Shown: positions 1 through 64,000, counted from the first letter of the stretch. The stretch is 64,000 nt of DNA from an uncultured Fibrobacter sp. (GCA_946186895.1 CAMHOW010000005.1:1-64000); one strand, 5' to 3'. Translations and numbers: made by a program. Notes: generated from the sequence alone by a model not told the origin.

Positions 1-2
1 AT

Positions 3-503
3 GACGACGTCAAGTTCTCTTACGCAATGATTGACAAACTCAAAGAAATCGCCTGTATCGACCCGCAGCGTATCTACGCAACCGGTTTCTCGATGGGTGG
101 CGGCATGACGAACCACGTGGCCTGCTTTATGTCTGATGTGTTCGCTGCAGTTGCCCCGGCTGGCATGGACTTGAACAAGACCAACAGCGCCCAGTGCAAC
201 CCGACACGTCCAATTTCCATCATCATGTTCCGTGGCACAAACGACCCGGTCTGCAAATACCAGGGTGGTGATAGCGGATTCAACGATGGTTTGAACTTTT
301 TGGGTGCCGAAGGCAACTTCGTATTCTGGGCCCAAAAGAATGGCTGTACCGGTTCTCCGAGCAAGAATTCAGATGGTTGCGACGAATACTCCAACTGTAA
401 GGATGGCACGAAGGTTGTGCTTTGCACCAAGGAAGGCGGCGGTCACGAACAGGGCGACGCTAACATCGGCTGGCCGTTCCTGAAGCAGTTCAAACTACCG
501 TAA
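3..503 (+). CDS. CE1-type esterase (feruloyl/acetylxylan esterase or PHB-depolymerase-like), 5' truncated by window edge
   Basis: Frame is open from position 3 (DDVKFSYAMIDKLKE...); GFSMGGGMTNH nucleophile-elbow motif, late FRGTNDPVCKYQGG segment and GGGHEQG. Confidence 0.75.
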   Translation, partial: DDVKFSYAMIDKLKEIACIDPQRIYATGFSMGGGMTNHVACFMSDVFAAVAPAGMDLNKTNSAQCNPTRPISIIMFRGTNDPVCKYQGGDSGFNDGLNFLGAEGNFVFWAQKNGCTGSPSKNSDGCDEYSNCKDGTKVVLCTKEGGGHEQGDANIGWPFLKQFKLP

Positions 504-554
504 CAGGGCTTAATGTTAGGCCTGTTTCTTGTTGAAAACAGTAAATATTCAAGA

Positions 555-578
555 AAGCCCCCTATGTGGGGCTTTTTT
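555..578 (+). terminator. Rho-independent terminator-like hairpin between esterase and GH9 genes
   Basis: AAGCCCC-CTATGT-GGGGCTT followed by T-run. Confidence 0.6.
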
Positions 579-593
579 ACATATATTCAGGAT

Positions 594-2360
594 ATGAATA
601 TTCATAAGAACGCTATTGCTAGATTATGTGCAGTGGCCTTTGCCGCTGTCCCGTTTTCTTTGACCCCTACCTTTGCTGGGCCCCTGATGAATCAGCTGGG
701 TTATGCTCCCGAGGCTGAAAAGCAGGTGGTGATTCCCGGTAACGATGACAAGGGGCTCGAAGTTCGGGATTTGAACGGCAAGACAGTGCTTAAGCTCAAG
801 GCCCCCTACGTGCTCGAATGGGAATACAGTGGCGAAGAGACTCAGGTATTCGATATTTCTGCAGTAAAGACTCCCGGTACTTACCGCCTATTCCGCGATG
901 GAGCGTACATCGGTAACCCCATCACGGTGGGCAAGAACGTCTACGAGGGCGTTACCAAGGCGAGCCTCAAGTGGTTCTATTACCAGCGTGCCAGCATGCC
1001 TCTGGTGGCTCCTTATGCCGACAAGTGGGTCCGTGCGGCAGGCCATATGGACGACAAGGTTATCGTCTACGGTACCGACAAGGCCACGGGCGGCAAGGGT
1101 GCGGGAAAGGTCATCAAGTCTCCTCGCGGATGGTACGATGCCGGTGACTACGGCAAGTACATCGTGAATTCTGGCATTACGGTGTGGACCCTTTTGGATT
1201 TGTACGAGAAGTTCCCCAAGTTTGCCGATACGCTGAGCTGGGATGTGCCGAGGGAATTCCCGAAGCTCCCTCTGCTTCTGGAAGAGGTCCGCTATAATCT
1301 GGACTGGATGCTCACTATGCAGGACAAGGACGGCGGTGTCTTTCATAAGGTTTCGTCTCTGAAGTTTTGCGGGAGTGTGGCCCCTGAGCAGGATACGGCT
1401 CCCCGTTATGCCATTCTGAAAAGCGTTACGGCGGCTTTGGACTTTGCCGGCGTGATGGCCCAGGCCAGCGTGGTGTACCGGAGTTTTGACAAGGCCTATG
1501 CCGACAAGATGCTCAAGGCGGCAGAAGCGGCCTACGCCTGGGCAAAGAAGAACCCTGAGATGTTCTACAAGCAGCCCTCTGACGTACAGACGGGTAGCTA
1601 CGCTCCCGGTAACGAAGATGGCAAGGACGAGTTCCGCTTTGCGGCTGCAGAGCTTTTTAATGCGAAGGTAGCCGCAGGCGCCCAGGCTGATAAGAATGCC
1701 GCCAGCTATCTGGAAGATCTGAAGGCAAATTCCTTTACGCCCAATGGCGCCTGGTGGGGCGACATGAACATGATTTCTGCCTTCCGCGTGGCCTTTGCGC
1801 CCAAGGTGTTCGGGGATTCCCTAGCAGAAGCCGCCAAGAAGGTGGTGCTGAATGAGGCCAACAACTTGCGTGCCGTGGGCGATTCCAGTGCTTACCGCCT
1901 GCCTGCTTTTCCCTGGAGTTGGAACTGGGGTAGCAACAGCGCCATAGCAAACAATGGCATTGTGCTGATTCAGGCCTACATTTTGACGGGTGACAAGAGT
2001 TACTTGGATGGCGCCCAGCAGTGCCTGGATTATCTGCTTGGCAAGAACCCCATGGACATTACCTACGTGACGGGATTCGGGTTCCGCAGTCCTCGCAATC
2101 CGCATCATCGTCCTAGCGAATCGGACTTTGTAGACGATCCGGTGCCAGGCATGTTGGTGGGTGGCCCTCATTTGGGTAAGCAGGATATCGACCTGGAAGG
2201 CAAGGAGCATTGGAAGTGCCCGAACTACGCCGCTGCCGACAAGCCGGCCTTGGCCTACTTGGATGACCGCTGTAGCTACGCTACCAACGAGGTGGCTATT
2301 AACTGGAATGCGCCCCTGGCTTTCTTGGCGGGCGCCCTCCAGGCGATTTATAATAAGTAA
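594..2360 (+). CDS. Glycoside hydrolase family 9 cellulase with N-terminal Ig-like (CelD_N) domain, secreted
   Basis: MNIHKNAIARLCAVAFAAVPFSLTPTFA signal peptide; NQLGYAPEAEKQVVIPG; GWYDAGDYGKYIVNSG; YLLGKNPMDITYVTGFG...NPHHRPS; CSYATNEVAINWNAPLAFL. ATG at 594 preferred to upstream start at 513. Confidence 0.92.
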   Translation: MNIHKNAIARLCAVAFAAVPFSLTPTFAGPLMNQLGYAPEAEKQVVIPGNDDKGLEVRDLNGKTVLKLKAPYVLEWEYSGEETQVFDISAVKTPGTYRLFRDGAYIGNPITVGKNVYEGVTKASLKWFYYQRASMPLVAPYADKWVRAAGHMDDKVIVYGTDKATGGKGAGKVIKSPRGWYDAGDYGKYIVNSGITVWTLLDLYEKFPKFADTLSWDVPREFPKLPLLLEEVRYNLDWMLTMQDKDGGVFHKVSSLKFCGSVAPEQDTAPRYAILKSVTAALDFAGVMAQASVVYRSFDKAYADKMLKAAEAAYAWAKKNPEMFYKQPSDVQTGSYAPGNEDGKDEFRFAAAELFNAKVAAGAQADKNAASYLEDLKANSFTPNGAWWGDMNMISAFRVAFAPKVFGDSLAEAAKKVVLNEANNLRAVGDSSAYRLPAFPWSWNWGSNSAIANNGIVLIQAYILTGDKSYLDGAQQCLDYLLGKNPMDITYVTGFGFRSPRNPHHRPSESDFVDDPVPGMLVGGPHLGKQDIDLEGKEHWKCPNYAAADKPALAYLDDRCSYATNEVAINWNAPLAFLAGALQAIYNK

Positions 2361-2370
2361 TTTTCCTTTT

Positions 2371-2916
2371 ATGGAAGAACAAATCGACATCTTGAACCCT
2401 GACGGAAGCCCGGCAGGGTATTCTTGTGGGCGTACAGAGGTTCACGCCAAAGGGCTTTGGCACCGCACGGTCCATATCTGGGCTTTCGATAGAAAGGGCC
2501 GCGTGCTTTTCCAGCTTCGTAGCCACCTGAAAGAGAACAACCCGAACCTTCTGGACACCAGCTGTGCGGGCCATATCTCTGCCGGAGACGGAAGCCAGAA
2601 TGCGGCTATTCGTGAGTTAAGAGAGGAGCTGGGCCTAACCAAGAAAATAGAAGACTTGGAATACCTTTTTGAATCCACCCACGAAAGCGTGTTGAACGGC
2701 GGAACCTATTTTGACAATGAATACTATGATGTGTACAAAATAACGCTTACCGACGAGGAAGCCGCTCATCTGGTACCGCAACCCGGTGAAGTAGACGATT
2801 TCGTGTGGATGACGGTAGGGGAATTTCTGGAGTTGCAGGTTGCCCACCCCGAAAAGTTCGTAAGCCACCCGAAAGATTACAACTGGCTTGCAAGTATTGC
2901 TAAATTTCAGGCATGA
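2371..2916 (+). CDS. NUDIX hydrolase
   Basis: GHISAGDGSQNAAIRELREELGL Nudix box; ATG at 2371 directly after GH9 stop. Confidence 0.9.
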   Translation: MEEQIDILNPDGSPAGYSCGRTEVHAKGLWHRTVHIWAFDRKGRVLFQLRSHLKENNPNLLDTSCAGHISAGDGSQNAAIRELREELGLTKKIEDLEYLFESTHESVLNGGTYFDNEYYDVYKITLTDEEAAHLVPQPGEVDDFVWMTVGEFLELQVAHPEKFVSHPKDYNWLASIAKFQA

Positions 2917-3779
2917 TGTACAAGAAGGTGGCAGTTGTTGTGGAAGGCGGCGGAATGCGCGGCGCCTACACAGGGGGCATTCTAGATGTCTTCAACGAGC
3001 TGGGACTGCGCTTTGGCGGTGCCTGCGGTACCTCTGCTGGCGTAACCCACCTGTGCAGTTTCTTGTCAGAACAGATTGGCCGTAACTTTCGCATCGATAC
3101 GGTGCATTCCAAGTCTAGCAAATACATGAGCTGGTGGAACCTGATTCGCACCGGCGAGTTTTTCGAGGTGGACTACTGTTACCGACAGATTCCCTACGAG
3201 ATTGACCCCTTTGACATGGAAAAGTTTGCCGAAGCCTGCCAGTCGACAGAGTTTTACGCCTGCAGCTCGAACTTGGAAACGGGTGGCGCGGAATACCTGC
3301 GGGTTATGGACTATCGCGAAGAACACGACATGAACGTGATTCGCGCCTCGGCATCGCTCCCGCTGATGAGCCACATCGTAGAAGTAGACGGCATGAAGCT
3401 TTTGGACGGCGGCATTGCCGATAGCATTCCCTTCGAGGTTATGGAGAAGAAGGGTTTCGAAAAAATCGTGATTCTCTTGACCCAACCGCAAGGTTTCCGC
3501 AAGAAGCCAAATTCCATGATTCCCCTGTTCAAGCTGCTCTACCGCAAGTATCCGAAGTTTATCGAGGCGGCGGCCAACAGGCACGAGCGTTACAACGCTT
3601 GTCTAGATCTGATTGCTGAAAAGGAAAAAACGGGGAAGGTGTTCGTGTTCCGGCCCAGCGAGGCCATGCACATTTCTCGCCTGGAAAAGGACAAGTCCAA
3701 GCTGGTGAAGCTTTACAACCTGGGCCGCAAAGATGTGAACGCCCGCATGGACGCCTTGCTGAACTTCTTGGAAAAGTAA
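2913..3779 (+). CDS. Patatin-like phospholipase (RssA/YjjU-type)
   Basis: VVEGGGMRGAYTGGILDVF, GTSAGV nucleophile motif, DGGIADSIPF; ATGA overlap with upstream gene. Confidence 0.88.
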   Translation: MMYKKVAVVVEGGGMRGAYTGGILDVFNELGLRFGGACGTSAGVTHLCSFLSEQIGRNFRIDTVHSKSSKYMSWWNLIRTGEFFEVDYCYRQIPYEIDPFDMEKFAEACQSTEFYACSSNLETGGAEYLRVMDYREEHDMNVIRASASLPLMSHIVEVDGMKLLDGGIADSIPFEVMEKKGFEKIVILLTQPQGFRKKPNSMIPLFKLLYRKYPKFIEAAANRHERYNACLDLIAEKEKTGKVFVFRPSEAMHISRLEKDKSKLVKLYNLGRKDVNARMDALLNFLEK

Positions 3780-3788
3780 TTCTGTTTT

Positions 3789-4028
3789 ATGTCTGTGGCA
3801 GAGAAAGGCCGGCGCTATCGCCATTACAAGAAAGAGACCATGGTTTACACCGTGGTAGAGATCGCGCTGGACTGCGAGACGGTGGAACCTCTGGTGGTGT
3901 ACCGCAGCGAATACGAGACGCCCGACCACCCCAAGGGAACGCTTTGGGTCCGTCGTAAGGTCGATTTCGAAAGCACGGTGACGCTGCCTGACGGCCGCAC
4001 CGTAGATAGGTTTACACTTTTGCAATAA
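3789..4028 (+). CDS. DUF1653-type small protein
   Basis: RRYRHYKKETMVYTVVEIALDCETVEPLVVYRSEY...LWVRRKVDFES resembles the DUF1653 signature. Confidence 0.65.
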   Translation: MSVAEKGRRYRHYKKETMVYTVVEIALDCETVEPLVVYRSEYETPDHPKGTLWVRRKVDFESTVTLPDGRTVDRFTLLQ

Positions 4029-4052
4029 AGGCTCGCGCCGGTGCTGTCCCGT

Positions 4053-5537
4053 TTAAGGTAGCATCTTGCCGGTTTCGAGATAGCGGTTGTGCATCTCGAA
4101 GGCCCTGCTCAGCGCAAGGGGCATGTGCACGCCCTTGGCATGCTTGAGGCTGTATTCCAAGAAGTCGGTGAGCGGTTCTTTGAAATCGGGATGGGCGCAA
4201 TTCTTAATGATGAGCCGTGCCCGCTCTTCGCTGGCGAGGCCACGCAAGTCTGCAAGGCCCTGCTCCGTCACGAAAATCTGGGTGTCGTGTTCCGTTTGGT
4301 CCACATGGCTCACGTAAGGCACAATGCTAGAAATGGCGCCGCCCTTGGCCACCGACGGCGTCAAGAAGAATCCCAGGGCACAGTGCCTTGCAAAGTCTGC
4401 CGCACCGCCGATGCCGTTCATCATAGAAGACCCGCAAACCAGGGAGCTGTTCACGTTCCCGAAGATGTCCGCTTCTAGTGCGGTGTTCATGGAGATGACG
4501 CCGATACGGCGGATCACATCGGGGCTGTTGCTCACCTCTTGCTGGCGGATGACAAAATGTTTTTTCCACTCCGTCGCATTACGGACAAACTCATCTTGTG
4601 CGCCTTGGGAGAGGGTTAGAGCCGTTCCAGAGGCCACGCCCAGCTTGCCCTTTTTAAGAAGGGGAATGACAGCTTCTTGAATGACTTCGGTAAAGATGTC
4701 GATCTGACCCAAGCGTTCGTCGTTTGCCATGGCGGTGAGCACGGCGTTTGCCACTTTGCCCACGCCGCTCTGGTAGGCCATGCCTTTGGGGAGCCTGCCC
4801 TTGGATTCTTCGAAGCGGATAAAGTCTAGAATGCGTTCGGCGATGTTGGTGGATACGCTGTCGGGCTCTACGAAAGGCGTTACCTCGTCGAAGCCGTCGT
4901 TTTCTACGATGGCCACCACCTTGCCCCAGTCGATCTTTACAAGGTCGTCGCCCACGCGGTCCCCTGCGCTGTAGATGGCAAGCGGCTTTGCGTGGGGCGG
5001 AAGTTCCGGTAGGGCGATATCGTGAATACCCATATAGCTGTCGCCCAGACGGGTGTTCAGCTCCAGGATAATCTTTTTAGCACCTTCCAAGTAGCAGACG
5101 GAATTTCCACCAGAGGTAGAAAGGCAGATTCTTCCGTCGGGCAGTATGGCGCTTACCTCGATGATGGCGATGTCGGGCGTAGGCACGGCACCGGTACGCA
5201 CCAGGTAACCCATCTTTCCAAGGTGGGCGTCGATGTAACGTATAGAACCGTCGTTGATAGACTTGCGGAGGCTTGGATTGCTCTGGTAGGGCATGCGCAG
5301 GTCGATGGCGCCTGCACGGGCGAGAGCTCCGTCGCAGCTGTCGCCGGTAGAAGCTCCCGAGAACAGGGACACCTTGAAAGGCTTGCCTTCGCTGTGGAGC
5401 TTTTCGGCCCGGGCAGCCAGGGCGGCAGGAACCGCCTTGGGGTAGCCCGCCAGGGTGAATCCCGAGACGCCCAGGATGGCGCCGTTCTCGATCATCGCTG
5501 CGGCATCGGCCGCCGAGCATTTTTTACTTGCAATCAT
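4053..5537 (-). CDS. Acetyl-CoA hydrolase / succinyl-CoA:acetate CoA-transferase family
   Basis: SAADAAAMIENGAILGVSGFTLAGYPKAVPAAL; FGNVNSSLVCGSSMMNGIGGAADFARHC; VTEQGLADLRGLASEERARLIIKNCAHPDF. Confidence 0.88.
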   Translation of the reverse strand: MIASKKCSAADAAAMIENGAILGVSGFTLAGYPKAVPAALAARAEKLHSEGKPFKVSLFSGASTGDSCDGALARAGAIDLRMPYQSNPSLRKSINDGSIRYIDAHLGKMGYLVRTGAVPTPDIAIIEVSAILPDGRICLSTSGGNSVCYLEGAKKIILELNTRLGDSYMGIHDIALPELPPHAKPLAIYSAGDRVGDDLVKIDWGKVVAIVENDGFDEVTPFVEPDSVSTNIAERILDFIRFEESKGRLPKGMAYQSGVGKVANAVLTAMANDERLGQIDIFTEVIQEAVIPLLKKGKLGVASGTALTLSQGAQDEFVRNATEWKKHFVIRQQEVSNSPDVIRRIGVISMNTALEADIFGNVNSSLVCGSSMMNGIGGAADFARHCALGFFLTPSVAKGGAISSIVPYVSHVDQTEHDTQIFVTEQGLADLRGLASEERARLIIKNCAHPDFKEPLTDFLEYSLKHAKGVHMPLALSRAFEMHNRYLETGKMLP

Positions 5538-6607
5538 CCGCGGGCAAGCATCTCCATCAGTTCCTTGTCCAGGCGTTCCGGGTTGTTGTACTGCGCAAGG
5601 CTGTTGTGCAGCGATTCGCCCTTAGATACCAGGCCAAAGTCAAGATTCTTGTAGTTCCAGTAACTGTAGCCTACGTCAGCTTCCCGCAAAATATCCAAGA
5701 AGTCACGCATCCAGGCCAGCTGGTACTGACGGGCCACTTGTACGTACACGCCGAACTCGTTGCAGCTGACCGGCAGGTCGTACTTGGCGCGGAAATCCAG
5801 AGCGTTCTGGATACTTGCCTGCAGGCGAGCCTTGTCCCACACGCCGTATTCCACGTCTAGGCGGGTTGCCGCTTCTCCTGTGGGTGCGGCGTAGTCGCCG
5901 GGCCAGGGGCGTTCAATGTGGAAGAAGGGGTCCTGAATCCAGGCGGCCTTCTGGTGGGTGAACGTTACCGGTGTGTAGGTGTGGAAACTGTAGATGGCAT
6001 TGTCGTCATCCATGGGGGTCAGGAACTGGAATTCCTTGGCGCTGTTCCACTTGTTGCTACCCACCACGATGGTGTTCTTGGGAGCGTGCTTGCGGATAGC
6101 CCAGAAAAGTTCATCCTTCACCTTGTCCCAGACCTTGGAATCGCTACCAGCGGGCTCGTTCAACAGCTCCATCATTACGCGGTTCTGTCCGCTGTAGCGT
6201 TCAGCCATGTAGGCCCATACCTTGCAGGCGTCCTTGCGGGCGGCCGGGTCTGTGAAGAAGGCCTGTTCCTTGGAGCAGCCCAGGTGAAAGTCGTGTCCGG
6301 GGCACTTGTGCAAGTCCAGGATCACGTCCAGGTCGGCGGCCTGGATATCGGCCAGCGCCTTGTCCAGAAGCCCGAAAACTTCGTCGTCAGGAGTCAGCGC
6401 ATCACCCTTGAACAGGTTGAAATAATCCACCGGGAGGCGCACATGGTTGAACCCCGCCTCTCGGATGCGCTTGAAGTCTTCCATCCCTAGGAAAGTCTTG
6501 ATGTGGGGAACGAGCCCCGGAAAACCTACGGGATCCTTTTCTTCGATACAGTCGACTTGACTGAACCAGCCACCCAAATTCACTCCCCGTAGCCTTTCTT
6601 TTTTCAT
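5534..6607 (-). CDS. Glycoside hydrolase family 5 (cellulase-like), no recognisable signal peptide
   Basis: RGVNLGGWF; VRLPVDYF; VILDLHKCPG; MMELLNEPAG; YSFHTYTPVTFTHQ; CNEFGVY. Confidence 0.85.
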   Translation of the reverse strand: MKKERLRGVNLGGWFSQVDCIEEKDPVGFPGLVPHIKTFLGMEDFKRIREAGFNHVRLPVDYFNLFKGDALTPDDEVFGLLDKALADIQAADLDVILDLHKCPGHDFHLGCSKEQAFFTDPAARKDACKVWAYMAERYSGQNRVMMELLNEPAGSDSKVWDKVKDELFWAIRKHAPKNTIVVGSNKWNSAKEFQFLTPMDDDNAIYSFHTYTPVTFTHQKAAWIQDPFFHIERPWPGDYAAPTGEAATRLDVEYGVWDKARLQASIQNALDFRAKYDLPVSCNEFGVYVQVARQYQLAWMRDFLDILREADVGYSYWNYKNLDFGLVSKGESLHNSLAQYNNPERLDKELMEMLARG

Positions 6608-6650
6608 CTTTGTCTCTGTTGGTTAAGCCGCCGGAATTGACGGCAAAAAA

Positions 6651-6941
6651 TTATTCATCTACGATGTTCAGATCTTCGTCAGCGATGTTCAGGTCCTGGA
6701 TCACTTCCATGTCATCGGGCAGGTTGTAAAAGTCCACCACCAGGCCCACCTTCTTGTCTTCGTCTTTCTGCTTTTCGAACTGGACAACGTCGTAAATCTT
6801 CATCTTGATCACGGTATCGCCGGTTATGGGGATTTCCATGGTCATGCCCTTGCTGATGGGCCCTTCGATAATTTTGCCCTTAAACACGAGACTGGTCTTG
6901 TCTTCGCCCAGGGACGTCTTTTTCACGTGAAATACAGCCAT
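6651..6941 (-). CDS. Hypothetical protein, 96 aa
   Basis: Intact ORF MAVFHVKKTSLGEDKTSLVFKGKIIEGPISKGMTMEIPI; no recognised family. Confidence 0.55.
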   Translation of the reverse strand: MAVFHVKKTSLGEDKTSLVFKGKIIEGPISKGMTMEIPITGDTVIKMKIYDVVQFEKQKDEDKKVGLVVDFYNLPDDMEVIQDLNIADEDLNIVDE

Positions 6942-7028
6942 TATTTCTTAGCCATTATCATTTAATTTTTTTCAGTTTATTGTTTTTGTGGTCTACAAAA
7001 TACCACAGACAAAAGTTAATTTTTTTTC

Positions 7029-7847
7029 ATGGATTTATTGGTGGGTCGAATTCCTTTTTTGGTCTGTGCGCCGTTCTTTCACGGCTTTTTGGGTCGCGAG
7101 CGCGAATTCCCCCAGGTGCGTTTTGTCGATGGCCCGCCCAGTGTGCACAGCAGGGGCCTTAGAGAAGGCTCTATCCACCTTTCGCCGGCATCGTCCATTA
7201 CCTTTGCCCAGAAGCCTGGTGCTTTTGTGCTGTCGCCCAGGCTCTGTACCTCGTGCTCTTTCGAGGTACGCTCCGTAAAGCTCTTTTCAAGGTTCCCTAT
7301 TGAAGACCTAGGTGGCAGAACAGTGCGGCTTACTTCCCAGAGCCAGACCTCTGTGGCCCTGCTGAAGATTCTGCTTCGGGAGCGTTACCGGGTGAGCGTT
7401 GAATATGTGGATGGACTTGCCGCCTGCGAGAGCGATGACGCCTGCCTCCTTATCGGGGACTTGGCTCTGGAGGAATCGGAGCGGCACAGGTTCCCCTATA
7501 GCTACGACTTGGGAACCCTGTGGCAAGATTGGCAGGGGTTGCCTTTTGTTTTTGGTGCCTGGATTATTGAGAAATCGGCGTTGAAAGCCGAAATTAGGCC
7601 GATTTTGGAGCAATATCTGCTAGAAACAGAAAAGAGCGTAGAGTCTTTCCGCAAAGACCCTGCCGCCGCATTGGACCGCTGGATTTCAAGATTTCCTGTG
7701 AATCTGGACAAGAATTCTGTACTTGACTACTATAAAATTATAGATTATCATTTTACAGACGAAAGGAAAAAATCCCTGGAGGTCTTTTTCGGGTACGCCG
7801 CAAAGCTTGGCTTAATTGAAAAGGCACCGCCTCTGGAATTTTTATAG
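7029..7847 (+). CDS. mqnA: Menaquinone biosynthesis protein, MqnA-like (chorismate dehydratase, futalosine pathway)
   Basis: GRIPFLVCAPFFHG; LTSQSQTSVALLKILL; LIGDLALE; YDLGTLWQDWQGLPFVFGAWII. Confidence 0.75.
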   Translation: MDLLVGRIPFLVCAPFFHGFLGREREFPQVRFVDGPPSVHSRGLREGSIHLSPASSITFAQKPGAFVLSPRLCTSCSFEVRSVKLFSRFPIEDLGGRTVRLTSQSQTSVALLKILLRERYRVSVEYVDGLAACESDDACLLIGDLALEESERHRFPYSYDLGTLWQDWQGLPFVFGAWIIEKSALKAEIRPILEQYLLETEKSVESFRKDPAAALDRWISRFPVNLDKNSVLDYYKIIDYHFTDERKKSLEVFFGYAAKLGLIEKAPPLEFL

Positions 7848-7856
7848 GGGGAGTAC

Positions 7857-8726
7857 ATGAAAGAAGAAAAGATTCTCATCGTAGATGACAGCACCGAAAT
7901 CCTGGAAAAAAACCGGGAACTGTTGACCCAGGTGGGCTACAGCGTGGTGTCCGCCACCTCTGGCGAAGAAGCCCTAGCCCTATTGGAAAAGGGAACCTTC
8001 GACCTGGTACTCCTGGATATCAACATGCCGAGCCTGAATGGTTTCGAGGTGTGCCTGCGTATCCGTGAAAAGCATGCCCTCGATGACTTGCCTATCATAT
8101 TCCTCACTAGCAGGGAAGATTCTGATAGCATTACCAAGGGGTTCCATGCTGGAGCTTCTGATTTTGTGTGCAAGCTTTCGCCCACTGAAATTTTGCTGGC
8201 CCGTATAAACGTACACATCCGTCTTTGTCGCGCCCTCAAGTATCTGCGCGACATTTCCCTCACTGACGACTTGACCCAGTGCTACAACCGTAGGCACGCT
8301 ATCTACACCCTGCGTGAATGGTTCTCCCGTAGCAAGCGCTATGGCACGCCCTTCTCCATGATCTATTTTGACTTGAACGGTCTCAAGAGCGTGAATGACA
8401 AGTTTGGCCACCAGGCAGGAGACCTGTTGCTTCGTGCTGTGGTCAAGGCCTGTAAGGATCTGCTTCGTGAATCCGACGTGCTGTTCCGTATGGGCGGCGA
8501 CGAGTTCATGGTGCTCTGCCCCGATACCGACAAACCGGGTGCGTTAATCTGTGCGGAGCGCATGCAGAAGGCGGTAGGCGATATTACCATCGTAGACCAG
8601 AAGGTTTCTTTCGCTTATGGTATCGCCTATTCCGGAGAGGTGTACAAGGATATGGACGAGATGCTCCATAGTGCCGACGCCTCTATGTACGAGTGCAAAA
8701 AGAGAATGCACGCCGCACGAAAGTAA
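7857..8726 (+). CDS. Response regulator with GGDEF diguanylate cyclase domain
   Basis: ILIVDDSTEILEKNRELL receiver, LVLLDINMP, FLTSRE; FRMGGDEFMVLCP active-site motif. Confidence 0.93.
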   Translation: MKEEKILIVDDSTEILEKNRELLTQVGYSVVSATSGEEALALLEKGTFDLVLLDINMPSLNGFEVCLRIREKHALDDLPIIFLTSREDSDSITKGFHAGASDFVCKLSPTEILLARINVHIRLCRALKYLRDISLTDDLTQCYNRRHAIYTLREWFSRSKRYGTPFSMIYFDLNGLKSVNDKFGHQAGDLLLRAVVKACKDLLRESDVLFRMGGDEFMVLCPDTDKPGALICAERMQKAVGDITIVDQKVSFAYGIAYSGEVYKDMDEMLHSADASMYECKKRMHAARK

Positions 8727-8848
8727 ACTTTTGTTTACGTTATGGCCGCCGGTGCTCACCTTGTCAAGCCCGGCTTGGCAGGGCATCTCCTTTTTCTCAT
8801 AAAAAATCGGGAACATTTGTTACGCGTTACCGCGCTTTTCCTACATTT

Positions 8849-8869
8849 CCATCCAAAGTAATTGGATGG
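8849..8869. promoter_or_regulatory. Perfect inverted repeat upstream of FISUMP lipoprotein trio
   Basis: CCATCCAA-AGTAA-TTGGATGG, 8-bp perfect arms, about 50 nt before the ATG at 8920. Confidence 0.45.
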
Positions 8870-8919
8870 TTGGCGTCTTTGAACTGTTATGGCGCCCCAT
8901 CCGCAAAAGGAGAAACAAT

Positions 8920-10824
8920 ATGAAAAAACGGCTCCTGGCGTTAAGCCTTGCCGCAGGGGTAACGGCCTTTATGACCGCCTGTGGCGAAGAGACCACCAAT
9001 ACCGACATCATCAGGGCAAGTGCCGCCGACAACGTAGACTCGCTCCCCAAGTGCGACAAGAGCTACGAAGGCATGCTCGCCACCATCCCCTCCAAGGGTC
9101 AAATCCTGGTTTGCCATCAGGGCGAATGGGAAAATGTGGCGAAGACCGTCCAGAGCTCTTCCAAGAGTTCTACAAATTCTGATGCCGGCTGTACCGCCAA
9201 GGAAAACAAGGACAAGAGCGGTGTCGACATCGTGTGCGCTGGCGAAACCATCACGACCTTGAAGAACGGTACAAAGGGTGCCGATGGTCAGACTGGTCCT
9301 AGAGGTGGGGCGGGCAATCCCGGTGCTGCGGGCCAGGATGGTACTGGCACAAGCGGTAAGGACCTGAAGCTAGACGATACAGACTGTAGGGCAACCTATA
9401 TGGCCGGTGGCGTAGTCATCTACACGTGTGGTGACGAGGAGTACCTCGAAAACCTGAATGGAACCACAGCCGCCCTGAAAACCTGGAACGCCTTGTCGCT
9501 AGACCCCCGAATTATGAACACCTCGGAAACGACGATTGGTGATGTGTCCACGTTTTTCCTGAAACCGGCTTCCGGCACATGCGAAGGCAAGGTGGAACGC
9601 TGGAAAGATAACGATTCCTGGACAGTAGATGAAGCTGTTGAAGCCTATACGCAGGTTGATGAGGCTGAACTGAAACATAACTTTGCCGTTAAGGGCACGG
9701 CAACACTTACGGTTGGAGAAAACGTAAAGCCTAATATTGCTGTAAAACTGGAACCCGTAGTTGGAGCTCTTTTCGGTTTTACAACGGCAAAAAGTGTCCA
9801 GAGCTTCGGAGGCCTTTGCCTCACCTATTCTTCTGAACAGCCGATGGAACTGATTCTTACAAATGGTACCGACGTGGCTCGTTCACCCCTTGCCGCCGCC
9901 ACTAGTAAAAAGACGGTTGATTTGTTAGTGAATGATTTTAAGCCTGATAGTGCAAACGTGAATCTGTCAACCATTGCAGGGCAGGTAAAGAATATACTTG
10001 TTAAGGCAGTGGGTAGCCTAAAGGCCGGCGAATACACGAATAAGTTTGCGGTCTATGAGCTGGGTGCCTATGGCCGTTGCGGTGGCAATACCATTGTTGA
10101 TATTGAGGCGAAGTTAAGTACTGTCAAGAAGGGAACCGTTACTGACCCTCGCGATAAAAAGAAATATAACACCGTCACTATCGGTGATCAGACCTGGTTC
10201 GCCGAGAACTTGGACTACGACTACAAGGTGCATGTTGACCCGTTGCACGATGGCAAAGATGAGGATCCGACCTTCAAGTGCGATACAGAACACCCCTGCG
10301 TAGAAAAACTCGTTTACAACTACTCTGACGAGAACAAGGCTTTGTACGGAGGAAGGCTCTATACTTGGGCAGCCGCAATTGACTCGGCCTCTTTGGCTCG
10401 TGCGGCAACGCCTATGACCTGCGGAACCGGCTTTACATGCTCCTTGCCTGCTACTGTCCAGGGAATTTGTCCCCAAGGGTGGCACGTACCGAGTGTTGAC
10501 GATTACAATACCTTGCGTGCTACCGCAATGGATTTTGTGGGCTACAACAGTGAGAAGCTTCGTGCACTTGCCATGCTCGATGAAAGTGCCGGTGGAACGA
10601 ACTGGCTCGGCTTCTCTGCAAAACTCGGCGGAATTGTTCAAAATAATGGAACAACTCTATACAACGAAAATGTCGGTCTTTATGTAATTCTCAAGGATGA
10701 GTTTACCGATTCCTACTATTACATAGGAACCTTTGGCAAGACCGCTATGAGTGTACCGGATGCTAGCCACAGCAAGAACTATTTCCGCGCTATCCGTTGC
10801 GTCAAGAACAAGGCTAAGGAATAA
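8920..10824 (+). CDS. FISUMP-domain lipoprotein with collagen-like segment
   Basis: MKKRLLALSLAAGVTAFMTAC lipobox; GTKGADGQTGPRGGAGNPGAAGQDGTG; C-terminal VTDPRDKKKYNTVTIGDQTWFAENLDYD...ICPQGWHVPS...FRAIRCVKN. Confidence 0.88.
   Translation: MKKRLLALSLAAGVTAFMTACGEETTNTDIIRASAADNVDSLPKCDKSYEGMLATIPSKGQILVCHQGEWENVAKTVQSSSKSSTNSDAGCTAKENKDKSGVDIVCAGETITTLKNGTKGADGQTGPRGGAGNPGAAGQDGTGTSGKDLKLDDTDCRATYMAGGVVIYTCGDEEYLENLNGTTAALKTWNALSLDPRIMNTSETTIGDVSTFFLKPASGTCEGKVERWKDNDSWTVDEAVEAYTQVDEAELKHNFAVKGTATLTVGENVKPNIAVKLEPVVGALFGFTTAKSVQSFGGLCLTYSSEQPMELILTNGTDVARSPLAAATSKKTVDLLVNDFKPDSANVNLSTIAGQVKNILVKAVGSLKAGEYTNKFAVYELGAYGRCGGNTIVDIEAKLSTVKKGTVTDPRDKKKYNTVTIGDQTWFAENLDYDYKVHVDPLHDGKDEDPTFKCDTEHPCVEKLVYNYSDENKALYGGRLYTWAAAIDSASLARAATPMTCGTGFTCSLPATVQGICPQGWHVPSVDDYNTLRATAMDFVGYNSEKLRALAMLDESAGGTNWLGFSAKLGGIVQNNGTTLYNENVGLYVILKDEFTDSYYYIGTFGKTAMSVPDASHSKNYFRAIRCVKNKAKE
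9268..9348 (+). repeat. Collagen-like Gly-X-Y coding repeat
   Basis: GTK GAD GQT GPR GGA GNP GAA GQD GTG in translated protein. Confidence 0.8.
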
Positions 10825-10837
10825 GGAGGGCTAGACA

Positions 10838-12667
10838 ATGAAAAAGATTACTATGAAAAAATTTGTTATTGGATGTGCTGCAATCTCGCTCCTCCTTACC
10901 GCTTGTGGCGACGATGTCACCAACGACAGCGTGGTCAAGGCGGAGGCCTACGAATCCAAGGCCGACCTGCCCGATTGTGGTGAAAAGTACGAGGGCATGT
11001 TTGCAACGGTGCCTTCGAAAAAAGAAGTCTACCTTTGTTCCGAAGGTTCCTGGAAGAGCCTGTTGAACAGCGCTACTGCCTCTGCTGTTAAAGACGGAGA
11101 GTTTGCTTGCTCTACCGTGGAACTTAAAGACAAGTCTGGCTACAAGGTGGTCTGTGGTGGCGACTCTGTGGCGGTGGTCAAGAATGGCGACAATGGTTCT
11201 AACGGAAGCCAGGGTCCTGCCGGTCCGTCTGGTGCCCCCGGTGAGGCCGGTTCCGATGGTACAGGCTCCAACGGTAAGGACTTGACTCTCGGCAAAGACG
11301 ACTGCGCCGTTATGTATACAGGTCTTGAAACTGTTGTCTATGACTGCGGTGACAGTGCCTACGTGAAAAGCTTGAGTGGGTTCAAGTCCAAGTACGTCTG
11401 GAACGCAATGTATAGCATAGCTTCGTCAGGCGTTTCTGTGTTGGCAGGTACTCAAATCACACCGTTCTTCTATGATGCAAGCGGTTCGGGAGCTGACAAG
11501 GCCACCTACCAACGCTGGAAAGATGACGATGTCGCCTTTGGAACAACGTTGATGGCTCCCAAAGAACATTATGCAAATAAGTCCATTCATGCTGATGTAA
11601 CGCTCACCGTGGCCGAGGCCCGCAAAGTTACCGCAAAGGACTACCGCTCCTTTGTCGGTTTCCATGCAACTCTTTCCGCCACTGACATGACAACCAAATA
11701 TAAGGGTGGTTTCTGTTTGACCTACACTGCAGACAATGCTATGGCCTTGCTCCTGAAAAATGCCAACGGCTATATCAAGGCCGAAATCCCCGCCTCTAAG
11801 GGCAAGGAATCTATCGTAAATATCCTTTTCAATGACTTCAAGCCCGTGGCCGAGGGTGTCACGGTAGACGATGTGATTAAGAGCGTAACCGAGATGGCCA
11901 TCGAAGCCGTCGGAAGTGAAAAGGCCGGCAAATACGCCAACAGCTTCTCCATCTACCAGATTGGCAACTATGGTTCCTGCGACAACTTCACTTACAGCAC
12001 CTGGAAGGATTACCTCAAAACAGTAGTAGGAAAACCTGGTAAACTGGTCGATAACCGTGACAAAGACAACCCCATCACCTACGCAACAGCAACCATCGGC
12101 GACCAGACCTGGATGGCCGAGAACCTGCGCTATGGGACACAGTCCTGTTTTTACAGCAGCGACAAAGACTGTGCCACGTACGGCCGCAAGTACACCTGGC
12201 TTGAGTCGCTCGGTGACGATGCGACTAAATATGGGTGTGCCGCTGACGCTGCGTGTACCACCACGCTACCCGACCAGGTGCAGGGTATTTGTCCCGATGG
12301 TTGGCATTTGCCTTCTACTGCCGAATGGGGAAAACTCATCGAAACGGTTGCAGGAGAAAATCTCCAATATAAGACATATAGCTCGATTGCCGATGGTCTC
12401 GCCCTGGCGAAGGGACCCGCAGAAACGACTGGGGCCCTTAATAACCAAGGTGAAAACCTGACGGGGCTCGGTTTGACATTCCCAACCACTGGATATCAAT
12501 ACTATTGGAGCAATGGCTCTGCTACTGCATCAACAGGAAATGCCATAAGAATTACATGGGGCGGCACCTATGTCCAGGTGTTCTGTGGTAATCATTCATA
12601 TGCCACGACTATGACAAAGACTAGCGCCTACCCCGTCCGTTGCATCAAGGACCAGGCTAAGGAATAA
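10838..12667 (+). CDS. FISUMP-domain lipoprotein with collagen-like segment (paralog 2)
   Basis: AAISLLLTAC lipobox; YEGMFATVPSKKEVYLCSEGSW; GDNGSNGSQGPAGPSGAPGEAGSDGTG; YATATIGDQTWMAENLRYGT...ICPDGWHLPS. Confidence 0.9.
   Translation: MKKITMKKFVIGCAAISLLLTACGDDVTNDSVVKAEAYESKADLPDCGEKYEGMFATVPSKKEVYLCSEGSWKSLLNSATASAVKDGEFACSTVELKDKSGYKVVCGGDSVAVVKNGDNGSNGSQGPAGPSGAPGEAGSDGTGSNGKDLTLGKDDCAVMYTGLETVVYDCGDSAYVKSLSGFKSKYVWNAMYSIASSGVSVLAGTQITPFFYDASGSGADKATYQRWKDDDVAFGTTLMAPKEHYANKSIHADVTLTVAEARKVTAKDYRSFVGFHATLSATDMTTKYKGGFCLTYTADNAMALLLKNANGYIKAEIPASKGKESIVNILFNDFKPVAEGVTVDDVIKSVTEMAIEAVGSEKAGKYANSFSIYQIGNYGSCDNFTYSTWKDYLKTVVGKPGKLVDNRDKDNPITYATATIGDQTWMAENLRYGTQSCFYSSDKDCATYGRKYTWLESLGDDATKYGCAADAACTTTLPDQVQGICPDGWHLPSTAEWGKLIETVAGENLQYKTYSSIADGLALAKGPAETTGALNNQGENLTGLGLTFPTTGYQYYWSNGSATASTGNAIRITWGGTYVQVFCGNHSYATTMTKTSAYPVRCIKDQAKE
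11186..11272 (+). repeat. Collagen-like Gly-X-Y coding repeat
   Basis: GDN GSN GSQ GPA GPS GAP GEA GSD GTG. Confidence 0.8.
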
Positions 12668-12680
12668 GGAGGGTTAAACA

Positions 12681-14465
12681 ATGAAAATGATTAATATGAA
12701 AAAGATTAGCATGGCAATCTCGCTCCCTCTGTTCTTTGCCGCCTGTGGAGACAATGTGACCGACAATGACCCCGTTGCCACCCAGGCCTACGAGGACACG
12801 GAAGCTTTCCCTGACTGCGACGAAAGCTACGAGGGCATGTTTGCAACCGTTACAAGCTCCAAGGAGCTTTACATATGCACCGCCGAAAAGTGGGTGAACC
12901 TCTCCAAGGCAGGCGCCGATAGCAAGTCTGCGGCCAAGTCTGGCTGCAGCGCCAAGGAACTGGCCGACAAGAGCGGCGTGCAGATTACATGCAACGGCGA
13001 AGCCGTGGGTACGTTGAATTACGGCAAGGCCGGTAGTGCAGGCTCTACGGGAGCCACAGGCCCCAAAGGCACTGACGGCGCTGCTGGTAGCGATGGTCAA
13101 AGCTACTCCGGTACCGACGCCAAGTGGGATACTGACCGCTGCAAGCTGAAGAACGCGGGCTACGACTACATGATTTATCAGTGTGGCGACAGCACGTATG
13201 TGACGCAGCTGAGCAAGTCTACTACTTCTTCGACCCCATGGAAGGCTTTCAATACGTCTTTAACTGTTAGCAGTTATAATGGCTACACCCCTTATTACTT
13301 CTTTACCACCGGGTTTGAAGGCGCATCGGGTAGCCTTAAGTACTTTGAAGGGGAGACTCCTTTGACCGAAACAACTTCATTGGTGGCTAAACACATTATT
13401 TCGGCTGGTGGTACAATGGGAGGTACAGCTTCTATTGAAATCACGAAGGAGCAGACCGTTACAGCTACCAAATATCGGCCTTTTGTAGGGGCTAGGTTCA
13501 CATACAACACCTTGGGCGCCAATATCGGTAGCAGGGCGGGCGTTTGCTTGCTCTATTCCTCCGAAAAAGAAATGAACTTGCTTGTTGAAGGTGAGACCGG
13601 TTTCTTGAAGGCCGCCCTGCCTGCAACCAAGGACGGAAAAGACACTCTAGTGCAGTTGCTTTGGCGAGATTTTGAACCCGTTGCCGCTGGTGTCGACATT
13701 AATAAGGTCATTTCCAAGGCGAAGTATGCGTACATAGAAGCTGTTGGTGGTACAAAAGCTGATAAGTATGAGAACAATTTCGCTATACACCAATTTGGGG
13801 ATTATGGCCGCTGCACCGACGAAACGGTCGACACGTGGGTTGCCTCGATGGTGGGTGAAACAGGGACTGTTAAGGATGCAATAGATGATAAAATCGTGTA
13901 CAATACCGTGACCATTGGTGGACAGACCTGGCTTGCGGATAATCTGCGCTCTGGAACGGGAGATTGCCTTGCTACTAGCGGTGATGCTGATTGCAAGAAT
14001 TTCGGAAAAGCGTACAAATGGGTTGACGCTCTTGGAGCGGATGCAGAAAAGTATGGTTGTTCGGCAACTGCGGTGTGCACTGTTGCGTTGCCGAGCTTAG
14101 TGCAGGGGTTATGCCCTGCCAATTACCACATTGCCACACTAGATGACTGGAATGCACTGTTTACAACTGTAGGCGGTGGAACTCTTCTTAAAAATGCAAC
14201 GGTTACCGCATTTGCTTTATTTAAGCCGGGAATTAGTTTAACTGGTAGCTATGCATATAATGCCCAAAACAAGCTTGGATTAGGGCTTGTTAACTCCGCC
14301 AACGCCCCTTCTTATGGCAAGTATTGGCTTGCTGCGGAATCAAATGGGACGACTGGTAGAGCTTGGGATTTTGACGGGTCAGTTCCCTCTCCTTATGGTA
14401 GTTACACTGGCGACAAAGATGAGCAGGCTCTCTCCGTCCGCTGCGTAAAGGACGCCACTCCGTAA
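12681..14465 (+). CDS. FISUMP-domain lipoprotein with collagen-like segment (paralog 3)
   Basis: ISLPLFFAACGDNVTDNDP; YEGMFATVTSSKELYICTAEKW; GKAGSAGSTGATGPKGTDGAAGSDG; YNTVTIGGQTWLADNLRSGTGDCL...LCPANYHIATLDDW...LSVRCVKDA. Confidence 0.9.
   Translation: MKMINMKKISMAISLPLFFAACGDNVTDNDPVATQAYEDTEAFPDCDESYEGMFATVTSSKELYICTAEKWVNLSKAGADSKSAAKSGCSAKELADKSGVQITCNGEAVGTLNYGKAGSAGSTGATGPKGTDGAAGSDGQSYSGTDAKWDTDRCKLKNAGYDYMIYQCGDSTYVTQLSKSTTSSTPWKAFNTSLTVSSYNGYTPYYFFTTGFEGASGSLKYFEGETPLTETTSLVAKHIISAGGTMGGTASIEITKEQTVTATKYRPFVGARFTYNTLGANIGSRAGVCLLYSSEKEMNLLVEGETGFLKAALPATKDGKDTLVQLLWRDFEPVAAGVDINKVISKAKYAYIEAVGGTKADKYENNFAIHQFGDYGRCTDETVDTWVASMVGETGTVKDAIDDKIVYNTVTIGGQTWLADNLRSGTGDCLATSGDADCKNFGKAYKWVDALGADAEKYGCSATAVCTVALPSLVQGLCPANYHIATLDDWNALFTTVGGGTLLKNATVTAFALFKPGISLTGSYAYNAQNKLGLGLVNSANAPSYGKYWLAAESNGTTGRAWDFDGSVPSPYGSYTGDKDEQALSVRCVKDATP
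13023..13104 (+). repeat. Collagen-like Gly-X-Y coding repeat
   Basis: GKA GSA GST GAT GPK GTD GAA GSD G. Confidence 0.75.
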
Positions 14466-14524
14466 GGAATTCCCCTTGGGGTACGTCATCCCCGTGAATA
14501 CGGGGATCTCTAAAACTTAAAAGA

Positions 14525-14549
14525 CTCGGTCTACGACCGAGCCTTTTTT
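14525..14549. terminator. Terminator hairpin after FISUMP trio
   Basis: CTCGGTC-TAC-GACCGAG-CC-TTTTTT; preceded by a second perfect hairpin ATCCCCGT-GAAT-ACGGGGAT at 14488-14507. Confidence 0.75.
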
Positions 14550-14576
14550 GTATGGGGTGAAAATGCTCTGCGAGCT

Positions 14577-15203
14577 TTATATCGCTTGCAGCAGCGCTGT
14601 CAGGCGAATTTCTATTTCGTCCCAGTTGCCGCTTGCCATGAGCGCGGGGTTGAAGATGCTCCCGCCGAAGGAAACCAGGTTCGCGCCCGCTTCCATGTAG
14701 GCCTTTGCATTCTGCGGGTTCACGCCGCCGCAGGCCATCAGGGGGATGTCCCGGAAGGGCCCGCGCAGGGCCTTGATGTATTCCGGGCCACCTACGCAGT
14801 TCACCGGGAAAACTTTCACGGCGGCGGCGCCTAGGTCGTAGGCCTTCTGCACTTCGGTGGGGGAGAGGGCCCCGGGAATAATGGGAATCCCTGCCGTATT
14901 GGAAAGCCGCACGATTTCTTTGCGGGTGTTGGGCGTTACGATGAACTCTGCCCCCGCGGCTACGGCCTTTTCTAGGTCGCTTTCGTGGCGAACAGTGCCT
15001 GCCCCTACGAGAATTTCATAAGACCCGGCGCAGTCCTTGAGCTTTTTGATAATGCTGGTGGCACCGGCGGTGTTCATGGTCACCTCGATGGCCTTGAGGC
15101 CGCACTTGGCGGCGGTTTCTACGCAGGCCTCTTCGGCCCCCTGGGGAATGTCGCGGAGAATGCCCACGACCGGCATCGGTTTTAGAAATTCGAGCAGGTT
15201 CAT
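14577..15203 (-). CDS. eda: Bifunctional KDPG/KHG aldolase family
   Basis: PMPVVGILRD; GLKAIEVTMNTAGA; LVGAGTVRHESDLEKAVAAGAEFIVTPNT; AAAVKVFPVNCVGGPEYIKALRGPFRDIPLMACGGVN. Confidence 0.88.
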   Translation of the reverse strand: MNLLEFLKPMPVVGILRDIPQGAEEACVETAAKCGLKAIEVTMNTAGATSIIKKLKDCAGSYEILVGAGTVRHESDLEKAVAAGAEFIVTPNTRKEIVRLSNTAGIPIIPGALSPTEVQKAYDLGAAAVKVFPVNCVGGPEYIKALRGPFRDIPLMACGGVNPQNAKAYMEAGANLVSFGGSIFNPALMASGNWDEIEIRLTALLQAI

Positions 15204-15232
15204 ACTTTTAAGATAGTAAACAAGAATAATTA

Positions 15233-15307
15233 TGAATTCGGATTTCGGAATTCGGAGTTGTTTGTTAAGAATAAAAATCCGAACTCCGAACTCGGGATTC
15301 CGAATTA
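15233..15307. repeat. Heptameric TTCGGAN inverted repeat, copy 1
   Basis: Left arm GAATTCGGATTTCGGAATTCGGAGTT, right arm AATCCGAACTCCGAACTCGGGATTCCGAATTA. Confidence 0.8.
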
Positions 15308-16510
15308 TTCATACCTTAGGGCCTCGATCGGGTCAAGTCGGCTGGCTTTGCGGGCAGGGTACCACCCGAAAAAGACTCCCGTGGCAAAACATACGGCAAA
15401 ACTGATGACAACGCTGGTAAACGACACGATCATGGGCCACCCCATGACGGTTTTTACAATTTGTGAAGCGGCCACCCCGAGAATAATACCGATAAGCCCG
15501 CCCATAAGGCTAATGGTCACTGATTCAAACAGGAACTGCATCAATATGTCACGCCCACGGGCGCCTATGGCCATGCGGAGGCCGATTTCCTTGGTGCGTT
15601 CGGTAACCGACACGTACATGATGTTCATGATACCGATACCGCCTACGAACAGGCTAATACCGGCAATGACGGTCAACACCAGGGCCAGCATGTCCGATGT
15701 GCTGGTGACCATCTCGATCATTTCTTCTTGGGTGAACACTCTGAAGGGATCCGTGGGCTTGGTCCAGTTCCGCCGTTCCTTCAAAATGTTCATGATTTCT
15801 TCGGTGGCCTTTTCGGCATAGCCTTCGCCGATGGAGTTGGCGTAGATCTGCCGGATGTTGGTGGTGGCCGAGAACCTGCGCATTACGGTCTGGTAGGGCG
15901 TAAAGATCACGTCGTCGTTATCTTGCCCAAAGTCTCCGGAGCCCTTGGATTTCAGAGTGCCGATAACCTTCAGCGGGATGCTCTTGTAGCGGATGGTCTT
16001 ACCGATGGGGTTTTCGCCCGCAAAGAGGTTCTGTACCACCGTCTGGCCAATGACGCAGACTTTCGCCATGCGGTCGGCAGCGTCGTCGAACATCACGCCG
16101 TCTTCGATTTCGTAGTTGCGAATCTTGAGGTAGTCGGCGGAGATGCCGCTCAAAGTAGTGGGGGAGTTGTTGTTCCCTACAATGGCTTGCCCGCTTACGG
16201 TAATCATGGGTGACACGCCGTTGATGTAGGTGGCGTTTTCCCGGATGGCGATGACATCTTTTTCTTCCAACATCTCGGAAGATTCCGCCTGTACGCCGCC
16301 ACGCCTGTTCCAGTTGGGCATGACAATGATGGCGTTGGTGCCCATGCTGGTCATCTGTTCCTTGATGGACTGGCGAGACCCTTCGCCCATGGCCACCATG
16401 GTAATCACCGCTGCCACGCCAATGACGATACCCAGCACCGAAAGGAAGGTGCGCATGCGGTTACGCAGTAGGGCGCAAAGAGAAATCTTTATGAGAGTGA
16501 TAGGAGACAT
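15305..16510 (-). CDS. MacB-type ABC transporter permease (FtsX/MacB_PCD)
   Basis: MRTFLSVLGIVIGVAAVITMVAMGEGSRQSI...; GGIGIMNIMYVSVTERTKEIGLRMAIGARGRDILMQFLFESVTIS; YPARKASRLDPIEALRYE. Confidence 0.93.
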   Translation of the reverse strand: MSPITLIKISLCALLRNRMRTFLSVLGIVIGVAAVITMVAMGEGSRQSIKEQMTSMGTNAIIVMPNWNRRGGVQAESSEMLEEKDVIAIRENATYINGVSPMITVSGQAIVGNNNSPTTLSGISADYLKIRNYEIEDGVMFDDAADRMAKVCVIGQTVVQNLFAGENPIGKTIRYKSIPLKVIGTLKSKGSGDFGQDNDDVIFTPYQTVMRRFSATTNIRQIYANSIGEGYAEKATEEIMNILKERRNWTKPTDPFRVFTQEEMIEMVTSTSDMLALVLTVIAGISLFVGGIGIMNIMYVSVTERTKEIGLRMAIGARGRDILMQFLFESVTISLMGGLIGIILGVAASQIVKTVMGWPMIVSFTSVVISFAVCFATGVFFGWYPARKASRLDPIEALRYE

Positions 16511-16513
16511 GGG

Positions 16514-16611
16514 TGAGTTCGGAGTTCGGATTTCGGAGTTGTGGTGAATTCGGAGTTCGGATTTCAGAGCTAGAAAAAAGTTCTGAATTCTGAATTCCGA
16601 AATCTGAATTA
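16514..16611. repeat. Heptameric TTCGGAN inverted repeat, copy 2
   Basis: GAGTTCGGAGTTCGGATTTCGGAGTT, second left-arm copy GAATTCGGAGTTCGGATTTCAGAG, right arm GTTCTGAATTCTGAATTCCGAAATCTGAATTA. Confidence 0.8.
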
Positions 16612-17361
16612 GTCATAGGTCTCTGGTGGGGGCAGGGCATCGAAGGCTGCCTTCGCGTCTTGCATCTCGTGGGCTTCGTCTTTTTTTAAGAGACCGTCCC
16701 GCAGGGTGATGGTCCGCTCGCTGAAGGTGGCAATGTCGGGTTCGTGGGTCACGAAGGCAATGGTTTTCCCCTGCCGGTGGAGCTCCTGGAAAATCATCAT
16801 GATTTCGTAGCTGGTTCGGGTGTCCAGATTACCTGTGGCTTCGTCGGCCAAAATAATCACAGGGTCGTTCACCAGGGCACGGGCGATAGCCACACGCTGC
16901 TGTTGTCCGCCAGAAAGCTGGCTGGGCAGGTGGTTCATGCGGTCGGCCAGGCCCACCATTTCCAGGGCCGTAAGTGCCCGCCGGCGCCTTTCCGCCGAAG
17001 ACACCTTCGAATTGTAAAGCAGGGGCAGTTCCACGTTCTCGATGGCGGTGGTTCTGGAAAGCAGGTTGTAGTTCTGGAAAACAAAACCGATTTTTTGGCC
17101 CCGGATGCGGGCCAGGGAGTCCCGGGAGAGCTTTTCGGTATGCTCGCCGTCTAGAATGTAGTGTCCCGCGGTAGGCTTGTCCATACAGCCCAAAATGTTC
17201 AGCATGGTAGACTTGCCCGACCCGCTGGTACCCATGATGGTCACAAATTCACCGGGATAGATGTCGAAGGACACGCCCCGCAGGGCGTGAACCACCTGGT
17301 CACCCATCTTGAAGTCCCTACGCAGACTTTCTATAGAAAGAATCGGTAATTTGTCCGTCAT
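16609..17361 (-). CDS. MacB/LolD-type ABC transporter ATP-binding protein
   Basis: Walker [42 protein letters not shown]. Confidence 0.94.
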
Positions 17362-17507
17362 GACCTGATTTTGATTCTTGTAACCCTATTTTAGTTGCCC
17401 ATTTGGCCTAAATGGTAGTACTGAAGGTCTCAAAATTAAAAAAATGTGACCTATAACTGAAATTTTTGCTATAATTTCCCCTAAAGTCATAATTTAGAGG
17501 ATTATTC

Positions 17508-19802
17508 ATGAAAAAGATAATAACTCTGTCACTCCTTGCATGTAGCCTTGCGTTTGCACAGGCAGGCATCCAAGGCGGTACCGATGGTATCCATCAGTAC
17601 AATACCAAGACCAATGGTCAGCTCGGATTCTCTATCGGTACGGGTGGAAACATCGCTCTGGACGCTTGGGCCCTGAGCCGCGGCGGTAGCTATACAGCCA
17701 ATGGCGAGACCTACTCGTTTAACGACTGGGCTCCCTCCCTTTCGGGTAACTTTAACGCATCTGTGGGCCTTTATGAATTCGTGGATTTGGGCATGAACCT
17801 GCCCCTTTACTACGAACATGCCAAATCTGATGGCCCCTCCGGTGGCGGCAACATGTGGACCACCAGCCGTGGTGACTTGAACGTGTGGTTTAAGGTGCGT
17901 ATGCCCTTCGATAGCCAGAAGAGAGTCTTTACTGCTGCAGTCCAGGTTGATGCCTATGTACCCTCTGGCGAAGAGGCTGCCGGTGTGCGCCCCCGCCATG
18001 CCTGGTACCTGAATAGCGAAGGCGAAACCCACCCCCTTACCTCTAATGCCTTCGGTATTGGTGGCAACTTGATCCTCACCTTGGATTTCGTGAACATGGG
18101 TATCCCCGTTCGTTGGAACAACAACGTTGGTATTGTCTACACGGTTGACCACGACCTGCCGGTGACCATGATATACGGCACGGGCGTGAACGTGATGCCG
18201 CTTGACTTTGTCGATATCTTTGTTGAATTCTCCGGCGAATTCCGCGTGGAAGAGACCGGCTATCCTCGTAGCCCCCTGGTCGACCCCATGCTCCTGACTC
18301 CCGGTTTCCGCTTCCACCTGCCCTGGAACATCGACTTTGCTATGGGTCTTGACGTGGCTATTCGTGCCCTCAGGAACTTCACCTTCGATGGCGACAAGGA
18401 AATGGAACACAGCAAGGATTACAAGATCCACTACGTTGGCGAAAACGACGTGGATGCCTATTACTACTACACTCCGACCCCGCTCTATGCCGGTACTGCT
18501 TCTCTCGTGTGGCGCTTCGATGGCAACCCCAACAAGAAGCCCAAGGACGAAGACAAGGACGGCGTACCTGACGTGAAGGACAAGTGCCCGCATACCCTGG
18601 CTGGCGTGACTGTCGATGCTGACGGCTGCCCCATGGATACCGATAAGGACGGCGTACCTGATGGTGTGGACAAGTGCCCCAACACCAAGGAAGGCTCCGT
18701 GGTCGACAGCACTGGCTGCCCCATGGATACCGACAAGGATGGCGTTCCTGATGGTCTGGACAAGTGCCCCAACACCAAGGAAGGCCGCCAGATCGACGCT
18801 ACCGGATGCGAAAGCGACTTTGACAAGGACGGCATCCCCGATGCCGATGACCGTTGCCCCAACACCAAGGCCGGCGTGACTGTGGACAGCACCGGTTGTG
18901 CCGCTGACTCCGACAAGGACGGCGTGCCCGATAATCTGGACAAGTGCCCCGGAACCCCGGAAGGTGCCGAAGTGAATGACATGGGTTGCGAAGGCGACCG
19001 CGATGGTGACGGCGTTCCCGATGCTCAGGACAAGTGCCCGAACACCAAGGCCGGCATGCCTGTGGATAGCACCGGTTGTACCGCCGATGCCGACAAGGAT
19101 GGTGTTCCCGATGCTCTGGACAAGTGCCCGAACACTCCGGAAGGAACTTCTGTAGATAGCACGGGTTGCGTCTCTGACTTCGACAAGGACGGCGTGTCTG
19201 ACGATCTGGACAAGTGCCCCAACACTAAGGAAGGCACTGTGGTCGACAGCACCGGCTGCCCCATCGACAGCGACCGTGACGGCGTGTTTGACGGCATTGA
19301 CAAGTGCCCGGGCACCGACAAGGATATTTCTGTGGATAGCACCGGCTGCCCCATGGATATCGACCATGACGGCGTGCCCGATCATCAGGACAAGTGTCCC
19401 TACACCCTCGAAGGTGTGAAGGTTGACGCCAAGGGTTGCCCGCTCAACAAGAAGCAGGACCTGAACAAGCTGAAACAGGGTATCCAGTTCCAGACCAACT
19501 CCACCAAGTTCACCAAGGACAGCTACGGCACCTTGAATGACATCGTGGCTCTCTTGAAGCAGATTCCGTCTGCCAACCTGGAAGTCCAGGGCCATACCGA
19601 CAACGTTGGTAAGCCTGACTTCAACAAGGACCTGTCTCAGGCCCGTGCCCAGGCTGTGGTGGATTACTTCGTTCAGCAGGGTGTTGCCGCTGACCGCCTC
19701 CGCGCTGTTGGCTTCGGTGACGAAAAGCCCATTGCCAGCAACGGCAGCAAGAACGGCCGTAAGAAGAACCGCCGCGTGGAACTGATTCCGTTCGAGAAGT
19801 AA
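17508..19802 (+). CDS. OmpA-family outer membrane protein with thrombospondin type-3-like Ca-binding repeats
   Basis: Signal peptide MKKIITLSLLACSLAFAQA; about ten DxDxDGVPDxxDKCPNT repeats; C-terminal LEVQGHTDNVGKPDFNKDLSQARAQAVVDYF...NRRVEL. Confidence 0.92.
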   Translation: MKKIITLSLLACSLAFAQAGIQGGTDGIHQYNTKTNGQLGFSIGTGGNIALDAWALSRGGSYTANGETYSFNDWAPSLSGNFNASVGLYEFVDLGMNLPLYYEHAKSDGPSGGGNMWTTSRGDLNVWFKVRMPFDSQKRVFTAAVQVDAYVPSGEEAAGVRPRHAWYLNSEGETHPLTSNAFGIGGNLILTLDFVNMGIPVRWNNNVGIVYTVDHDLPVTMIYGTGVNVMPLDFVDIFVEFSGEFRVEETGYPRSPLVDPMLLTPGFRFHLPWNIDFAMGLDVAIRALRNFTFDGDKEMEHSKDYKIHYVGENDVDAYYYYTPTPLYAGTASLVWRFDGNPNKKPKDEDKDGVPDVKDKCPHTLAGVTVDADGCPMDTDKDGVPDGVDKCPNTKEGSVVDSTGCPMDTDKDGVPDGLDKCPNTKEGRQIDATGCESDFDKDGIPDADDRCPNTKAGVTVDSTGCAADSDKDGVPDNLDKCPGTPEGAEVNDMGCEGDRDGDGVPDAQDKCPNTKAGMPVDSTGCTADADKDGVPDALDKCPNTPEGTSVDSTGCVSDFDKDGVSDDLDKCPNTKEGTVVDSTGCPIDSDRDGVFDGIDKCPGTDKDISVDSTGCPMDIDHDGVPDHQDKCPYTLEGVKVDAKGCPLNKKQDLNKLKQGIQFQTNSTKFTKDSYGTLNDIVALLKQIPSANLEVQGHTDNVGKPDFNKDLSQARAQAVVDYFVQQGVAADRLRAVGFGDEKPIASNGSKNGRKKNRRVELIPFEK
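18546..19443 (+). repeat. Ten tandem 30-aa (90-nt) TSP3-like coding repeats
   Basis: Translated units such as DTDKDGVPDGVDKCPNTKEGSVVDSTGCPM; each about 90 nt. Confidence 0.88.
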
Positions 19803-19825
19803 GCTCGATTTTGAAATCACTAAAC

Positions 19826-19849
19826 AGGACCCTTCGGGGTCCTTTTTTT
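19826..19849 (+). terminator. Terminator with TTCG loop after OmpA gene
   Basis: AGGACCC-TTCG-GGGTCCT-TTTTTT. Confidence 0.85.
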
Positions 19850-19882
19850 ATTTTTGTGATGTAATTCATCAAGGTGTCAGGA

Positions 19883-20845
19883 ATGTCGAAAAAAATCTTG
19901 GTCACGGGTGCCGCCGGCTTTATCGGTTGCGAAGTTTCATTGATTCTCCTTTCTAAGGGGTACAGTGTCGTTGGTATCGACAACATGAACGACTATTACC
20001 AGGTGAGCCTCAAGGAAGATCGTCTGAAACGTCTGAATCATGAAGCGTTCCATTTTGAGAAGATGGACCTTGCCGATGCCGCCGCCATCAAGGCACTTTT
20101 TGAGCGTGAACATTTTGACGGCGTTATCCACCTGGGCGCCCAGGCGGGTGTCCGCTACAGCCTGGTAAACCCTCAGGCCTATATCGACAGCAACATTACC
20201 GGTTTTTTGAACATCTTGGAAGGGTGCCGTTTTAACCCTGTGGAACACCTGACCTACGCCTCTTCTAGCAGCGTCTACGGTCGCAACACCAAGACTCCCT
20301 TCAGCACAGAAGATCCGGTCTGCCAGCCTTCTAGCCTGTATGCCGCCACCAAGCGGAGCAATGAGCTGATGGCAGAGACGTACCACCACCTTTACAAAAT
20401 AAACGCTACTGGGCTTCGGTTCTTTACCGTTTACGGCCCGTGGGGTAGGCCCGATATGGCGCCCTGGCTTTTTGCAGATGCCATTATGCACGATCGGCCC
20501 ATCAAGATTTTCAACAACGGCCACATGATGCGTGACTTCACCTATATTGACGATATCGCCCAGGGTGTGGTCCGTGTCTTTGAGGCTGGCATTGGTAAGG
20601 GCGAGAACAAGCTGTACAATATTGGTCACGGCAATCCGGTGAACCTGCTGGACTTTGTGCAGACCCTCGAGAAACATCTGGGAAAGACCGCCGAGAAGAT
20701 TTACATGCCCATGCAGCCGGGTGACGTAGAGGTCACCTGGGCCGATACGGTGGCGCTAGAGAAGGAAGTTGGCTACACGGCCAATACCGACTTGGATACG
20801 GGTATCAAGGCATTTGCCGAGTGGTTTAAGGGATACAACCGCTAG
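19883..20845 (+). CDS. NAD-dependent nucleotide-sugar epimerase (UDP-glucuronate 4-epimerase-like)
   Basis: KILVTGAAGFIGCEVSLILLSKGYSVVGIDNMNDYY; SSSSVYG; YAATKRSNELMAETYHHLY; TVYGPWGRPDMA. Confidence 0.9.
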   Translation: MSKKILVTGAAGFIGCEVSLILLSKGYSVVGIDNMNDYYQVSLKEDRLKRLNHEAFHFEKMDLADAAAIKALFEREHFDGVIHLGAQAGVRYSLVNPQAYIDSNITGFLNILEGCRFNPVEHLTYASSSSVYGRNTKTPFSTEDPVCQPSSLYAATKRSNELMAETYHHLYKINATGLRFFTVYGPWGRPDMAPWLFADAIMHDRPIKIFNNGHMMRDFTYIDDIAQGVVRVFEAGIGKGENKLYNIGHGNPVNLLDFVQTLEKHLGKTAEKIYMPMQPGDVEVTWADTVALEKEVGYTANTDLDTGIKAFAEWFKGYNR

Positions 20846-21273
20846 CCTTGTTTCGGCGGGGCCTTGAACACCCACTTTTTGTAAAGCGTAAAGCTTACCA
20901 GTACGTACACCACGTTGGCCACCACGTTGGCAAAGTAGGTGGGTTTCATGAACTGCGAGATCCAAACAGTAAAGCTTGCGCACCAGGCCGCGTTGGCGAG
21001 GGCGTAGGCGGTCAGCTCTAGTACGAACAAGTTAATTCCGTAAGAAATCAGGAACACTGCTACAAAGCGGATGATTTCACTACGTTTACGGTTGTGGCTT
21101 TTGAAATTCCAGATGCGGTTGCATAGGTAGCTGTTGCAGCCGCCCGCCACGAAACCCAAGAAGTTGGAAAGCTCCACGTTCCAGTCTAGTAGCTGGTGCA
21201 ATACCCATACCACGGCAAGGGTGATGAGGGTGTTCAGCACACCGATGATGTTGTATTTAAGAAAGTGAATCAC
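20842..21273 (-). CDS. GtrA-family membrane protein (probable GTG start)
   Basis: VIHFLKYNIIGVLNTLITLAVVWVLHQLLDWNVELSNFLGFVAGGCNSYLCNRIWNFKS; start trimmed because the upstream ORF part overlaps the next gene. Confidence 0.82.
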   Translation of the reverse strand: MIHFLKYNIIGVLNTLITLAVVWVLHQLLDWNVELSNFLGFVAGGCNSYLCNRIWNFKSHNRKRSEIIRFVAVFLISYGINLFVLELTAYALANAAWCASFTVWISQFMKPTYFANVVANVVYVLVSFTLYKKWVFKAPPKQG

Positions 21274-21292
21274 GGGAACGGATCCGCAAAAA

Positions 21293-21751
21293 TCAGATTT
21301 CGACGAGGATACCGGCCTGGAGGTAGACGTAACCCTTGCCCGCGTGATCCAGGAATTCGTAGCCACTCATTAGGAGGATAGAGGAATAGTCCCCGTTCTT
21401 GAGATCGATTCCGCCGCCGGCTCTCCAGAACAACTGATGGCCCTTGCCGATAAGGTAACCGATGTCTCCGGTTGCCACAGGGAGCATCTGCCCGCCGAAG
21501 GGTAGGCGTATCCATGCGCTTGCACTAACAGGGACCAGACCCACGTTGTCGATTTCCTGATAGCCGCTGCCGACACCTATGAATAGCATCTGGTCGATGC
21601 GGTACCAAAGGTGGCCGTAGATGTTTAGGTTGAACGTTGTAATTTCGCTGGCGTGGTTCACGACTCCGGCCTGCAAGTCCATGGTGAACGCATTCGACGG
21701 CACTACGGCCAGAGCGAGCAAAAAGAGCGTTGCGGTCAGAAATCGTTTCAT
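21293..21751 (-). CDS. Hypothetical secreted / outer-membrane protein
   Basis: MKRFLTATLFLLALAVVPSNAF signal peptide; Gly-rich alternating segments such as MLFIGVGSGYQEI and LFWRAGGGIDLK. Confidence 0.65.
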   Translation of the reverse strand: MKRFLTATLFLLALAVVPSNAFTMDLQAGVVNHASEITTFNLNIYGHLWYRIDQMLFIGVGSGYQEIDNVGLVPVSASAWIRLPFGGQMLPVATGDIGYLIGKGHQLFWRAGGGIDLKNGDYSSILLMSGYEFLDHAGKGYVYLQAGILVEI

Positions 21752-21813
21752 GTTGTGTCAAATATATAATTTCTTGGGGCCGTATTGCTTGTTAAAAAGC
21801 TATCTTTTGGCCC

Positions 21814-23208
21814 ATGTTGCGCTCCAAGTACCAAGGTTCTCGCTTTTCCGAGAATCCCGTAGTCAAGAAGAAGCAGTTGAATCCCATGACCCTGGTGGTT
21901 CTGGGTTACCTGTTGCTGATTGCGGTGGGTGCTGTGCTTTTGCGCTTGCCGGTTTCCATGAAGACCCCTATCACCTTCTTGGACGCTCTGTTTACTGCTA
22001 CTTCTGCCGTATGCGTGACCGGGCTTTCTGTGCTGGATGTGAGCGCTAGCTTTACCCATTTTGGTGACTGGGTTCTGCTGGTGCTTATGCAGCTGGGCGG
22101 CCTTGGTATCATGACGGTATCTACCACCTTGATTTTGCTTGCCGGTATGCATCCGGGCTTTAACCACCAATCTGTACTGCTTTCGGCTTTTTCCCAAGAA
22201 GGGAACATCGACCCTTCAAAGATCCTGAAGGCGGTGCTGCCCTTTACCTTTATTCTTGAACTGATCGGTGCGGCTTTGTATTTTACCCAGTTCTCGGGGG
22301 ATAGCCTCTACGATCGAATTTTCATGTCGGTTTTCCAGGCGGTCAGTTCATTCTGCAACGTGGGCTTTACCCTTTTCCCCGATTCCCTGGTGCAGTTCCA
22401 GCTGAACCCGGTGGTGAACGTGTCTACCTGCGTACTTGCCTTGGCAGGGGGCTTTGGCTTTTTGGCGGTTACGGAACTGCGGTACTTGTTTGACTTTAAG
22501 CAGCACAAGGTCCGCAAGATTTCACTCCATACCCACATTGCTACCGTCGGTACCCTGTTCGTGGTGGCGGCTAGCGTGCTGGTGTTCTGCCTTACGGAAT
22601 GGAGTAACGCCCTTGGCAATCTGAGCATCGGCCAGAAGTTGGAAACCACCCTGTTCATGGCCTTTACCAGCCGTACGGCGGGCCTGAATACGGTAGATGT
22701 GCCGGGCCTTTGCGCAAGCTCCCTGTTCTTCTTTATCGTTATCATGTTCATTGGTGCAAACCCCGGTAGTTGCGGTGGCGGTGTGAAGGTGACTACGGCT
22801 GCGGTAATTGGACTTTTGGGCTTTAACCGCCTGCTTGGGCGCGAAAAGACCCAGGTTCTTGGACGGACCATTCCCGAAACTACCGTCGATAAGGCCGTGC
22901 GGATTTTCATTGTGGCTATCGTGGTCATTGTGCTTGCGACCTTGATTCTTTTGTGTACCGAAATTCCCGGTGGGGTTTCTGGCGCGGGCCAGTCGTCTTT
23001 CTTGAAGGTCTTGTTCGAGGTGGTGAGCGCCTACAGTACCTGCGGGCTTTCTATGGGGCTTACCGGTGAACTTTCTACCGTGGGCCGTGTGGTTATCTGC
23101 TGTGTGATGTTCATTGGCCGTATGGGCCCCCTCTTCTTGATTTCTGCCGTGGCAGGAAGGGTCCAGAATACCACCTGGTTTGCCGAAGAAGACATCATGG
23201 TGGGCTGA
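21814..23208 (+). CDS. ktrB: Potassium uptake membrane subunit, KtrB/TrkH family
   Basis: TFLDALFTATSAVCVTGLSVLD; FQAVSSFCNVGFTL; FMAFTSRTAGLNTVD; IGANPGSCGGGVKVTT; EVVSAYSTCGLSMGLTG. Confidence 0.93.
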   Translation: MLRSKYQGSRFSENPVVKKKQLNPMTLVVLGYLLLIAVGAVLLRLPVSMKTPITFLDALFTATSAVCVTGLSVLDVSASFTHFGDWVLLVLMQLGGLGIMTVSTTLILLAGMHPGFNHQSVLLSAFSQEGNIDPSKILKAVLPFTFILELIGAALYFTQFSGDSLYDRIFMSVFQAVSSFCNVGFTLFPDSLVQFQLNPVVNVSTCVLALAGGFGFLAVTELRYLFDFKQHKVRKISLHTHIATVGTLFVVAASVLVFCLTEWSNALGNLSIGQKLETTLFMAFTSRTAGLNTVDVPGLCASSLFFFIVIMFIGANPGSCGGGVKVTTAAVIGLLGFNRLLGREKTQVLGRTIPETTVDKAVRIFIVAIVVIVLATLILLCTEIPGGVSGAGQSSFLKVLFEVVSAYSTCGLSMGLTGELSTVGRVVICCVMFIGRMGPLFLISAVAGRVQNTTWFAEEDIMVG

Positions 23209-23221
23209 TGCGCCGATGGCG

Positions 23222-23300
23222 CAATTCGGATTTCGGAAGTATGAATTAGGAATTTTGTAAAAAAAACAATTCCGAACTCCGAACTCCGAACTCCGAATTA
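23222..23300. repeat. Heptameric TTCGGAN inverted repeat, copy 3
   Basis: AATTCGGATTTCGGAAGT ... ATTCCGA ACTCCGA ACTCCGA ACTCCGA ATTA. Confidence 0.82.
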
Positions 23301-23314
23301 TCTATTATTAGGCC

Positions 23315-23971
23315 ATGGCTTCTAAACAGTTTGTTATTATCGGACTTGGAAACTCGGCCATTTTCTTGGCCAAGCATTTGACATCCTTGGGTCACGACGT
23401 GATGGTTATCGACTGCCACCCCGACAAGGTGCAGGACATTTCTAGCTCTGTATCCCAGGCTATCGTGGCGGACAGTACCCGAATCAAGCAGCTCTCGTCT
23501 ATCCCCCTGAACAAGGCGGATTCCGTGATCGTGTGTATCGGCGAGAACCTGCAGGCCTCGCTTCTTACGGTGCTGAACCTGAAGGAGCTGGGCGTAAAGC
23601 ATATCATTGCGAAGTCCAGTAGTGCCGCCCATACGAGCATCCTTGAAAAGCTGGGCGTCTCCGACATTTTCCACCCCGAAAGGGACTCCGCCATCAGCCT
23701 TGCCGAGCGGCTCAACCGCCCCAACATGCTGGACTTTTTGCCCTTCATGGAAGGCTTCTCCATTATTGAAATCGTGTGCCCCGAGAAGTTCCAGGGCAAG
23801 ACTCTTAAGGATTTGTCCTTGACCCACAAGTACGGTATTCAGGTGATCGCCATTCGCGACCCGCTGGAGTCCGTGCCCAAGATCGGTAACATTGCCGACT
23901 ACGTGCTCAAGGAAAACGACGTGCTGTTCTTGATAGGCCCCAACGACGCCCTGGACAGCTTCAAGGCATAA
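23315..23971 (+). CDS. ktrA: Potassium uptake NAD-binding subunit, KtrA/TrkA family
   Basis: [65 protein letters not shown]; TrkA_C-like tail. Confidence 0.92.
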
Positions 23972-24032
23972 CGCAGGCGTAGTGCCAAAGTTTCACACAT
24001 CAGACCCGCCCAGGGCGGAGAGGAGACACAAT

Positions 24033-24590
24033 ATGAAGGTATGGGTATGTAAAGTTTGCGGCTACGTGCACATGGGACCGGAAGCTCCGGACGAATGCCC
24101 CCAGTGCAAGGCCCCCAAGAGCAAGTTCTTCGAGAAGGTGGAACAGCCCGCTGGTGGCAAGATTGTCTGGGCCGACGAGCACAAAATTGGCGTGGCCCAG
24201 GGGCTAGACGCCGAGGTGGTCCAGGGCCTAAGGGAAAATTTCGCAGGGGAATGTACCGAGGTGGGCATGTACCTGGCCATGAGCCGTCAGGCCGACCGCG
24301 AGGGGTTCCCCGAGGTGGCCGAGGCTTACAAGCGTATCGCCTTTGAAGAGGCCGAACATGCCGCCAAGTTCGCCGAACTGCTGGGCGAGGTGGTCTACCC
24401 CGACACCAAGAAGAATCTGGAGCTCCGTGTGGCTGCCGAAGCCGGTGCCACCGAGGGTAAGCTCGCCTTGGCCAAGCGCGCCAAGGAACTGGGTTACGAC
24501 GCCATCCACGATACTGTCCATGAGATGTGCAAGGACGAGGCCCGCCACGGCTCTGCCTTCCAGGGCTTGCTGGGCCGTTACTTCAAGTAA
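24033..24590 (+). CDS. Rubrerythrin with N-terminal rubredoxin-like domain
   Basis: [86 protein letters not shown]. Confidence 0.92.
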
Positions 24591-24625
24591 CGTGGTGGCG
24601 GTTTTACCCGCTGTCTATAAAAAGC

Positions 24626-24653
24626 AGAACGCAGGACCGAAGTCCTGCGTTCT
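24626..24653. terminator. Bidirectional terminator between rubrerythrin and nuoA
   Basis: 12-bp perfect stem AGAACGCAGGAC-CGAA-GTCCTGCGTTCT, T-rich on one side and A-rich on the other. Confidence 0.85.
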
Positions 24654-24680
24654 TTATTTGAGATAGAATACTCTTGAAAC

Positions 24681-25073
24681 TTAGTCTTTGAGGGTTGCCC
24701 AGTCCAGCACGCCCTTGCGGAACACGTAGAGGTAACCTGCTTCTAGAATAACTAGGAATCCAAGCAACACCAGCAGCAGCTCCCAGCCTCCGGCCATGAA
24801 CTGCACAGCCCAGGGGTACAGGAACGCCACTTCCAGGTCGAACACCAGGAACAGCATGGCTACCAGGTAGTACTTGACAGGGTAGCGTTCGCCGGCGGTA
24901 CCAGAAACATGGGCCAGACCGCACTCGTAGGACGTTCCCTTGATGGCAGTTCCCTTGATTTTACCCGGGTGCAAGAACCAGTTGGCAAGCAACAAGGCTG
25001 TCGGGATGCAAACGGCCATGATGACCAGGATGGTCACGGCGAAAGTGGTGTCAAAAACCTCTACATTGCTCAT
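24681..25073 (-). CDS. nuoA: NADH-quinone oxidoreductase subunit A
   Basis: SYECGLAHVSGTAGERYPVKYYLVAMLFLVFDLEVAFLYPWAV is the NuoA signature. Confidence 0.92.
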   Translation of the reverse strand: MSNVEVFDTTFAVTILVIMAVCIPTALLLANWFLHPGKIKGTAIKGTSYECGLAHVSGTAGERYPVKYYLVAMLFLVFDLEVAFLYPWAVQFMAGGWELLLVLLGFLVILEAGYLYVFRKGVLDWATLKD

Positions 25074-25135
25074 AATGCCGAAAAGATAGTATAATTTTAC
25101 GTGCTTTTTTAGGCTCTAAAGGTTATATTTAGGTT

Positions 25136-26134
25136 ATGAGTGCATTGAAAACGTGGATTCTGTTTTTTGGTATGGTGTTTTTGCTTGCCGCCTGCTCTGA
25201 CGACAGCAGTCCCCATAAAGTTAATATTGAAGAACTGGGCGATACCGATTCCTCCGGGTCTTCGGGTGATGGCGATGGCAAGTCCGGAGGCTCTGTAGCT
25301 CCTGGTCAGAGTGCCCCCTCTGCCAAGCCGGGCGACAAGATTGTCATCAACAACGGCAAGGACACGATTTTGGTGGCCGACGCCGAGGGCAGCCTCTATT
25401 ACAGCAGCGGTGTTTTCTGCTGGACCGAAGGTTGCGAAAAGAACTTTGTTAACAGTTCTTCTGCAGCAAAGCCTGCGTCCTCAGCCACAAAGCCGTCGAA
25501 CTCCAGTAGCTCTGCAGGTTCTCAACCCAAGTCCTCGTCTTCAAAACAGTCTTCCAGCTCCCAGGCTACTGCGGTCAGCGTAGATTCCAGCGCGCCTACG
25601 GTCGACAAGGCCGGTCTGAAGCTTACGGACGTCAGAAACAATCAGACATACAGCTTGCTCAAGGTCGGCTCCGTGTATTGGACGACAAGCAACTTGACTT
25701 ATAAGGCGAATACAGGTTTCCAATGCGGAGCAACGGCAGAAGTAGAGACTAAGCCTGGTCCTGACGCAACGAAGGAAACCGTGAATGTCTGTGATTACTA
25801 CGGTACGTATTATACCTATGACGCAGCAAAGGTTGTTTGCCCGTCAGGATGGCGCTTGCCTACGAAAGCTGAAGCCGAAGCCGCCCTTGCTTCGATGGAA
25901 GAAACTCCGAAGAAGGAACTAGATGACTGGTGGGTCCTTGGTGGACGATTCAAACAAGAGGGATCGAACTGGCTATTTGGAAACAATGGTAGCCAAGGTT
26001 ACCTCTGGATTCAGAGGAGTGACGCTGGCGATGTGGTTTTGCAGGTTCAGGACTACGGCTCGTTCGAGAGCAAGTTCCTTACGACCGGTGCGGATGGACG
26101 TGCCTACAACGTCCGCTGCGTGATGTCGGAATAG
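25136..26134 (+). CDS. FISUMP-like lipoprotein with Ser-rich linker
   Basis: LFFGMVFLLAAC lipobox; SSSSAGSQPKSSSSKQSSSSQ; C-terminal LTDVRNNQTYSLLKVGSVYWTTSNLTYK...VCPSGWRLPTKAEAE...AYNVRCVMSE. Confidence 0.82.
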   Translation: MSALKTWILFFGMVFLLAACSDDSSPHKVNIEELGDTDSSGSSGDGDGKSGGSVAPGQSAPSAKPGDKIVINNGKDTILVADAEGSLYYSSGVFCWTEGCEKNFVNSSSAAKPASSATKPSNSSSSAGSQPKSSSSKQSSSSQATAVSVDSSAPTVDKAGLKLTDVRNNQTYSLLKVGSVYWTTSNLTYKANTGFQCGATAEVETKPGPDATKETVNVCDYYGTYYTYDAAKVVCPSGWRLPTKAEAEAALASMEETPKKELDDWWVLGGRFKQEGSNWLFGNNGSQGYLWIQRSDAGDVVLQVQDYGSFESKFLTTGADGRAYNVRCVMSE

Positions 26135-26166
26135 GCTGTCTAGTAGGTTCCGCTATTCAACATGTC

Positions 26167-26187
26167 ATGCCCGCCTCGAGCGGGCAT
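26167..26187. terminator. Terminator-like hairpin
   Basis: ATGCCCGC-CTCGA-GCGGGCAT; only a short T tract. Confidence 0.4.
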
Positions 26188-26242
26188 TTCTCATTTGCGC
26201 AACAACGCCAGAATATTTTATGTAAATATGCGCATAAATGCA

Positions 26243-26272
26243 TTGACGGAATGCGCGGCCTTTTGCTATATT
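26243..26272 (+). promoter_or_regulatory. Sigma70-like promoter for metY
   Basis: TTGACG - 18 nt - TATATT, about 35 nt before ATG at 26306. Confidence 0.4.
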
Positions 26273-26305
26273 TGAAACCGATAACTAACAAGAGGTTTAT
26301 CGTAT

Positions 26306-27583
26306 ATGTCCAAGATCGAAACTTTATGCGTACAGGGCGGTTGGCAGCCGAAAAACGGCGAACCCCGCGTACTCCCCATCTACCAGAGCACCACATTCAA
26401 GTACGAGTCCAGCAATGCCATGGCCGACCTGTTCGACCTAAAGGCCTCTGGCTACTTCTATACCCGTCTGCAGAACCCCACCAATGACGCTGTTGCATCT
26501 AAGATTGCGGCTCTCGAGGGCGGTGTGGCTGCGATGCTTACGAGTTCCGGTCAGGCGGCCAACTTCTACGCCGTGTTCAACATCTGCGAGGCGGGCGACC
26601 ACTTCGTGAGCACTTCCGCCATCTATGGCGGTACGAGCAACCTCTTCTCCGTGACGATGAAGAAGCTCGGCATCGAATGCACGTTTATTGACCAAGATGC
26701 CAGCGATGAAGAAATCGAGAAGGCCTTCCGCCCCAACACCAAGTGCCTCTTTGGCGAGACGGTTGCGAACCCGGCCGGTAAGATTCTGGACCTGAAGCGC
26801 TTTGCCGACATCGCCCACAAGCACGGCGTGCCCATGATTGTCGATAACACGTTCCCGACCCCCATACTCTGCCGCCCCATTGACTTTGGCGTTGACATTG
26901 TGACCCATTCCACCACCAAGTACATGGACGGTCATGCCATGGCCGTGGGTGGCTGCATTGTGGACAGCGGCAACTTCGATTGGGAAGCTCACCACGACAA
27001 GTTCGCGGGTCTCACTGAACCGGATCCGAGCTACCACGGTCTTGCCTACACGAAGGCTTTCGGCAAGGGCGCCTACATCACGAAGGCTACCGCCCAGCTC
27101 ATGCGCGACTTGGGTTCTATTCAGTCTCCGCAGAATGCGTTCCTCCTGAATGTTGGTCTTGAAACCTTGCACCTGCGCATGCCGCGCCACTGCGAAAACG
27201 CTCTCGCCTGCGCTAAGTTCCTGCAGAACCACCCGAAGGTGGCCTGGGTCGACTATGCCGGCCTTGAGGGTAACAAGTACCACGAACTTGCCAAGAAGCA
27301 GTTCAAGGGTGGCTTGCCTTGCGGCGTGCTTACTTTCGGTATCAAGGGTGGTCGTGAAAAGAGCATCCAGTTCATGGACAGTCTCAAGATGATCTGCATC
27401 GTGACCCACGTGGCCGACGCCCGCAGCTGCGTGCTGCACCCGGCAAGCCACACGCACCGTCAGCTTAGCGATGAACAGCTCATCGAAGCAGGTGTCGCTC
27501 CTGACCTGATTCGCTTCAGCGTGGGTATCGAGAACGCCGAAGACATCATCGCGGACCTGACTCAGGCACTTGAAAAAGTTTAA
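26306..27583 (+). CDS. metY: O-acetylhomoserine sulfhydrylase (Cys/Met metabolism PLP enzyme)
   Basis: YQSTTFKYESSNAMADLFDL...YTRLQNPTNDAVASKIAALEGGVAAMLTSSGQAA; VDNTFPTPILCRPIDFGVDIVTHSTTKYMDGH. Confidence 0.9.
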   Translation: MSKIETLCVQGGWQPKNGEPRVLPIYQSTTFKYESSNAMADLFDLKASGYFYTRLQNPTNDAVASKIAALEGGVAAMLTSSGQAANFYAVFNICEAGDHFVSTSAIYGGTSNLFSVTMKKLGIECTFIDQDASDEEIEKAFRPNTKCLFGETVANPAGKILDLKRFADIAHKHGVPMIVDNTFPTPILCRPIDFGVDIVTHSTTKYMDGHAMAVGGCIVDSGNFDWEAHHDKFAGLTEPDPSYHGLAYTKAFGKGAYITKATAQLMRDLGSIQSPQNAFLLNVGLETLHLRMPRHCENALACAKFLQNHPKVAWVDYAGLEGNKYHELAKKQFKGGLPCGVLTFGIKGGREKSIQFMDSLKMICIVTHVADARSCVLHPASHTHRQLSDEQLIEAGVAPDLIRFSVGIENAEDIIADLTQALEKV

Positions 27584-27726
27584 GCGGTTAAGCGACTAGG
27601 GCGGGTCATGCGACTAGGGAAGGCTTCGCCCTCCCTAAGACCTACCTTACACTTAATAATCTGCTTTATTTCAAAAACAGACTATGGATAGAGCAGATTA
27701 TTTGCGTGGGCACCTTCGGTGCTTTA

Positions 27727-29016
27727 TTATCGTTTATTCCGATCGATCCAGGGGCGGGCCGTTGCGCCGGTGTAAATCTGGCGCGGCCTGTTGATCTTGC
27801 TCTGCGGATCGTCGTGCATCTCTTTCCAGTGGGCAATCCAGCCGGGCAGGCGGCCGATGGCAAACATCACCGTGAGCATGTTGGTGGGAATGCCCATGGC
27901 CCTGTACAGGATTCCGGAATAGAAGTCTACGTTGGGGTAGAGCTTACGGGCTATAAAGTAGTCGTCCTTCAGGGCGGCTTCTTCAAGCTTCAGCGCGATT
28001 TCCAGCAACGGGTCGTTGATGTGTTCGTGTTCGAACACCTGGCCCATGAGCTTCTTCAAAACTTTCGCACGAGGATCGTAACTCTTGTACACCCGGTGAC
28101 CGAATCCAGAAAGACGGAAGGGGTCGTTCTTGTCTTTGGCCTTTTCCATCACCTGCTCGATGGTCATGCCGCTGTTCTGGATACGGAGAAGCGTTTCAAG
28201 AACGGCCTGGTTGGCGCCGCCATGGAGCGGGCCCCACAGGGCGCAAATGCCGGCGCAAATACTGGCGTACAGGTTGGCCTGAGAGCTGCCCACCATACGC
28301 ACCGTAGAAGTGGAGCAGTTCTGCTCGTGGTCGGCATGTACAATCAAAAGGGTGTTCAACGCCTTTTCCATGATGGGGTCCAGGTGGTAAGGCCTTGCCT
28401 TACTGCTGAACATCATGTTGAGGAAGTTACTGCAGTAGCTGCGTTCCGCTTCGGGGTAAACGAAGGGTTCGCCGATGCTTGCCTTGTAAGAGAATGCCGC
28501 GATGGTGCGGATCTTGGAGATAAGGCCCGCCGTGGTCAGCTCGAAGGCGCTGGCGATATTTTCGTCGTCGTAGAAGCGGGGAGTGAAAAGGCCCACGGCG
28601 TTCACGATGGAGCTGAGGATTCCCATGGGGTGCGCGCTAGGCGGCATCTCGCGGAAAAAGTGCAGCAGGTTCTCGTGGAGCAGGGCGTTTTCGGTAAGCA
28701 GGGTACGGAAATGGGAGAGCTGCTCCGGATTGGGCAGGTCACCGTAAATCAGGAGCCATGCGGTCTCGGGGAAGGTGGCCTTTTCGGCCAGGTCCTCGAT
28801 GGAGTAGCCGCGATAACGCAGAATACCGTTCTCGCCATCTACGTAGGTGATGGCACTCTTGGTGCTGCCCGTGTTCAGGTAGCCATAATCGAGAGTAACC
28901 AGTCCGGAATCTTTGCGCAGAGAACTGATATCGAGACCGGTTTCGTTCTCGGTGCCTTTGATAACAGGGAGCTCGTAGCTCTTTCCATTATAGTTCAGTG
29001 TTGCCTTTTCGGACAT
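27727..29016 (-). CDS. gltA: Citrate synthase
   Basis: ENGILRYRGYSIEDLAEKATFPETAWLLIYGDLP; LIVHADHEQNCSTSTVRMVGSSQANLYASICAGICALWGPLHGGANQAVLE; FGHRVYKSYDPRAKVLKK. Confidence 0.95.
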   Translation of the reverse strand: MSEKATLNYNGKSYELPVIKGTENETGLDISSLRKDSGLVTLDYGYLNTGSTKSAITYVDGENGILRYRGYSIEDLAEKATFPETAWLLIYGDLPNPEQLSHFRTLLTENALLHENLLHFFREMPPSAHPMGILSSIVNAVGLFTPRFYDDENIASAFELTTAGLISKIRTIAAFSYKASIGEPFVYPEAERSYCSNFLNMMFSSKARPYHLDPIMEKALNTLLIVHADHEQNCSTSTVRMVGSSQANLYASICAGICALWGPLHGGANQAVLETLLRIQNSGMTIEQVMEKAKDKNDPFRLSGFGHRVYKSYDPRAKVLKKLMGQVFEHEHINDPLLEIALKLEEAALKDDYFIARKLYPNVDFYSGILYRAMGIPTNMLTVMFAIGRLPGWIAHWKEMHDDPQSKINRPRQIYTGATARPWIDRNKR

Positions 29017-29049
29017 TGATCCTCCGGAGGACGGTTCAAGAACCGCCGT

Positions 29050-30342
29050 TTACTTCATCTTCAAAACACAATTATAAATATTTTCGAACAGCTTGCCCAG
29101 CTTGTCGGTAGGCACGGCGCTGAATGCTACGCGGATAAGGCCCGAAAGCATGATAGTGCCCGTGCTGTAGTCGCTGATGAGCTTCTGGCGGAGCTGCTCG
29201 GCATCTACACCCTTGGGCTTGATGCACATGAAGTAGCCGCTGTTGCAGGGCATGGCCTCGAAGGCGTCCTTGTATTCCGGGTGGGCAGCCAGTTCCTGCT
29301 TGATGATGTCGAAACGCTTCTTGAGCGTGTTGTACTTTTCCTGCTTCTGCTGCAGGTATTCGGGGCTCTGGAAGGCGGCCAGCAGAATCTTCTGGCTGAT
29401 GCTGGGGGCGTTAGAAATGTTTCCGCGGACCACGCCCGCGGCCTTGTCTTCCAGGGCCTTCAGCTGGGCTTCCGTGGCGCCCTTGAAACCAAAGCTCATG
29501 AACCCGACGCGGAAACCCCACACGTAGTCTTCCTTGGTGGGGCCGTCCAGCTTGACGGCCAGCAGGTTCTCGCTTGCGTCCAGCACCTTGCTGAACAGGG
29601 ATTCCTTGGTCACGCCGTCCTCATAGACCAGTCCAAAGTAGGCGTCGTCTAGCAGGGCCACCACCTTGTTGCCTGCAGCGGCGCAGTCCGTGAGGATCTT
29701 GGCGATTTCGACGGCTTCTTTTTCGGTGGCGGTATAGCCCGTGGGGTTGTTGGGGAAGTTCAGGAGCACCACCTTCTTTTCGCTCTTGCTTTCGGCAAGA
29801 GCCTTCTTCAGGGCTTCGGTATCGAATCCACCGTCCTTGAAGGTGTTGAAGGTCTTGATCTTTGCACCGCAGCTGTTTTCGAACACCAGCTCGTAGTTGT
29901 CCCAGTAAAGGTCGGGGATAATCACCTCGTCACCCGGATCCAAGAAAAGGTAGCCCGCGCAACTGATGGCGTGGGTGAGGGCTGCGGTCACGACCGGGTT
30001 GCTGAAAGCCTTGCCTGCGAGGCTCGGGTTCTTGCGGAGAATCTGCTCTTTCCAGGCCTTGCGCAGGTCGGGGTTACCGAAGCTTGGGGCGTACAGGAAC
30101 GACGTCTTGGGCAGGTTCAGGCTCTTGAGCACGCAGTCGAGAACCAAGGGGCTCCCGTCGTCTTCGAGGGCGGTTCCGATGGTGGCGTTGATGGCGGAGC
30201 CTTTGGCTTCGGCGCCCTGGCCCAAAATGCCCTTGCGCGGGAAGAAGATGGCCTTGCCCCTTTCGGAAAGCATGGAGAGTACGTTGCAACCGTTTGCGGA
30301 GAGTTCCGCGTTGGCCTGTTCTGCGAGAGGATTGTAGTTCAT
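29050..30342 (-). CDS. Aminotransferase class I/II (aspartate/aromatic aminotransferase-like)
   Basis: MNYNPLAEQANAELSANGCNVLSMLSERGKAIFFPRKGILGQ; VVLLNFPNNPTGYTATEKEA; AVKLDGPTKEDYVWGFRVGFM. Start set at internal ATG (30342). Confidence 0.87.
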   Translation of the reverse strand: MNYNPLAEQANAELSANGCNVLSMLSERGKAIFFPRKGILGQGAEAKGSAINATIGTALEDDGSPLVLDCVLKSLNLPKTSFLYAPSFGNPDLRKAWKEQILRKNPSLAGKAFSNPVVTAALTHAISCAGYLFLDPGDEVIIPDLYWDNYELVFENSCGAKIKTFNTFKDGGFDTEALKKALAESKSEKKVVLLNFPNNPTGYTATEKEAVEIAKILTDCAAAGNKVVALLDDAYFGLVYEDGVTKESLFSKVLDASENLLAVKLDGPTKEDYVWGFRVGFMSFGFKGATEAQLKALEDKAAGVVRGNISNAPSISQKILLAAFQSPEYLQQKQEKYNTLKKRFDIIKQELAAHPEYKDAFEAMPCNSGYFMCIKPKGVDAEQLRQKLISDYSTGTIMLSGLIRVAFSAVPTDKLGKLFENIYNCVLKMK

Positions 30343-30522
30343 GACCTTGGTCCTTTTGAAATTTCCGAGGCCAAAGATAGTTTTTTTAGGGGGTGCTGGG
30401 AAGGGGCCAAAGGCGTGCGAAAGCGGGAAAAATATGCATTGGTGGCATGAGTGTCTGAAGTTTTTCAATTCTTGAAAAACTATACATCAAAAATATATAT
30501 CATTTCGATAAAAACAATATAT

Positions 30523-30551
30523 TTGACATTATGAATCTTTGAGGGTATATT
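30523..30551 (+). promoter_or_regulatory. Strong sigma70-like promoter upstream of FISUMP lipoprotein
   Basis: TTGACA - 17 nt - TATATT, about 42 nt before ATG at 30594. Confidence 0.55.
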
Positions 30552-30593
30552 AATGGTGTAAAACAAGGGTAACCTTTAGAAAAGGAGTTCATC

Positions 30594-31361
30594 ATGAAAA
30601 CCGAAGATCGCGCAACACCGTTATTTACCGCTACCGCTTTTGTAGCTATTTCTGCTGCTTTGTTTTTCCTTTCAGGCTGCTCCGCCGACTCAAGCATCGC
30701 CGGGGCTTCGGAGGAAGAGTCCATTGTAGGTGCCGAGGCTGTGAATCAGGGAACAGTTCTTGCCAGGGGGCAGGTTTCGTCGGAAACAGTGGTGTTTGGG
30801 GAGGTCACCGACCCACGCGACGGTCAGAAGTACCGGACCGTCAAGATTGGGAAGAACACCTGGTTTGCCGAGAACCTGAATTACGAGACAGCCAATAGCT
30901 GGTGCTACAATGATGAAGAGTCCAACTGCGATGTGTATGGACGGCTTTATACCCATGCCGATGCGGCGAATGCCTGCCCCGAAGGCTGGGCTCTGCCCAC
31001 CATGATTCAATATATGGAACTGTATATGAACACGGCGAATTCTGACGGATTCAAGACAAATGCGTCTATGCTTATTGCGACCGGGTCTAGATGGGGTTCT
31101 CCTTTTGAGGGTGGTGAAAAATACGAGTTCCGCGGCAAGGATTCCTTCGGTTTCTCGATTATTGCCGCCGGAAGAAGGACTAGCGACGGGAATTTTGAGC
31201 AAATCGACGCCTCGGCCTATTTGTGGACGTTGACGGCATCGTCTAGGGGTGGGTATGTTGCGCAGAATTTCGTTACCGCATCGCCCAAGGACGCGGCGGT
31301 AGAGGTGAGTTACATTGTCCGGACCGACGCGGCCTTGTCTGTGCGGTGCATCAAGCGCTAG
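30594..31361 (+). CDS. FISUMP-domain lipoprotein
   Basis: ALFFLSGC lipobox; GEVTDPRDGQKYRTVKIGKNTWFAENLNYETANSWCYNDEESNCDVYGRLYTHADAANACPEGWALPT...LSVRCIKR. Confidence 0.9.
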   Translation: MKTEDRATPLFTATAFVAISAALFFLSGCSADSSIAGASEEESIVGAEAVNQGTVLARGQVSSETVVFGEVTDPRDGQKYRTVKIGKNTWFAENLNYETANSWCYNDEESNCDVYGRLYTHADAANACPEGWALPTMIQYMELYMNTANSDGFKTNASMLIATGSRWGSPFEGGEKYEFRGKDSFGFSIIAAGRRTSDGNFEQIDASAYLWTLTASSRGGYVAQNFVTASPKDAAVEVSYIVRTDAALSVRCIKR

Positions 31362-31433
31362 TTTTTTTGCTCTTTCTCTCTCTTTTTAATATGACGGGTG
31401 CCAAAACGCTCGCCATTTTTCGCAATCTATGGC

Positions 31434-31451
31434 CGTAGTCCATGGACAACG
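31434..31451. promoter_or_regulatory. Candidate operator, copy A (upstream of PL11)
   Basis: CGTAGTCCATGGACAACG followed by CTAAAATTTGG; contains perfect GTCCATGGAC palindrome. Confidence 0.5.
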
Positions 31452-31547
31452 CTAAAATTTGGTTTTTTGCCTATTTTGGGAGCCTTGTATATATATTATG
31501 GCTGTCGAGGTCTAGGGATTGATTTTGACAAAAAACGGAATGGGTGT

Positions 31548-34415
31548 ATGAAAAAATTCTGGTGTTTTGGGTTGGCCCTTTGTATGGGCTTTTCTATGGC
31601 TCAGGCAGCGCGGCAGATGGAGTGGCTGAATCGCGGCCTAGTTGCCGTTAAGACGAGCGGGGGTGTGTTCCTCAGCTGGCGCGTTCTCGGAACCGATGGC
31701 GAGGCAACGGGCTTTAATTTGTATCGTGACGGCGAGAAAATCGCAAGTTTTACCGGTACGCAGGCGAGCAACTATACCGACACGAAGGGAACTGCCGCAA
31801 GTAAGTACTCCGTGAAAGCCGTTGTCGGTGGCAAGGAACAGGCAGCAGATGCAGCGGTCTCTGTGTGGAATGACCAGTTTTTGACTGTGAATCTTGACCG
31901 GCCGAATGGCGGTAGCGACTATACCTATAGCCCCAACGATATTGCGGTAGGCGATGTGGATGGTGACGGTGAATTTGAGCTGATTCTCAAGTGGGATCCG
32001 AGTAATTCCAAAGATAATTCGCAGAAGGGCAAGACCGGCAATGTGATCATTGATTGCTACAAGATGAACGGCAAGAAACTATGGCGCATTGACCTTGGTG
32101 TGAACATTCGTGCGGGGGCTCATTATACGCAGATGCTCGTTGGCGACTATGATAGCGATGGTAGGGCGGAATTTGCCGTGAAGACGGCTCCCGGCACAAA
32201 AGATGGTAGCGGTAGTTACCTGTCGCTCGGTTCGGCGAAGGGTGCCGACCATAGCAAGGATTATAGAAACTCCAACGGATACATTCTCTCGGGACCTGAG
32301 TGGCTCACGATTTTCAACGGCGAGACCGGCAAGGAAATGGCGACGGTGGATTATAACCCCGGACGCGGCACGGTCAAGAGCTGGGGCGATAGTTACGGCA
32401 ACCGCGTGGATCGATTCCTGGCGACAAATGCCTACCTTGACGGAAAAAAGCCGAGCATGGTGTTTCAGCGTGGTTACTACACCCGCATGGCGATTACCGC
32501 TTACGATTGGGATGGAAAGTCGCTTACGCAGCGTTGGTACTACAACGCAGCTACAAGCGGTCAGGAATGCTATGGACAGGGCAATCACAACGTTTCGGCG
32601 GGCGATGTAGATGGCGACGGCTTTGACGAAATCATCGAAGGGAGCTGTGCCATTGACCACGATGGCAAATTCATGTACCGCACGGGCAAGGGCCACGGCG
32701 ATGCTATGCACCTGAGCGACCTGGACCCCGATAATGCAGGTCTTGAAGTTTGGCAGGTCCATGAAGAAAAACCCTATGGTTACGATTTGCACGATGCCCG
32801 CACCGGCAAGTTGCTTTTTAGCGAGACCAGCTCCGGCGACAACGGCCGCGGAGTTGCGGGCGATGTAGATTCAAACAGCCGCGGGCACGAACTTTGGTCT
32901 GCAGCCAACTGGAACACCTATACGGCGAAGGGTGCTATCTGGAAGGCGGATAAGCGGCCTGCCTATAACTTCCGCATTTACTGGGATGGCGACCTTCTTG
33001 ATGAGCTTTTAGACAATACGACCATTAGCAAGTGGGACCACGCCAAGCTGCAGAGCAGTACGATTTTCCAGATGCAGGGCAACAGTTGCAACACCACCAA
33101 GGCAACGCCGAACTTTAGCGGAGACATTCTTGGCGATTGGCGAGAAGAAGTCATTCTGCACGATGGGGCGTCTAAGCTTTACATCTACACGACCACGATT
33201 CCGACAGAACATCGCATGTATACGCTGGCCCATGACCCAGTTTATCGCCTGGGAATGAGCTGGCAGAACACCGCCTACAACCAGCCGCCGCATCTAGGAT
33301 TTTGGCTGCACGGCAACAAGGGCAAGTTCCCGGTGCCCGATATTACGCTTATTGGCGACAACACGCCGAAGGCGGCCGCAATCGTGAAACAGGGGGCAGG
33401 AAGTTCTAGCCAGTTTATCGTGAAGGGTGATGCCATTGTGCCGTTTACTTTTGCGATTCAATATGCCGATGGAGCTACGGTAGAAGGCCTTCCGGCGGGA
33501 GTAACGGCGGCTTGGAACGCTTCCACAAGTTCGCTCTATTTTAGCGGGACTCCGACTGTAGAAGGTGAATTTACCTATACGATTACGACCAAGGGTGGAA
33601 ATGTCGACTTTGGCGAGGCTACTCGCAGCGGGACTATCACTATCTTGAGCGTTGTAGAATCCGGTCCGGCACCGGTGCCGATTTTGAGTGACATCGAGGC
33701 TGCTGTTCCGACCGATGCGAAGGGCATGGCAAATAATAACCATGAAAACTTCCGTGGCGAAGGATTCTACGATTTTGAAAATAGCCTAGATAGTTATGGT
33801 ATTTACCACCTTGTTTCGCCAAAGGCCTACGACAATGCCACGATGGTGCTGCGCTATGCTCACGGAAAGACGGATACGCGCCGCATTATGGTGAAGATGA
33901 ATGACGACCTGATTGGTTCGCTGACCTTCGCGCCGACTGCGGATTGGGATACGTGGGATTCCGTAATGATTTCTGTAAACTTGAAGGCGGGCCTCAACAT
34001 TCTTTATTTGAAGTCCCTGGAAGAAAACGGAGCTCCGAATTTAGACCAATTGGCTTTCGACGTACCGGGAGTGAGCCTTTATGAGAGCGAATCTCAGCTT
34101 TCGGGAATAGACTCTCTGCAAGTAAAGGCAGGCGAGTCTGAAAGTGCGGCACTCAATTCAAATCTCCGCCTCGCTAATGGCGTATATGTGAACTTTAGTG
34201 AAAATACGATTGTCACACACCATGGCGGCAATGTAGAATTGGGCTTTTTTGACATGAAGGGCCACTGTATAGCGCGAATTGCCAAGAACGTTCCGGCAGG
34301 GAATACTGACCTGGGCGAACAGGTAAAAAATCTACCTGGAGGAATTTACGTGGTTCAGGTAAAGTTCAACGGCAAGAAACTTAAAAACGTGATGCGAACA
34401 AAAATCAACAGGTAA
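31548..34415 (+). CDS. PL11-type rhamnogalacturonan lyase with C-terminal Ig-like/carbohydrate-binding regions and sorting-tail-like end
   Basis: Signal peptide MKKFWCFGLALCMGFSMAQA; RQMEWLNRGLVAVKTSGGVFLSWRVLGTDGEATGFNLYRDG; DVDGDGEFELILKWDPSNSKDNSQKGKTGNVIIDCYKMNGKKLWRIDLGVNIRAGAHYTQM; GDWREEVILHDG; HLGFWLHGNKGKFPVP. Confidence 0.9.
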   Translation: MKKFWCFGLALCMGFSMAQAARQMEWLNRGLVAVKTSGGVFLSWRVLGTDGEATGFNLYRDGEKIASFTGTQASNYTDTKGTAASKYSVKAVVGGKEQAADAAVSVWNDQFLTVNLDRPNGGSDYTYSPNDIAVGDVDGDGEFELILKWDPSNSKDNSQKGKTGNVIIDCYKMNGKKLWRIDLGVNIRAGAHYTQMLVGDYDSDGRAEFAVKTAPGTKDGSGSYLSLGSAKGADHSKDYRNSNGYILSGPEWLTIFNGETGKEMATVDYNPGRGTVKSWGDSYGNRVDRFLATNAYLDGKKPSMVFQRGYYTRMAITAYDWDGKSLTQRWYYNAATSGQECYGQGNHNVSAGDVDGDGFDEIIEGSCAIDHDGKFMYRTGKGHGDAMHLSDLDPDNAGLEVWQVHEEKPYGYDLHDARTGKLLFSETSSGDNGRGVAGDVDSNSRGHELWSAANWNTYTAKGAIWKADKRPAYNFRIYWDGDLLDELLDNTTISKWDHAKLQSSTIFQMQGNSCNTTKATPNFSGDILGDWREEVILHDGASKLYIYTTTIPTEHRMYTLAHDPVYRLGMSWQNTAYNQPPHLGFWLHGNKGKFPVPDITLIGDNTPKAAAIVKQGAGSSSQFIVKGDAIVPFTFAIQYADGATVEGLPAGVTAAWNASTSSLYFSGTPTVEGEFTYTITTKGGNVDFGEATRSGTITILSVVESGPAPVPILSDIEAAVPTDAKGMANNNHENFRGEGFYDFENSLDSYGIYHLVSPKAYDNATMVLRYAHGKTDTRRIMVKMNDDLIGSLTFAPTADWDTWDSVMISVNLKAGLNILYLKSLEENGAPNLDQLAFDVPGVSLYESESQLSGIDSLQVKAGESESAALNSNLRLANGVYVNFSENTIVTHHGGNVELGFFDMKGHCIARIAKNVPAGNTDLGEQVKNLPGGIYVVQVKFNGKKLKNVMRTKINR

Positions 34416-34497
34416 AAATTAATCTCTCAAATCCCCAACCGAAGCACCCCGGCGAATGTCGGAGTGTCTTTTATTGTAGATAAATGAAATTTTTGCT

Positions 34498-34515
34498 GGT
34501 TGTCTAGGGACAACC
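34498..34515. promoter_or_regulatory. Candidate operator, copy C (upstream of PL1 gene)
   Basis: GGTTGTC-TAGG-GACAACC followed by CTTAATTTGC. Confidence 0.5.
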
Positions 34516-34581
34516 CTTAATTTGCAAAACCCTACCCTTGTTGTGTAAACGAGGGTAATTTTTATGGTATAGGAGATTATT

Positions 34582-37500
34582 ATGGGATGCTTTAGACATA
34601 AAATGTTGACATGGGCGTTTGCCCTTGGACTTGTGGGGGTGACCCATATTTATGCGGGTTCCCCGATTGTCAAGGTGGACTTCGACATGAGCGGGCGCAA
34701 TTCGAGCGAAGTTACGGAGCCCAACTATATTCCGTGGGTGGTTTCGGGTGTCACTTCCAAGGACACGACCCTTTCGGGCGTAAAAATCGGAATCGCCGGT
34801 AGCAGAAATATTAAGGCCACCTGGTACAAGGCGGGCGTGCAGTCCCCGAGCTACGCAAAACTGGTTTGCGACGGCGTGATTATTGAAAACGGCGGTAACA
34901 TTACGCTCACTTTCTCGAATCTTGCCGCTGGCTCGCACAGTTTGTTGCTTTATCTTAACGATGTCAGCGGTACGGCGACATCGAACAGCATCGATGTCTA
35001 TGTGAACAACTCCAAGCAAACTTCCGTGAAGCCGACGAACCGTGCGCTTTCGACATCCGAGGCCGCTACGGCGTATGTGACGTTCTCTGTAAGCGGGACT
35101 TCCGCTTCTACGGCAATCAAGTTGAATCTGAGCACGGCGACTTTGAATGCGTTTGAACTCAATGTTCCGAATGTGGCGGCACAGGCTTCCAGCCCTTCAC
35201 CAACGGATTTGGATTACCACACCCCACACGACAATGGCGCTCTCACGCTGACCTGGACGGCGGCAAGCGGCGCGACCAAGCACCGCGTATTCTTTGGCAC
35301 GGATTCTACCTCGGTCGCAAAAGCAACAACTAGCACGACAGCGATTTACAAGGGCGAACAGTCCGGCACGACCTACAAGGTTTCGGGAACGACTCCGCTT
35401 TCGACTTATTACTGGCGCGTAGATGAAGTGAACGGTTCTACGGTGACTCAGGGCAATGTGTGGAGCTTTAAGCCGGGACGTCTTGCATTTGAAGGTGCCG
35501 AAGGCTATGGCCGTAACGCTCTCGGTGGTCGTGGTGGCAAGGTGGTTTATGTGACAAACCTGAACGACGATGGCGCAGGCAGTTTGCGCGAGGCGTGCAC
35601 GGCGGATATTGGCCCGCGTACCATTATATTCAAGGTGGCGGGCATGATTCAGCTCAAGTCCCGCTTGGTGTGTAATCATAGCCAAGTGACGATTGCAGGA
35701 CAGTCTGCGCCGGGTAAAGGAATTACCATTAAGAGTGCTCCCATCGGTTTTACCGGCAACGACATGATTATCCGTTTTATGCGAGTGCGTCTGGGATACG
35801 GTCAAACTTATGACGGAATGGGACTCACCGGTGGCGACCACAGCATTCTGGATCACGCATCTATCAGCTGGACCATTGACGAGGCGTTCTCTAGCCGCGG
35901 CGGCAAGAATATCACTCTTCAACGCACCTTGATTTCGGAAGCCTTAAACGTGGCCGACCACCAGAATTATCCGTCGGGTACGGGGCATGGATACGCGGCG
36001 ACCATCGGTGGTGACATCGGAAGTTTCCACCACAACTTGCTGGCCCATAACGAGGGCCGTAACTGGAGTATGGGCGGCGGCCTTGATGGTAATGGTTATT
36101 ATGCCGGTCGCTTGGATATTTTCAACAATGTGGTCTATAACTGGGAAGGCCGCGTCACGGATGGCGGCGCTCATGAGGTGAACTTTGTCGGCAATTACTA
36201 CAAGGCGGGAGCTGCATCGCGCATCTTGGATTATGTGCTGAGTGCGGATCTCGAAGGAACTGGCAATGGTTCGCAGGCGTATTACTTCCACAACAATGTC
36301 TTGCAACTTAAGGATGGCTCGTTTAAGTGCGATGGTACGAATGACGGTAGCACATCGAATGGCGGGTCCGGAAAAGCAGACGCCTGCAAACGCTACACCC
36401 TGAGTAATGGACAGAATCTCAATTGGAATGTGTGGAACAGCAAGCCCTTCTTTGAATCTTATGCGACCATCCAGGGCGCAAAGGCTGCCTATAAGGACGT
36501 GTTGAGCGATGTGGGCCAGCGTATGCCAATTTTAGACAACCACGATCAGCGCATGATTCGCGAAACCAAGAACGGAACCTATAGCGCCACGGGTTCCAAG
36601 AGCGGACTCCCCGGAATCCCTGACCGTGAAACTGATGTCACCGATACCGCGAATATCAAGGGCTGGGAACCGTATCCGAGTGCGAGCTGGGCAGACGATT
36701 ACGATAGCGACCTTGACGGTCTCCCGGACTGGTGGGAAAATATGTATGGCTATAATCCGAAATCCAAGAGTGGCGACTTTAGCGATGCGAATAAGGACCG
36801 CCTGGGTGATGGTTGGACAGAACTGGAACGCTACCTGGAGTGGATGGCTCGCGCCCACTATACTTTTGCAAAGGGTGAAACCCAGGTGATTGACCTTTCG
36901 CAGTTTACTGCAGGCTATGACAACGGAACTTACACGGTTTCCGCTCCGACAGGCGTGACTGCAACTGTGAACGGCTCCAAGATGACGGTCAAGCTTGCCG
37001 ATAATTTCGGTGGCGTTGGCTACATCAAGTTTACGCTTAAGGACAAGGAAGGCGACTCCTTCGGCCGTTATATCGGTGTGACCCAGCAACTTGCCGCAAG
37101 TGCTACTACTCCCACAAGTTCTTCTTCCTCGGAAGCTGTTACGCCGGCATCTAGCAGCTCCGTGACTCCGGCTTCTGCTGCAGGAAGTGCCGACGGTGTT
37201 TACCAGGCCGAAGATGGAACGCTTGCAAATGACGCAATCTTTGAAGACCGCAACACAGGATTTGCTGGAACGGGCTATGTGAACTTTGCTGCAACCGCAG
37301 GCAGTTCCACGAAGATTCCTGTAACAGTAAAGGCTGCTGGTGAATACACCGTGACACTCACCTACGCCCTTGGCAAAGACGAAACACGTAAACTTTGCAT
37401 TAGGGTGGGTGGTGAAGAAGCCGTACAGATGGAATTTGCCTCAACAGGAACATGGACTGACTGGAAAACGGTCGACATTACACTCAACCTTGTTGCCGGT

Positions 37501-37848
37501 GTAAACGAAATTGAGTTTGCTACCATTGATGGCGATGGGCCGAATTTGGATCAGATTAAGCTCACCCTGTCGGAAAATACATCATTTGCCGTGCCGAGTT
37601 CTGTAGCAAAATTCCATTCTAGCGTTTCGAACAATATCGTGTTCATGACCGGAGTTCCGCAGAATGCAAAAATTACCGTGACTGATTTTAGTGGCAAAAA
37701 CCTGATGACACAAAAATCTATCGTGACGACAAACGGCACGGCATCGGTAAGCCTCCAAGATTACGGCTGTGGCATTTACCTAGTGAATATTCGCAGTATT
37801 TATGGTAGTGCCAAGTTTAACAAGACCATCAAGGTTATGCGTAGATAA
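34582..37848 (+). CDS. PL1-type pectate lyase with fibronectin-like region, CBM6/35-like module and sorting-tail-like end
   Basis: AEGYGRNALGGRGGKVVYVTNLNDDGAGSLREACTADIGPRTIIFKVAGMI; ISWTIDEAFSSRGGKNITLQRTLISEAL; Ser linker; VYQAEDGTLANDAIFEDRNTGFAGTGYVNFAA...NLDQIKL. Confidence 0.88.
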   Translation: MGCFRHKMLTWAFALGLVGVTHIYAGSPIVKVDFDMSGRNSSEVTEPNYIPWVVSGVTSKDTTLSGVKIGIAGSRNIKATWYKAGVQSPSYAKLVCDGVIIENGGNITLTFSNLAAGSHSLLLYLNDVSGTATSNSIDVYVNNSKQTSVKPTNRALSTSEAATAYVTFSVSGTSASTAIKLNLSTATLNAFELNVPNVAAQASSPSPTDLDYHTPHDNGALTLTWTAASGATKHRVFFGTDSTSVAKATTSTTAIYKGEQSGTTYKVSGTTPLSTYYWRVDEVNGSTVTQGNVWSFKPGRLAFEGAEGYGRNALGGRGGKVVYVTNLNDDGAGSLREACTADIGPRTIIFKVAGMIQLKSRLVCNHSQVTIAGQSAPGKGITIKSAPIGFTGNDMIIRFMRVRLGYGQTYDGMGLTGGDHSILDHASISWTIDEAFSSRGGKNITLQRTLISEALNVADHQNYPSGTGHGYAATIGGDIGSFHHNLLAHNEGRNWSMGGGLDGNGYYAGRLDIFNNVVYNWEGRVTDGGAHEVNFVGNYYKAGAASRILDYVLSADLEGTGNGSQAYYFHNNVLQLKDGSFKCDGTNDGSTSNGGSGKADACKRYTLSNGQNLNWNVWNSKPFFESYATIQGAKAAYKDVLSDVGQRMPILDNHDQRMIRETKNGTYSATGSKSGLPGIPDRETDVTDTANIKGWEPYPSASWADDYDSDLDGLPDWWENMYGYNPKSKSGDFSDANKDRLGDGWTELERYLEWMARAHYTFAKGETQVIDLSQFTAGYDNGTYTVSAPTGVTATVNGSKMTVKLADNFGGVGYIKFTLKDKEGDSFGRYIGVTQQLAASATTPTSSSSSEAVTPASSSSVTPASAAGSADGVYQAEDGTLANDAIFEDRNTGFAGTGYVNFAATAGSSTKIPVTVKAAGEYTVTLTYALGKDETRKLCIRVGGEEAVQMEFASTGTWTDWKTVDITLNLVAGVNEIEFATIDGDGPNLDQIKLTLSENTSFAVPSSVAKFHSSVSNNIVFMTGVPQNAKITVTDFSGKNLMTQKSIVTTNGTASVSLQDYGCGIYLVNIRSIYGSAKFNKTIKVMRR

Positions 37849-37883
37849 GTCGCAAATGGAACCTTATACACTTAACAAAAAAG

Positions 37884-37907
37884 GCCTAGGCTCGAATGAG
37901 TCTAGGC
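37884..37907. terminator. Bidirectional terminator between convergent genes
   Basis: GCCTAGGCTC-GAAT-GAGTCTAGGC with one wobble, A-run before and T-run after. Confidence 0.7.
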
Positions 37908-37922
37908 TTTTATCGAAAGCGT

Positions 37923-38774
37923 CTATTCTTTTCCGCCTACGGGGAAGAGGGCGAACTGTAGTTGGAAAACCTTGTCGCTGGATTCATCTTCTTCGGCGAT
38001 GAGGGCGATCTCTTTGCGGAAGGCGTTGATGCGCTCTACGATGCGCTCGTAGCCCTCTTGGCTTATGCCGAGGGTGAGCCCTGAAATGTGACGCGTGCCC
38101 GGAGGGTCGCGGTCAATAGAATCGGCGGCGAGCTTTAGGCATTGCTGATGGTATCCGCGGAGCGCGAGTCTCGAAGTGCGGTCGCCGGTAGTGATGGCAT
38201 TTTCGGTAAGCGTGTAGTTGCCGCCCTTGTCTTTTTTAATGAGCAGGCAGTCTTCGAGAAGCTTTACGGACTTTTTTGCTTCTTCGGCGGTGATGCGGGG
38301 GTGTACCCTTTTTGCGAGTGTCTCGTAGTCACCGTCAAAACCGAACATGCCGATAAGGCTGCGTATGGTGAGGTGCCTCCAGTCTGAATACACCATGTAT
38401 TGCGTGTGCCCGAGCAGGTGCTGCTTTTCGGCAAATCGCACGACCTTGAGTACGGCTTGCATCTCGTTAAATGCAGCGTTTCTCTCTTCGGTGGTTTCGG
38501 CCTGGTTGAACTTGACGAGGGCTATAAAGAATTCCGTCTCGTGCTTGCCGAGTCGAAGCCCGCTTGCAACTTTAGGAATGCTCTGGCTCGAAAGGTTCTT
38601 GTCGCCGTTCATGACGCGGCTGATGAAATCTTTCGCCTTGAAACCGATCTTGTCAGAAAATACGCGGAGAGAGAAGGCCGGGTTGGCCTCCTTTTTTGCG
38701 TTATAGTAATCTTTCAGAAATTCCCGGTAATCCAGGTATTCGAAGATTTTTTTTGTCGGTTTCGGTGCTCCCAT
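37923..38774 (-). CDS. TIGR02147-type protein (DUF4423-like, Fibrobacter paralogous family); N-terminal HTH-like region
   Basis: KIFEYLDYREFLKDYYNAKKEANPAFSLRVFSDKIGFKAKDFISRVMNGDKNLSSQSIPKVASGLRLGKHETEFFIALVKFNQAET. Confidence 0.82.
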   Translation of the reverse strand: MGAPKPTKKIFEYLDYREFLKDYYNAKKEANPAFSLRVFSDKIGFKAKDFISRVMNGDKNLSSQSIPKVASGLRLGKHETEFFIALVKFNQAETTEERNAAFNEMQAVLKVVRFAEKQHLLGHTQYMVYSDWRHLTIRSLIGMFGFDGDYETLAKRVHPRITAEEAKKSVKLLEDCLLIKKDKGGNYTLTENAITTGDRTSRLALRGYHQQCLKLAADSIDRDPPGTRHISGLTLGISQEGYERIVERINAFRKEIALIAEEDESSDKVFQLQFALFPVGGKE

Positions 38775-38826
38775 GCTCTAAATGTAAGAAAAAAGCCCCT
38801 TTGCGGGATTAGGGAATGTATAATAG

Positions 38827-38844
38827 CGTTGTCCAGAAACAACG
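38827..38844. promoter_or_regulatory. Candidate operator, copy B, in TIGR02147/PL1 divergent intergenic region
   Basis: CGTTGTCCAGAAACAACG followed by CTAAATTGCGG; the full inverted repeat TAGCGTTGT-CCAGAA-ACAACGCTA has 9-bp perfect arms (38824-38847); TATAAT at 38819-38824. Confidence 0.6.
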
Positions 38845-38959
38845 CTAAATTGCGGTCAGTTGAAAAATATGTGGCAAAAATACCCGTTTTGAGGTAGATT
38901 TTGTGTAGTTCCGGCAAAAATGGCGCAAATGGGTGCGTTGTCCGGGAAAAGGGTGTATT

Positions 38960-41518
38960 ATGTTGAAAAGGATGTTTGGGACCGTGGCGTGCGGAGTGTG
39001 GGTTGCCGCTGCGGCGATAAGCCCCTCCGAGGTGGTGTCGCTTCCGGGCGACGCCGCTTACGGTGGTGGTGACAAGGTTGGTTCGCAACTGATTGCTGCG
39101 ACTTACAATGGGGGAGAAGGTCCCGGTATTTGGATTGTGGCCGATGGCGGTTACCGGCTTTATCACAATGGGGCTTTGCTTGCCGAAGATAACCAGGCGG
39201 GCCGAGTGCGTTTTATTCCGATGACCTTCTTGCCGGGTGAAAATGCAATTTCGGTGGTGGGCGTGAACGGTCAGGGTGCCCCCGGCGTGATGGTACAGAT
39301 TGACGAATTGCACGAATCTTACTATTCCGGTAGTGGCTGGAAATCAAAGCCTGTGGTAAGCAACAATTCCTGGAAGAATAAGGGCCGCGACCTTTCCAAA
39401 TGGGGTGGGGCTACGACGCTCAGTTATGCGAATACCAAGATGCCCAGCGGTGGGGTTTTGAATGGTTTTGCTCCAAATACGCAGGCCAAGTGGATCTGGA
39501 CGAGTGCGGAGACGGACCCGATGGCGGTTTTGCTTTTCACGTTCTACGTGAAGGCCGAAGGCTTCGGCGCTGCTACGACGGGCGGCGACGCGGGCAAGAT
39601 TGTGGTGGCGACCGACTCGGCGAGCATCCGCAAGAATCTACAGAGCAACGACGCTGTGACAATCCTCGTGCCCGAAGGCACCTACGACTTCAGGCGCTTC
39701 AGGAATGCTGTCACCGAAGCCAAAAGCAAGGGCCGCACCTGGTGCAAAACGACATGTACCGAGAAGAATCGCGTGACGGGCAAGACCAATACGTTCTACC
39801 GTATTACTTTCAAGGCGAATAGCTGTAGCGATTTGACCGAGGCAGGTGTGCAAATTGTACAGGAAAGCGAAAACCTGCAGCAATGGGAAAACTGGATTAC
39901 CACCAAGCCCAACAAGAGCCTCGTGGGTATGGGTCGCGGCGCGAACCTGCGAGGAGCCGCTATTGCCGTGCGAAGCAATGAAGGTTCTTACAACCACATT
40001 TACCGTAACCTTGCCATTTATGACGTGAACCCGCACCTGATTGAAGGCGGTGATGGCCTCGAGACGGTGGGTACGGCGTCGAAACATGTGAAGGGATTCT
40101 GGGCCGACCATATCAGCTATAAGTGGATCAGCGACGGCATGGATATGGAATTCGTGGACGACGCGACCATCAGTTACCTGGATTTCGACGGCGCGAACGA
40201 TTTCAACTGCTGGGGAACGGACCCCTACATGGCGCTGGTGGAGGATGCCCATCTGACTTACGCCAACAACTACTGGCACAATACATACGGCCGCGTGCCG
40301 AAGGTGACCGGCGAAAGCGACGGTTCGCAGGTCCATTTGTACAACCAGTATGTCGATTACAACCGCTTCTTTATCGCGGGTGCGGATGGGCACAGTGCAA
40401 ACGCGAAGGCTTACGTGCGCTACGAGAACAGCTATATCGATAACGGCCAGGGCTATTTGGCCGAATGGGGCGACAACGGCTACGTTTACTTTAGTGGAGT
40501 CACGTTCGGGAGCGGTACCAAGCAACAGCACCGCTACAACGGTACGGTGACGCAGGGTGTTCCGCAGGCAGAAACGTTTACCCCGAGCTACAGTTTTGAA
40601 AAACGTAATGTTGCGAGCCTCCCGACGGAAATGAAGACCCTTACAGGTGTGGGTGGCCGTTACGGCAAGATGCCTACTTACAATCAGGCTTTCGGACTGA
40701 GCAACAAGGCGGCGACGGTCTCGATGACCGCCCCTGCGTCGGGTGCGAAGTTCAGTGCCGGCGATGCGGTTACATTGAAGGCCGACGCGAAGGATAACGA
40801 TGGTTCCGTGAAGAGCGTGGCGTTCTATGTGGGCAATACTTTGGTCGGCTCTGCGACAAGCGCTCCCTACCAGGTCAACGCGAGTGGGCTTGAGCCGGGC
40901 ATGTATTCCGCAGTTGCAGTCGTGACGGACAATTCGGGTCTTTCGCAGATGTCCGCGTTCGTGACCTTCTCTGTCGAAGGGACTGTCTATCCTGAGGTTG
41001 TAAAGTGCGGTTGGGGTTCCAGCAGCCAGAGCATCAATCTGGGCGAACCGATTGTAGATTTCTGCTACACCTGGAGCGGTGCCGAGACGGTCGTGCCCGA
41101 GGGCTTCCCGACGGGCGTTACGACCAGCATCGATAAAACAAACCGCAAGATATCCATCAGCGGCACTCCTGCCGAAGCGGGCGAGTTCGCCTTCAAGGTG
41201 TGGGCGACCAACAATGACTCCACATTTATTAAAAGCGGTCGCATCGTGGTGGTGGACCCGAACGCTCCCGAATCGTCTTCGAGTGTTGAACCGGAATCAT
41301 CTTCGGGCGAAATCGTGGAATCGAGCAGTGGAACGACCCTGTTTGCGCAACGTATGAACTGGGCGACCGAGGCGGAAGCGGACTACTACCGTATATTCGA
41401 CATGCAGGGTAGGCCGCTCTATTCCGGCGACAGAATGCCCTCGCATATGCCTGCCATCCGCGTCATCGTCGTAGAATATTCTCAAAAGGGTACGGTAATG
41501 CGTCGTTATGTACAATAA
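38960..41518 (+). CDS. PL1-type pectate lyase with Ig-like domains and sorting-tail-like end
   Basis: Signal-like MLKRMFGTVACGVWVAAAAIS; TKPNKSLVGMGRGANLRGAAIAVRSNEGSYNHIYRNLAIYDVNPHLIEGGDGLE; WADHISYKWISDGMDMEFVDDATISYLDFDG; YANNYWHNTYGRVPKV. Confidence 0.87.
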   Translation: MLKRMFGTVACGVWVAAAAISPSEVVSLPGDAAYGGGDKVGSQLIAATYNGGEGPGIWIVADGGYRLYHNGALLAEDNQAGRVRFIPMTFLPGENAISVVGVNGQGAPGVMVQIDELHESYYSGSGWKSKPVVSNNSWKNKGRDLSKWGGATTLSYANTKMPSGGVLNGFAPNTQAKWIWTSAETDPMAVLLFTFYVKAEGFGAATTGGDAGKIVVATDSASIRKNLQSNDAVTILVPEGTYDFRRFRNAVTEAKSKGRTWCKTTCTEKNRVTGKTNTFYRITFKANSCSDLTEAGVQIVQESENLQQWENWITTKPNKSLVGMGRGANLRGAAIAVRSNEGSYNHIYRNLAIYDVNPHLIEGGDGLETVGTASKHVKGFWADHISYKWISDGMDMEFVDDATISYLDFDGANDFNCWGTDPYMALVEDAHLTYANNYWHNTYGRVPKVTGESDGSQVHLYNQYVDYNRFFIAGADGHSANAKAYVRYENSYIDNGQGYLAEWGDNGYVYFSGVTFGSGTKQQHRYNGTVTQGVPQAETFTPSYSFEKRNVASLPTEMKTLTGVGGRYGKMPTYNQAFGLSNKAATVSMTAPASGAKFSAGDAVTLKADAKDNDGSVKSVAFYVGNTLVGSATSAPYQVNASGLEPGMYSAVAVVTDNSGLSQMSAFVTFSVEGTVYPEVVKCGWGSSSQSINLGEPIVDFCYTWSGAETVVPEGFPTGVTTSIDKTNRKISISGTPAEAGEFAFKVWATNNDSTFIKSGRIVVVDPNAPESSSSVEPESSSGEIVESSSGTTLFAQRMNWATEAEADYYRIFDMQGRPLYSGDRMPSHMPAIRVIVVEYSQKGTVMRRYVQ

Positions 41519-41558
41519 ATCCTTCCATTTTTCTTGATTCTTATTTATATTGGTATTG

Positions 41559-43238
41559 ATGAGATCCTGTAAGAACATCCTGGCTATGTTGGCGGCGGCT
41601 GCCGCCTTTTCGGGGTGTTCTTCTGCCGATAAGGTGGCGGGTAACAGTGCTGAGACAGGTTCTCCGGAACTTGCGGGAATTTTGGTGCTAAATGACGGCA
41701 AGCTAGCCGCCCATGCGCATGTGCAATGTGTGCCTGAAGGCTACGATGCTACGTCCGATAAGGCGTTGCCGACCGCTTTTGTAACCGAGACAGATGAGAA
41801 CGGCTATTACAGCTTAGATTCCGTGCCCGATGGAACGTATGCACTAGAAGCTTTCCACGAGAAATCGGGCAAGCGGCTCCTGGTGCAGGGTGTGAAGGTA
41901 ACAGAGGATGATTCTCTTGCCGTAAGCGATACGCTGCGTGCGCCGGGGGTGGTGAAGATTAAGGGGCCTGGTAGTCTTGAAGAGGGCGCAACGGGCGTTG
42001 CTACTGTACTTGGAACGACTATCCATAGGACTGTGAAGGTTTCCCATTCCGTGATTGTGGTGGATAGCCTGCCGGCAGGTTCACTTAATTTGCGGGTAAT
42101 CTTTGGTCGTGAGCAGCTTAGCCCGCTGACTTTTGAGAAGGTTAAAGTTGTAGCTGGTGATACGGAGACCGTTGTATTGCCGAGTGTGATTGAGCCGGAT
42201 GCCGGGATTTCTTGGGATTCTGTTTCCTTTAACTTTGTAGCCCCGCTTGCACTTCCCAAGGGTACGGATACGCTGACATCTTTCGTGAGCAATATTCCGA
42301 TTGCCATTCGCCTGACGGCAGACAATTTTCCCTTCGATTCGATTGCGAATATGAACGGCCGTTGGGAGGCTGTGCGCATATCGAAAAATGGAAACCGTAG
42401 CAAAAAACTTCCGATTTCGTACCCCGATTTTGATAAGCGTGCAAAAGAGGCTGTGCTCTGGGTGAACGTAGATTCGCTGAACGTGGGTGATTCACTGGAA
42501 CTTTCTTATGATGGCTTGCAGTATTCCGTCTACGCACGGGATGTTTTTCCGACGAACCGAAGCTACTCTCTGGTGTGGCATTTTGGCAATGCCCTTTCTC
42601 CTGTGACTGATGCTTCCGAGTATGGTTATTTTGATGGAAGTGCACTTAGTTCTGTTTATTCAGATGCGTTCGTCGATGGTGCTGTGGGCGGCGGTATAAA
42701 ATTTGATTCGGCTTATTACTTCTATGTTGACAATTCTGCGAAGCCCGACAGCGCACGTAAGGTGAACTTGAACTTTGATGGTAGTGGATACTTCTGTTTT
42801 TCGGTGTGGGTAAAGCTTGATGCAGTTGACAAGGAACAAACCATTTTTGAAAAGGCCAAGGAATACGCGTTGCGGTTTGATCCGGCCAAGGGCTTTGTCG
42901 TAGAACTATGGGTTCCTGGTGCGGATTCTGATTCTGTAAAATACGCTTGGGCGTCCGGTAAATCGAGTGTTAAGGCCGGCGAATGGACCTACATTGCATT
43001 TAGCCATCATACAAATTCTCAAGCAAACTTCTACGTAAACGACCTTAAGGTTGAATCAGACCCAGAAGAAACGGCCTGGACGGATGCTCGTAATTTGACT
43101 GACTTTAAGGTCGGTGGCTTTGCCGGCGTAATTGACGAACTTATGCTCGGCGGGTGCTTCCGCGATGATTCCTGGACTCGCCTTACTTATTTGAACCAAC
43201 GTCCCGATAATTACTGGCCTGTGGTTACGCCTAGATAG
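41559..43238 (+). CDS. Lipoprotein with carboxypeptidase-regulatory-like and LamG/ConA-like domains
   Basis: AAAAAFSGC lipobox; TDENGYYSLDSVPDGTYALEAF; YFCFSVWVKLDAVDKEQTIFEKAKEYALRF...GEWTYIAFSHHTNSQANFYVNDL. Confidence 0.78.
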   Translation: MRSCKNILAMLAAAAAFSGCSSADKVAGNSAETGSPELAGILVLNDGKLAAHAHVQCVPEGYDATSDKALPTAFVTETDENGYYSLDSVPDGTYALEAFHEKSGKRLLVQGVKVTEDDSLAVSDTLRAPGVVKIKGPGSLEEGATGVATVLGTTIHRTVKVSHSVIVVDSLPAGSLNLRVIFGREQLSPLTFEKVKVVAGDTETVVLPSVIEPDAGISWDSVSFNFVAPLALPKGTDTLTSFVSNIPIAIRLTADNFPFDSIANMNGRWEAVRISKNGNRSKKLPISYPDFDKRAKEAVLWVNVDSLNVGDSLELSYDGLQYSVYARDVFPTNRSYSLVWHFGNALSPVTDASEYGYFDGSALSSVYSDAFVDGAVGGGIKFDSAYYFYVDNSAKPDSARKVNLNFDGSGYFCFSVWVKLDAVDKEQTIFEKAKEYALRFDPAKGFVVELWVPGADSDSVKYAWASGKSSVKAGEWTYIAFSHHTNSQANFYVNDLKVESDPEETAWTDARNLTDFKVGGFAGVIDELMLGGCFRDDSWTRLTYLNQRPDNYWPVVTPR

Positions 43239-44601
43239 GCTTATAAGAACTGTATTTGGCTTTAATCCATTCAGGGCTACGTGCCCTCGTTTCTACGATT
43301 ACATTGCTGATTGCACCGTTCCAGGTCTCAGTCTCGATTTCGTTACCGCCTATGCGGAAAGGTACACTGCGGTTCAGCTTGTTGGGAACGAATTCCATTG
43401 AGAATTCGGTGCCGTTGGTACCCGTAATCGGGACAGGCTCGCCGTTCACGTACATGCTCACCAGGTGGTTCCTAGAAACGAGTGTCAAGAAAATCCATTC
43501 ACCGACAGGAATAGAGGCCGAATCCCCGAAGTACACTGCTTCGGGTACGCCGGGCATGCTCTTCATCACAGCAAAAGACTTACTGTTCATCTCGTAGTGC
43601 CATTGGAATCGCGATGTGGAATCGCTCCAGTAAGCGCGCTGACAGAAAAGCACCTGGTGTTCATCGTTGGGGCCGTTCCATTTGGTCCACAGCGAAAGCG
43701 TAAAATCGCCATTGGTTGGGTTGAGCGTGTCAAGGTCAATATACTGGCCCTTGTCTAGCATCACGGCGCGGCCACCAATACCTTCGATGTATTTTACGTT
43801 ATCAGCCAGCTTACCGTCGTGATTGAATACCTCTTCATCGCCATTCATTTCGATGTTCACCGTAGTCCATCCTGTGTCAGTGTTGAGAACTTGATCGGTA
43901 TTGTAAAAAGTGAACCCGTATTCATCGCCAAGCAGGTCAAGGTCTGGGCTCCATAGGAATCCATTATGGTTTTCTAACTGCGGAATGATTAGCGTGTCGC
44001 CTTTATCCTGTATTGAGAATTGGATATGGCCTAGCACTGAATCACTTTCGGAATAGATCAGCTCCGCATGCATTCCGGGCGGGATAGAGTCAAAGCTAAA
44101 CGAGCCGTCTTCTTTCACGTTGGCCACGAGATGTGTTCCGCTAATACGGACTTTGCCTGATGTTGCTCCGGAAATGCTCCCGCGGGCAACTTTGCGCGCA
44201 CCGATGTGAATTTCGGTATCAACGTTTTCTGACGCAAGAGCGAGGCCTGAAAGTGAATCTGATTTTGCGAACAAATAGAATCCGGAGATCCCTTCTACGC
44301 TGCTCTGAGCAAAATCTGCAATAATGGGCTTATGAGGTATCTTGAATTCGAACTGACCCTTTGAATCGGCAATAGCTTCGCTAGAATCAACAATGGCAAC
44401 GCCGTTGTCCCTATACAGGGCGAGTCGTGCGGCAGGTGCTATTTTACCTTGCATATTGACAACCGTTCCGCGGACTCGTATCGTGTCGGTTTCTTGGGCG
44501 ACTGTATTCCCGATATCGGTCACGCCGCCGGCGACATCTTCGCTGTTAGAGCAGGCAAGCAAAATAAGGGGAGTGGTAAGTGCTAATATCAATCGGTTCA
44601 T
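43231..44601 (-). CDS. Lipoprotein with LamG/ConA-like domain
   Basis: LILLAC lipobox; GDFTLSLWTKWNGPNDEHQVLFCQ...GEWIFLTLVSRNHLVSMYVNGEPV; overlaps downstream end of previous gene tail-to-tail. Confidence 0.8.
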   Translation of the reverse strand: MNRLILALTTPLILLACSNSEDVAGGVTDIGNTVAQETDTIRVRGTVVNMQGKIAPAARLALYRDNGVAIVDSSEAIADSKGQFEFKIPHKPIIADFAQSSVEGISGFYLFAKSDSLSGLALASENVDTEIHIGARKVARGSISGATSGKVRISGTHLVANVKEDGSFSFDSIPPGMHAELIYSESDSVLGHIQFSIQDKGDTLIIPQLENHNGFLWSPDLDLLGDEYGFTFYNTDQVLNTDTGWTTVNIEMNGDEEVFNHDGKLADNVKYIEGIGGRAVMLDKGQYIDLDTLNPTNGDFTLSLWTKWNGPNDEHQVLFCQRAYWSDSTSRFQWHYEMNSKSFAVMKSMPGVPEAVYFGDSASIPVGEWIFLTLVSRNHLVSMYVNGEPVPITGTNGTEFSMEFVPNKLNRSVPFRIGGNEIETETWNGAISNVIVETRARSPEWIKAKYSSYKPI

Positions 44602-45443
44602 CTTTCAGTCTCCTTCCCAATCTTCTTGCTCATCGGGAACGCCACAAGCATCATCTCGTAGACGCGCTCTACATCTAGATCGTTTGCTGCCCGCGCGATA
44701 ATCTTTTTGCGGGCCTCTTCTAGTACCTCGACGGCGTACCTATAAGAATTTTCGCTCATTGCAAGCGTGGTGAAGGCGGCAAAGCGTTCATCCTTAGGCA
44801 TCGATTCTACCGCACCGATGGCGTGCTGTATGTATTCGTGGCGAATCTTTCGGAGGGCGATTGGCGGGATTTCTGCGGCATCGAGCATTTGGGATGTGTG
44901 CTTATAGCGCTTGCCCACCTGTTTTAAGAGCCCCCATTCCAGCAGATTCTTTACCGCTTCGCGGGCTTCTTCCGTGGTTATTTGCGGAGTAAGCTGGCGG
45001 GCCAGTACGCGAAAGTCGCCGTCCCAGTTTGATTCTACCGCAAGTTCGCGTACTATCGGGTAGTACCATTTGCTAAAGTACGCCTGTTCGCGCGTTGTTA
45101 CGTGTGTAAATTCAATCTGCTTGCGGATTTGTAAAATCTGTTTCCAAGCCTGATCGCGTTCGTCAACTTGCCTTGCCTGGTTGTACTGCACCAGCGCCTC
45201 AAAATACGCCTTTTGCAGGGGCTCAAAATCCATGGCCTTTGAAATCTTCTCGATGGATTTGGGCGTGAGATTGAATCGCCCACGGATTACGTTTAGGCAG
45301 TACGAAGAGCTACTGAACCCTGCCTTCGCAGCGAAGAAACGATGCGAAAATACGGCGCGCATTTTCTTCTGCTCGTCGAAATAATCCTGCATAAACTTGC
45401 GGAAATCATCGTAGTCAAATAGATGTTCCAGGGCGATACTCAT
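44598..45443 (-). CDS. TIGR02147-type protein, translationally coupled to the LamG lipoprotein
   Basis: LFDYDDFRKFMQDYFDEQKKMRAVFSHRFFAAKAGFSSSSYCLNVIRGRFNLTPKSIEKISKAMDFEPLQKAYFEALVQYNQARQ; 4-nt ATGA overlap with downstream gene. Confidence 0.83.
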   Translation of the reverse strand: MSIALEHLFDYDDFRKFMQDYFDEQKKMRAVFSHRFFAAKAGFSSSSYCLNVIRGRFNLTPKSIEKISKAMDFEPLQKAYFEALVQYNQARQVDERDQAWKQILQIRKQIEFTHVTTREQAYFSKWYYPIVRELAVESNWDGDFRVLARQLTPQITTEEAREAVKNLLEWGLLKQVGKRYKHTSQMLDAAEIPPIALRKIRHEYIQHAIGAVESMPKDERFAAFTTLAMSENSYRYAVEVLEEARKKIIARAANDLDVERVYEMMLVAFPMSKKIGKETER

Positions 45444-45660
45444 GCCCTTTAAGATATAAAATTTTTACACAAAAATCAATATTTTGATTGAATTTAATGT
45501 GAAATTATTATTTGAAGAAGTTAATTCTTACACGAATTTTGGAAAAAAAAGCCTTTTTTACACGCTTTCAACACGGAATCTTTTCTGCCGGAATCTCTAA
45601 ACCTAGGATTTTGGGGAGCGAAAAACTATTTCTAGCACTGCACAAATTAGGAGTGTGTTT

Positions 45661-48228
45661 ATGCAAAAAAAGTGTATGGGATGGATTGCCGCGGCAGCAC
45701 TCGCGGCGGGAATGGCAGGGGTGGCCACAGCAGCAGAGGGTGATGCCTACACATGGCCCGGATATCGTTCTGACTTGGATTACGACACCAAGTCAAATAT
45801 AGGCGAAATTAAACCGCCGACACAGTTTAACAACAATTGTTCGGGTGTCACTGGCAAAAAGGCCGGCAAGTGGTGGGCATTTTATTGGGGTGCCGATCGC
45901 GATAGCCGCATTACCGATGTGACCATTGATTCTATTCTCAAAAAGTACGATACCGATTTTGAGTACCTCTACGATGTGATGGGTTGGGCCCCTGACAAGC
46001 AGGCCCAAGAAGGCAAGTACAGCGCCGTTTATTACTATGGCTCGGGTACGTGTGCCGGTGGTGCGAAGGACGATACCACGGGTGGTTGGCAGACATGGGT
46101 GGCGGGCTACACGGCGGTGGCGGCTTCGTTCTATCCGCTCTACAGTTTTAACACGAGTTGCCCCTACCGCGATCGTGTGGCGCAGATGGATGCGATGATC
46201 CATGAGGGCATCCACTCGATGACCAATGGATACCCTGGTGCAAAGGATGCTCATTGGTTCCAGGAAGCGGGTAACACTTGGATTCAGCAGGATATGTTCA
46301 GTCATCGTGAGGGCGTTTACAATGGCATGGGCTTCTTGAATGCAGCAACAGTCATTGCTCCCTTTATGCCGATTGAAACTTATTCGGGCTGGCTGATTGA
46401 TGGTACTTTCGGAGGCCCCGGCGGCGGTGCCGATGATGGTGGCGTAACCGGAAAGAATCAACGCTACCTCTTGGGCGGCTCGCAATACAGCAACATTTTC
46501 CCGACGTTTATCGGGACATGGATTGGCACGGGTGCGGTTCGTTGGATTTATGGAAATGCTTACGGCAAAACTAAATATCTGCTTGAAACTTACGGCCTTG
46601 ACAAAGGCCTTGGCGATGCGGGTGTGCGTAGGCTCATTACCGAATTTCGTGCTAGGCTTGCGATGCTTGACATGAAAAAATGGTCCAATGAAATCAAGAA
46701 CCTGCTGAATAACAATTTCGGAAGTCAAACCTATTGGGAGCAGGATTATTGGGATAATAAGAAATACAGCTACACTTGGACCATGACACCCTACCAGACT
46801 GTTACCGAAAATGGTGGGTATCTGGTACCGGATCAGGAAACGACTCCGGGGTGGTCTGGTTCGAATGTGGTGCCATTGAAGGTGCAGAACGGTGCAAGTA
46901 AAGTGACGGTGAACTTTTATCCGAATGGAACAAATTCCAACAACAAGAATATGAACTTCTTGCTGTGCTACCGTGCTACCGATGGTACGCCTGTTTATAG
47001 CGAACCCATTACGGGCGAAGGTTCCGTAACGCTCCGCCTAGACAAGACCCCTTCTTCTACAAACGGAACGCAGATGGTCTTTGCTGTGATTGTGAATACC
47101 GATTATCAATACACTGGCAACACGGGCATACGCAAGTTGCATTATGATTATAAGTTGAAACTCGGCACAGGTATTAGCGGAGCAGGGGCTGCGAATGTCA
47201 AGTATTACAATGACTTTAAGTTAGATTACGACTGGCCGGAAATCGGGGAGGCTCCGGTAAGCTCGAGCAGTGTGAATCAGTCTTCCTCAAGTAGCGTTGT
47301 GGCCTCTTCCAGTAGTATTATGGCGTCCTCTAGTAGTGAGAAACCCGCAAGTTCGAGCAGTGTTTCTTCGTCTAGCAGTAAGACGCCCGCAAGTTCGAGT
47401 GGTGTTGCGCTGACGACATATAACATCGCGGTAACGCTCCCCATTGATGATAACTATGCGACTGTTTCCATACAATTCAATGCCGATGAAGTGGCGACGA
47501 AGCTCGGACTTACTGTGGCAACGCTTTCGCAGGCAACCTTCTTTGCGCAAGAACCGAACGGAAATACAGTCACGCAGTCCACTGCAAATGCTCCCGGACA
47601 CTGGTTCGGAAAAGAGGGCAATGTCGTAGAGTGGGGTGAGAATGCCTACATGTTCAGCGAGGCGGATTTAGCCAACGGAACGCTCGCTGTCGGACACTAC
47701 CCGAACCGTGTTTCTAACGGTGACAAGTACAGCTTTACGCAGGGGCTTTCATACAATGGGAAAACAGTTCTCTTTAAGGTGACTGTGTCCATTACGAACG
47801 AGCAAGAAAATGGACAGTTTGATATACAGGAAGGTGGCCTGGGTAATGGTCAGGGAAATGTGCCGGAAATCGTGCAAGGTGGCGAACAGAAGAATGGACA
47901 GAGTAATGAGCAAGGTAACAGCCAGATTAACAACGCGCCAAAAACAACCTCAGCACTGATGTATGGCCTGAAAGGTATTCCATCACACATCAGCGTCGCA
48001 TACCGTCGTGGGCAAATTCAAGTTCAGTATACGCTCCCACGGAACGATAATGTGAAGATGAGTTTGTTTACCGGATTTGGTGCGCTTATTGACCAGAAGA
48101 TTTCGGGAGTGCAGCATGCAGGAACGTACATGCATACTTTCAACTTGGGCAGGTTGCCAGCCGGTACGTATATCGTGAAGGTCTCGACTGGTAGCTACCA
48201 CGAGGCCCGCCCGATAAACATTCGATAG
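45661..48228 (+). CDS. Secreted putative zinc metallopeptidase-like protein (DUF6055-like) with Ser-rich linker and sorting-tail-like end
   Basis: Signal peptide MQKKCMGWIAAAALAAGMAGVATA; HEGIH motif (46201-46215) followed by WFQEAGNTW; poly-Ser linker; C-terminal LFTGFGALIDQKI...LPAGTYIVKVSTG. Confidence 0.65.
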   Translation: MQKKCMGWIAAAALAAGMAGVATAAEGDAYTWPGYRSDLDYDTKSNIGEIKPPTQFNNNCSGVTGKKAGKWWAFYWGADRDSRITDVTIDSILKKYDTDFEYLYDVMGWAPDKQAQEGKYSAVYYYGSGTCAGGAKDDTTGGWQTWVAGYTAVAASFYPLYSFNTSCPYRDRVAQMDAMIHEGIHSMTNGYPGAKDAHWFQEAGNTWIQQDMFSHREGVYNGMGFLNAATVIAPFMPIETYSGWLIDGTFGGPGGGADDGGVTGKNQRYLLGGSQYSNIFPTFIGTWIGTGAVRWIYGNAYGKTKYLLETYGLDKGLGDAGVRRLITEFRARLAMLDMKKWSNEIKNLLNNNFGSQTYWEQDYWDNKKYSYTWTMTPYQTVTENGGYLVPDQETTPGWSGSNVVPLKVQNGASKVTVNFYPNGTNSNNKNMNFLLCYRATDGTPVYSEPITGEGSVTLRLDKTPSSTNGTQMVFAVIVNTDYQYTGNTGIRKLHYDYKLKLGTGISGAGAANVKYYNDFKLDYDWPEIGEAPVSSSSVNQSSSSSVVASSSSIMASSSSEKPASSSSVSSSSSKTPASSSGVALTTYNIAVTLPIDDNYATVSIQFNADEVATKLGLTVATLSQATFFAQEPNGNTVTQSTANAPGHWFGKEGNVVEWGENAYMFSEADLANGTLAVGHYPNRVSNGDKYSFTQGLSYNGKTVLFKVTVSITNEQENGQFDIQEGGLGNGQGNVPEIVQGGEQKNGQSNEQGNSQINNAPKTTSALMYGLKGIPSHISVAYRRGQIQVQYTLPRNDNVKMSLFTGFGALIDQKISGVQHAGTYMHTFNLGRLPAGTYIVKVSTGSYHEARPINIR

Positions 48229-48237
48229 TTCTTGCTA

Positions 48238-51213
48238 CTAGAAGCCGGCGCGTACGCGTAGCACTTTCTGGCGGCTGCCCTTGATGACGACGGCGATGTA
48301 GTTGCCCTGTGCAACGCTCCCGTCGTTACCGAATTCCACGAGGGCGTTTCCGAAGCCGTGGCGGTTGGCTACCAGATTGCCCTTCATATCGTAGAGTCGG
48401 GCCTCGAACTTGTCCGTGGCATGGACCATGAGGGCGATGGGGGCGTTTGACATGGGAACTTTCTTGACGTCAAGGTCTTTGCCCTTGTCGTCTTTCTTGT
48501 TTTCGGCAGGGGTGTCTGTGGATACGCTCTCGAAGTTGAACCAGTCGATGTTCATGAGGAAGTTGCTTTCGCCGGAATAGCCGAAATGAAGCGTCTGCTC
48601 GCCCTTTTCGAGCTTGATTTCGGTGGCGGTTTCGTACCAATCATTCCAACCGTTTGTTTTTGTCGGGTCTACCGTAAAGGTGGCAAGGGTTTTGCCCTTG
48701 GAATCCGTAACCGTGATGGTAGAAGCTTCTTCTGCTTCGGAAGCTACGCGGGCGGTGAGCTTGTATGTTCCTGTCGCAGGAACGTTCACCAGGTATTCGG
48801 TGTAGTCGCCGTCGTTGACCCAGCCTACGTTGGGGTTGCCGTTCTCGTCGGGCTCAACCTGTATGCCTTCCATGGCGGTGTAGTCTTCGGCCTCGATCTT
48901 TGCGGGGAGAGCCGTGGCCTCGAAAGGCTTATTTGTGAGTTTCAGGTTGGCGTCGAATTCGTACTTGGCACCTGCAGAAGAGACAAAGCTTGCGGTGTTG
49001 CCCTTGTATTCTACATTCAGGAGTTCCTTGTTGGTGGCCTTGATAGAAAGGTAGGTGAGGGCCCCGTTTTTCCATGCCATAGAATCCACCGTGAACCCGC
49101 CGCGGGCCCGGAGACCCGTGATGGAGCCGTTTTTCCACTGGGACGGAAGTGCCGGAAGAATGCGGATCTTTCCGTTGTGGCTCTGCATGAGCATCTCGTC
49201 GATTCCGGAAACCGCGCCGAAGTTACCGTCAATCTGGAAAGGCGGGTGGGCATCGAAAAGGTTGTTGTAGGTCTTGTTCGGGGTGAGGAGCATGCGGATC
49301 ATCTTGTAAGCGTGATCGCCGTCGTTCATGCGGGCCCAGAAATTGATTTTCCAGGCGAGAGACCAACCGGTAGCATCGTCGCCACGCTGTTCCAGCGTAA
49401 CGGCCGCGCCCTTGATTAGGTCGGGTGTGTCTTCGTGGTTGATCTGGGCGCTGGGGAAAAGTCCGTAGAGATGGGAAATATGGCGGTTGTGGTTGGTGGG
49501 ATCATCCCAGTCATCGAACCATTCCATAATTTGGCCGTACTTACCGGTTTTTGTGGGCGGGAGCCGCTTGACGGCGGCCTGCATTTGGGCTTGCAAATCT
49601 GCATCGACGCCAAGAACCTTGGCAGCCTCGGTGGTGTAGTTGAATACGTCGCGGATGATCTGGTTATCCATGGTCGGGCCAAAGCAGACGTTGTAACCGC
49701 TGTGGTCGTTTTCCGGAGAATCGCTAGGGGCTGTCACCAGATACTTGTTGCCACTTACGGGTTCTTCTACGAGGCTGTTCAGGTAGAAAAGGGCGGCACC
49801 CTTCATGGTGGGGTAGACGTCTTTGAGGTATTCCTTATCGGGATTGTACAGGTAGTGTTCCCAGAGGTGGGTGGTGAGCCAGCCTGAACCTGTGGGCCAC
49901 ATGCCCCAGGCTCCATCGATGGGAGCAGAACGGTTCCAGAGGTCGGTATTGTGGTGTTCTACCCAGCCTTCGTCAACACCCCAATGTACCTTGGCGGTCT
50001 TTTCTCCTTGCTTGACCATGGACTTTACCTTGTCAATCAGCGGCCAGGCGCATTCGCTGAGGTTTGCCGATTCGGCTAGCCAGTAGTTCATTTCAAGGTT
50101 GATGTTGGTGGTGTATTTGCTTCCCCAAATCGGACTTGTATCCTGGTTCCAGATTCCCTGGAGGTTTGCGGGTTGGCCGCCCTTACGGGAGCTGGCGATA
50201 AGCAGGTAGCGGCCATATTGGTAATGAAGTTCTACAAGAGAGGGGTCGTTGGTAGAATTGAAGTTTTTCACGCGGGTCGAGGTGATGTCGCCTGCGCTGG
50301 AGTGAGCCTCGCCCAGGTTCAGCGTTACACGATTGAAGAGAGCCTGGTAATCTTTGAGGTGGTCGGCTAGAATCTGGTCATACTTTTTCTTGGCGACCTT
50401 TGCGATGATGGCAGAGGCGTTTGCACCCGGATCGCCTGAGACGTCTTCGAAGGACTTGAAGTTGGTTCCTGTGGTGAGGATAAGCGTTGCCGAATTGGCG
50501 TTGCTCACCGAAATAGTGCCGTTTGATGTGCTTGCCTTACCGCCGTCGAGCATGACAAAAAGGCGATTCTGGAACTTGATGGAGTTTACCGTGACGTCGT
50601 AAATGAGGGTATCGCCGCTAGAGGTCAAGCTGTTGGTGCGGTGCGGGGTGGTCATGGTGGTGCTGAAGCTTACGGAGCCGCTCTTGTCGGCAGAGAGGTG
50701 CACTACGATTACATGGTCCGGATAGCTTGCAAAATATTCGCGGGTATAGGTGACGCCCCCTGCAGAATAAGTTGTCTTGGCGATGGCCTTTTTGAGGTCT
50801 AGTTCACGCTTGTAATTGGTCGCCCCGTTGTGGGATGTGTTGATGATTAGGTTACCGACAGGCTGGAAACTGGCGGGGCCCGGGCCTATCATGTGGTCAC
50901 TTACGATGGATTCTGCCGTACGGTAGTCGCCACGGAAGAGGGCGTCGCGGGCGTCTTTCAGGTAATTTGCCGCCCCCTGCTTGTTGTTGTCACCGGGGCC
51001 TCCCGACCAGACGGTACCTTCATTCAGGAGGATCACGTCTTTCGTGACACCGCCATAGATAAGGCCGCCCATGTAGCCGTTGCCTATGGGAAGTGCATCC
51101 GTAAAGGAATCGCCAGCATCGCTGCTGTACCACAGCGTGAGCGGGTTTTCGGCCGCAGCAGTGACTACCGCTGCGCATAATAGTGTACCCAATGCCATCC
51201 CTAATGACTTCAT
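48238..51213 (-). CDS. GH95-type alpha-L-fucosidase/galactosidase with CBM6/35-like domain and sorting-tail-like end
   Basis: LTLWYSSDAGDSFTDALPIGNGYMGGLIYGGVTKDVILLNEGTVWSGGPGDNNKQGAANYL; NLQGIWNQDTSPIWGSKYTTNINLEMNYWLAESANLSEC; FQIDGNFGAVSGIDEMLMQSHNGKIRILPALP; AKIEAEDYTAMEGIQVEPDENG...VGWVNDGDYTEYLV. Confidence 0.92.
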   Translation of the reverse strand: MKSLGMALGTLLCAAVVTAAAENPLTLWYSSDAGDSFTDALPIGNGYMGGLIYGGVTKDVILLNEGTVWSGGPGDNNKQGAANYLKDARDALFRGDYRTAESIVSDHMIGPGPASFQPVGNLIINTSHNGATNYKRELDLKKAIAKTTYSAGGVTYTREYFASYPDHVIVVHLSADKSGSVSFSTTMTTPHRTNSLTSSGDTLIYDVTVNSIKFQNRLFVMLDGGKASTSNGTISVSNANSATLILTTGTNFKSFEDVSGDPGANASAIIAKVAKKKYDQILADHLKDYQALFNRVTLNLGEAHSSAGDITSTRVKNFNSTNDPSLVELHYQYGRYLLIASSRKGGQPANLQGIWNQDTSPIWGSKYTTNINLEMNYWLAESANLSECAWPLIDKVKSMVKQGEKTAKVHWGVDEGWVEHHNTDLWNRSAPIDGAWGMWPTGSGWLTTHLWEHYLYNPDKEYLKDVYPTMKGAALFYLNSLVEEPVSGNKYLVTAPSDSPENDHSGYNVCFGPTMDNQIIRDVFNYTTEAAKVLGVDADLQAQMQAAVKRLPPTKTGKYGQIMEWFDDWDDPTNHNRHISHLYGLFPSAQINHEDTPDLIKGAAVTLEQRGDDATGWSLAWKINFWARMNDGDHAYKMIRMLLTPNKTYNNLFDAHPPFQIDGNFGAVSGIDEMLMQSHNGKIRILPALPSQWKNGSITGLRARGGFTVDSMAWKNGALTYLSIKATNKELLNVEYKGNTASFVSSAGAKYEFDANLKLTNKPFEATALPAKIEAEDYTAMEGIQVEPDENGNPNVGWVNDGDYTEYLVNVPATGTYKLTARVASEAEEASTITVTDSKGKTLATFTVDPTKTNGWNDWYETATEIKLEKGEQTLHFGYSGESNFLMNIDWFNFESVSTDTPAENKKDDKGKDLDVKKVPMSNAPIALMVHATDKFEARLYDMKGNLVANRHGFGNALVEFGNDGSVAQGNYIAVVIKGSRQKVLRVRAGF

Positions 51214-51289
51214 ACAGACTCCTAAATTTTGCGATTGGTATAAAATTAGTCCCGGAAATGCCGTAAAAACCGCCCCCGCAAGCAAATAA

Positions 51290-51308
51290 CGTTGACTTTT
51301 TGTCAACG
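51290..51308. promoter_or_regulatory. Inverted repeat between divergent GH95 and GLUG-protein genes
   Basis: CGTTGAC-TTTTT-GTCAACG, 7-bp perfect arms, followed by CAGAATTACCTATATT. Confidence 0.45.
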
Positions 51309-51348
51309 CAGAATTACCTATATTCGGCATGGGGTGGAGGAGAACTAC

Positions 51349-54318
51349 ATGACAGGAAAATCATGCCTTATTGGCATTTTGGCCTTTTTTGCCATATTTG
51401 CCAATGCCGCCGTCACCATTACGCCCCAAAGCCCGGTTAAAATAGAGGGCTGTTACTTTATAACGGACAGGGAATCCCTGTATGGCTTTGCAGAGATTGT
51501 AAATGGAACGGCCGAAAAATCGGCAAATCCTGCCGCCTGCGCAAGGCTCGGAAAAAACATCGTGGTGAATGAGGGGGTTCTCACTCGCGATGGAGAACTC
51601 AATGTGGCGGATACGGCAAACTTTGCCATTTGGACTCCTATCAAGAATTTCCGGGGGACATTCGACGGCCAGGGATTTATGATTTCGGGTCTTTATTTTA
51701 ACGATGGCACCCGGAGTAGCGTCGGCCTGTTCGGCAGTGTCGTTTCGGAGGCCGGTGGCAGCACCGCCATAATCAAGAACGTGGCCGTCAGCCATTCTTA
51801 TCTAAAGGGTGCAGTCTGCGTAGGTGCAATCGTGGGCTGGGTGAATGCTGGCTCGCCGGTGATCATCTCTAACACCCTCAATAATTCCCGTATCGAGGCT
51901 GCTTCATCTGTGGCCGGCGGGTTGGTTGGACTTGCCACTGGCTATACCCGGTTGGAACAGTGCGTCAACTGGGGATATGTTGGCGGAAAAAAACAAATAG
52001 GCGGTATTGTGGGGCTTATGACCGGCAATGACGTCGCGATTATCAACGCCTATAGCGAGGGAGTCGTGGAATCCACGAGTGAATCTGCAAACGTCACTTT
52101 CGCGGGGGGAATTGTCGGTCAGGCCGGCGGGAATGTAGCGTTGAAGAACGTCTACAACCGCGGAGATGTTGTAGGGGATAACGGGAAAGGGGGAATTGCG
52201 GGAAGCCTTTCTGGTAGCATCGTTGTGCTGGTGAACGCCTACAATGCGGGGCAGGTGATTTCTCTGGAAGACGGTGCAGAAAATACCGGGGCCATCGTCG
52301 GTCTTTTCCAGGGACGGGAGGAAAATTTCAAGTATGCGAATGTCTACTACGAAATCTCGGATGGCTATGGCGATGCCTATGGTGTTGGACTTCCCAAGAC
52401 AATGATGCAAGACGGTACGCTGGCCTATTTGCTGCACAATTACCATTACGACGGCCTGGATGCGACCGTTTGGGGACAGGACGTGGAAAGTAGTTTGTAT
52501 CCGGATTTTTCCGGGGAAATCTCGGGGGCGACAGGTCTTGACTTGGGAAGTGTAATTCTGCATACGGGTGTGGATGATGAAACCTTGAATCTGACGTATG
52601 CACCTGGATATGCTTTTTATCTGCCTGCATTGTCTTACGATGGCTACGCTTTCCAGGGTTGGTACGCCAACGATGAATTCAGTGGCGAACCTGTAAAAGC
52701 CATTCTTTCGACTTCCTCTGACCAGCAGGAGTACTGGGCGAAAATTGGGAAAATTTGGTCTATCTATTACTGGACGGGAACTACCCCTACCTACTTTGGG
52801 GAGGAGGTCCCGACTTACGAGGAAGGGGTGGGTGTGACCTTGCCCAAGGCCGTAACCCAGAGCGGTGTTGTTTTTAACGGTTGGTTCGACAACAATAATT
52901 TTGACGGCGAACGCTATTATGAGATTGGACCCGAGGCTACGGGCGACAAACTGCTATATGCCCGGTGGCTACTGAAAAAGCAACCTGCAAAGGGTGATGA
53001 TGGTTGCTACGTCATCAGGAATGCTTCAGAACTGTACGGCTTTGCCGCTATTGTAAATGGTACTGATGGATTTACAATGAACAATTCTGCCTGCGCCTAT
53101 CTGGATAATGATATCGTGGTAAACGAGAACGTTCTCAAGCCGGATGGTTCCATTAATGAAAAAGATTCGGCGGATTTCATGAGGTGGACTCCGATGAATG
53201 ATTTCAAGGGAACGTTCGATGGAAAGGGACATACCATTTCGGGCCTGTACTATAATGTGAAAAGCGGCATGGACCTTGAAAGAACAGGCGTAGGCCTGTT
53301 TGGTTCTGTTCGTGATGGTACGTCGGAGGCTCCCGTTGTTATTCAGAATGTGGGTGTTGAAGCCTCCTATTTCGGCGGTGTTTTCAATGTGGGGGCCTTG
53401 ATTGGATATGCCCCAAGTAAGACGAATAGTAACTATGCCTATTTCATGATTTTGAATTCCTACAGTACGTCTACCATTCGGGCGTATCAGTACGGGGGAG
53501 GCCTTGTAGGGAAAATTGATTCCTATGTTTTTGGGGCTTTTGTGAACTGCTATAGTGTAGGTGTTGTTGAGGCCGCTGACAGTGAAATGCCGTACAGAGA
53601 AATAGGAGCCTTGATTGCCGGAAACCCAAGAGACATCGCTATTGTGAATACTTACTACTTGGGTATTCTTTGGGACGAACAGCGGTATGGGACTCCGGCA
53701 TCTAGAACCCAGTTTGAAAATGGAACGGTGGCATATGCCTTGCATAGGGGCGAAGAAGGCTCTATCTGGGGACAAGACGTGGGCACGGACCCCCTGCCCA
53801 ACTTTAGTGGCGTTGTCAAGAATTATTTGTCGCCCAGTTCGAGCAGTGTGGCTAGTTCCAGTTCAAGTAGTGTGATAGGTTCAAGTTCGAGCAATGAAAT
53901 TATTTCTAGTTCGAGTAAAGACGTTACCTCGAGTTCTAGCAATGTGGTTAGTTCATCTAGCTCATCAGAACCAAAGTCAAGTGACTCAGTGTCGAGTTCA
54001 TCTTCAAGTAAAGAAGCCTCTAGCTCCTCTAAGAGGGGCTTTATCCCTGTTGATTTTGATGTTTCATGTAAAGGCAAAAATTGCAAAACGGCATTGCCTG
54101 CCGTTATGGAACCGCGAGGTGTACACATTGCCATTATTGGCAGGAACCTGCAGTTGTCGGGAGTGGAACTTGGCCGTCCTTATACCCTGTTCGACATGCA
54201 GGGCCGGATAATCCTTTCTGGTCGTGCTGGCGCCCCCGGCTTTACAATTTCTGTACCCCACGCGGGCAATTACTTGTTACGCGTAGGCAATCGGCTGGGC
54301 CGTATCATGGCAAGGTGA
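51349..54318 (+). CDS. Secreted GLUG-motif / InlB B-repeat-like protein with poly-Ser linker and sorting-tail-like end
   Basis: Signal peptide MTGKSCLIGILAFFAIFANA; repeated GTFDGQGFMISGLYFNDGTRSSVGLFGSV; YDGYAFQGWYANDEFSGEPV; long Ser run; YTLFDMQGRIILSG...GNYLLRVGNRLGRIMAR. Confidence 0.82.
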   Translation: MTGKSCLIGILAFFAIFANAAVTITPQSPVKIEGCYFITDRESLYGFAEIVNGTAEKSANPAACARLGKNIVVNEGVLTRDGELNVADTANFAIWTPIKNFRGTFDGQGFMISGLYFNDGTRSSVGLFGSVVSEAGGSTAIIKNVAVSHSYLKGAVCVGAIVGWVNAGSPVIISNTLNNSRIEAASSVAGGLVGLATGYTRLEQCVNWGYVGGKKQIGGIVGLMTGNDVAIINAYSEGVVESTSESANVTFAGGIVGQAGGNVALKNVYNRGDVVGDNGKGGIAGSLSGSIVVLVNAYNAGQVISLEDGAENTGAIVGLFQGREENFKYANVYYEISDGYGDAYGVGLPKTMMQDGTLAYLLHNYHYDGLDATVWGQDVESSLYPDFSGEISGATGLDLGSVILHTGVDDETLNLTYAPGYAFYLPALSYDGYAFQGWYANDEFSGEPVKAILSTSSDQQEYWAKIGKIWSIYYWTGTTPTYFGEEVPTYEEGVGVTLPKAVTQSGVVFNGWFDNNNFDGERYYEIGPEATGDKLLYARWLLKKQPAKGDDGCYVIRNASELYGFAAIVNGTDGFTMNNSACAYLDNDIVVNENVLKPDGSINEKDSADFMRWTPMNDFKGTFDGKGHTISGLYYNVKSGMDLERTGVGLFGSVRDGTSEAPVVIQNVGVEASYFGGVFNVGALIGYAPSKTNSNYAYFMILNSYSTSTIRAYQYGGGLVGKIDSYVFGAFVNCYSVGVVEAADSEMPYREIGALIAGNPRDIAIVNTYYLGILWDEQRYGTPASRTQFENGTVAYALHRGEEGSIWGQDVGTDPLPNFSGVVKNYLSPSSSSVASSSSSSVIGSSSSNEIISSSSKDVTSSSSNVVSSSSSSEPKSSDSVSSSSSSKEASSSSKRGFIPVDFDVSCKGKNCKTALPAVMEPRGVHIAIIGRNLQLSGVELGRPYTLFDMQGRIILSGRAGAPGFTISVPHAGNYLLRVGNRLGRIMAR
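53830..54040 (+). repeat. Poly-Ser coding tract in GLUG protein
   Basis: SPSSSSVASSSSSSVIGSSSSNEIISSSSKDVTSSSSNVVSSSSSSEPKSSDSVSSSSSSKEASSSS. Confidence 0.9.
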
Positions 54319-54437
54319 CGGGAAAATCCCACTTTTTAGGGAGAGGAACGTGCCAGCCGTCCAAAGAGAATTGTATTTTTCTGTGCGGTACCGAATGATA
54401 CCTTTAAAAATGCACAAACTGCAAAAAAGGTTAAATT

Positions 54438-55469
54438 ATGCTTGATTTGAATACTGTCGATTGGAAGACGCTCCCCTTCGGTTATTATGACACCGATTAC
54501 AATGTCCGCTGCTACTACCGCAATGGCAAGTGGGGCAAGGTCGAACTTTCTTCTTCCAAGGACATCAGCATCCACATGGCCGCCACTTGCTTGCACTACG
54601 GCCAGGAAGGTTTCGAAGGCCTCAAGGCTTACACGGGCAAGGACGGCAAGGTCCGTATCTTCCGCGTCGACGAAAATGCCAAGCGCATGCAGAACACGGC
54701 TAACCGCGTGCTCATGGCCGTACCGCCGGTCGAACTGTTCCGCGAGATGGTCCACACAGTGGTGAAGGCCAACGCCCGCTTTATTCCGCCGTACGGTCAC
54801 GGTGCAACGCTCTACATCCGCCCGCTCCTCATCGGTACGAGCCCGGAAGTCGGCGTGAAGCCCTCCGACGAATACCTGCTGTTGATGTTCGTGACTCCGG
54901 TGGGTCCATACTTCAAGGACGGTTTCAAGCCTGTTGATATGATGATCAGCCGCAACTTCGACCGCGCCGCTCCGCAGGGTACGGGTACGGTGAAGGTCGG
55001 CGGTAACTACGCTGCCAGCTTGCTTTCCCTCGCCGAGGCCAAGAAGCTTGGTTACTCCAGCACCATCTACCTGGACGCGAAGGAAAAGAAGTACATCGAC
55101 GAATGCGGTCCGGCAAACTTCTTCGGCATCAAGGGCAAGACCTACGTGACCCCGAAGTCCGAATCCATTCTGCCGTCCATTACGAACAAGAGTTTGCAGC
55201 AGTTGGCTGAATACCTCGGCTACACTGTGGAACGCCGCCAGGTTCCGTTCGAAGAACTCGCTGAATTCTCCGAAACCGCCGAATGCGGTACCGCCGCCGT
55301 GATTACCCCGATCAAGAAGATTGTGGATCCGGTTGCCGGCAAGGAATTCACCTACGGTGACGGCGTGAATCCGGGCCCTGTCTGCACGGAACTCTTCACG
55401 AAGTACACTGCCATCCAGTTCGGTGAAGCCGAAGACCCGTTTGGCTGGACTGAAGTGGTGGACGTGTAA
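54438..55469 (+). CDS. ilvE: Branched-chain amino acid aminotransferase
   Basis: HYGQEGFEGLKAYTGKDGKVRIFRVDENAKRMQNTANRVLM; YIRPLLIGTSPEVGVKPSDEYLLLMFVTPVGPYF; GTGTVKVGGNYAASL; TAECGTAAVITPIKKI. Confidence 0.94.
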   Translation: MLDLNTVDWKTLPFGYYDTDYNVRCYYRNGKWGKVELSSSKDISIHMAATCLHYGQEGFEGLKAYTGKDGKVRIFRVDENAKRMQNTANRVLMAVPPVELFREMVHTVVKANARFIPPYGHGATLYIRPLLIGTSPEVGVKPSDEYLLLMFVTPVGPYFKDGFKPVDMMISRNFDRAAPQGTGTVKVGGNYAASLLSLAEAKKLGYSSTIYLDAKEKKYIDECGPANFFGIKGKTYVTPKSESILPSITNKSLQQLAEYLGYTVERRQVPFEELAEFSETAECGTAAVITPIKKIVDPVAGKEFTYGDGVNPGPVCTELFTKYTAIQFGEAEDPFGWTEVVDV

Positions 55470-55528
55470 GAGGCCATCCTGAGCCCTGAAAGGGCGAAGG
55501 ATCCAGACCCGAAGTTATAAACGATAAT

Positions 55529-55556
55529 TTCCCGCGGCATCTGTCGCGGGAATTTT
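55529..55556. terminator. Terminator hairpin after ilvE
   Basis: TTCCCGCG-GCATCTGT-CGCGGGAA-TTTT. Confidence 0.7.
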
Positions 55557-55737
55557 CATATTTCCGACTACAGTCTCGTCGATCAGGTCGTCAATCATTG
55601 CGCTGGGAATCATGTCTCTTGCCAGCCTTTCAAGTATCTGTTTAGGGGTGCGGCGCACTCGCAATCAGTTCGTACCATGCGAGTTCCTCGGGAGCGATGG
55701 AATCCTTGAACTTTTCAAGCCCTCGTACTTCAATTCT
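55555..55737 (-). pseudogene. Possible decayed gene remnant directly downstream of the 55738-56532 gene
   Basis: In-frame after the stop: RIEVRGLEKFKDSIAPEELAWYELIASAPHP-stop; a shifted frame continues PKQILERLARDMIPSAMIDDLIDETVVGNM. Confidence 0.3.
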
Positions 55738-56532
55738 TTATCGCTGATGTTGCGTGAATTTTTTCAGCCATTTTTCTTTTGCTTCTTCGGTAAAGTGCAG
55801 GCGTGCGCCCACAACCTTTAGGTCGCTTTCGGGGACGCGGTAATAGACATAGCCGTCTTTATCCGGTTCGCTGTGGTCAAAATCCAGAAGGTTGCCTTTT
55901 TCTCCCTTTTCGTTAAAGATGCGTAGGGACTCGCCATCGTTTGTTTTGAGTGCAGTCGTAATGTCAGATACAATAAGGTTTCCTTCGGTCCTAGAATTAT
56001 GCCTGTTTATGTCGAAGGAAGCAAGTTCCCATTCACTCAACCCTTTTTCGGATTCCAGCAGTTTTTTTACGGGAAGGGCGCAATTGCCCTTACCATCGTA
56101 ATCGGAATCAAAACTATACTGGAATTTCCCCTTTTTTGCCTTGCCGGAGCCGTCTTCAAGAATTTTTTTCTCTAAATCAATTTTAAATTCAAGCCCATCG
56201 GCAGCCATTTTCTCAAACACCTTTACAGGCAAAGTGTTTGAAGTTTGGAAACATAACTTGCCGCTCAAAATACCGCGTAGTTCAAGCCCATCGCCGTAAT
56301 AGTCCATAACACCTGGTGATGTTCCCCAGTTTTCTAATCGCCATTCTTCTCTTATGCAGCAGTTCTTGTGCCAATCCGGGTTGTTGCCGCTGAACATGTC
56401 TTCTGTCCATTCCTTCGGTTCAGGGATAACAAGCGACAAAGAGAACTTACCATCGCCCTCGCCGTAGAGCTCGATGAACTTTTGGATGTTCTCTTCGTTC
56501 ATCCAGATGGTGGTGGTGACGGTGGTGTTCAT
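55738..56532 (-). CDS. Hypothetical protein, possibly Api92-like/DUF1281-like
   Basis: Intact 264-aa ORF, no signal peptide; REEWRLENWGTSPGVMDY reminiscent of NWGT motif in Api92-like proteins. Confidence 0.55.
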   Translation of the reverse strand: MNTTVTTTIWMNEENIQKFIELYGEGDGKFSLSLVIPEPKEWTEDMFSGNNPDWHKNCCIREEWRLENWGTSPGVMDYYGDGLELRGILSGKLCFQTSNTLPVKVFEKMAADGLEFKIDLEKKILEDGSGKAKKGKFQYSFDSDYDGKGNCALPVKKLLESEKGLSEWELASFDINRHNSRTEGNLIVSDITTALKTNDGESLRIFNEKGEKGNLLDFDHSEPDKDGYVYYRVPESDLKVVGARLHFTEEAKEKWLKKFTQHQR

Positions 56533-56568
56533 GGGAAATAATTTTACCGATGCTTAAACAATGCTTTC

Positions 56569-57522
56569 TTATTCAAACAAGGCGTTGATTTCTTCGCTAG
56601 TGAATTTTGTGCCAACGAACATGTCGGTTATATCTGTTCCGGATTTCCATTTTTTCGTGAGATTCCATTTTCTGATGTCGCCATGGAATTGAGAATGGCT
56701 AAACATATGAACCATATCTGTTACGTTGGACACATCCCACGTGCTTAAGTTGCCATCGAATGCGGAATCAAAGAACATGTAACCCATGTTTGTAACTTTG
56801 GAAACATTCCATTTTGAAATGTCTCTATTGAATTTTGAATCAAAGAACATACTATTCATGTTAGTAACATTAGATACATCCCAGTTGCTAATGTCTCCAT
56901 TGAAATTGCAACATCCGAATAAACTGCTAAGGGGGCCGCTAAACATATGATCCATGTTTGTAACTTTGGAAACATTCCATTTTGATATGTCACTATTGAA
57001 ATCTGCGCAATAGAACATGGATCTCATATTTGTGACTTCAGACACATTCCATTTGCTTATATCCCCGTTAAACTTAGCTTCGTAGAACATGGATCTCATA
57101 TTCGTGACTTTGGATACATTCCATTTGCTTATATCCCCATTAAAAATTGTCTGCGAAAAACATCCTTCCATGTTTGTTACGTTGGACACATTCCAGTTAC
57201 TAAGGTCCCCTTCAAATTTTTTGTTCTTGCGAAACATTTTTTCCATTGTTGTTACATTGGAAACATTCCACTTGCGAATATCGCCATTGAAGTCTGATTC
57301 TTCGAACAAGTGGCTCATGTCAGTAATTTGCGAAACGTCAATGAAATTTAGATTGCAGTTAGGCCCATTTTTTTCAATGGTTTCTTTGATAATCTTCTCT
57401 AACTCGGCCTTACTTTGTGGTTGAATATTAGAACGATTTGCTGTTGAAACTGCCTTTGATATTATCGAGTCGAATTCATCTTCGTTAGTATTGTTGTTGA
57501 ATAGTTTGCTAAAAAATGACAT
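56569..57522 (-). CDS. BspA/DUF285-type repeat protein without signal peptide
   Basis: About nine tandem 24-aa units of type FNGDISKWNVSKVTNMRSMFYEAK; N-terminus MSFFSKLFNNNTNEDEF is not a signal peptide. Confidence 0.82.
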   Translation of the reverse strand: MSFFSKLFNNNTNEDEFDSIISKAVSTANRSNIQPQSKAELEKIIKETIEKNGPNCNLNFIDVSQITDMSHLFEESDFNGDIRKWNVSNVTTMEKMFRKNKKFEGDLSNWNVSNVTNMEGCFSQTIFNGDISKWNVSKVTNMRSMFYEAKFNGDISKWNVSEVTNMRSMFYCADFNSDISKWNVSKVTNMDHMFSGPLSSLFGCCNFNGDISNWDVSNVTNMNSMFFDSKFNRDISKWNVSKVTNMGYMFFDSAFDGNLSTWDVSNVTDMVHMFSHSQFHGDIRKWNLTKKWKSGTDITDMFVGTKFTSEEINALFE

Positions 57523-57542
57523 GATCGCATTCTCCTAACTGT

Positions 57543-58604
57543 TTATTGTTTCTCGTATTTCTGTTTCAATTCTTTTTGTTCTTTTATAAAATCATGTCCT
57601 ATTGTGTTTTGACAACCATAACACATTCTTTTGATGATGTCCTTTTTTTGTATGGGGTTTCCGTCAATATACTCTTGTTCAAAGGTTCTAATGGGATTTT
57701 TGTCTGCATTAAATATTTTTTTGCAGAAATCGCATTGTACGCCGTTTTCTATCGGAGCGTCTTTGATGCAACGAACGGAACGCTCGTGGTAAAAACAATT
57801 GATGCAGCCTTTAGCTTTTTTATAAGCGTAGCCAATGTCTGTTCCATTTTTATATAATTCAAAATAGAAAACATCATCACCATCGCCGAAATATTCAACA
57901 CCATCGGGAATTATTTTTGAAGATGTCCAAAAATGAGTGCGGTTTCCCATATCATCATATGCATAATAACAACACTCTTCTTTATCACTATAAGACCACC
58001 AGCGTAAGCCTGCAGGTAATGCCGAAAAACCGAAAGCATCTATTCCATCGCCCCACTCTTCTGCCCTTAATGCATCACTCGCGTCATATTCTTTGGCAAT
58101 AAAGTTTTTAAGTTGATTAAAATCCTCAATACTTGGCAAATGCCAACCTGGAGGACAAGCTTCCATAGCGGTTTCCCATGTGTATAGCCTGCCATATTTT
58201 TTAACATTCGAAGCGTCGTCATCATAAGCATGGCTACCGCCTTTGGGTGGTCGGTATCTCAAGTTCTCAGCCATCCAAACTTGGTTGCCGATCTTGCAGG
58301 TTTTGTAAACTTCGCCGTCGCGCGGGTCGGTGAATGTTTCTTCTGTGTCGCTTGATTTGTTGTTGTCAACAATGTTTTCTTTTGCTGAACTGCTTTCGTC
58401 AGTACTATTCTTTGACTCTGTTTTCTCTGCGACTGGCGTGGCTACATCCTGTGGTGCACCGCAGCTAAAACAGAACTTTGCGTTATTTGGCAGCTCTGCT
58501 CCGCATTTGATGCATTTTTTATTTTGCGAAACAGGGGTCCCGCATTCCATACAGAATTTTGCAGCCTCATCAAGTTCGGCTCCGCATTTAGAACATACTG
58601 GCAT
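57543..58604 (-). CDS. Cytosolic double zinc-ribbon plus FISUMP-domain protein
   Basis: CSKCGAELDEAAKFCMECGTP and CIKCGAELPNNAKFCFSCGAP, then FTDPRDGEVYKTCKIGNQVWMAENLRYRPP...ACPPGWHLPSIEDF...SVRCIKDAP, then CDFCKKIF...CYGCQ. Confidence 0.85.
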   Translation of the reverse strand: MPVCSKCGAELDEAAKFCMECGTPVSQNKKCIKCGAELPNNAKFCFSCGAPQDVATPVAEKTESKNSTDESSSAKENIVDNNKSSDTEETFTDPRDGEVYKTCKIGNQVWMAENLRYRPPKGGSHAYDDDASNVKKYGRLYTWETAMEACPPGWHLPSIEDFNQLKNFIAKEYDASDALRAEEWGDGIDAFGFSALPAGLRWWSYSDKEECCYYAYDDMGNRTHFWTSSKIIPDGVEYFGDGDDVFYFELYKNGTDIGYAYKKAKGCINCFYHERSVRCIKDAPIENGVQCDFCKKIFNADKNPIRTFEQEYIDGNPIQKKDIIKRMCYGCQNTIGHDFIKEQKELKQKYEKQ

Positions 58605-58654
58605 ATAAATATCCTTGAGAATATGGTTTGGTTTTTGTTGTGGATAGCTGTTTT

Positions 58655-58975
58655 CTAAACAAAATCTTTCTGCAAGTCCAAAAGCTTTCTTTCTTCTTGA
58701 AGATCTTTATACTTTGAAATATCCTTGTTTATTTTATCTAGATATTCGGCTTTGATGTAATCGAGAAAACCGGTCATTAAAGTTGGTGGAACTCCGTTGT
58801 GACCCTTTGGTATCTCGTAATCAAAATGATTTCCGAATCTGATTTTGTCGCCAGGCTCACGAGTTACGTTGACATCGTAATCAGCAATGACTTTAAGATA
58901 GTCAAATGTGTATTCCATTGTCTTCATTTGTTCGTCAAATGCAGCCACACCTTTTCTAATATCATTCTGAGTCAT
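58655..58975 (-). CDS. Hypothetical protein, about 107 aa
   Basis: MTQNDIRKGVAAFDEQMKTMEYTFDYLKVIADYDVNV...; start trimmed from 59038 to remove overlap with upstream small gene. Confidence 0.5.
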   Translation of the reverse strand: MTQNDIRKGVAAFDEQMKTMEYTFDYLKVIADYDVNVTREPGDKIRFGNHFDYEIPKGHNGVPPTLMTGFLDYIKAEYLDKINKDISKYKDLQEERKLLDLQKDFV

Positions 58976-58994
58976 AATATCTCGTTTTATTAGT

Positions 58995-59180
58995 TTACTT
59001 AATACTGTTGCAGGACTTCTGCGAGCCTTTTTCGTCAAAGGTGTAGGCGAAGTTGCCTCTTTTTACGGTGACTGTTGTCGATGTGTATCCCATAAGTTCG
59101 CCTGTGATGCAAGCTGTCTGGGAATTCTTTTCGTTCTTCACGTAAACGAAGTTTCCTTTTTGAATTGCGACTGAAATCAT
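58995..59180 (-). CDS. Small protein (61 aa) with internal duplication
   Basis: KGNFVYVKNEKNSQTACI and RGNFAYTFDEKGSQKSCN repeat units; preceded by Shine-Dalgarno-like AGAGGT. Confidence 0.55.
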   Translation of the reverse strand: MISVAIQKGNFVYVKNEKNSQTACITGELMGYTSTTVTVKRGNFAYTFDEKGSQKSCNSIK

Positions 59181-59258
59181 AATGGACCTCTTAAGGTTTA
59201 TTGTTTTGCTCCGTTTTGTAGCTCATTCCAGTTTGGAACAGAAAAAGGGACAAAATTT

Positions 59259-59492
59259 TTAGAAATAGCTTTTAATTTGTTCTACTCTTTGGATTTCTTG
59301 CTGGATGTGAGTTTGCGAACAACCTTGTTGAGCCAAGTAGTTTTGTGCTTCTGTAACGAAATCAACAAAACTAACTCCACTTTGGAGAGCTTGAATTAAT
59401 GCATCACGTGCTCTTGCAATGTCAGCCGGATGTCTCGCAAATTTATGGTCTGCGATTCCAAAAGAACCATGTAATAGTTGTTTCCAGTTCAT
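59259..59492 (-). CDS. Hypothetical protein, 77 aa
   Basis: MNWKQLLHGSFGIADHKFARHPADIARARDALIQALQSG...; preceded by TTAGGAGAATGT. Confidence 0.5.
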   Translation of the reverse strand: MNWKQLLHGSFGIADHKFARHPADIARARDALIQALQSGVSFVDFVTEAQNYLAQQGCSQTHIQQEIQRVEQIKSYF

Positions 59493-59517
59493 ACATTCTC
59501 CTAATTTGACTAGTCTG

Positions 59518-59700
59518 TTACTTGTACCAAGATGGCGGAGTGTCGCTACAAGCTCTGTTAAGAATGTAGGTAAGCGAGGGCCATTTCCCCTTCAAGATTT
59601 TTTCTGCTTCGCTCATCGATGACATTGATAGTGGAATGCAGTCGTACACATACTGCCCCGAACCTTTTACTTGAAATTTAAACCAATGGTTACGTATCAT
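59518..59700 (-). CDS. Hypothetical protein, 60 aa
   Basis: MIRNHWFKFQVKGSGQYVYDCIPLSMSSMSEAEKILKGKW; preceded by AAGGAGT. Confidence 0.45.
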   Translation of the reverse strand: MIRNHWFKFQVKGSGQYVYDCIPLSMSSMSEAEKILKGKWPSLTYILNRACSDTPPSWYK

Positions 59701-59714
59701 GATTTACTCCTTGT

Positions 59715-60590
59715 TTAATTGAAAATTCGTTGAGCGTTCTGCCAAGACATCTCTTTCCACGAGTCGCCAGCAATCTTTGAACTGGTAGAAATACGACTTC
59801 GCAAATATCTTGGCAGAGAACTTTTTAGATGTCGCCCGGGAATCGGCGTGTCAGTGCCAAAAAGGATTCTGTCGGCAAATCCTGCTTTTACCAACAATTC
59901 CAAGTGTTCGTGCTGCATAAATGCCGTATCGACAAAAGCGTTCAAGCAATTCTTTAGAATTTCCATCGTTTGGTCAATAGGGCGACCATGGGCAAGGATT
60001 ATCTTGACCGTTGAATATTTCTGGCACACCCCTTTATAAATCCCCGCGAAACAGTTGTCCTTCTCGCCAGTGTGGAGCATTATGGCGAGGTTCCTTTCGC
60101 TTGCTATATCAAAAGCCCTTTGCATTAGTCGGCTAGACGGATTCCATTTTTCAGAACCTCCATGAATTTTGAGTCCCTTGATTTTATCATCTAGATATAA
60201 CGACAAATCGCGTGACTTTTGCAGCATGGAATGTGTTGCCCACAAAAAGGGAACCGCACGCCCTTCGGACAACTCATGCATCGCGTCGCGTTCTTCACGC
60301 ATGAATGCGGCATCATCCGTTACAATGTTTGAAGTGCTCGAATAGGCAAAATGGGTAATCCCAGCCAACCTCAATGTTCGCAGGATTCGTGGGGGCGTAT
60401 AGTAGTCGTCGAAATACTGCCCCATATGAACATGGACATCGAACGGGCCGATGGTGGCGTTTTCGCTAGCAGCCTTGTTTTGTAAACTAGAATTTACACT
60501 GGGGGAGGGTAATAGATTCAACATCCCGCTATATGCGGATTTGCTGGCTGCATGGTGCGCTTTTCTATTACCAAGGGTATTCATGCTCAT
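59715..60590 (-). CDS. Amidohydrolase family protein (metal-dependent hydrolase, TIM-barrel)
   Basis: GPFDVHVHMGQYFDDYY; GLKIHGGSEKWNPSS; AIMLHTGEKDN; IILAHGRPIDQTMEIL; RILFGTDTPIPG. Confidence 0.82.
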   Translation of the reverse strand: MSMNTLGNRKAHHAASKSAYSGMLNLLPSPSVNSSLQNKAASENATIGPFDVHVHMGQYFDDYYTPPRILRTLRLAGITHFAYSSTSNIVTDDAAFMREERDAMHELSEGRAVPFLWATHSMLQKSRDLSLYLDDKIKGLKIHGGSEKWNPSSRLMQRAFDIASERNLAIMLHTGEKDNCFAGIYKGVCQKYSTVKIILAHGRPIDQTMEILKNCLNAFVDTAFMQHEHLELLVKAGFADRILFGTDTPIPGRHLKSSLPRYLRSRISTSSKIAGDSWKEMSWQNAQRIFN

Positions 60591-60845
60591 AAATATATCC
60601 TTTTTTAGGGGAAAATAACCCTTTTTTTAATTTTTTCAAAAATGTCCGTTTATAGGGTGGGTGCTTTCCCCGAGTCCATTTTTTCTGTTTTTCGCTATAG
60701 AATCCCTAAAAAAGGTGCTTTTGGGGAAAAGTATGTAAATATTTTTTTAGCAATGCTGTTTTCGGGTCAAAAAAGAGTCTATAGAGAAGGCGGGGAGTGT
60801 TTCCCTGCCAATATCCCGCCTGCATTTGGGCGGAAAGGATCTCTA

Positions 60846-61760
60846 ATGACACGAAGTGAATTTATAACCTTTGTGAAGGATGTGCACGAGCATCCCGAAC
60901 ATTTGGCCGAATACCGTAAAAAATACAAGAATGTATATCCCTTCAGTGATGGGATTTTCAAGATGCTCATGGCGAATGAGGCAAAACCCGAACGGACGGT
61001 GAAGTTTCTCAACGCAATGCTTGCTCTTACGGGTGACAACGCTATCAAGACCTATACTTTGGGCGTTCCTGAGAATCCTGGTGTGCTGAACGATAAAACC
61101 GCTATTTTTGACATCTACGGTACAACCCAGGCGGGCGAGCCTGTGCTTATCGAGGTTCAGCAGAATTTCAATATGTTATTCATTGACAGGCTCATCTACT
61201 ATACCGCTCGAGTGGTTTCGCGCACGGTCAAGAAGGCTCAAGATTACAATTTGCCGCACATTTATGTTCTCTCGCTCTTGACCGAGAATCAGTTTCCGAC
61301 GGAGAGAGATACTTACCTGCATCATACGCAATTGGTTCGAAACCGTCATTTGTTTTATGACAAGTTGGATATCTACTTGGTTGAAATGGAGAAGTTTTTC
61401 GCTATTGATGACCGCACTTCGCTGGAAAAGCGAGAACGGTCTGATAGGGCCGAGATGCTGCGCATATTTAGGGATGTCCTTGAGGATAGAGAAATCCCCG
61501 AAGAAAAATTGAAGAAACTGCTTGACAAGGATTTTGCAAAAGATGTATCTTTGAAAGGGTATACTGACGAAACTCTTCTGAACGAGGTTGACGGAATGAC
61601 GGACATGCTATACGAAAAACAGGGCTCGTACTTGCAGGGGAAAGAAGATAGCCGTAAAGAAGTTGCCAGAATTTTGATTGATGCTGGAAAACTGACTCCC
61701 GAGGAGGCCGTCTCCCTTTTGCATGTTTCAACAAGTGATGTTCTGCCCGACGTAAAATAA
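60846..61760 (+). CDS. Rpn/PDDEXK nuclease-family transposase-like protein
   Basis: YPFSDGIFKMLMANEAKPERTVKFLNAMLAL; IFDIYGTTQAGEPVLIEVQQNFNMLFIDRLIYYTARVVSR (D...ExQ core). ATG at 60846 preferred to 60642. Confidence 0.85.
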   Translation: MTRSEFITFVKDVHEHPEHLAEYRKKYKNVYPFSDGIFKMLMANEAKPERTVKFLNAMLALTGDNAIKTYTLGVPENPGVLNDKTAIFDIYGTTQAGEPVLIEVQQNFNMLFIDRLIYYTARVVSRTVKKAQDYNLPHIYVLSLLTENQFPTERDTYLHHTQLVRNRHLFYDKLDIYLVEMEKFFAIDDRTSLEKRERSDRAEMLRIFRDVLEDREIPEEKLKKLLDKDFAKDVSLKGYTDETLLNEVDGMTDMLYEKQGSYLQGKEDSRKEVARILIDAGKLTPEEAVSLLHVSTSDVLPDVK

Positions 61761-61782
61761 GGTTGCCAATATGACCAATGAT

Positions 61783-61808
61783 GCCCGCAGCGCCTGTTGC
61801 GGGATTTT
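61783..61808. terminator. Terminator between convergent Rpn-type gene and recD2
   Basis: CCCGCA-GCGCCTGT-TGCGGG-ATTTTTT. Confidence 0.65.
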
Positions 61809-63950
61809 TTAATTGAGCCTTTCTTTCAGCCTTGTGTACCGTCGGGTGCTGCGGTTGTTGCGCACAGCCTGGTGGAACGCTCCGGGTGCGGAAAGTACCC
61901 ACACGTGTCCTTTCGCGCGGGTGATGGCCGTATAAAGCAGGTTCCGCTGGAGCATCACGTAGTGGCTGGAGTCGAGAATCACGATGACGGCGGGGTATTC
62001 GCTGCCCTGGCTCTTGTGGATGGTGCAGGCGTAGGCCAACTGCAGGTCTTCTATTTCGTCGCCTTCGTAGTCCACCGTCTTGTCGTCAAAGAAGACCGTC
62101 ATGGCGGACTTGTCCTTCTTGACGCTGAAGATAATTCCCACGTCGCCGTTGAAAACGTTCTTGTCGTAGTTGTTGGTGGTCTGCATCACCCGGTCGCCCG
62201 CACCCCATTCGGTGCCGCCTATCTTGAATTTCTGGGCGCTGCCGTTCATGAGCTTTTGCAGGAACTGGTTCAGCTCGAAAACGCCCAGCGGGCCCTTGCG
62301 CATGGGGGCGAGAATCTGCAGGTCGCTTTTCAGGTCGATGTCCAGCTTGGAGCGCACGCCTGTGGTGACCAGCTTCTGCAATATGCCTAGGGCCTCCTCG
62401 GGAGTCTCGTAGGGCATAAAGTGGAAGTTGGGCCCGTCGATAGGCGCAGGGGTGATTCCCCGGTTGATTTTTGCGGCTTTGTCGGCGATGTCGTTTCCGC
62501 TTGCTTGACGGAATATATGCTGTAGCCGCACGCTAGGAATTTTTTCGCATTGGAGCAGGTCGTTCAGCACGTTGCCCGGGCCAACGCTTGGCAGCTGGTC
62601 GGCGTCCCCTACCAATAGGATTCGCGCCCGAAGGCTCACGGCTTCTAGCAGTGACGAGGCAAGCCAGGTGTCCACCATGCTGAATTCATCTACAATCAAC
62701 AGGTCGCAGTTCAGCTGGTTGCCTACGTTGCGGTTGAACTTCTTGGATACGGGGTCCATTTCTAGCAGGCGGTGGATGGTCTTTGCCGGCGCTCCGCAGA
62801 GGCTTTCCATGCGCTTAGCGGCACGGCCCGTTGGGGCAGCCAGCAATACGGATTCCCCCATCTGGTTGGCAAGATGCAAAATACCCTTGAGAATCGTGGT
62901 CTTTCCCGTGCCGGGGCCGCCTGTGACGATGGAGAACTTGTGGGACAGCGCCATCTGGATGGCCTGCCTTTGCACCGGGTCGAAACTGAACTTGTGTTCC
63001 CGCTCCCAGCTCACCAGGTACTGCTCGAAACCTTCGGTGGGGAGCGTGTTCCGCTGTAGCCGCAGCGCGATGTTCCGTGCCACGGAGTCTTCGGCCCGGA
63101 ACATAGACGGGTAAAAGCAGTCGTCGCCTACGCGGGTAATGCGTCCGCTCTTGCACAGACCTTCGAACTGCTCCATGAGAATCTGAACCGCGTCGTCGTC
63201 GAAGCTGTCTATCCGCAGGTTCTTGAGGGTGCGGTCCAGCAGGGCGTCCTTGGGCAGGTACACGTGGCCTTCGTTGAAGGACGATTCCTGCAGGGAGTAG
63301 AGCAGTGCCGCCTGGAACCGCATGGGGCTGTCCTTCGGTAGGCCCAGCTTCATGGCGATTTCGTCGGCGCTTGCAAACCCGATACCCCACACCTCTTCGC
63401 AGAGCAGGTAGGGGTTCTCCTTGATCTTTGGGATGGTGTCTTCGCCGTAGGTGCTCCACAGCCGCTTGGCGGTACTGCCCACGATGCCGTGGCTGTACAG
63501 GAACAGCATGGTTTCGCGGCTCAGGCGGGCCTCTTGCCAGCTGGCCAGGAACTCCGCCATTTTCTTGGGAGTGATACCCTTGATTTTTACCTCGGAGAGC
63601 CTTTCGGGGTGGTTGTCCAGCACCTCTGGCAGGGCGTCTCCAAAGGCCTCCACCAGGCGCTCGGCGGTCTTGGGCCCGATGCCCCGGAACAGCCCGCTGG
63701 CCAGGTAGTCCCGCAGGTTGCCGTCGCCTGTCTTCAGTATTTCGAAGCCCGTGGCCTTGAACTGCTCGCCGAACTTGGGGTGGCGGCCCCATTCTCCCTC
63801 GAACCGCAGGTTCTCGCCGGGAGTGAGTGCAGGAAAATTCCCGGTGACTACCGCCACCTTGCCCGTGTCAGAAAGCACCACCTTCAGCACGGTGAAACCG
63901 TTGGCCGGGTTCTGGTAGGTGACGTTCTTGATGGATCCCTGGATCTGCAT
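61809..63950 (-). CDS. recD2: RecD2-type ATP-dependent DNA helicase
   Basis: VTGGPGTGKTTILKGIL; LLAAPTGRAAKRMESLCGAPAKTIHRLLE; LLIVDEFSMVDTWLASSLLEAV; YACTIHKSQGSEYPAVIVILDSSHYVMLQRNLLYTAITRAKGHVWVL. Confidence 0.94.
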   Translation of the reverse strand: MQIQGSIKNVTYQNPANGFTVLKVVLSDTGKVAVVTGNFPALTPGENLRFEGEWGRHPKFGEQFKATGFEILKTGDGNLRDYLASGLFRGIGPKTAERLVEAFGDALPEVLDNHPERLSEVKIKGITPKKMAEFLASWQEARLSRETMLFLYSHGIVGSTAKRLWSTYGEDTIPKIKENPYLLCEEVWGIGFASADEIAMKLGLPKDSPMRFQAALLYSLQESSFNEGHVYLPKDALLDRTLKNLRIDSFDDDAVQILMEQFEGLCKSGRITRVGDDCFYPSMFRAEDSVARNIALRLQRNTLPTEGFEQYLVSWEREHKFSFDPVQRQAIQMALSHKFSIVTGGPGTGKTTILKGILHLANQMGESVLLAAPTGRAAKRMESLCGAPAKTIHRLLEMDPVSKKFNRNVGNQLNCDLLIVDEFSMVDTWLASSLLEAVSLRARILLVGDADQLPSVGPGNVLNDLLQCEKIPSVRLQHIFRQASGNDIADKAAKINRGITPAPIDGPNFHFMPYETPEEALGILQKLVTTGVRSKLDIDLKSDLQILAPMRKGPLGVFELNQFLQKLMNGSAQKFKIGGTEWGAGDRVMQTTNNYDKNVFNGDVGIIFSVKKDKSAMTVFFDDKTVDYEGDEIEDLQLAYACTIHKSQGSEYPAVIVILDSSHYVMLQRNLLYTAITRAKGHVWVLSAPGAFHQAVRNNRSTRRYTRLKERLN

Positions 63951-64000
63951 TCGTTTTTTCGGCTCCGTGGCGGTGTCGGGTTACACGAAAAAACGGAGTG

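Follow-up and report, generated by a model that had tools for sequence, protein, structure and literature searches.

Three palindromes in a stretch of DNA of 64,000 nucleotides from an uncultured Fibrobacter sp. (the window) are very probably binding sites of a regulator encoded beside them, a conclusion reached without binding data. Specifically, we suggest, with a probability of roughly 0.78, that the TIGR02147/DUF4423 protein encoded at 37923-38774 is autoregulated and activates a pectin regulon of this gut bacterium in the class I manner; its binding, its activating role and its ligand are inferred. What can be read at the level of sequence are the conserved sites, their co-occurrence with the regulator, a fixed and helically phased spacing to a TANNTT element, and the identity of the target genes.

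Palindromes and pectin-lyase-type genes in the window

The proposed operators and the genes around them are:

31434..31451, + strand: proposed operator A, CGTAGTCCATGGACAACG; located 96 nt 5' of the PL11 start (ATG 31548); 27.1 bits
31548..34415, + strand: PL11 rhamnogalacturonan lyase gene with a CBM6-like module (Pfam RGL11_C, E 2e-202)
34498..34515, + strand: proposed operator C, GGTTGTCTAGGGACAACC; located 66 nt 5' of the PL1 start (ATG 34582); 23.3 bits
34582..37848, + strand: pectate-lyase (PL1-type) gene with a CBM35/CBM6-like module (Pfam; similar to the solved pectate lyase PDB 9buj, E 4e-40)
37923..38774, - strand: TIGR02147/DUF4423 regulator gene, proposed reader of the operators (NCBIfam, Pfam DUF4423, structure model)
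38827..38844, no strand assigned: proposed operator B, CGTTGTCCAGAAACAACG; between the regulator gene (53 nt) and the PL1-like gene (115 nt; ATG 38960); 24.0 bits
38960..41518, + strand: PL1-like (pectin lyase-like) gene with an Ig domain (Pfam Big_7; weak match to pectin lyase B, PDB 1qcx, E 2e-10)

A sequence-only reading of this DNA had proposed A, B, and C as an operator of a pectin-responsive regulon. Inspection of the sequence places all three where that reading had put them, the distances to the start codons fall within the 65–120 nt that it gave, and its labels PL11, PL1, and PL1 agree with the matches listed above, the last of them weakly. The tail CTWAAWTTKS that it described survives only in part: on the side facing the promoter, positions +3 to +5 remain A/T, and the rest is not conserved across the regulon. 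The regulator gene, the promoter element at a fixed distance, and the autoregulation were absent from it.

With up to three mismatches allowed, CGTTGTCCAGGGACAACG matches the window only at 31434 (on both strands), 34498, and 38827, compared with 0.02 matches expected from shuffles. In a matrix built from the sites found, sites A–C score 23–27 bits and the next-best position of the window 4.4 bits. The 16-nt core GTWGTYYNNRRACWAC occurs four times in the whole assembly, that is, at A, B, and C and at G000:C51:11495. This fourth core site (L067 3996) is on another contig, upstream of a second PL11 gene. The best of the weak three-mismatch matches in the assembly (L004, 17 bits) was set aside as it lies inside a 342-aa reading frame; the other two score 9.7 bits.

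Two further features were noted. A half-site, CGTTGTCC, is present at 38936-38943 (+), 16 nt before ATG 38960, and its second arm is absent. Just 5' of site A lies a gene (30594-31361, +) for a protein with a FISUMP (Fib_succ_major) domain, which is lineage-typical, secreted, and of unknown function.

A TIGR02147/DUF4423 regulator beside site B

The regulator gene is flanked by the PL1 gene (34582-37848) on one side and site B on the other, and is divergent from the PL1-like gene starting at 38960. It encodes a 283-aa protein that is a full-length member of TIGR02147 (residues 8-279, 304.6 bits versus a cut-off of 50) and also matches PF14394 (DUF4423; 116.8 bits, cut-off 30). Neither family model has an assigned function, and our literature search returned no function or operator described for TIGR02147/DUF4423 and only one line on DUF4423 in a proteome table.

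Among 61 genomes searched, we identified 23 orthologs in the genus that are 80-98% identical to the regulator and separated by a clear gap from the next paralog at 45% identity. All 23 have CGTTGT-N6-ACAACG upstream, one of them with a single edge change, and this palindrome, to which operator B corresponds, is nearly always 53 nt 5' of the start codon of the regulator gene. Thus, a conserved site before the regulator's own gene, which we took as the criterion for autoregulation, is found for 23/23 genus orthologs and also for 3/3 of the distant homologs described below.

The structural model of the regulator has a mean pLDDT of 84 and a pTM of 0.56. Its N-terminal helical bundle resembles the DNA-binding domains of SinR and C.BclI (Foldseek probability 0.93-0.97), but with E-values near 1 this resemblance is not significant; none of the Foldseek E-values for the model is significant (best 0.07), and the regulator sequence had no significant match among solved structures. 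We consider the assignment of an N-terminal helix-turn-helix, which rests on the predicted fold, likely but unproven. The C-terminal half of the model contains a helix-helix-strand-strand stretch that would fit a winged helix. XRE dimers commonly bind palindromes, and the regulator would be similar to XRE-type regulators such as SinR and C.BclI if its predicted N-terminal helix-turn-helix is correct; unlike them, it continues into a long DUF4423 part at the C-terminus, one segment of which looks like a winged helix, and it shares no significant sequence or whole-fold match with them.

Sites and regulator co-occur in the genus

The core GTWGTYYNNRRACWAC is present on average 5.25 times per genome in the 24 genomes with the regulator (window genome included) and 0.5 times in the 12 without it (Mann-Whitney p 2e-6). 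For a reversed pattern used as control, the corresponding values are 2.3 (n=24) and 1.8 (n=12). PL11 genes are still present in 10 of the 12 regulator-less genomes of the genus; in nine of these ten, the PL11 genes examined have no upstream site (best score at most 5.3 bits versus a minimum of 14.4 bits for sites), and G021 is the one regulator-less genome with a site upstream of PL11.

In the genomes without an ortholog, 4 of the 6 residual sites adjoin target-type genes. To account for these residual sites, one has to invoke gaps in the assemblies, which are partly incomplete, foreign contigs that they may contain, or another reader; this last is not excluded. Among the genomes lacking a detected ortholog, L277, L278, and L281 have sites before target-type genes; one neighbour there shares 99% identity with a gene from a different genome, which leaves foreign contigs or recent transfer possible.

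Genes next to the sites

The fetched regions surround sites and the control regions surround control sites, so that like is compared with like. In this comparison, 110 of 121 sites were intergenic or at gene starts versus 4 of 40 control sites. Based on Pfam and PDB matches of representatives, the neighbours of the sites include PL1-, PL9-, PL10-, and PL11-type lyases and CE15 esterases as well as Cthe_2159-type proteins and secreted proteins with DUF4859, DUF6055, CotH, or LamG domains. At least one PL, CE15, Cthe_2159-type, or accessory secreted neighbour was found at 77 of the 83 tabulated sites that do not precede the regulator gene, and a PL-type gene flanks 77 of all 107 tabulated sites, as expected of a pectin regulon, in which the majority of targets should be enzymes that act on pectin. 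Housekeeping neighbours (isocitrate dehydrogenase, RelA/SpoT, BrkB-like, and YceD) are mostly divergent partners of target-type genes.

Most of the computational checks proposed in the sequence-only reading were made and turned out in its favour; in the genus, the motif is neither random nor unlinked to carbohydrate genes, and it is conserved in orthologous intergenic regions. The idea of a regulon operator is well supported by a motif that is intergenic, present at orthologous places, and strongly linked to pectin-lyase-type genes genus-wide. As for pectin as the signal, only the target genes point there, and for the pectin response itself there are no expression data.

A -10-like element at a fixed distance

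Downstream of the palindromes of the window we located four putative -10 elements:

31492..31497, + strand: putative -10 TATATT, 41 nt downstream of the site A core (sequence and spacing rule)
34556..34561, + strand: putative -10 TAATTT, 41 nt downstream of the site C core (sequence and spacing rule)
38781..38786, - strand: putative -10 TACATT for the regulator gene, 41 nt downstream of the site B core
38895..38900, + strand: putative -10 TAGATT, 51 nt downstream of the site B core towards the PL1-like gene (second spacing class)

The same arrangement is found across the regulon. A -10-like TANNTT follows the palindrome core at 40-42 nt in 42 of 57 non-redundant target promoters and at 50-52 nt in 11 of the 57; the top position has 24 matches, and circular shifts never gave more than 8. 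In the aligned regulator promoters, TANATT is present at 40-42 nt in 24 of 24. No conserved TTGACA-like -35 was seen in promoters aligned on the palindrome.

If TANNTT is the -10 box, the palindrome would be centred near -61 or -71 relative to starts that are themselves inferred. That TANNTT serves as -10 in Fibrobacter is an assumption; our literature search turned up no mapped starts and, for Fibrobacter regulons and promoters in general, nothing useful. Class I activators such as CRP have sites at -61.5 and -71.5. The palindromes resemble those of CRP-type class I activators: they would be centred near -61, 5' of the -35 region, and in a second group of promoters they are one helical turn further away. 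They differ in that the protein family is unrelated and in that starts, activation, and polymerase contact are only inferred. The position expected for class I activation (about -61 or whole helical turns upstream) is matched only by way of the inferred -10.

Distant homologs and a second TIGR02147 gene

Homologs of the regulator with 42-43% identity are encoded by three genomes of another family of the class. Upstream of these homologs we found the same arms with one extra central base, GTTGTC-N5-GACAAC, and sites with this N5 centre number 10, 6, and 11 in the three genomes compared with 0 or 1 in the other 11 genomes searched. TANNTT accompanies 23 of 27 inspected N5-centre sites, on one side or both, at a distance of 40-43 or 50-52 nt; the null gave a mean of 2.4 and a maximum of 8. 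The target genes differ and include those for homoserine dehydrogenase, BSP peptidases, sortilin-like proteins, and LamG/DUF2341 proteins, with many unassigned; L307, L316, L321, and other loci among L306-L324 have N5-centre sites with 41/51-nt spacing before such quite different genes. The target genes thus appear to have been exchanged between Fibrobacter and the other family. Because sites and spacing are kept while targets differ in the other-family genomes, we infer that the regulator, the operator arms, and the spacing are old, the link to pectin being seen only in Fibrobacter.

The window contains a further member of the family:

44601-45443, - strand: second TIGR02147/DUF4423 gene

Its orthologs in the genus have a different conserved upstream motif, TGTGTAAAAAT, near the start codon and often repeated further upstream, which is probably the operator of this second regulator. 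We ruled out the 44601-45443 gene as reader of the palindromes because it is also present where a genome has few sites or none, and because it has this upstream motif of its own. Divergent from it is a gene for a DUF4859-type secreted protein (45655-48228, +) that has no core site upstream. In several other genomes, homologs of this gene have the palindrome about 75 nt upstream; its position in the window beside the second TIGR02147 gene perhaps reflects a change of regulator.

A model for class I activation and its alternatives

In our working model, a dimer of the TIGR02147/DUF4423 protein would bind SGTWGTYY-NN-RRACWACS, possibly using a predicted XRE-like helix-turn-helix in its N-terminal part, with a winged-helix-like part at the C-terminus. 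At the pectin-lyase-type genes and at the regulator's own gene, the bound dimer would sit with its centre near -61 (or -71) relative to the start of transcription and, from this upstream palindrome, would activate RNA polymerase in a class I manner. It is by inference that we have the protein bind directly and as a dimer, activate instead of repress, and respond to a signal derived from pectin, and the transcription starts are inferred as well. We prefer activation because of the helical phasing and because the palindrome is positioned upstream of the -35 region.

The same protein and operator could also work in the opposite direction, with a repressor being released by a pectin fragment. Autoregulated repressors are common among local one-component regulators of sugar genes, and the site is indeed near promoters in both directions; however, the site lies upstream of the -35 region and not over the promoter, no -35 is conserved, and the spacing is constant within a base and alternates by one helical turn. 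Repression is therefore unlikely, but we keep it in consideration. We give even less credence to the idea that some other DNA-binding protein reads the sites and has the TIGR02147 gene simply as one more gene under its control. The number of sites tracks the presence of the ortholog in the genus and does so again in the three other-family genomes with different targets, while the second TIGR02147 gene of the window does not track the sites; what speaks for another reader is that some sites have target-type neighbours in genomes without a detected ortholog.

Two explanations that involve no DNA-binding regulator can be discarded. The perfect arms of site C can fold with -9.3 kcal/mol, as a leader RNA hairpin (riboswitch, attenuator, or terminator) might, but fold z-scores of only -0.6 to -1.9, an Rfam search without a match, and the fact that the palindrome serves genes on both sides all argue against this; moreover, with the inferred -10 downstream, the palindrome would stay untranscribed, and we reject this explanation. 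That the palindromes are a product of chance or unrelated repeats, given that short palindromes do arise randomly, is already refuted by the expectation of 0.02 for the window and by the enrichments at orthologs, in intergenic regions, by gene class, and in spacing.

Relation to known pectin regulons and to the TIGR02147 family

Pectin regulons are known elsewhere from KdgR of Dickeya and relatives and from pectin systems of Bacteroidota. The regulon proposed here is similar to those in that one regulator has several dispersed sites before pectinase genes, but in Fibrobacter the protein family and the operator are different. Fibrobacter succinogenes S85 hydrolyses citrus pectin but hardly uses it for growth (PMC3079729), and the S85 genome paper left the regulation of cellulases unanswered, reporting few recognizable regulators near cellulase genes (PMC3079729). 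The activator model makes the regulation of plant-cell-wall enzymes in Fibrobacter testable by simple binding and expression assays.

To our knowledge, this is the first proposal of an operator, a target set, and a promoter geometry for a TIGR02147/DUF4423 member. It provides a rule for decoding other TIGR02147 members, namely an operator about 41 nt before TANNTT, and a case in which regulator, operator, and spacing were kept while target genes changed. Across the phylum, a single genome can encode about 40 or more TIGR02147 proteins. The broader proposal is that TIGR02147 is a major family of class I activators in which each member has its own operator and at least one architecture (palindrome, 41/51 nt, TANNTT) was kept between Fibrobacter and the other family with targets swapped, governing pectin degradation in Fibrobacter; we would put this at even odds. 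Finally, in four genomes (L283-L286), the gene of the nearest Fibrobacter paralog of the regulator (45% identity) is preceded by one intact arm with an A/T tail, GTAGACAACGATTTTG.
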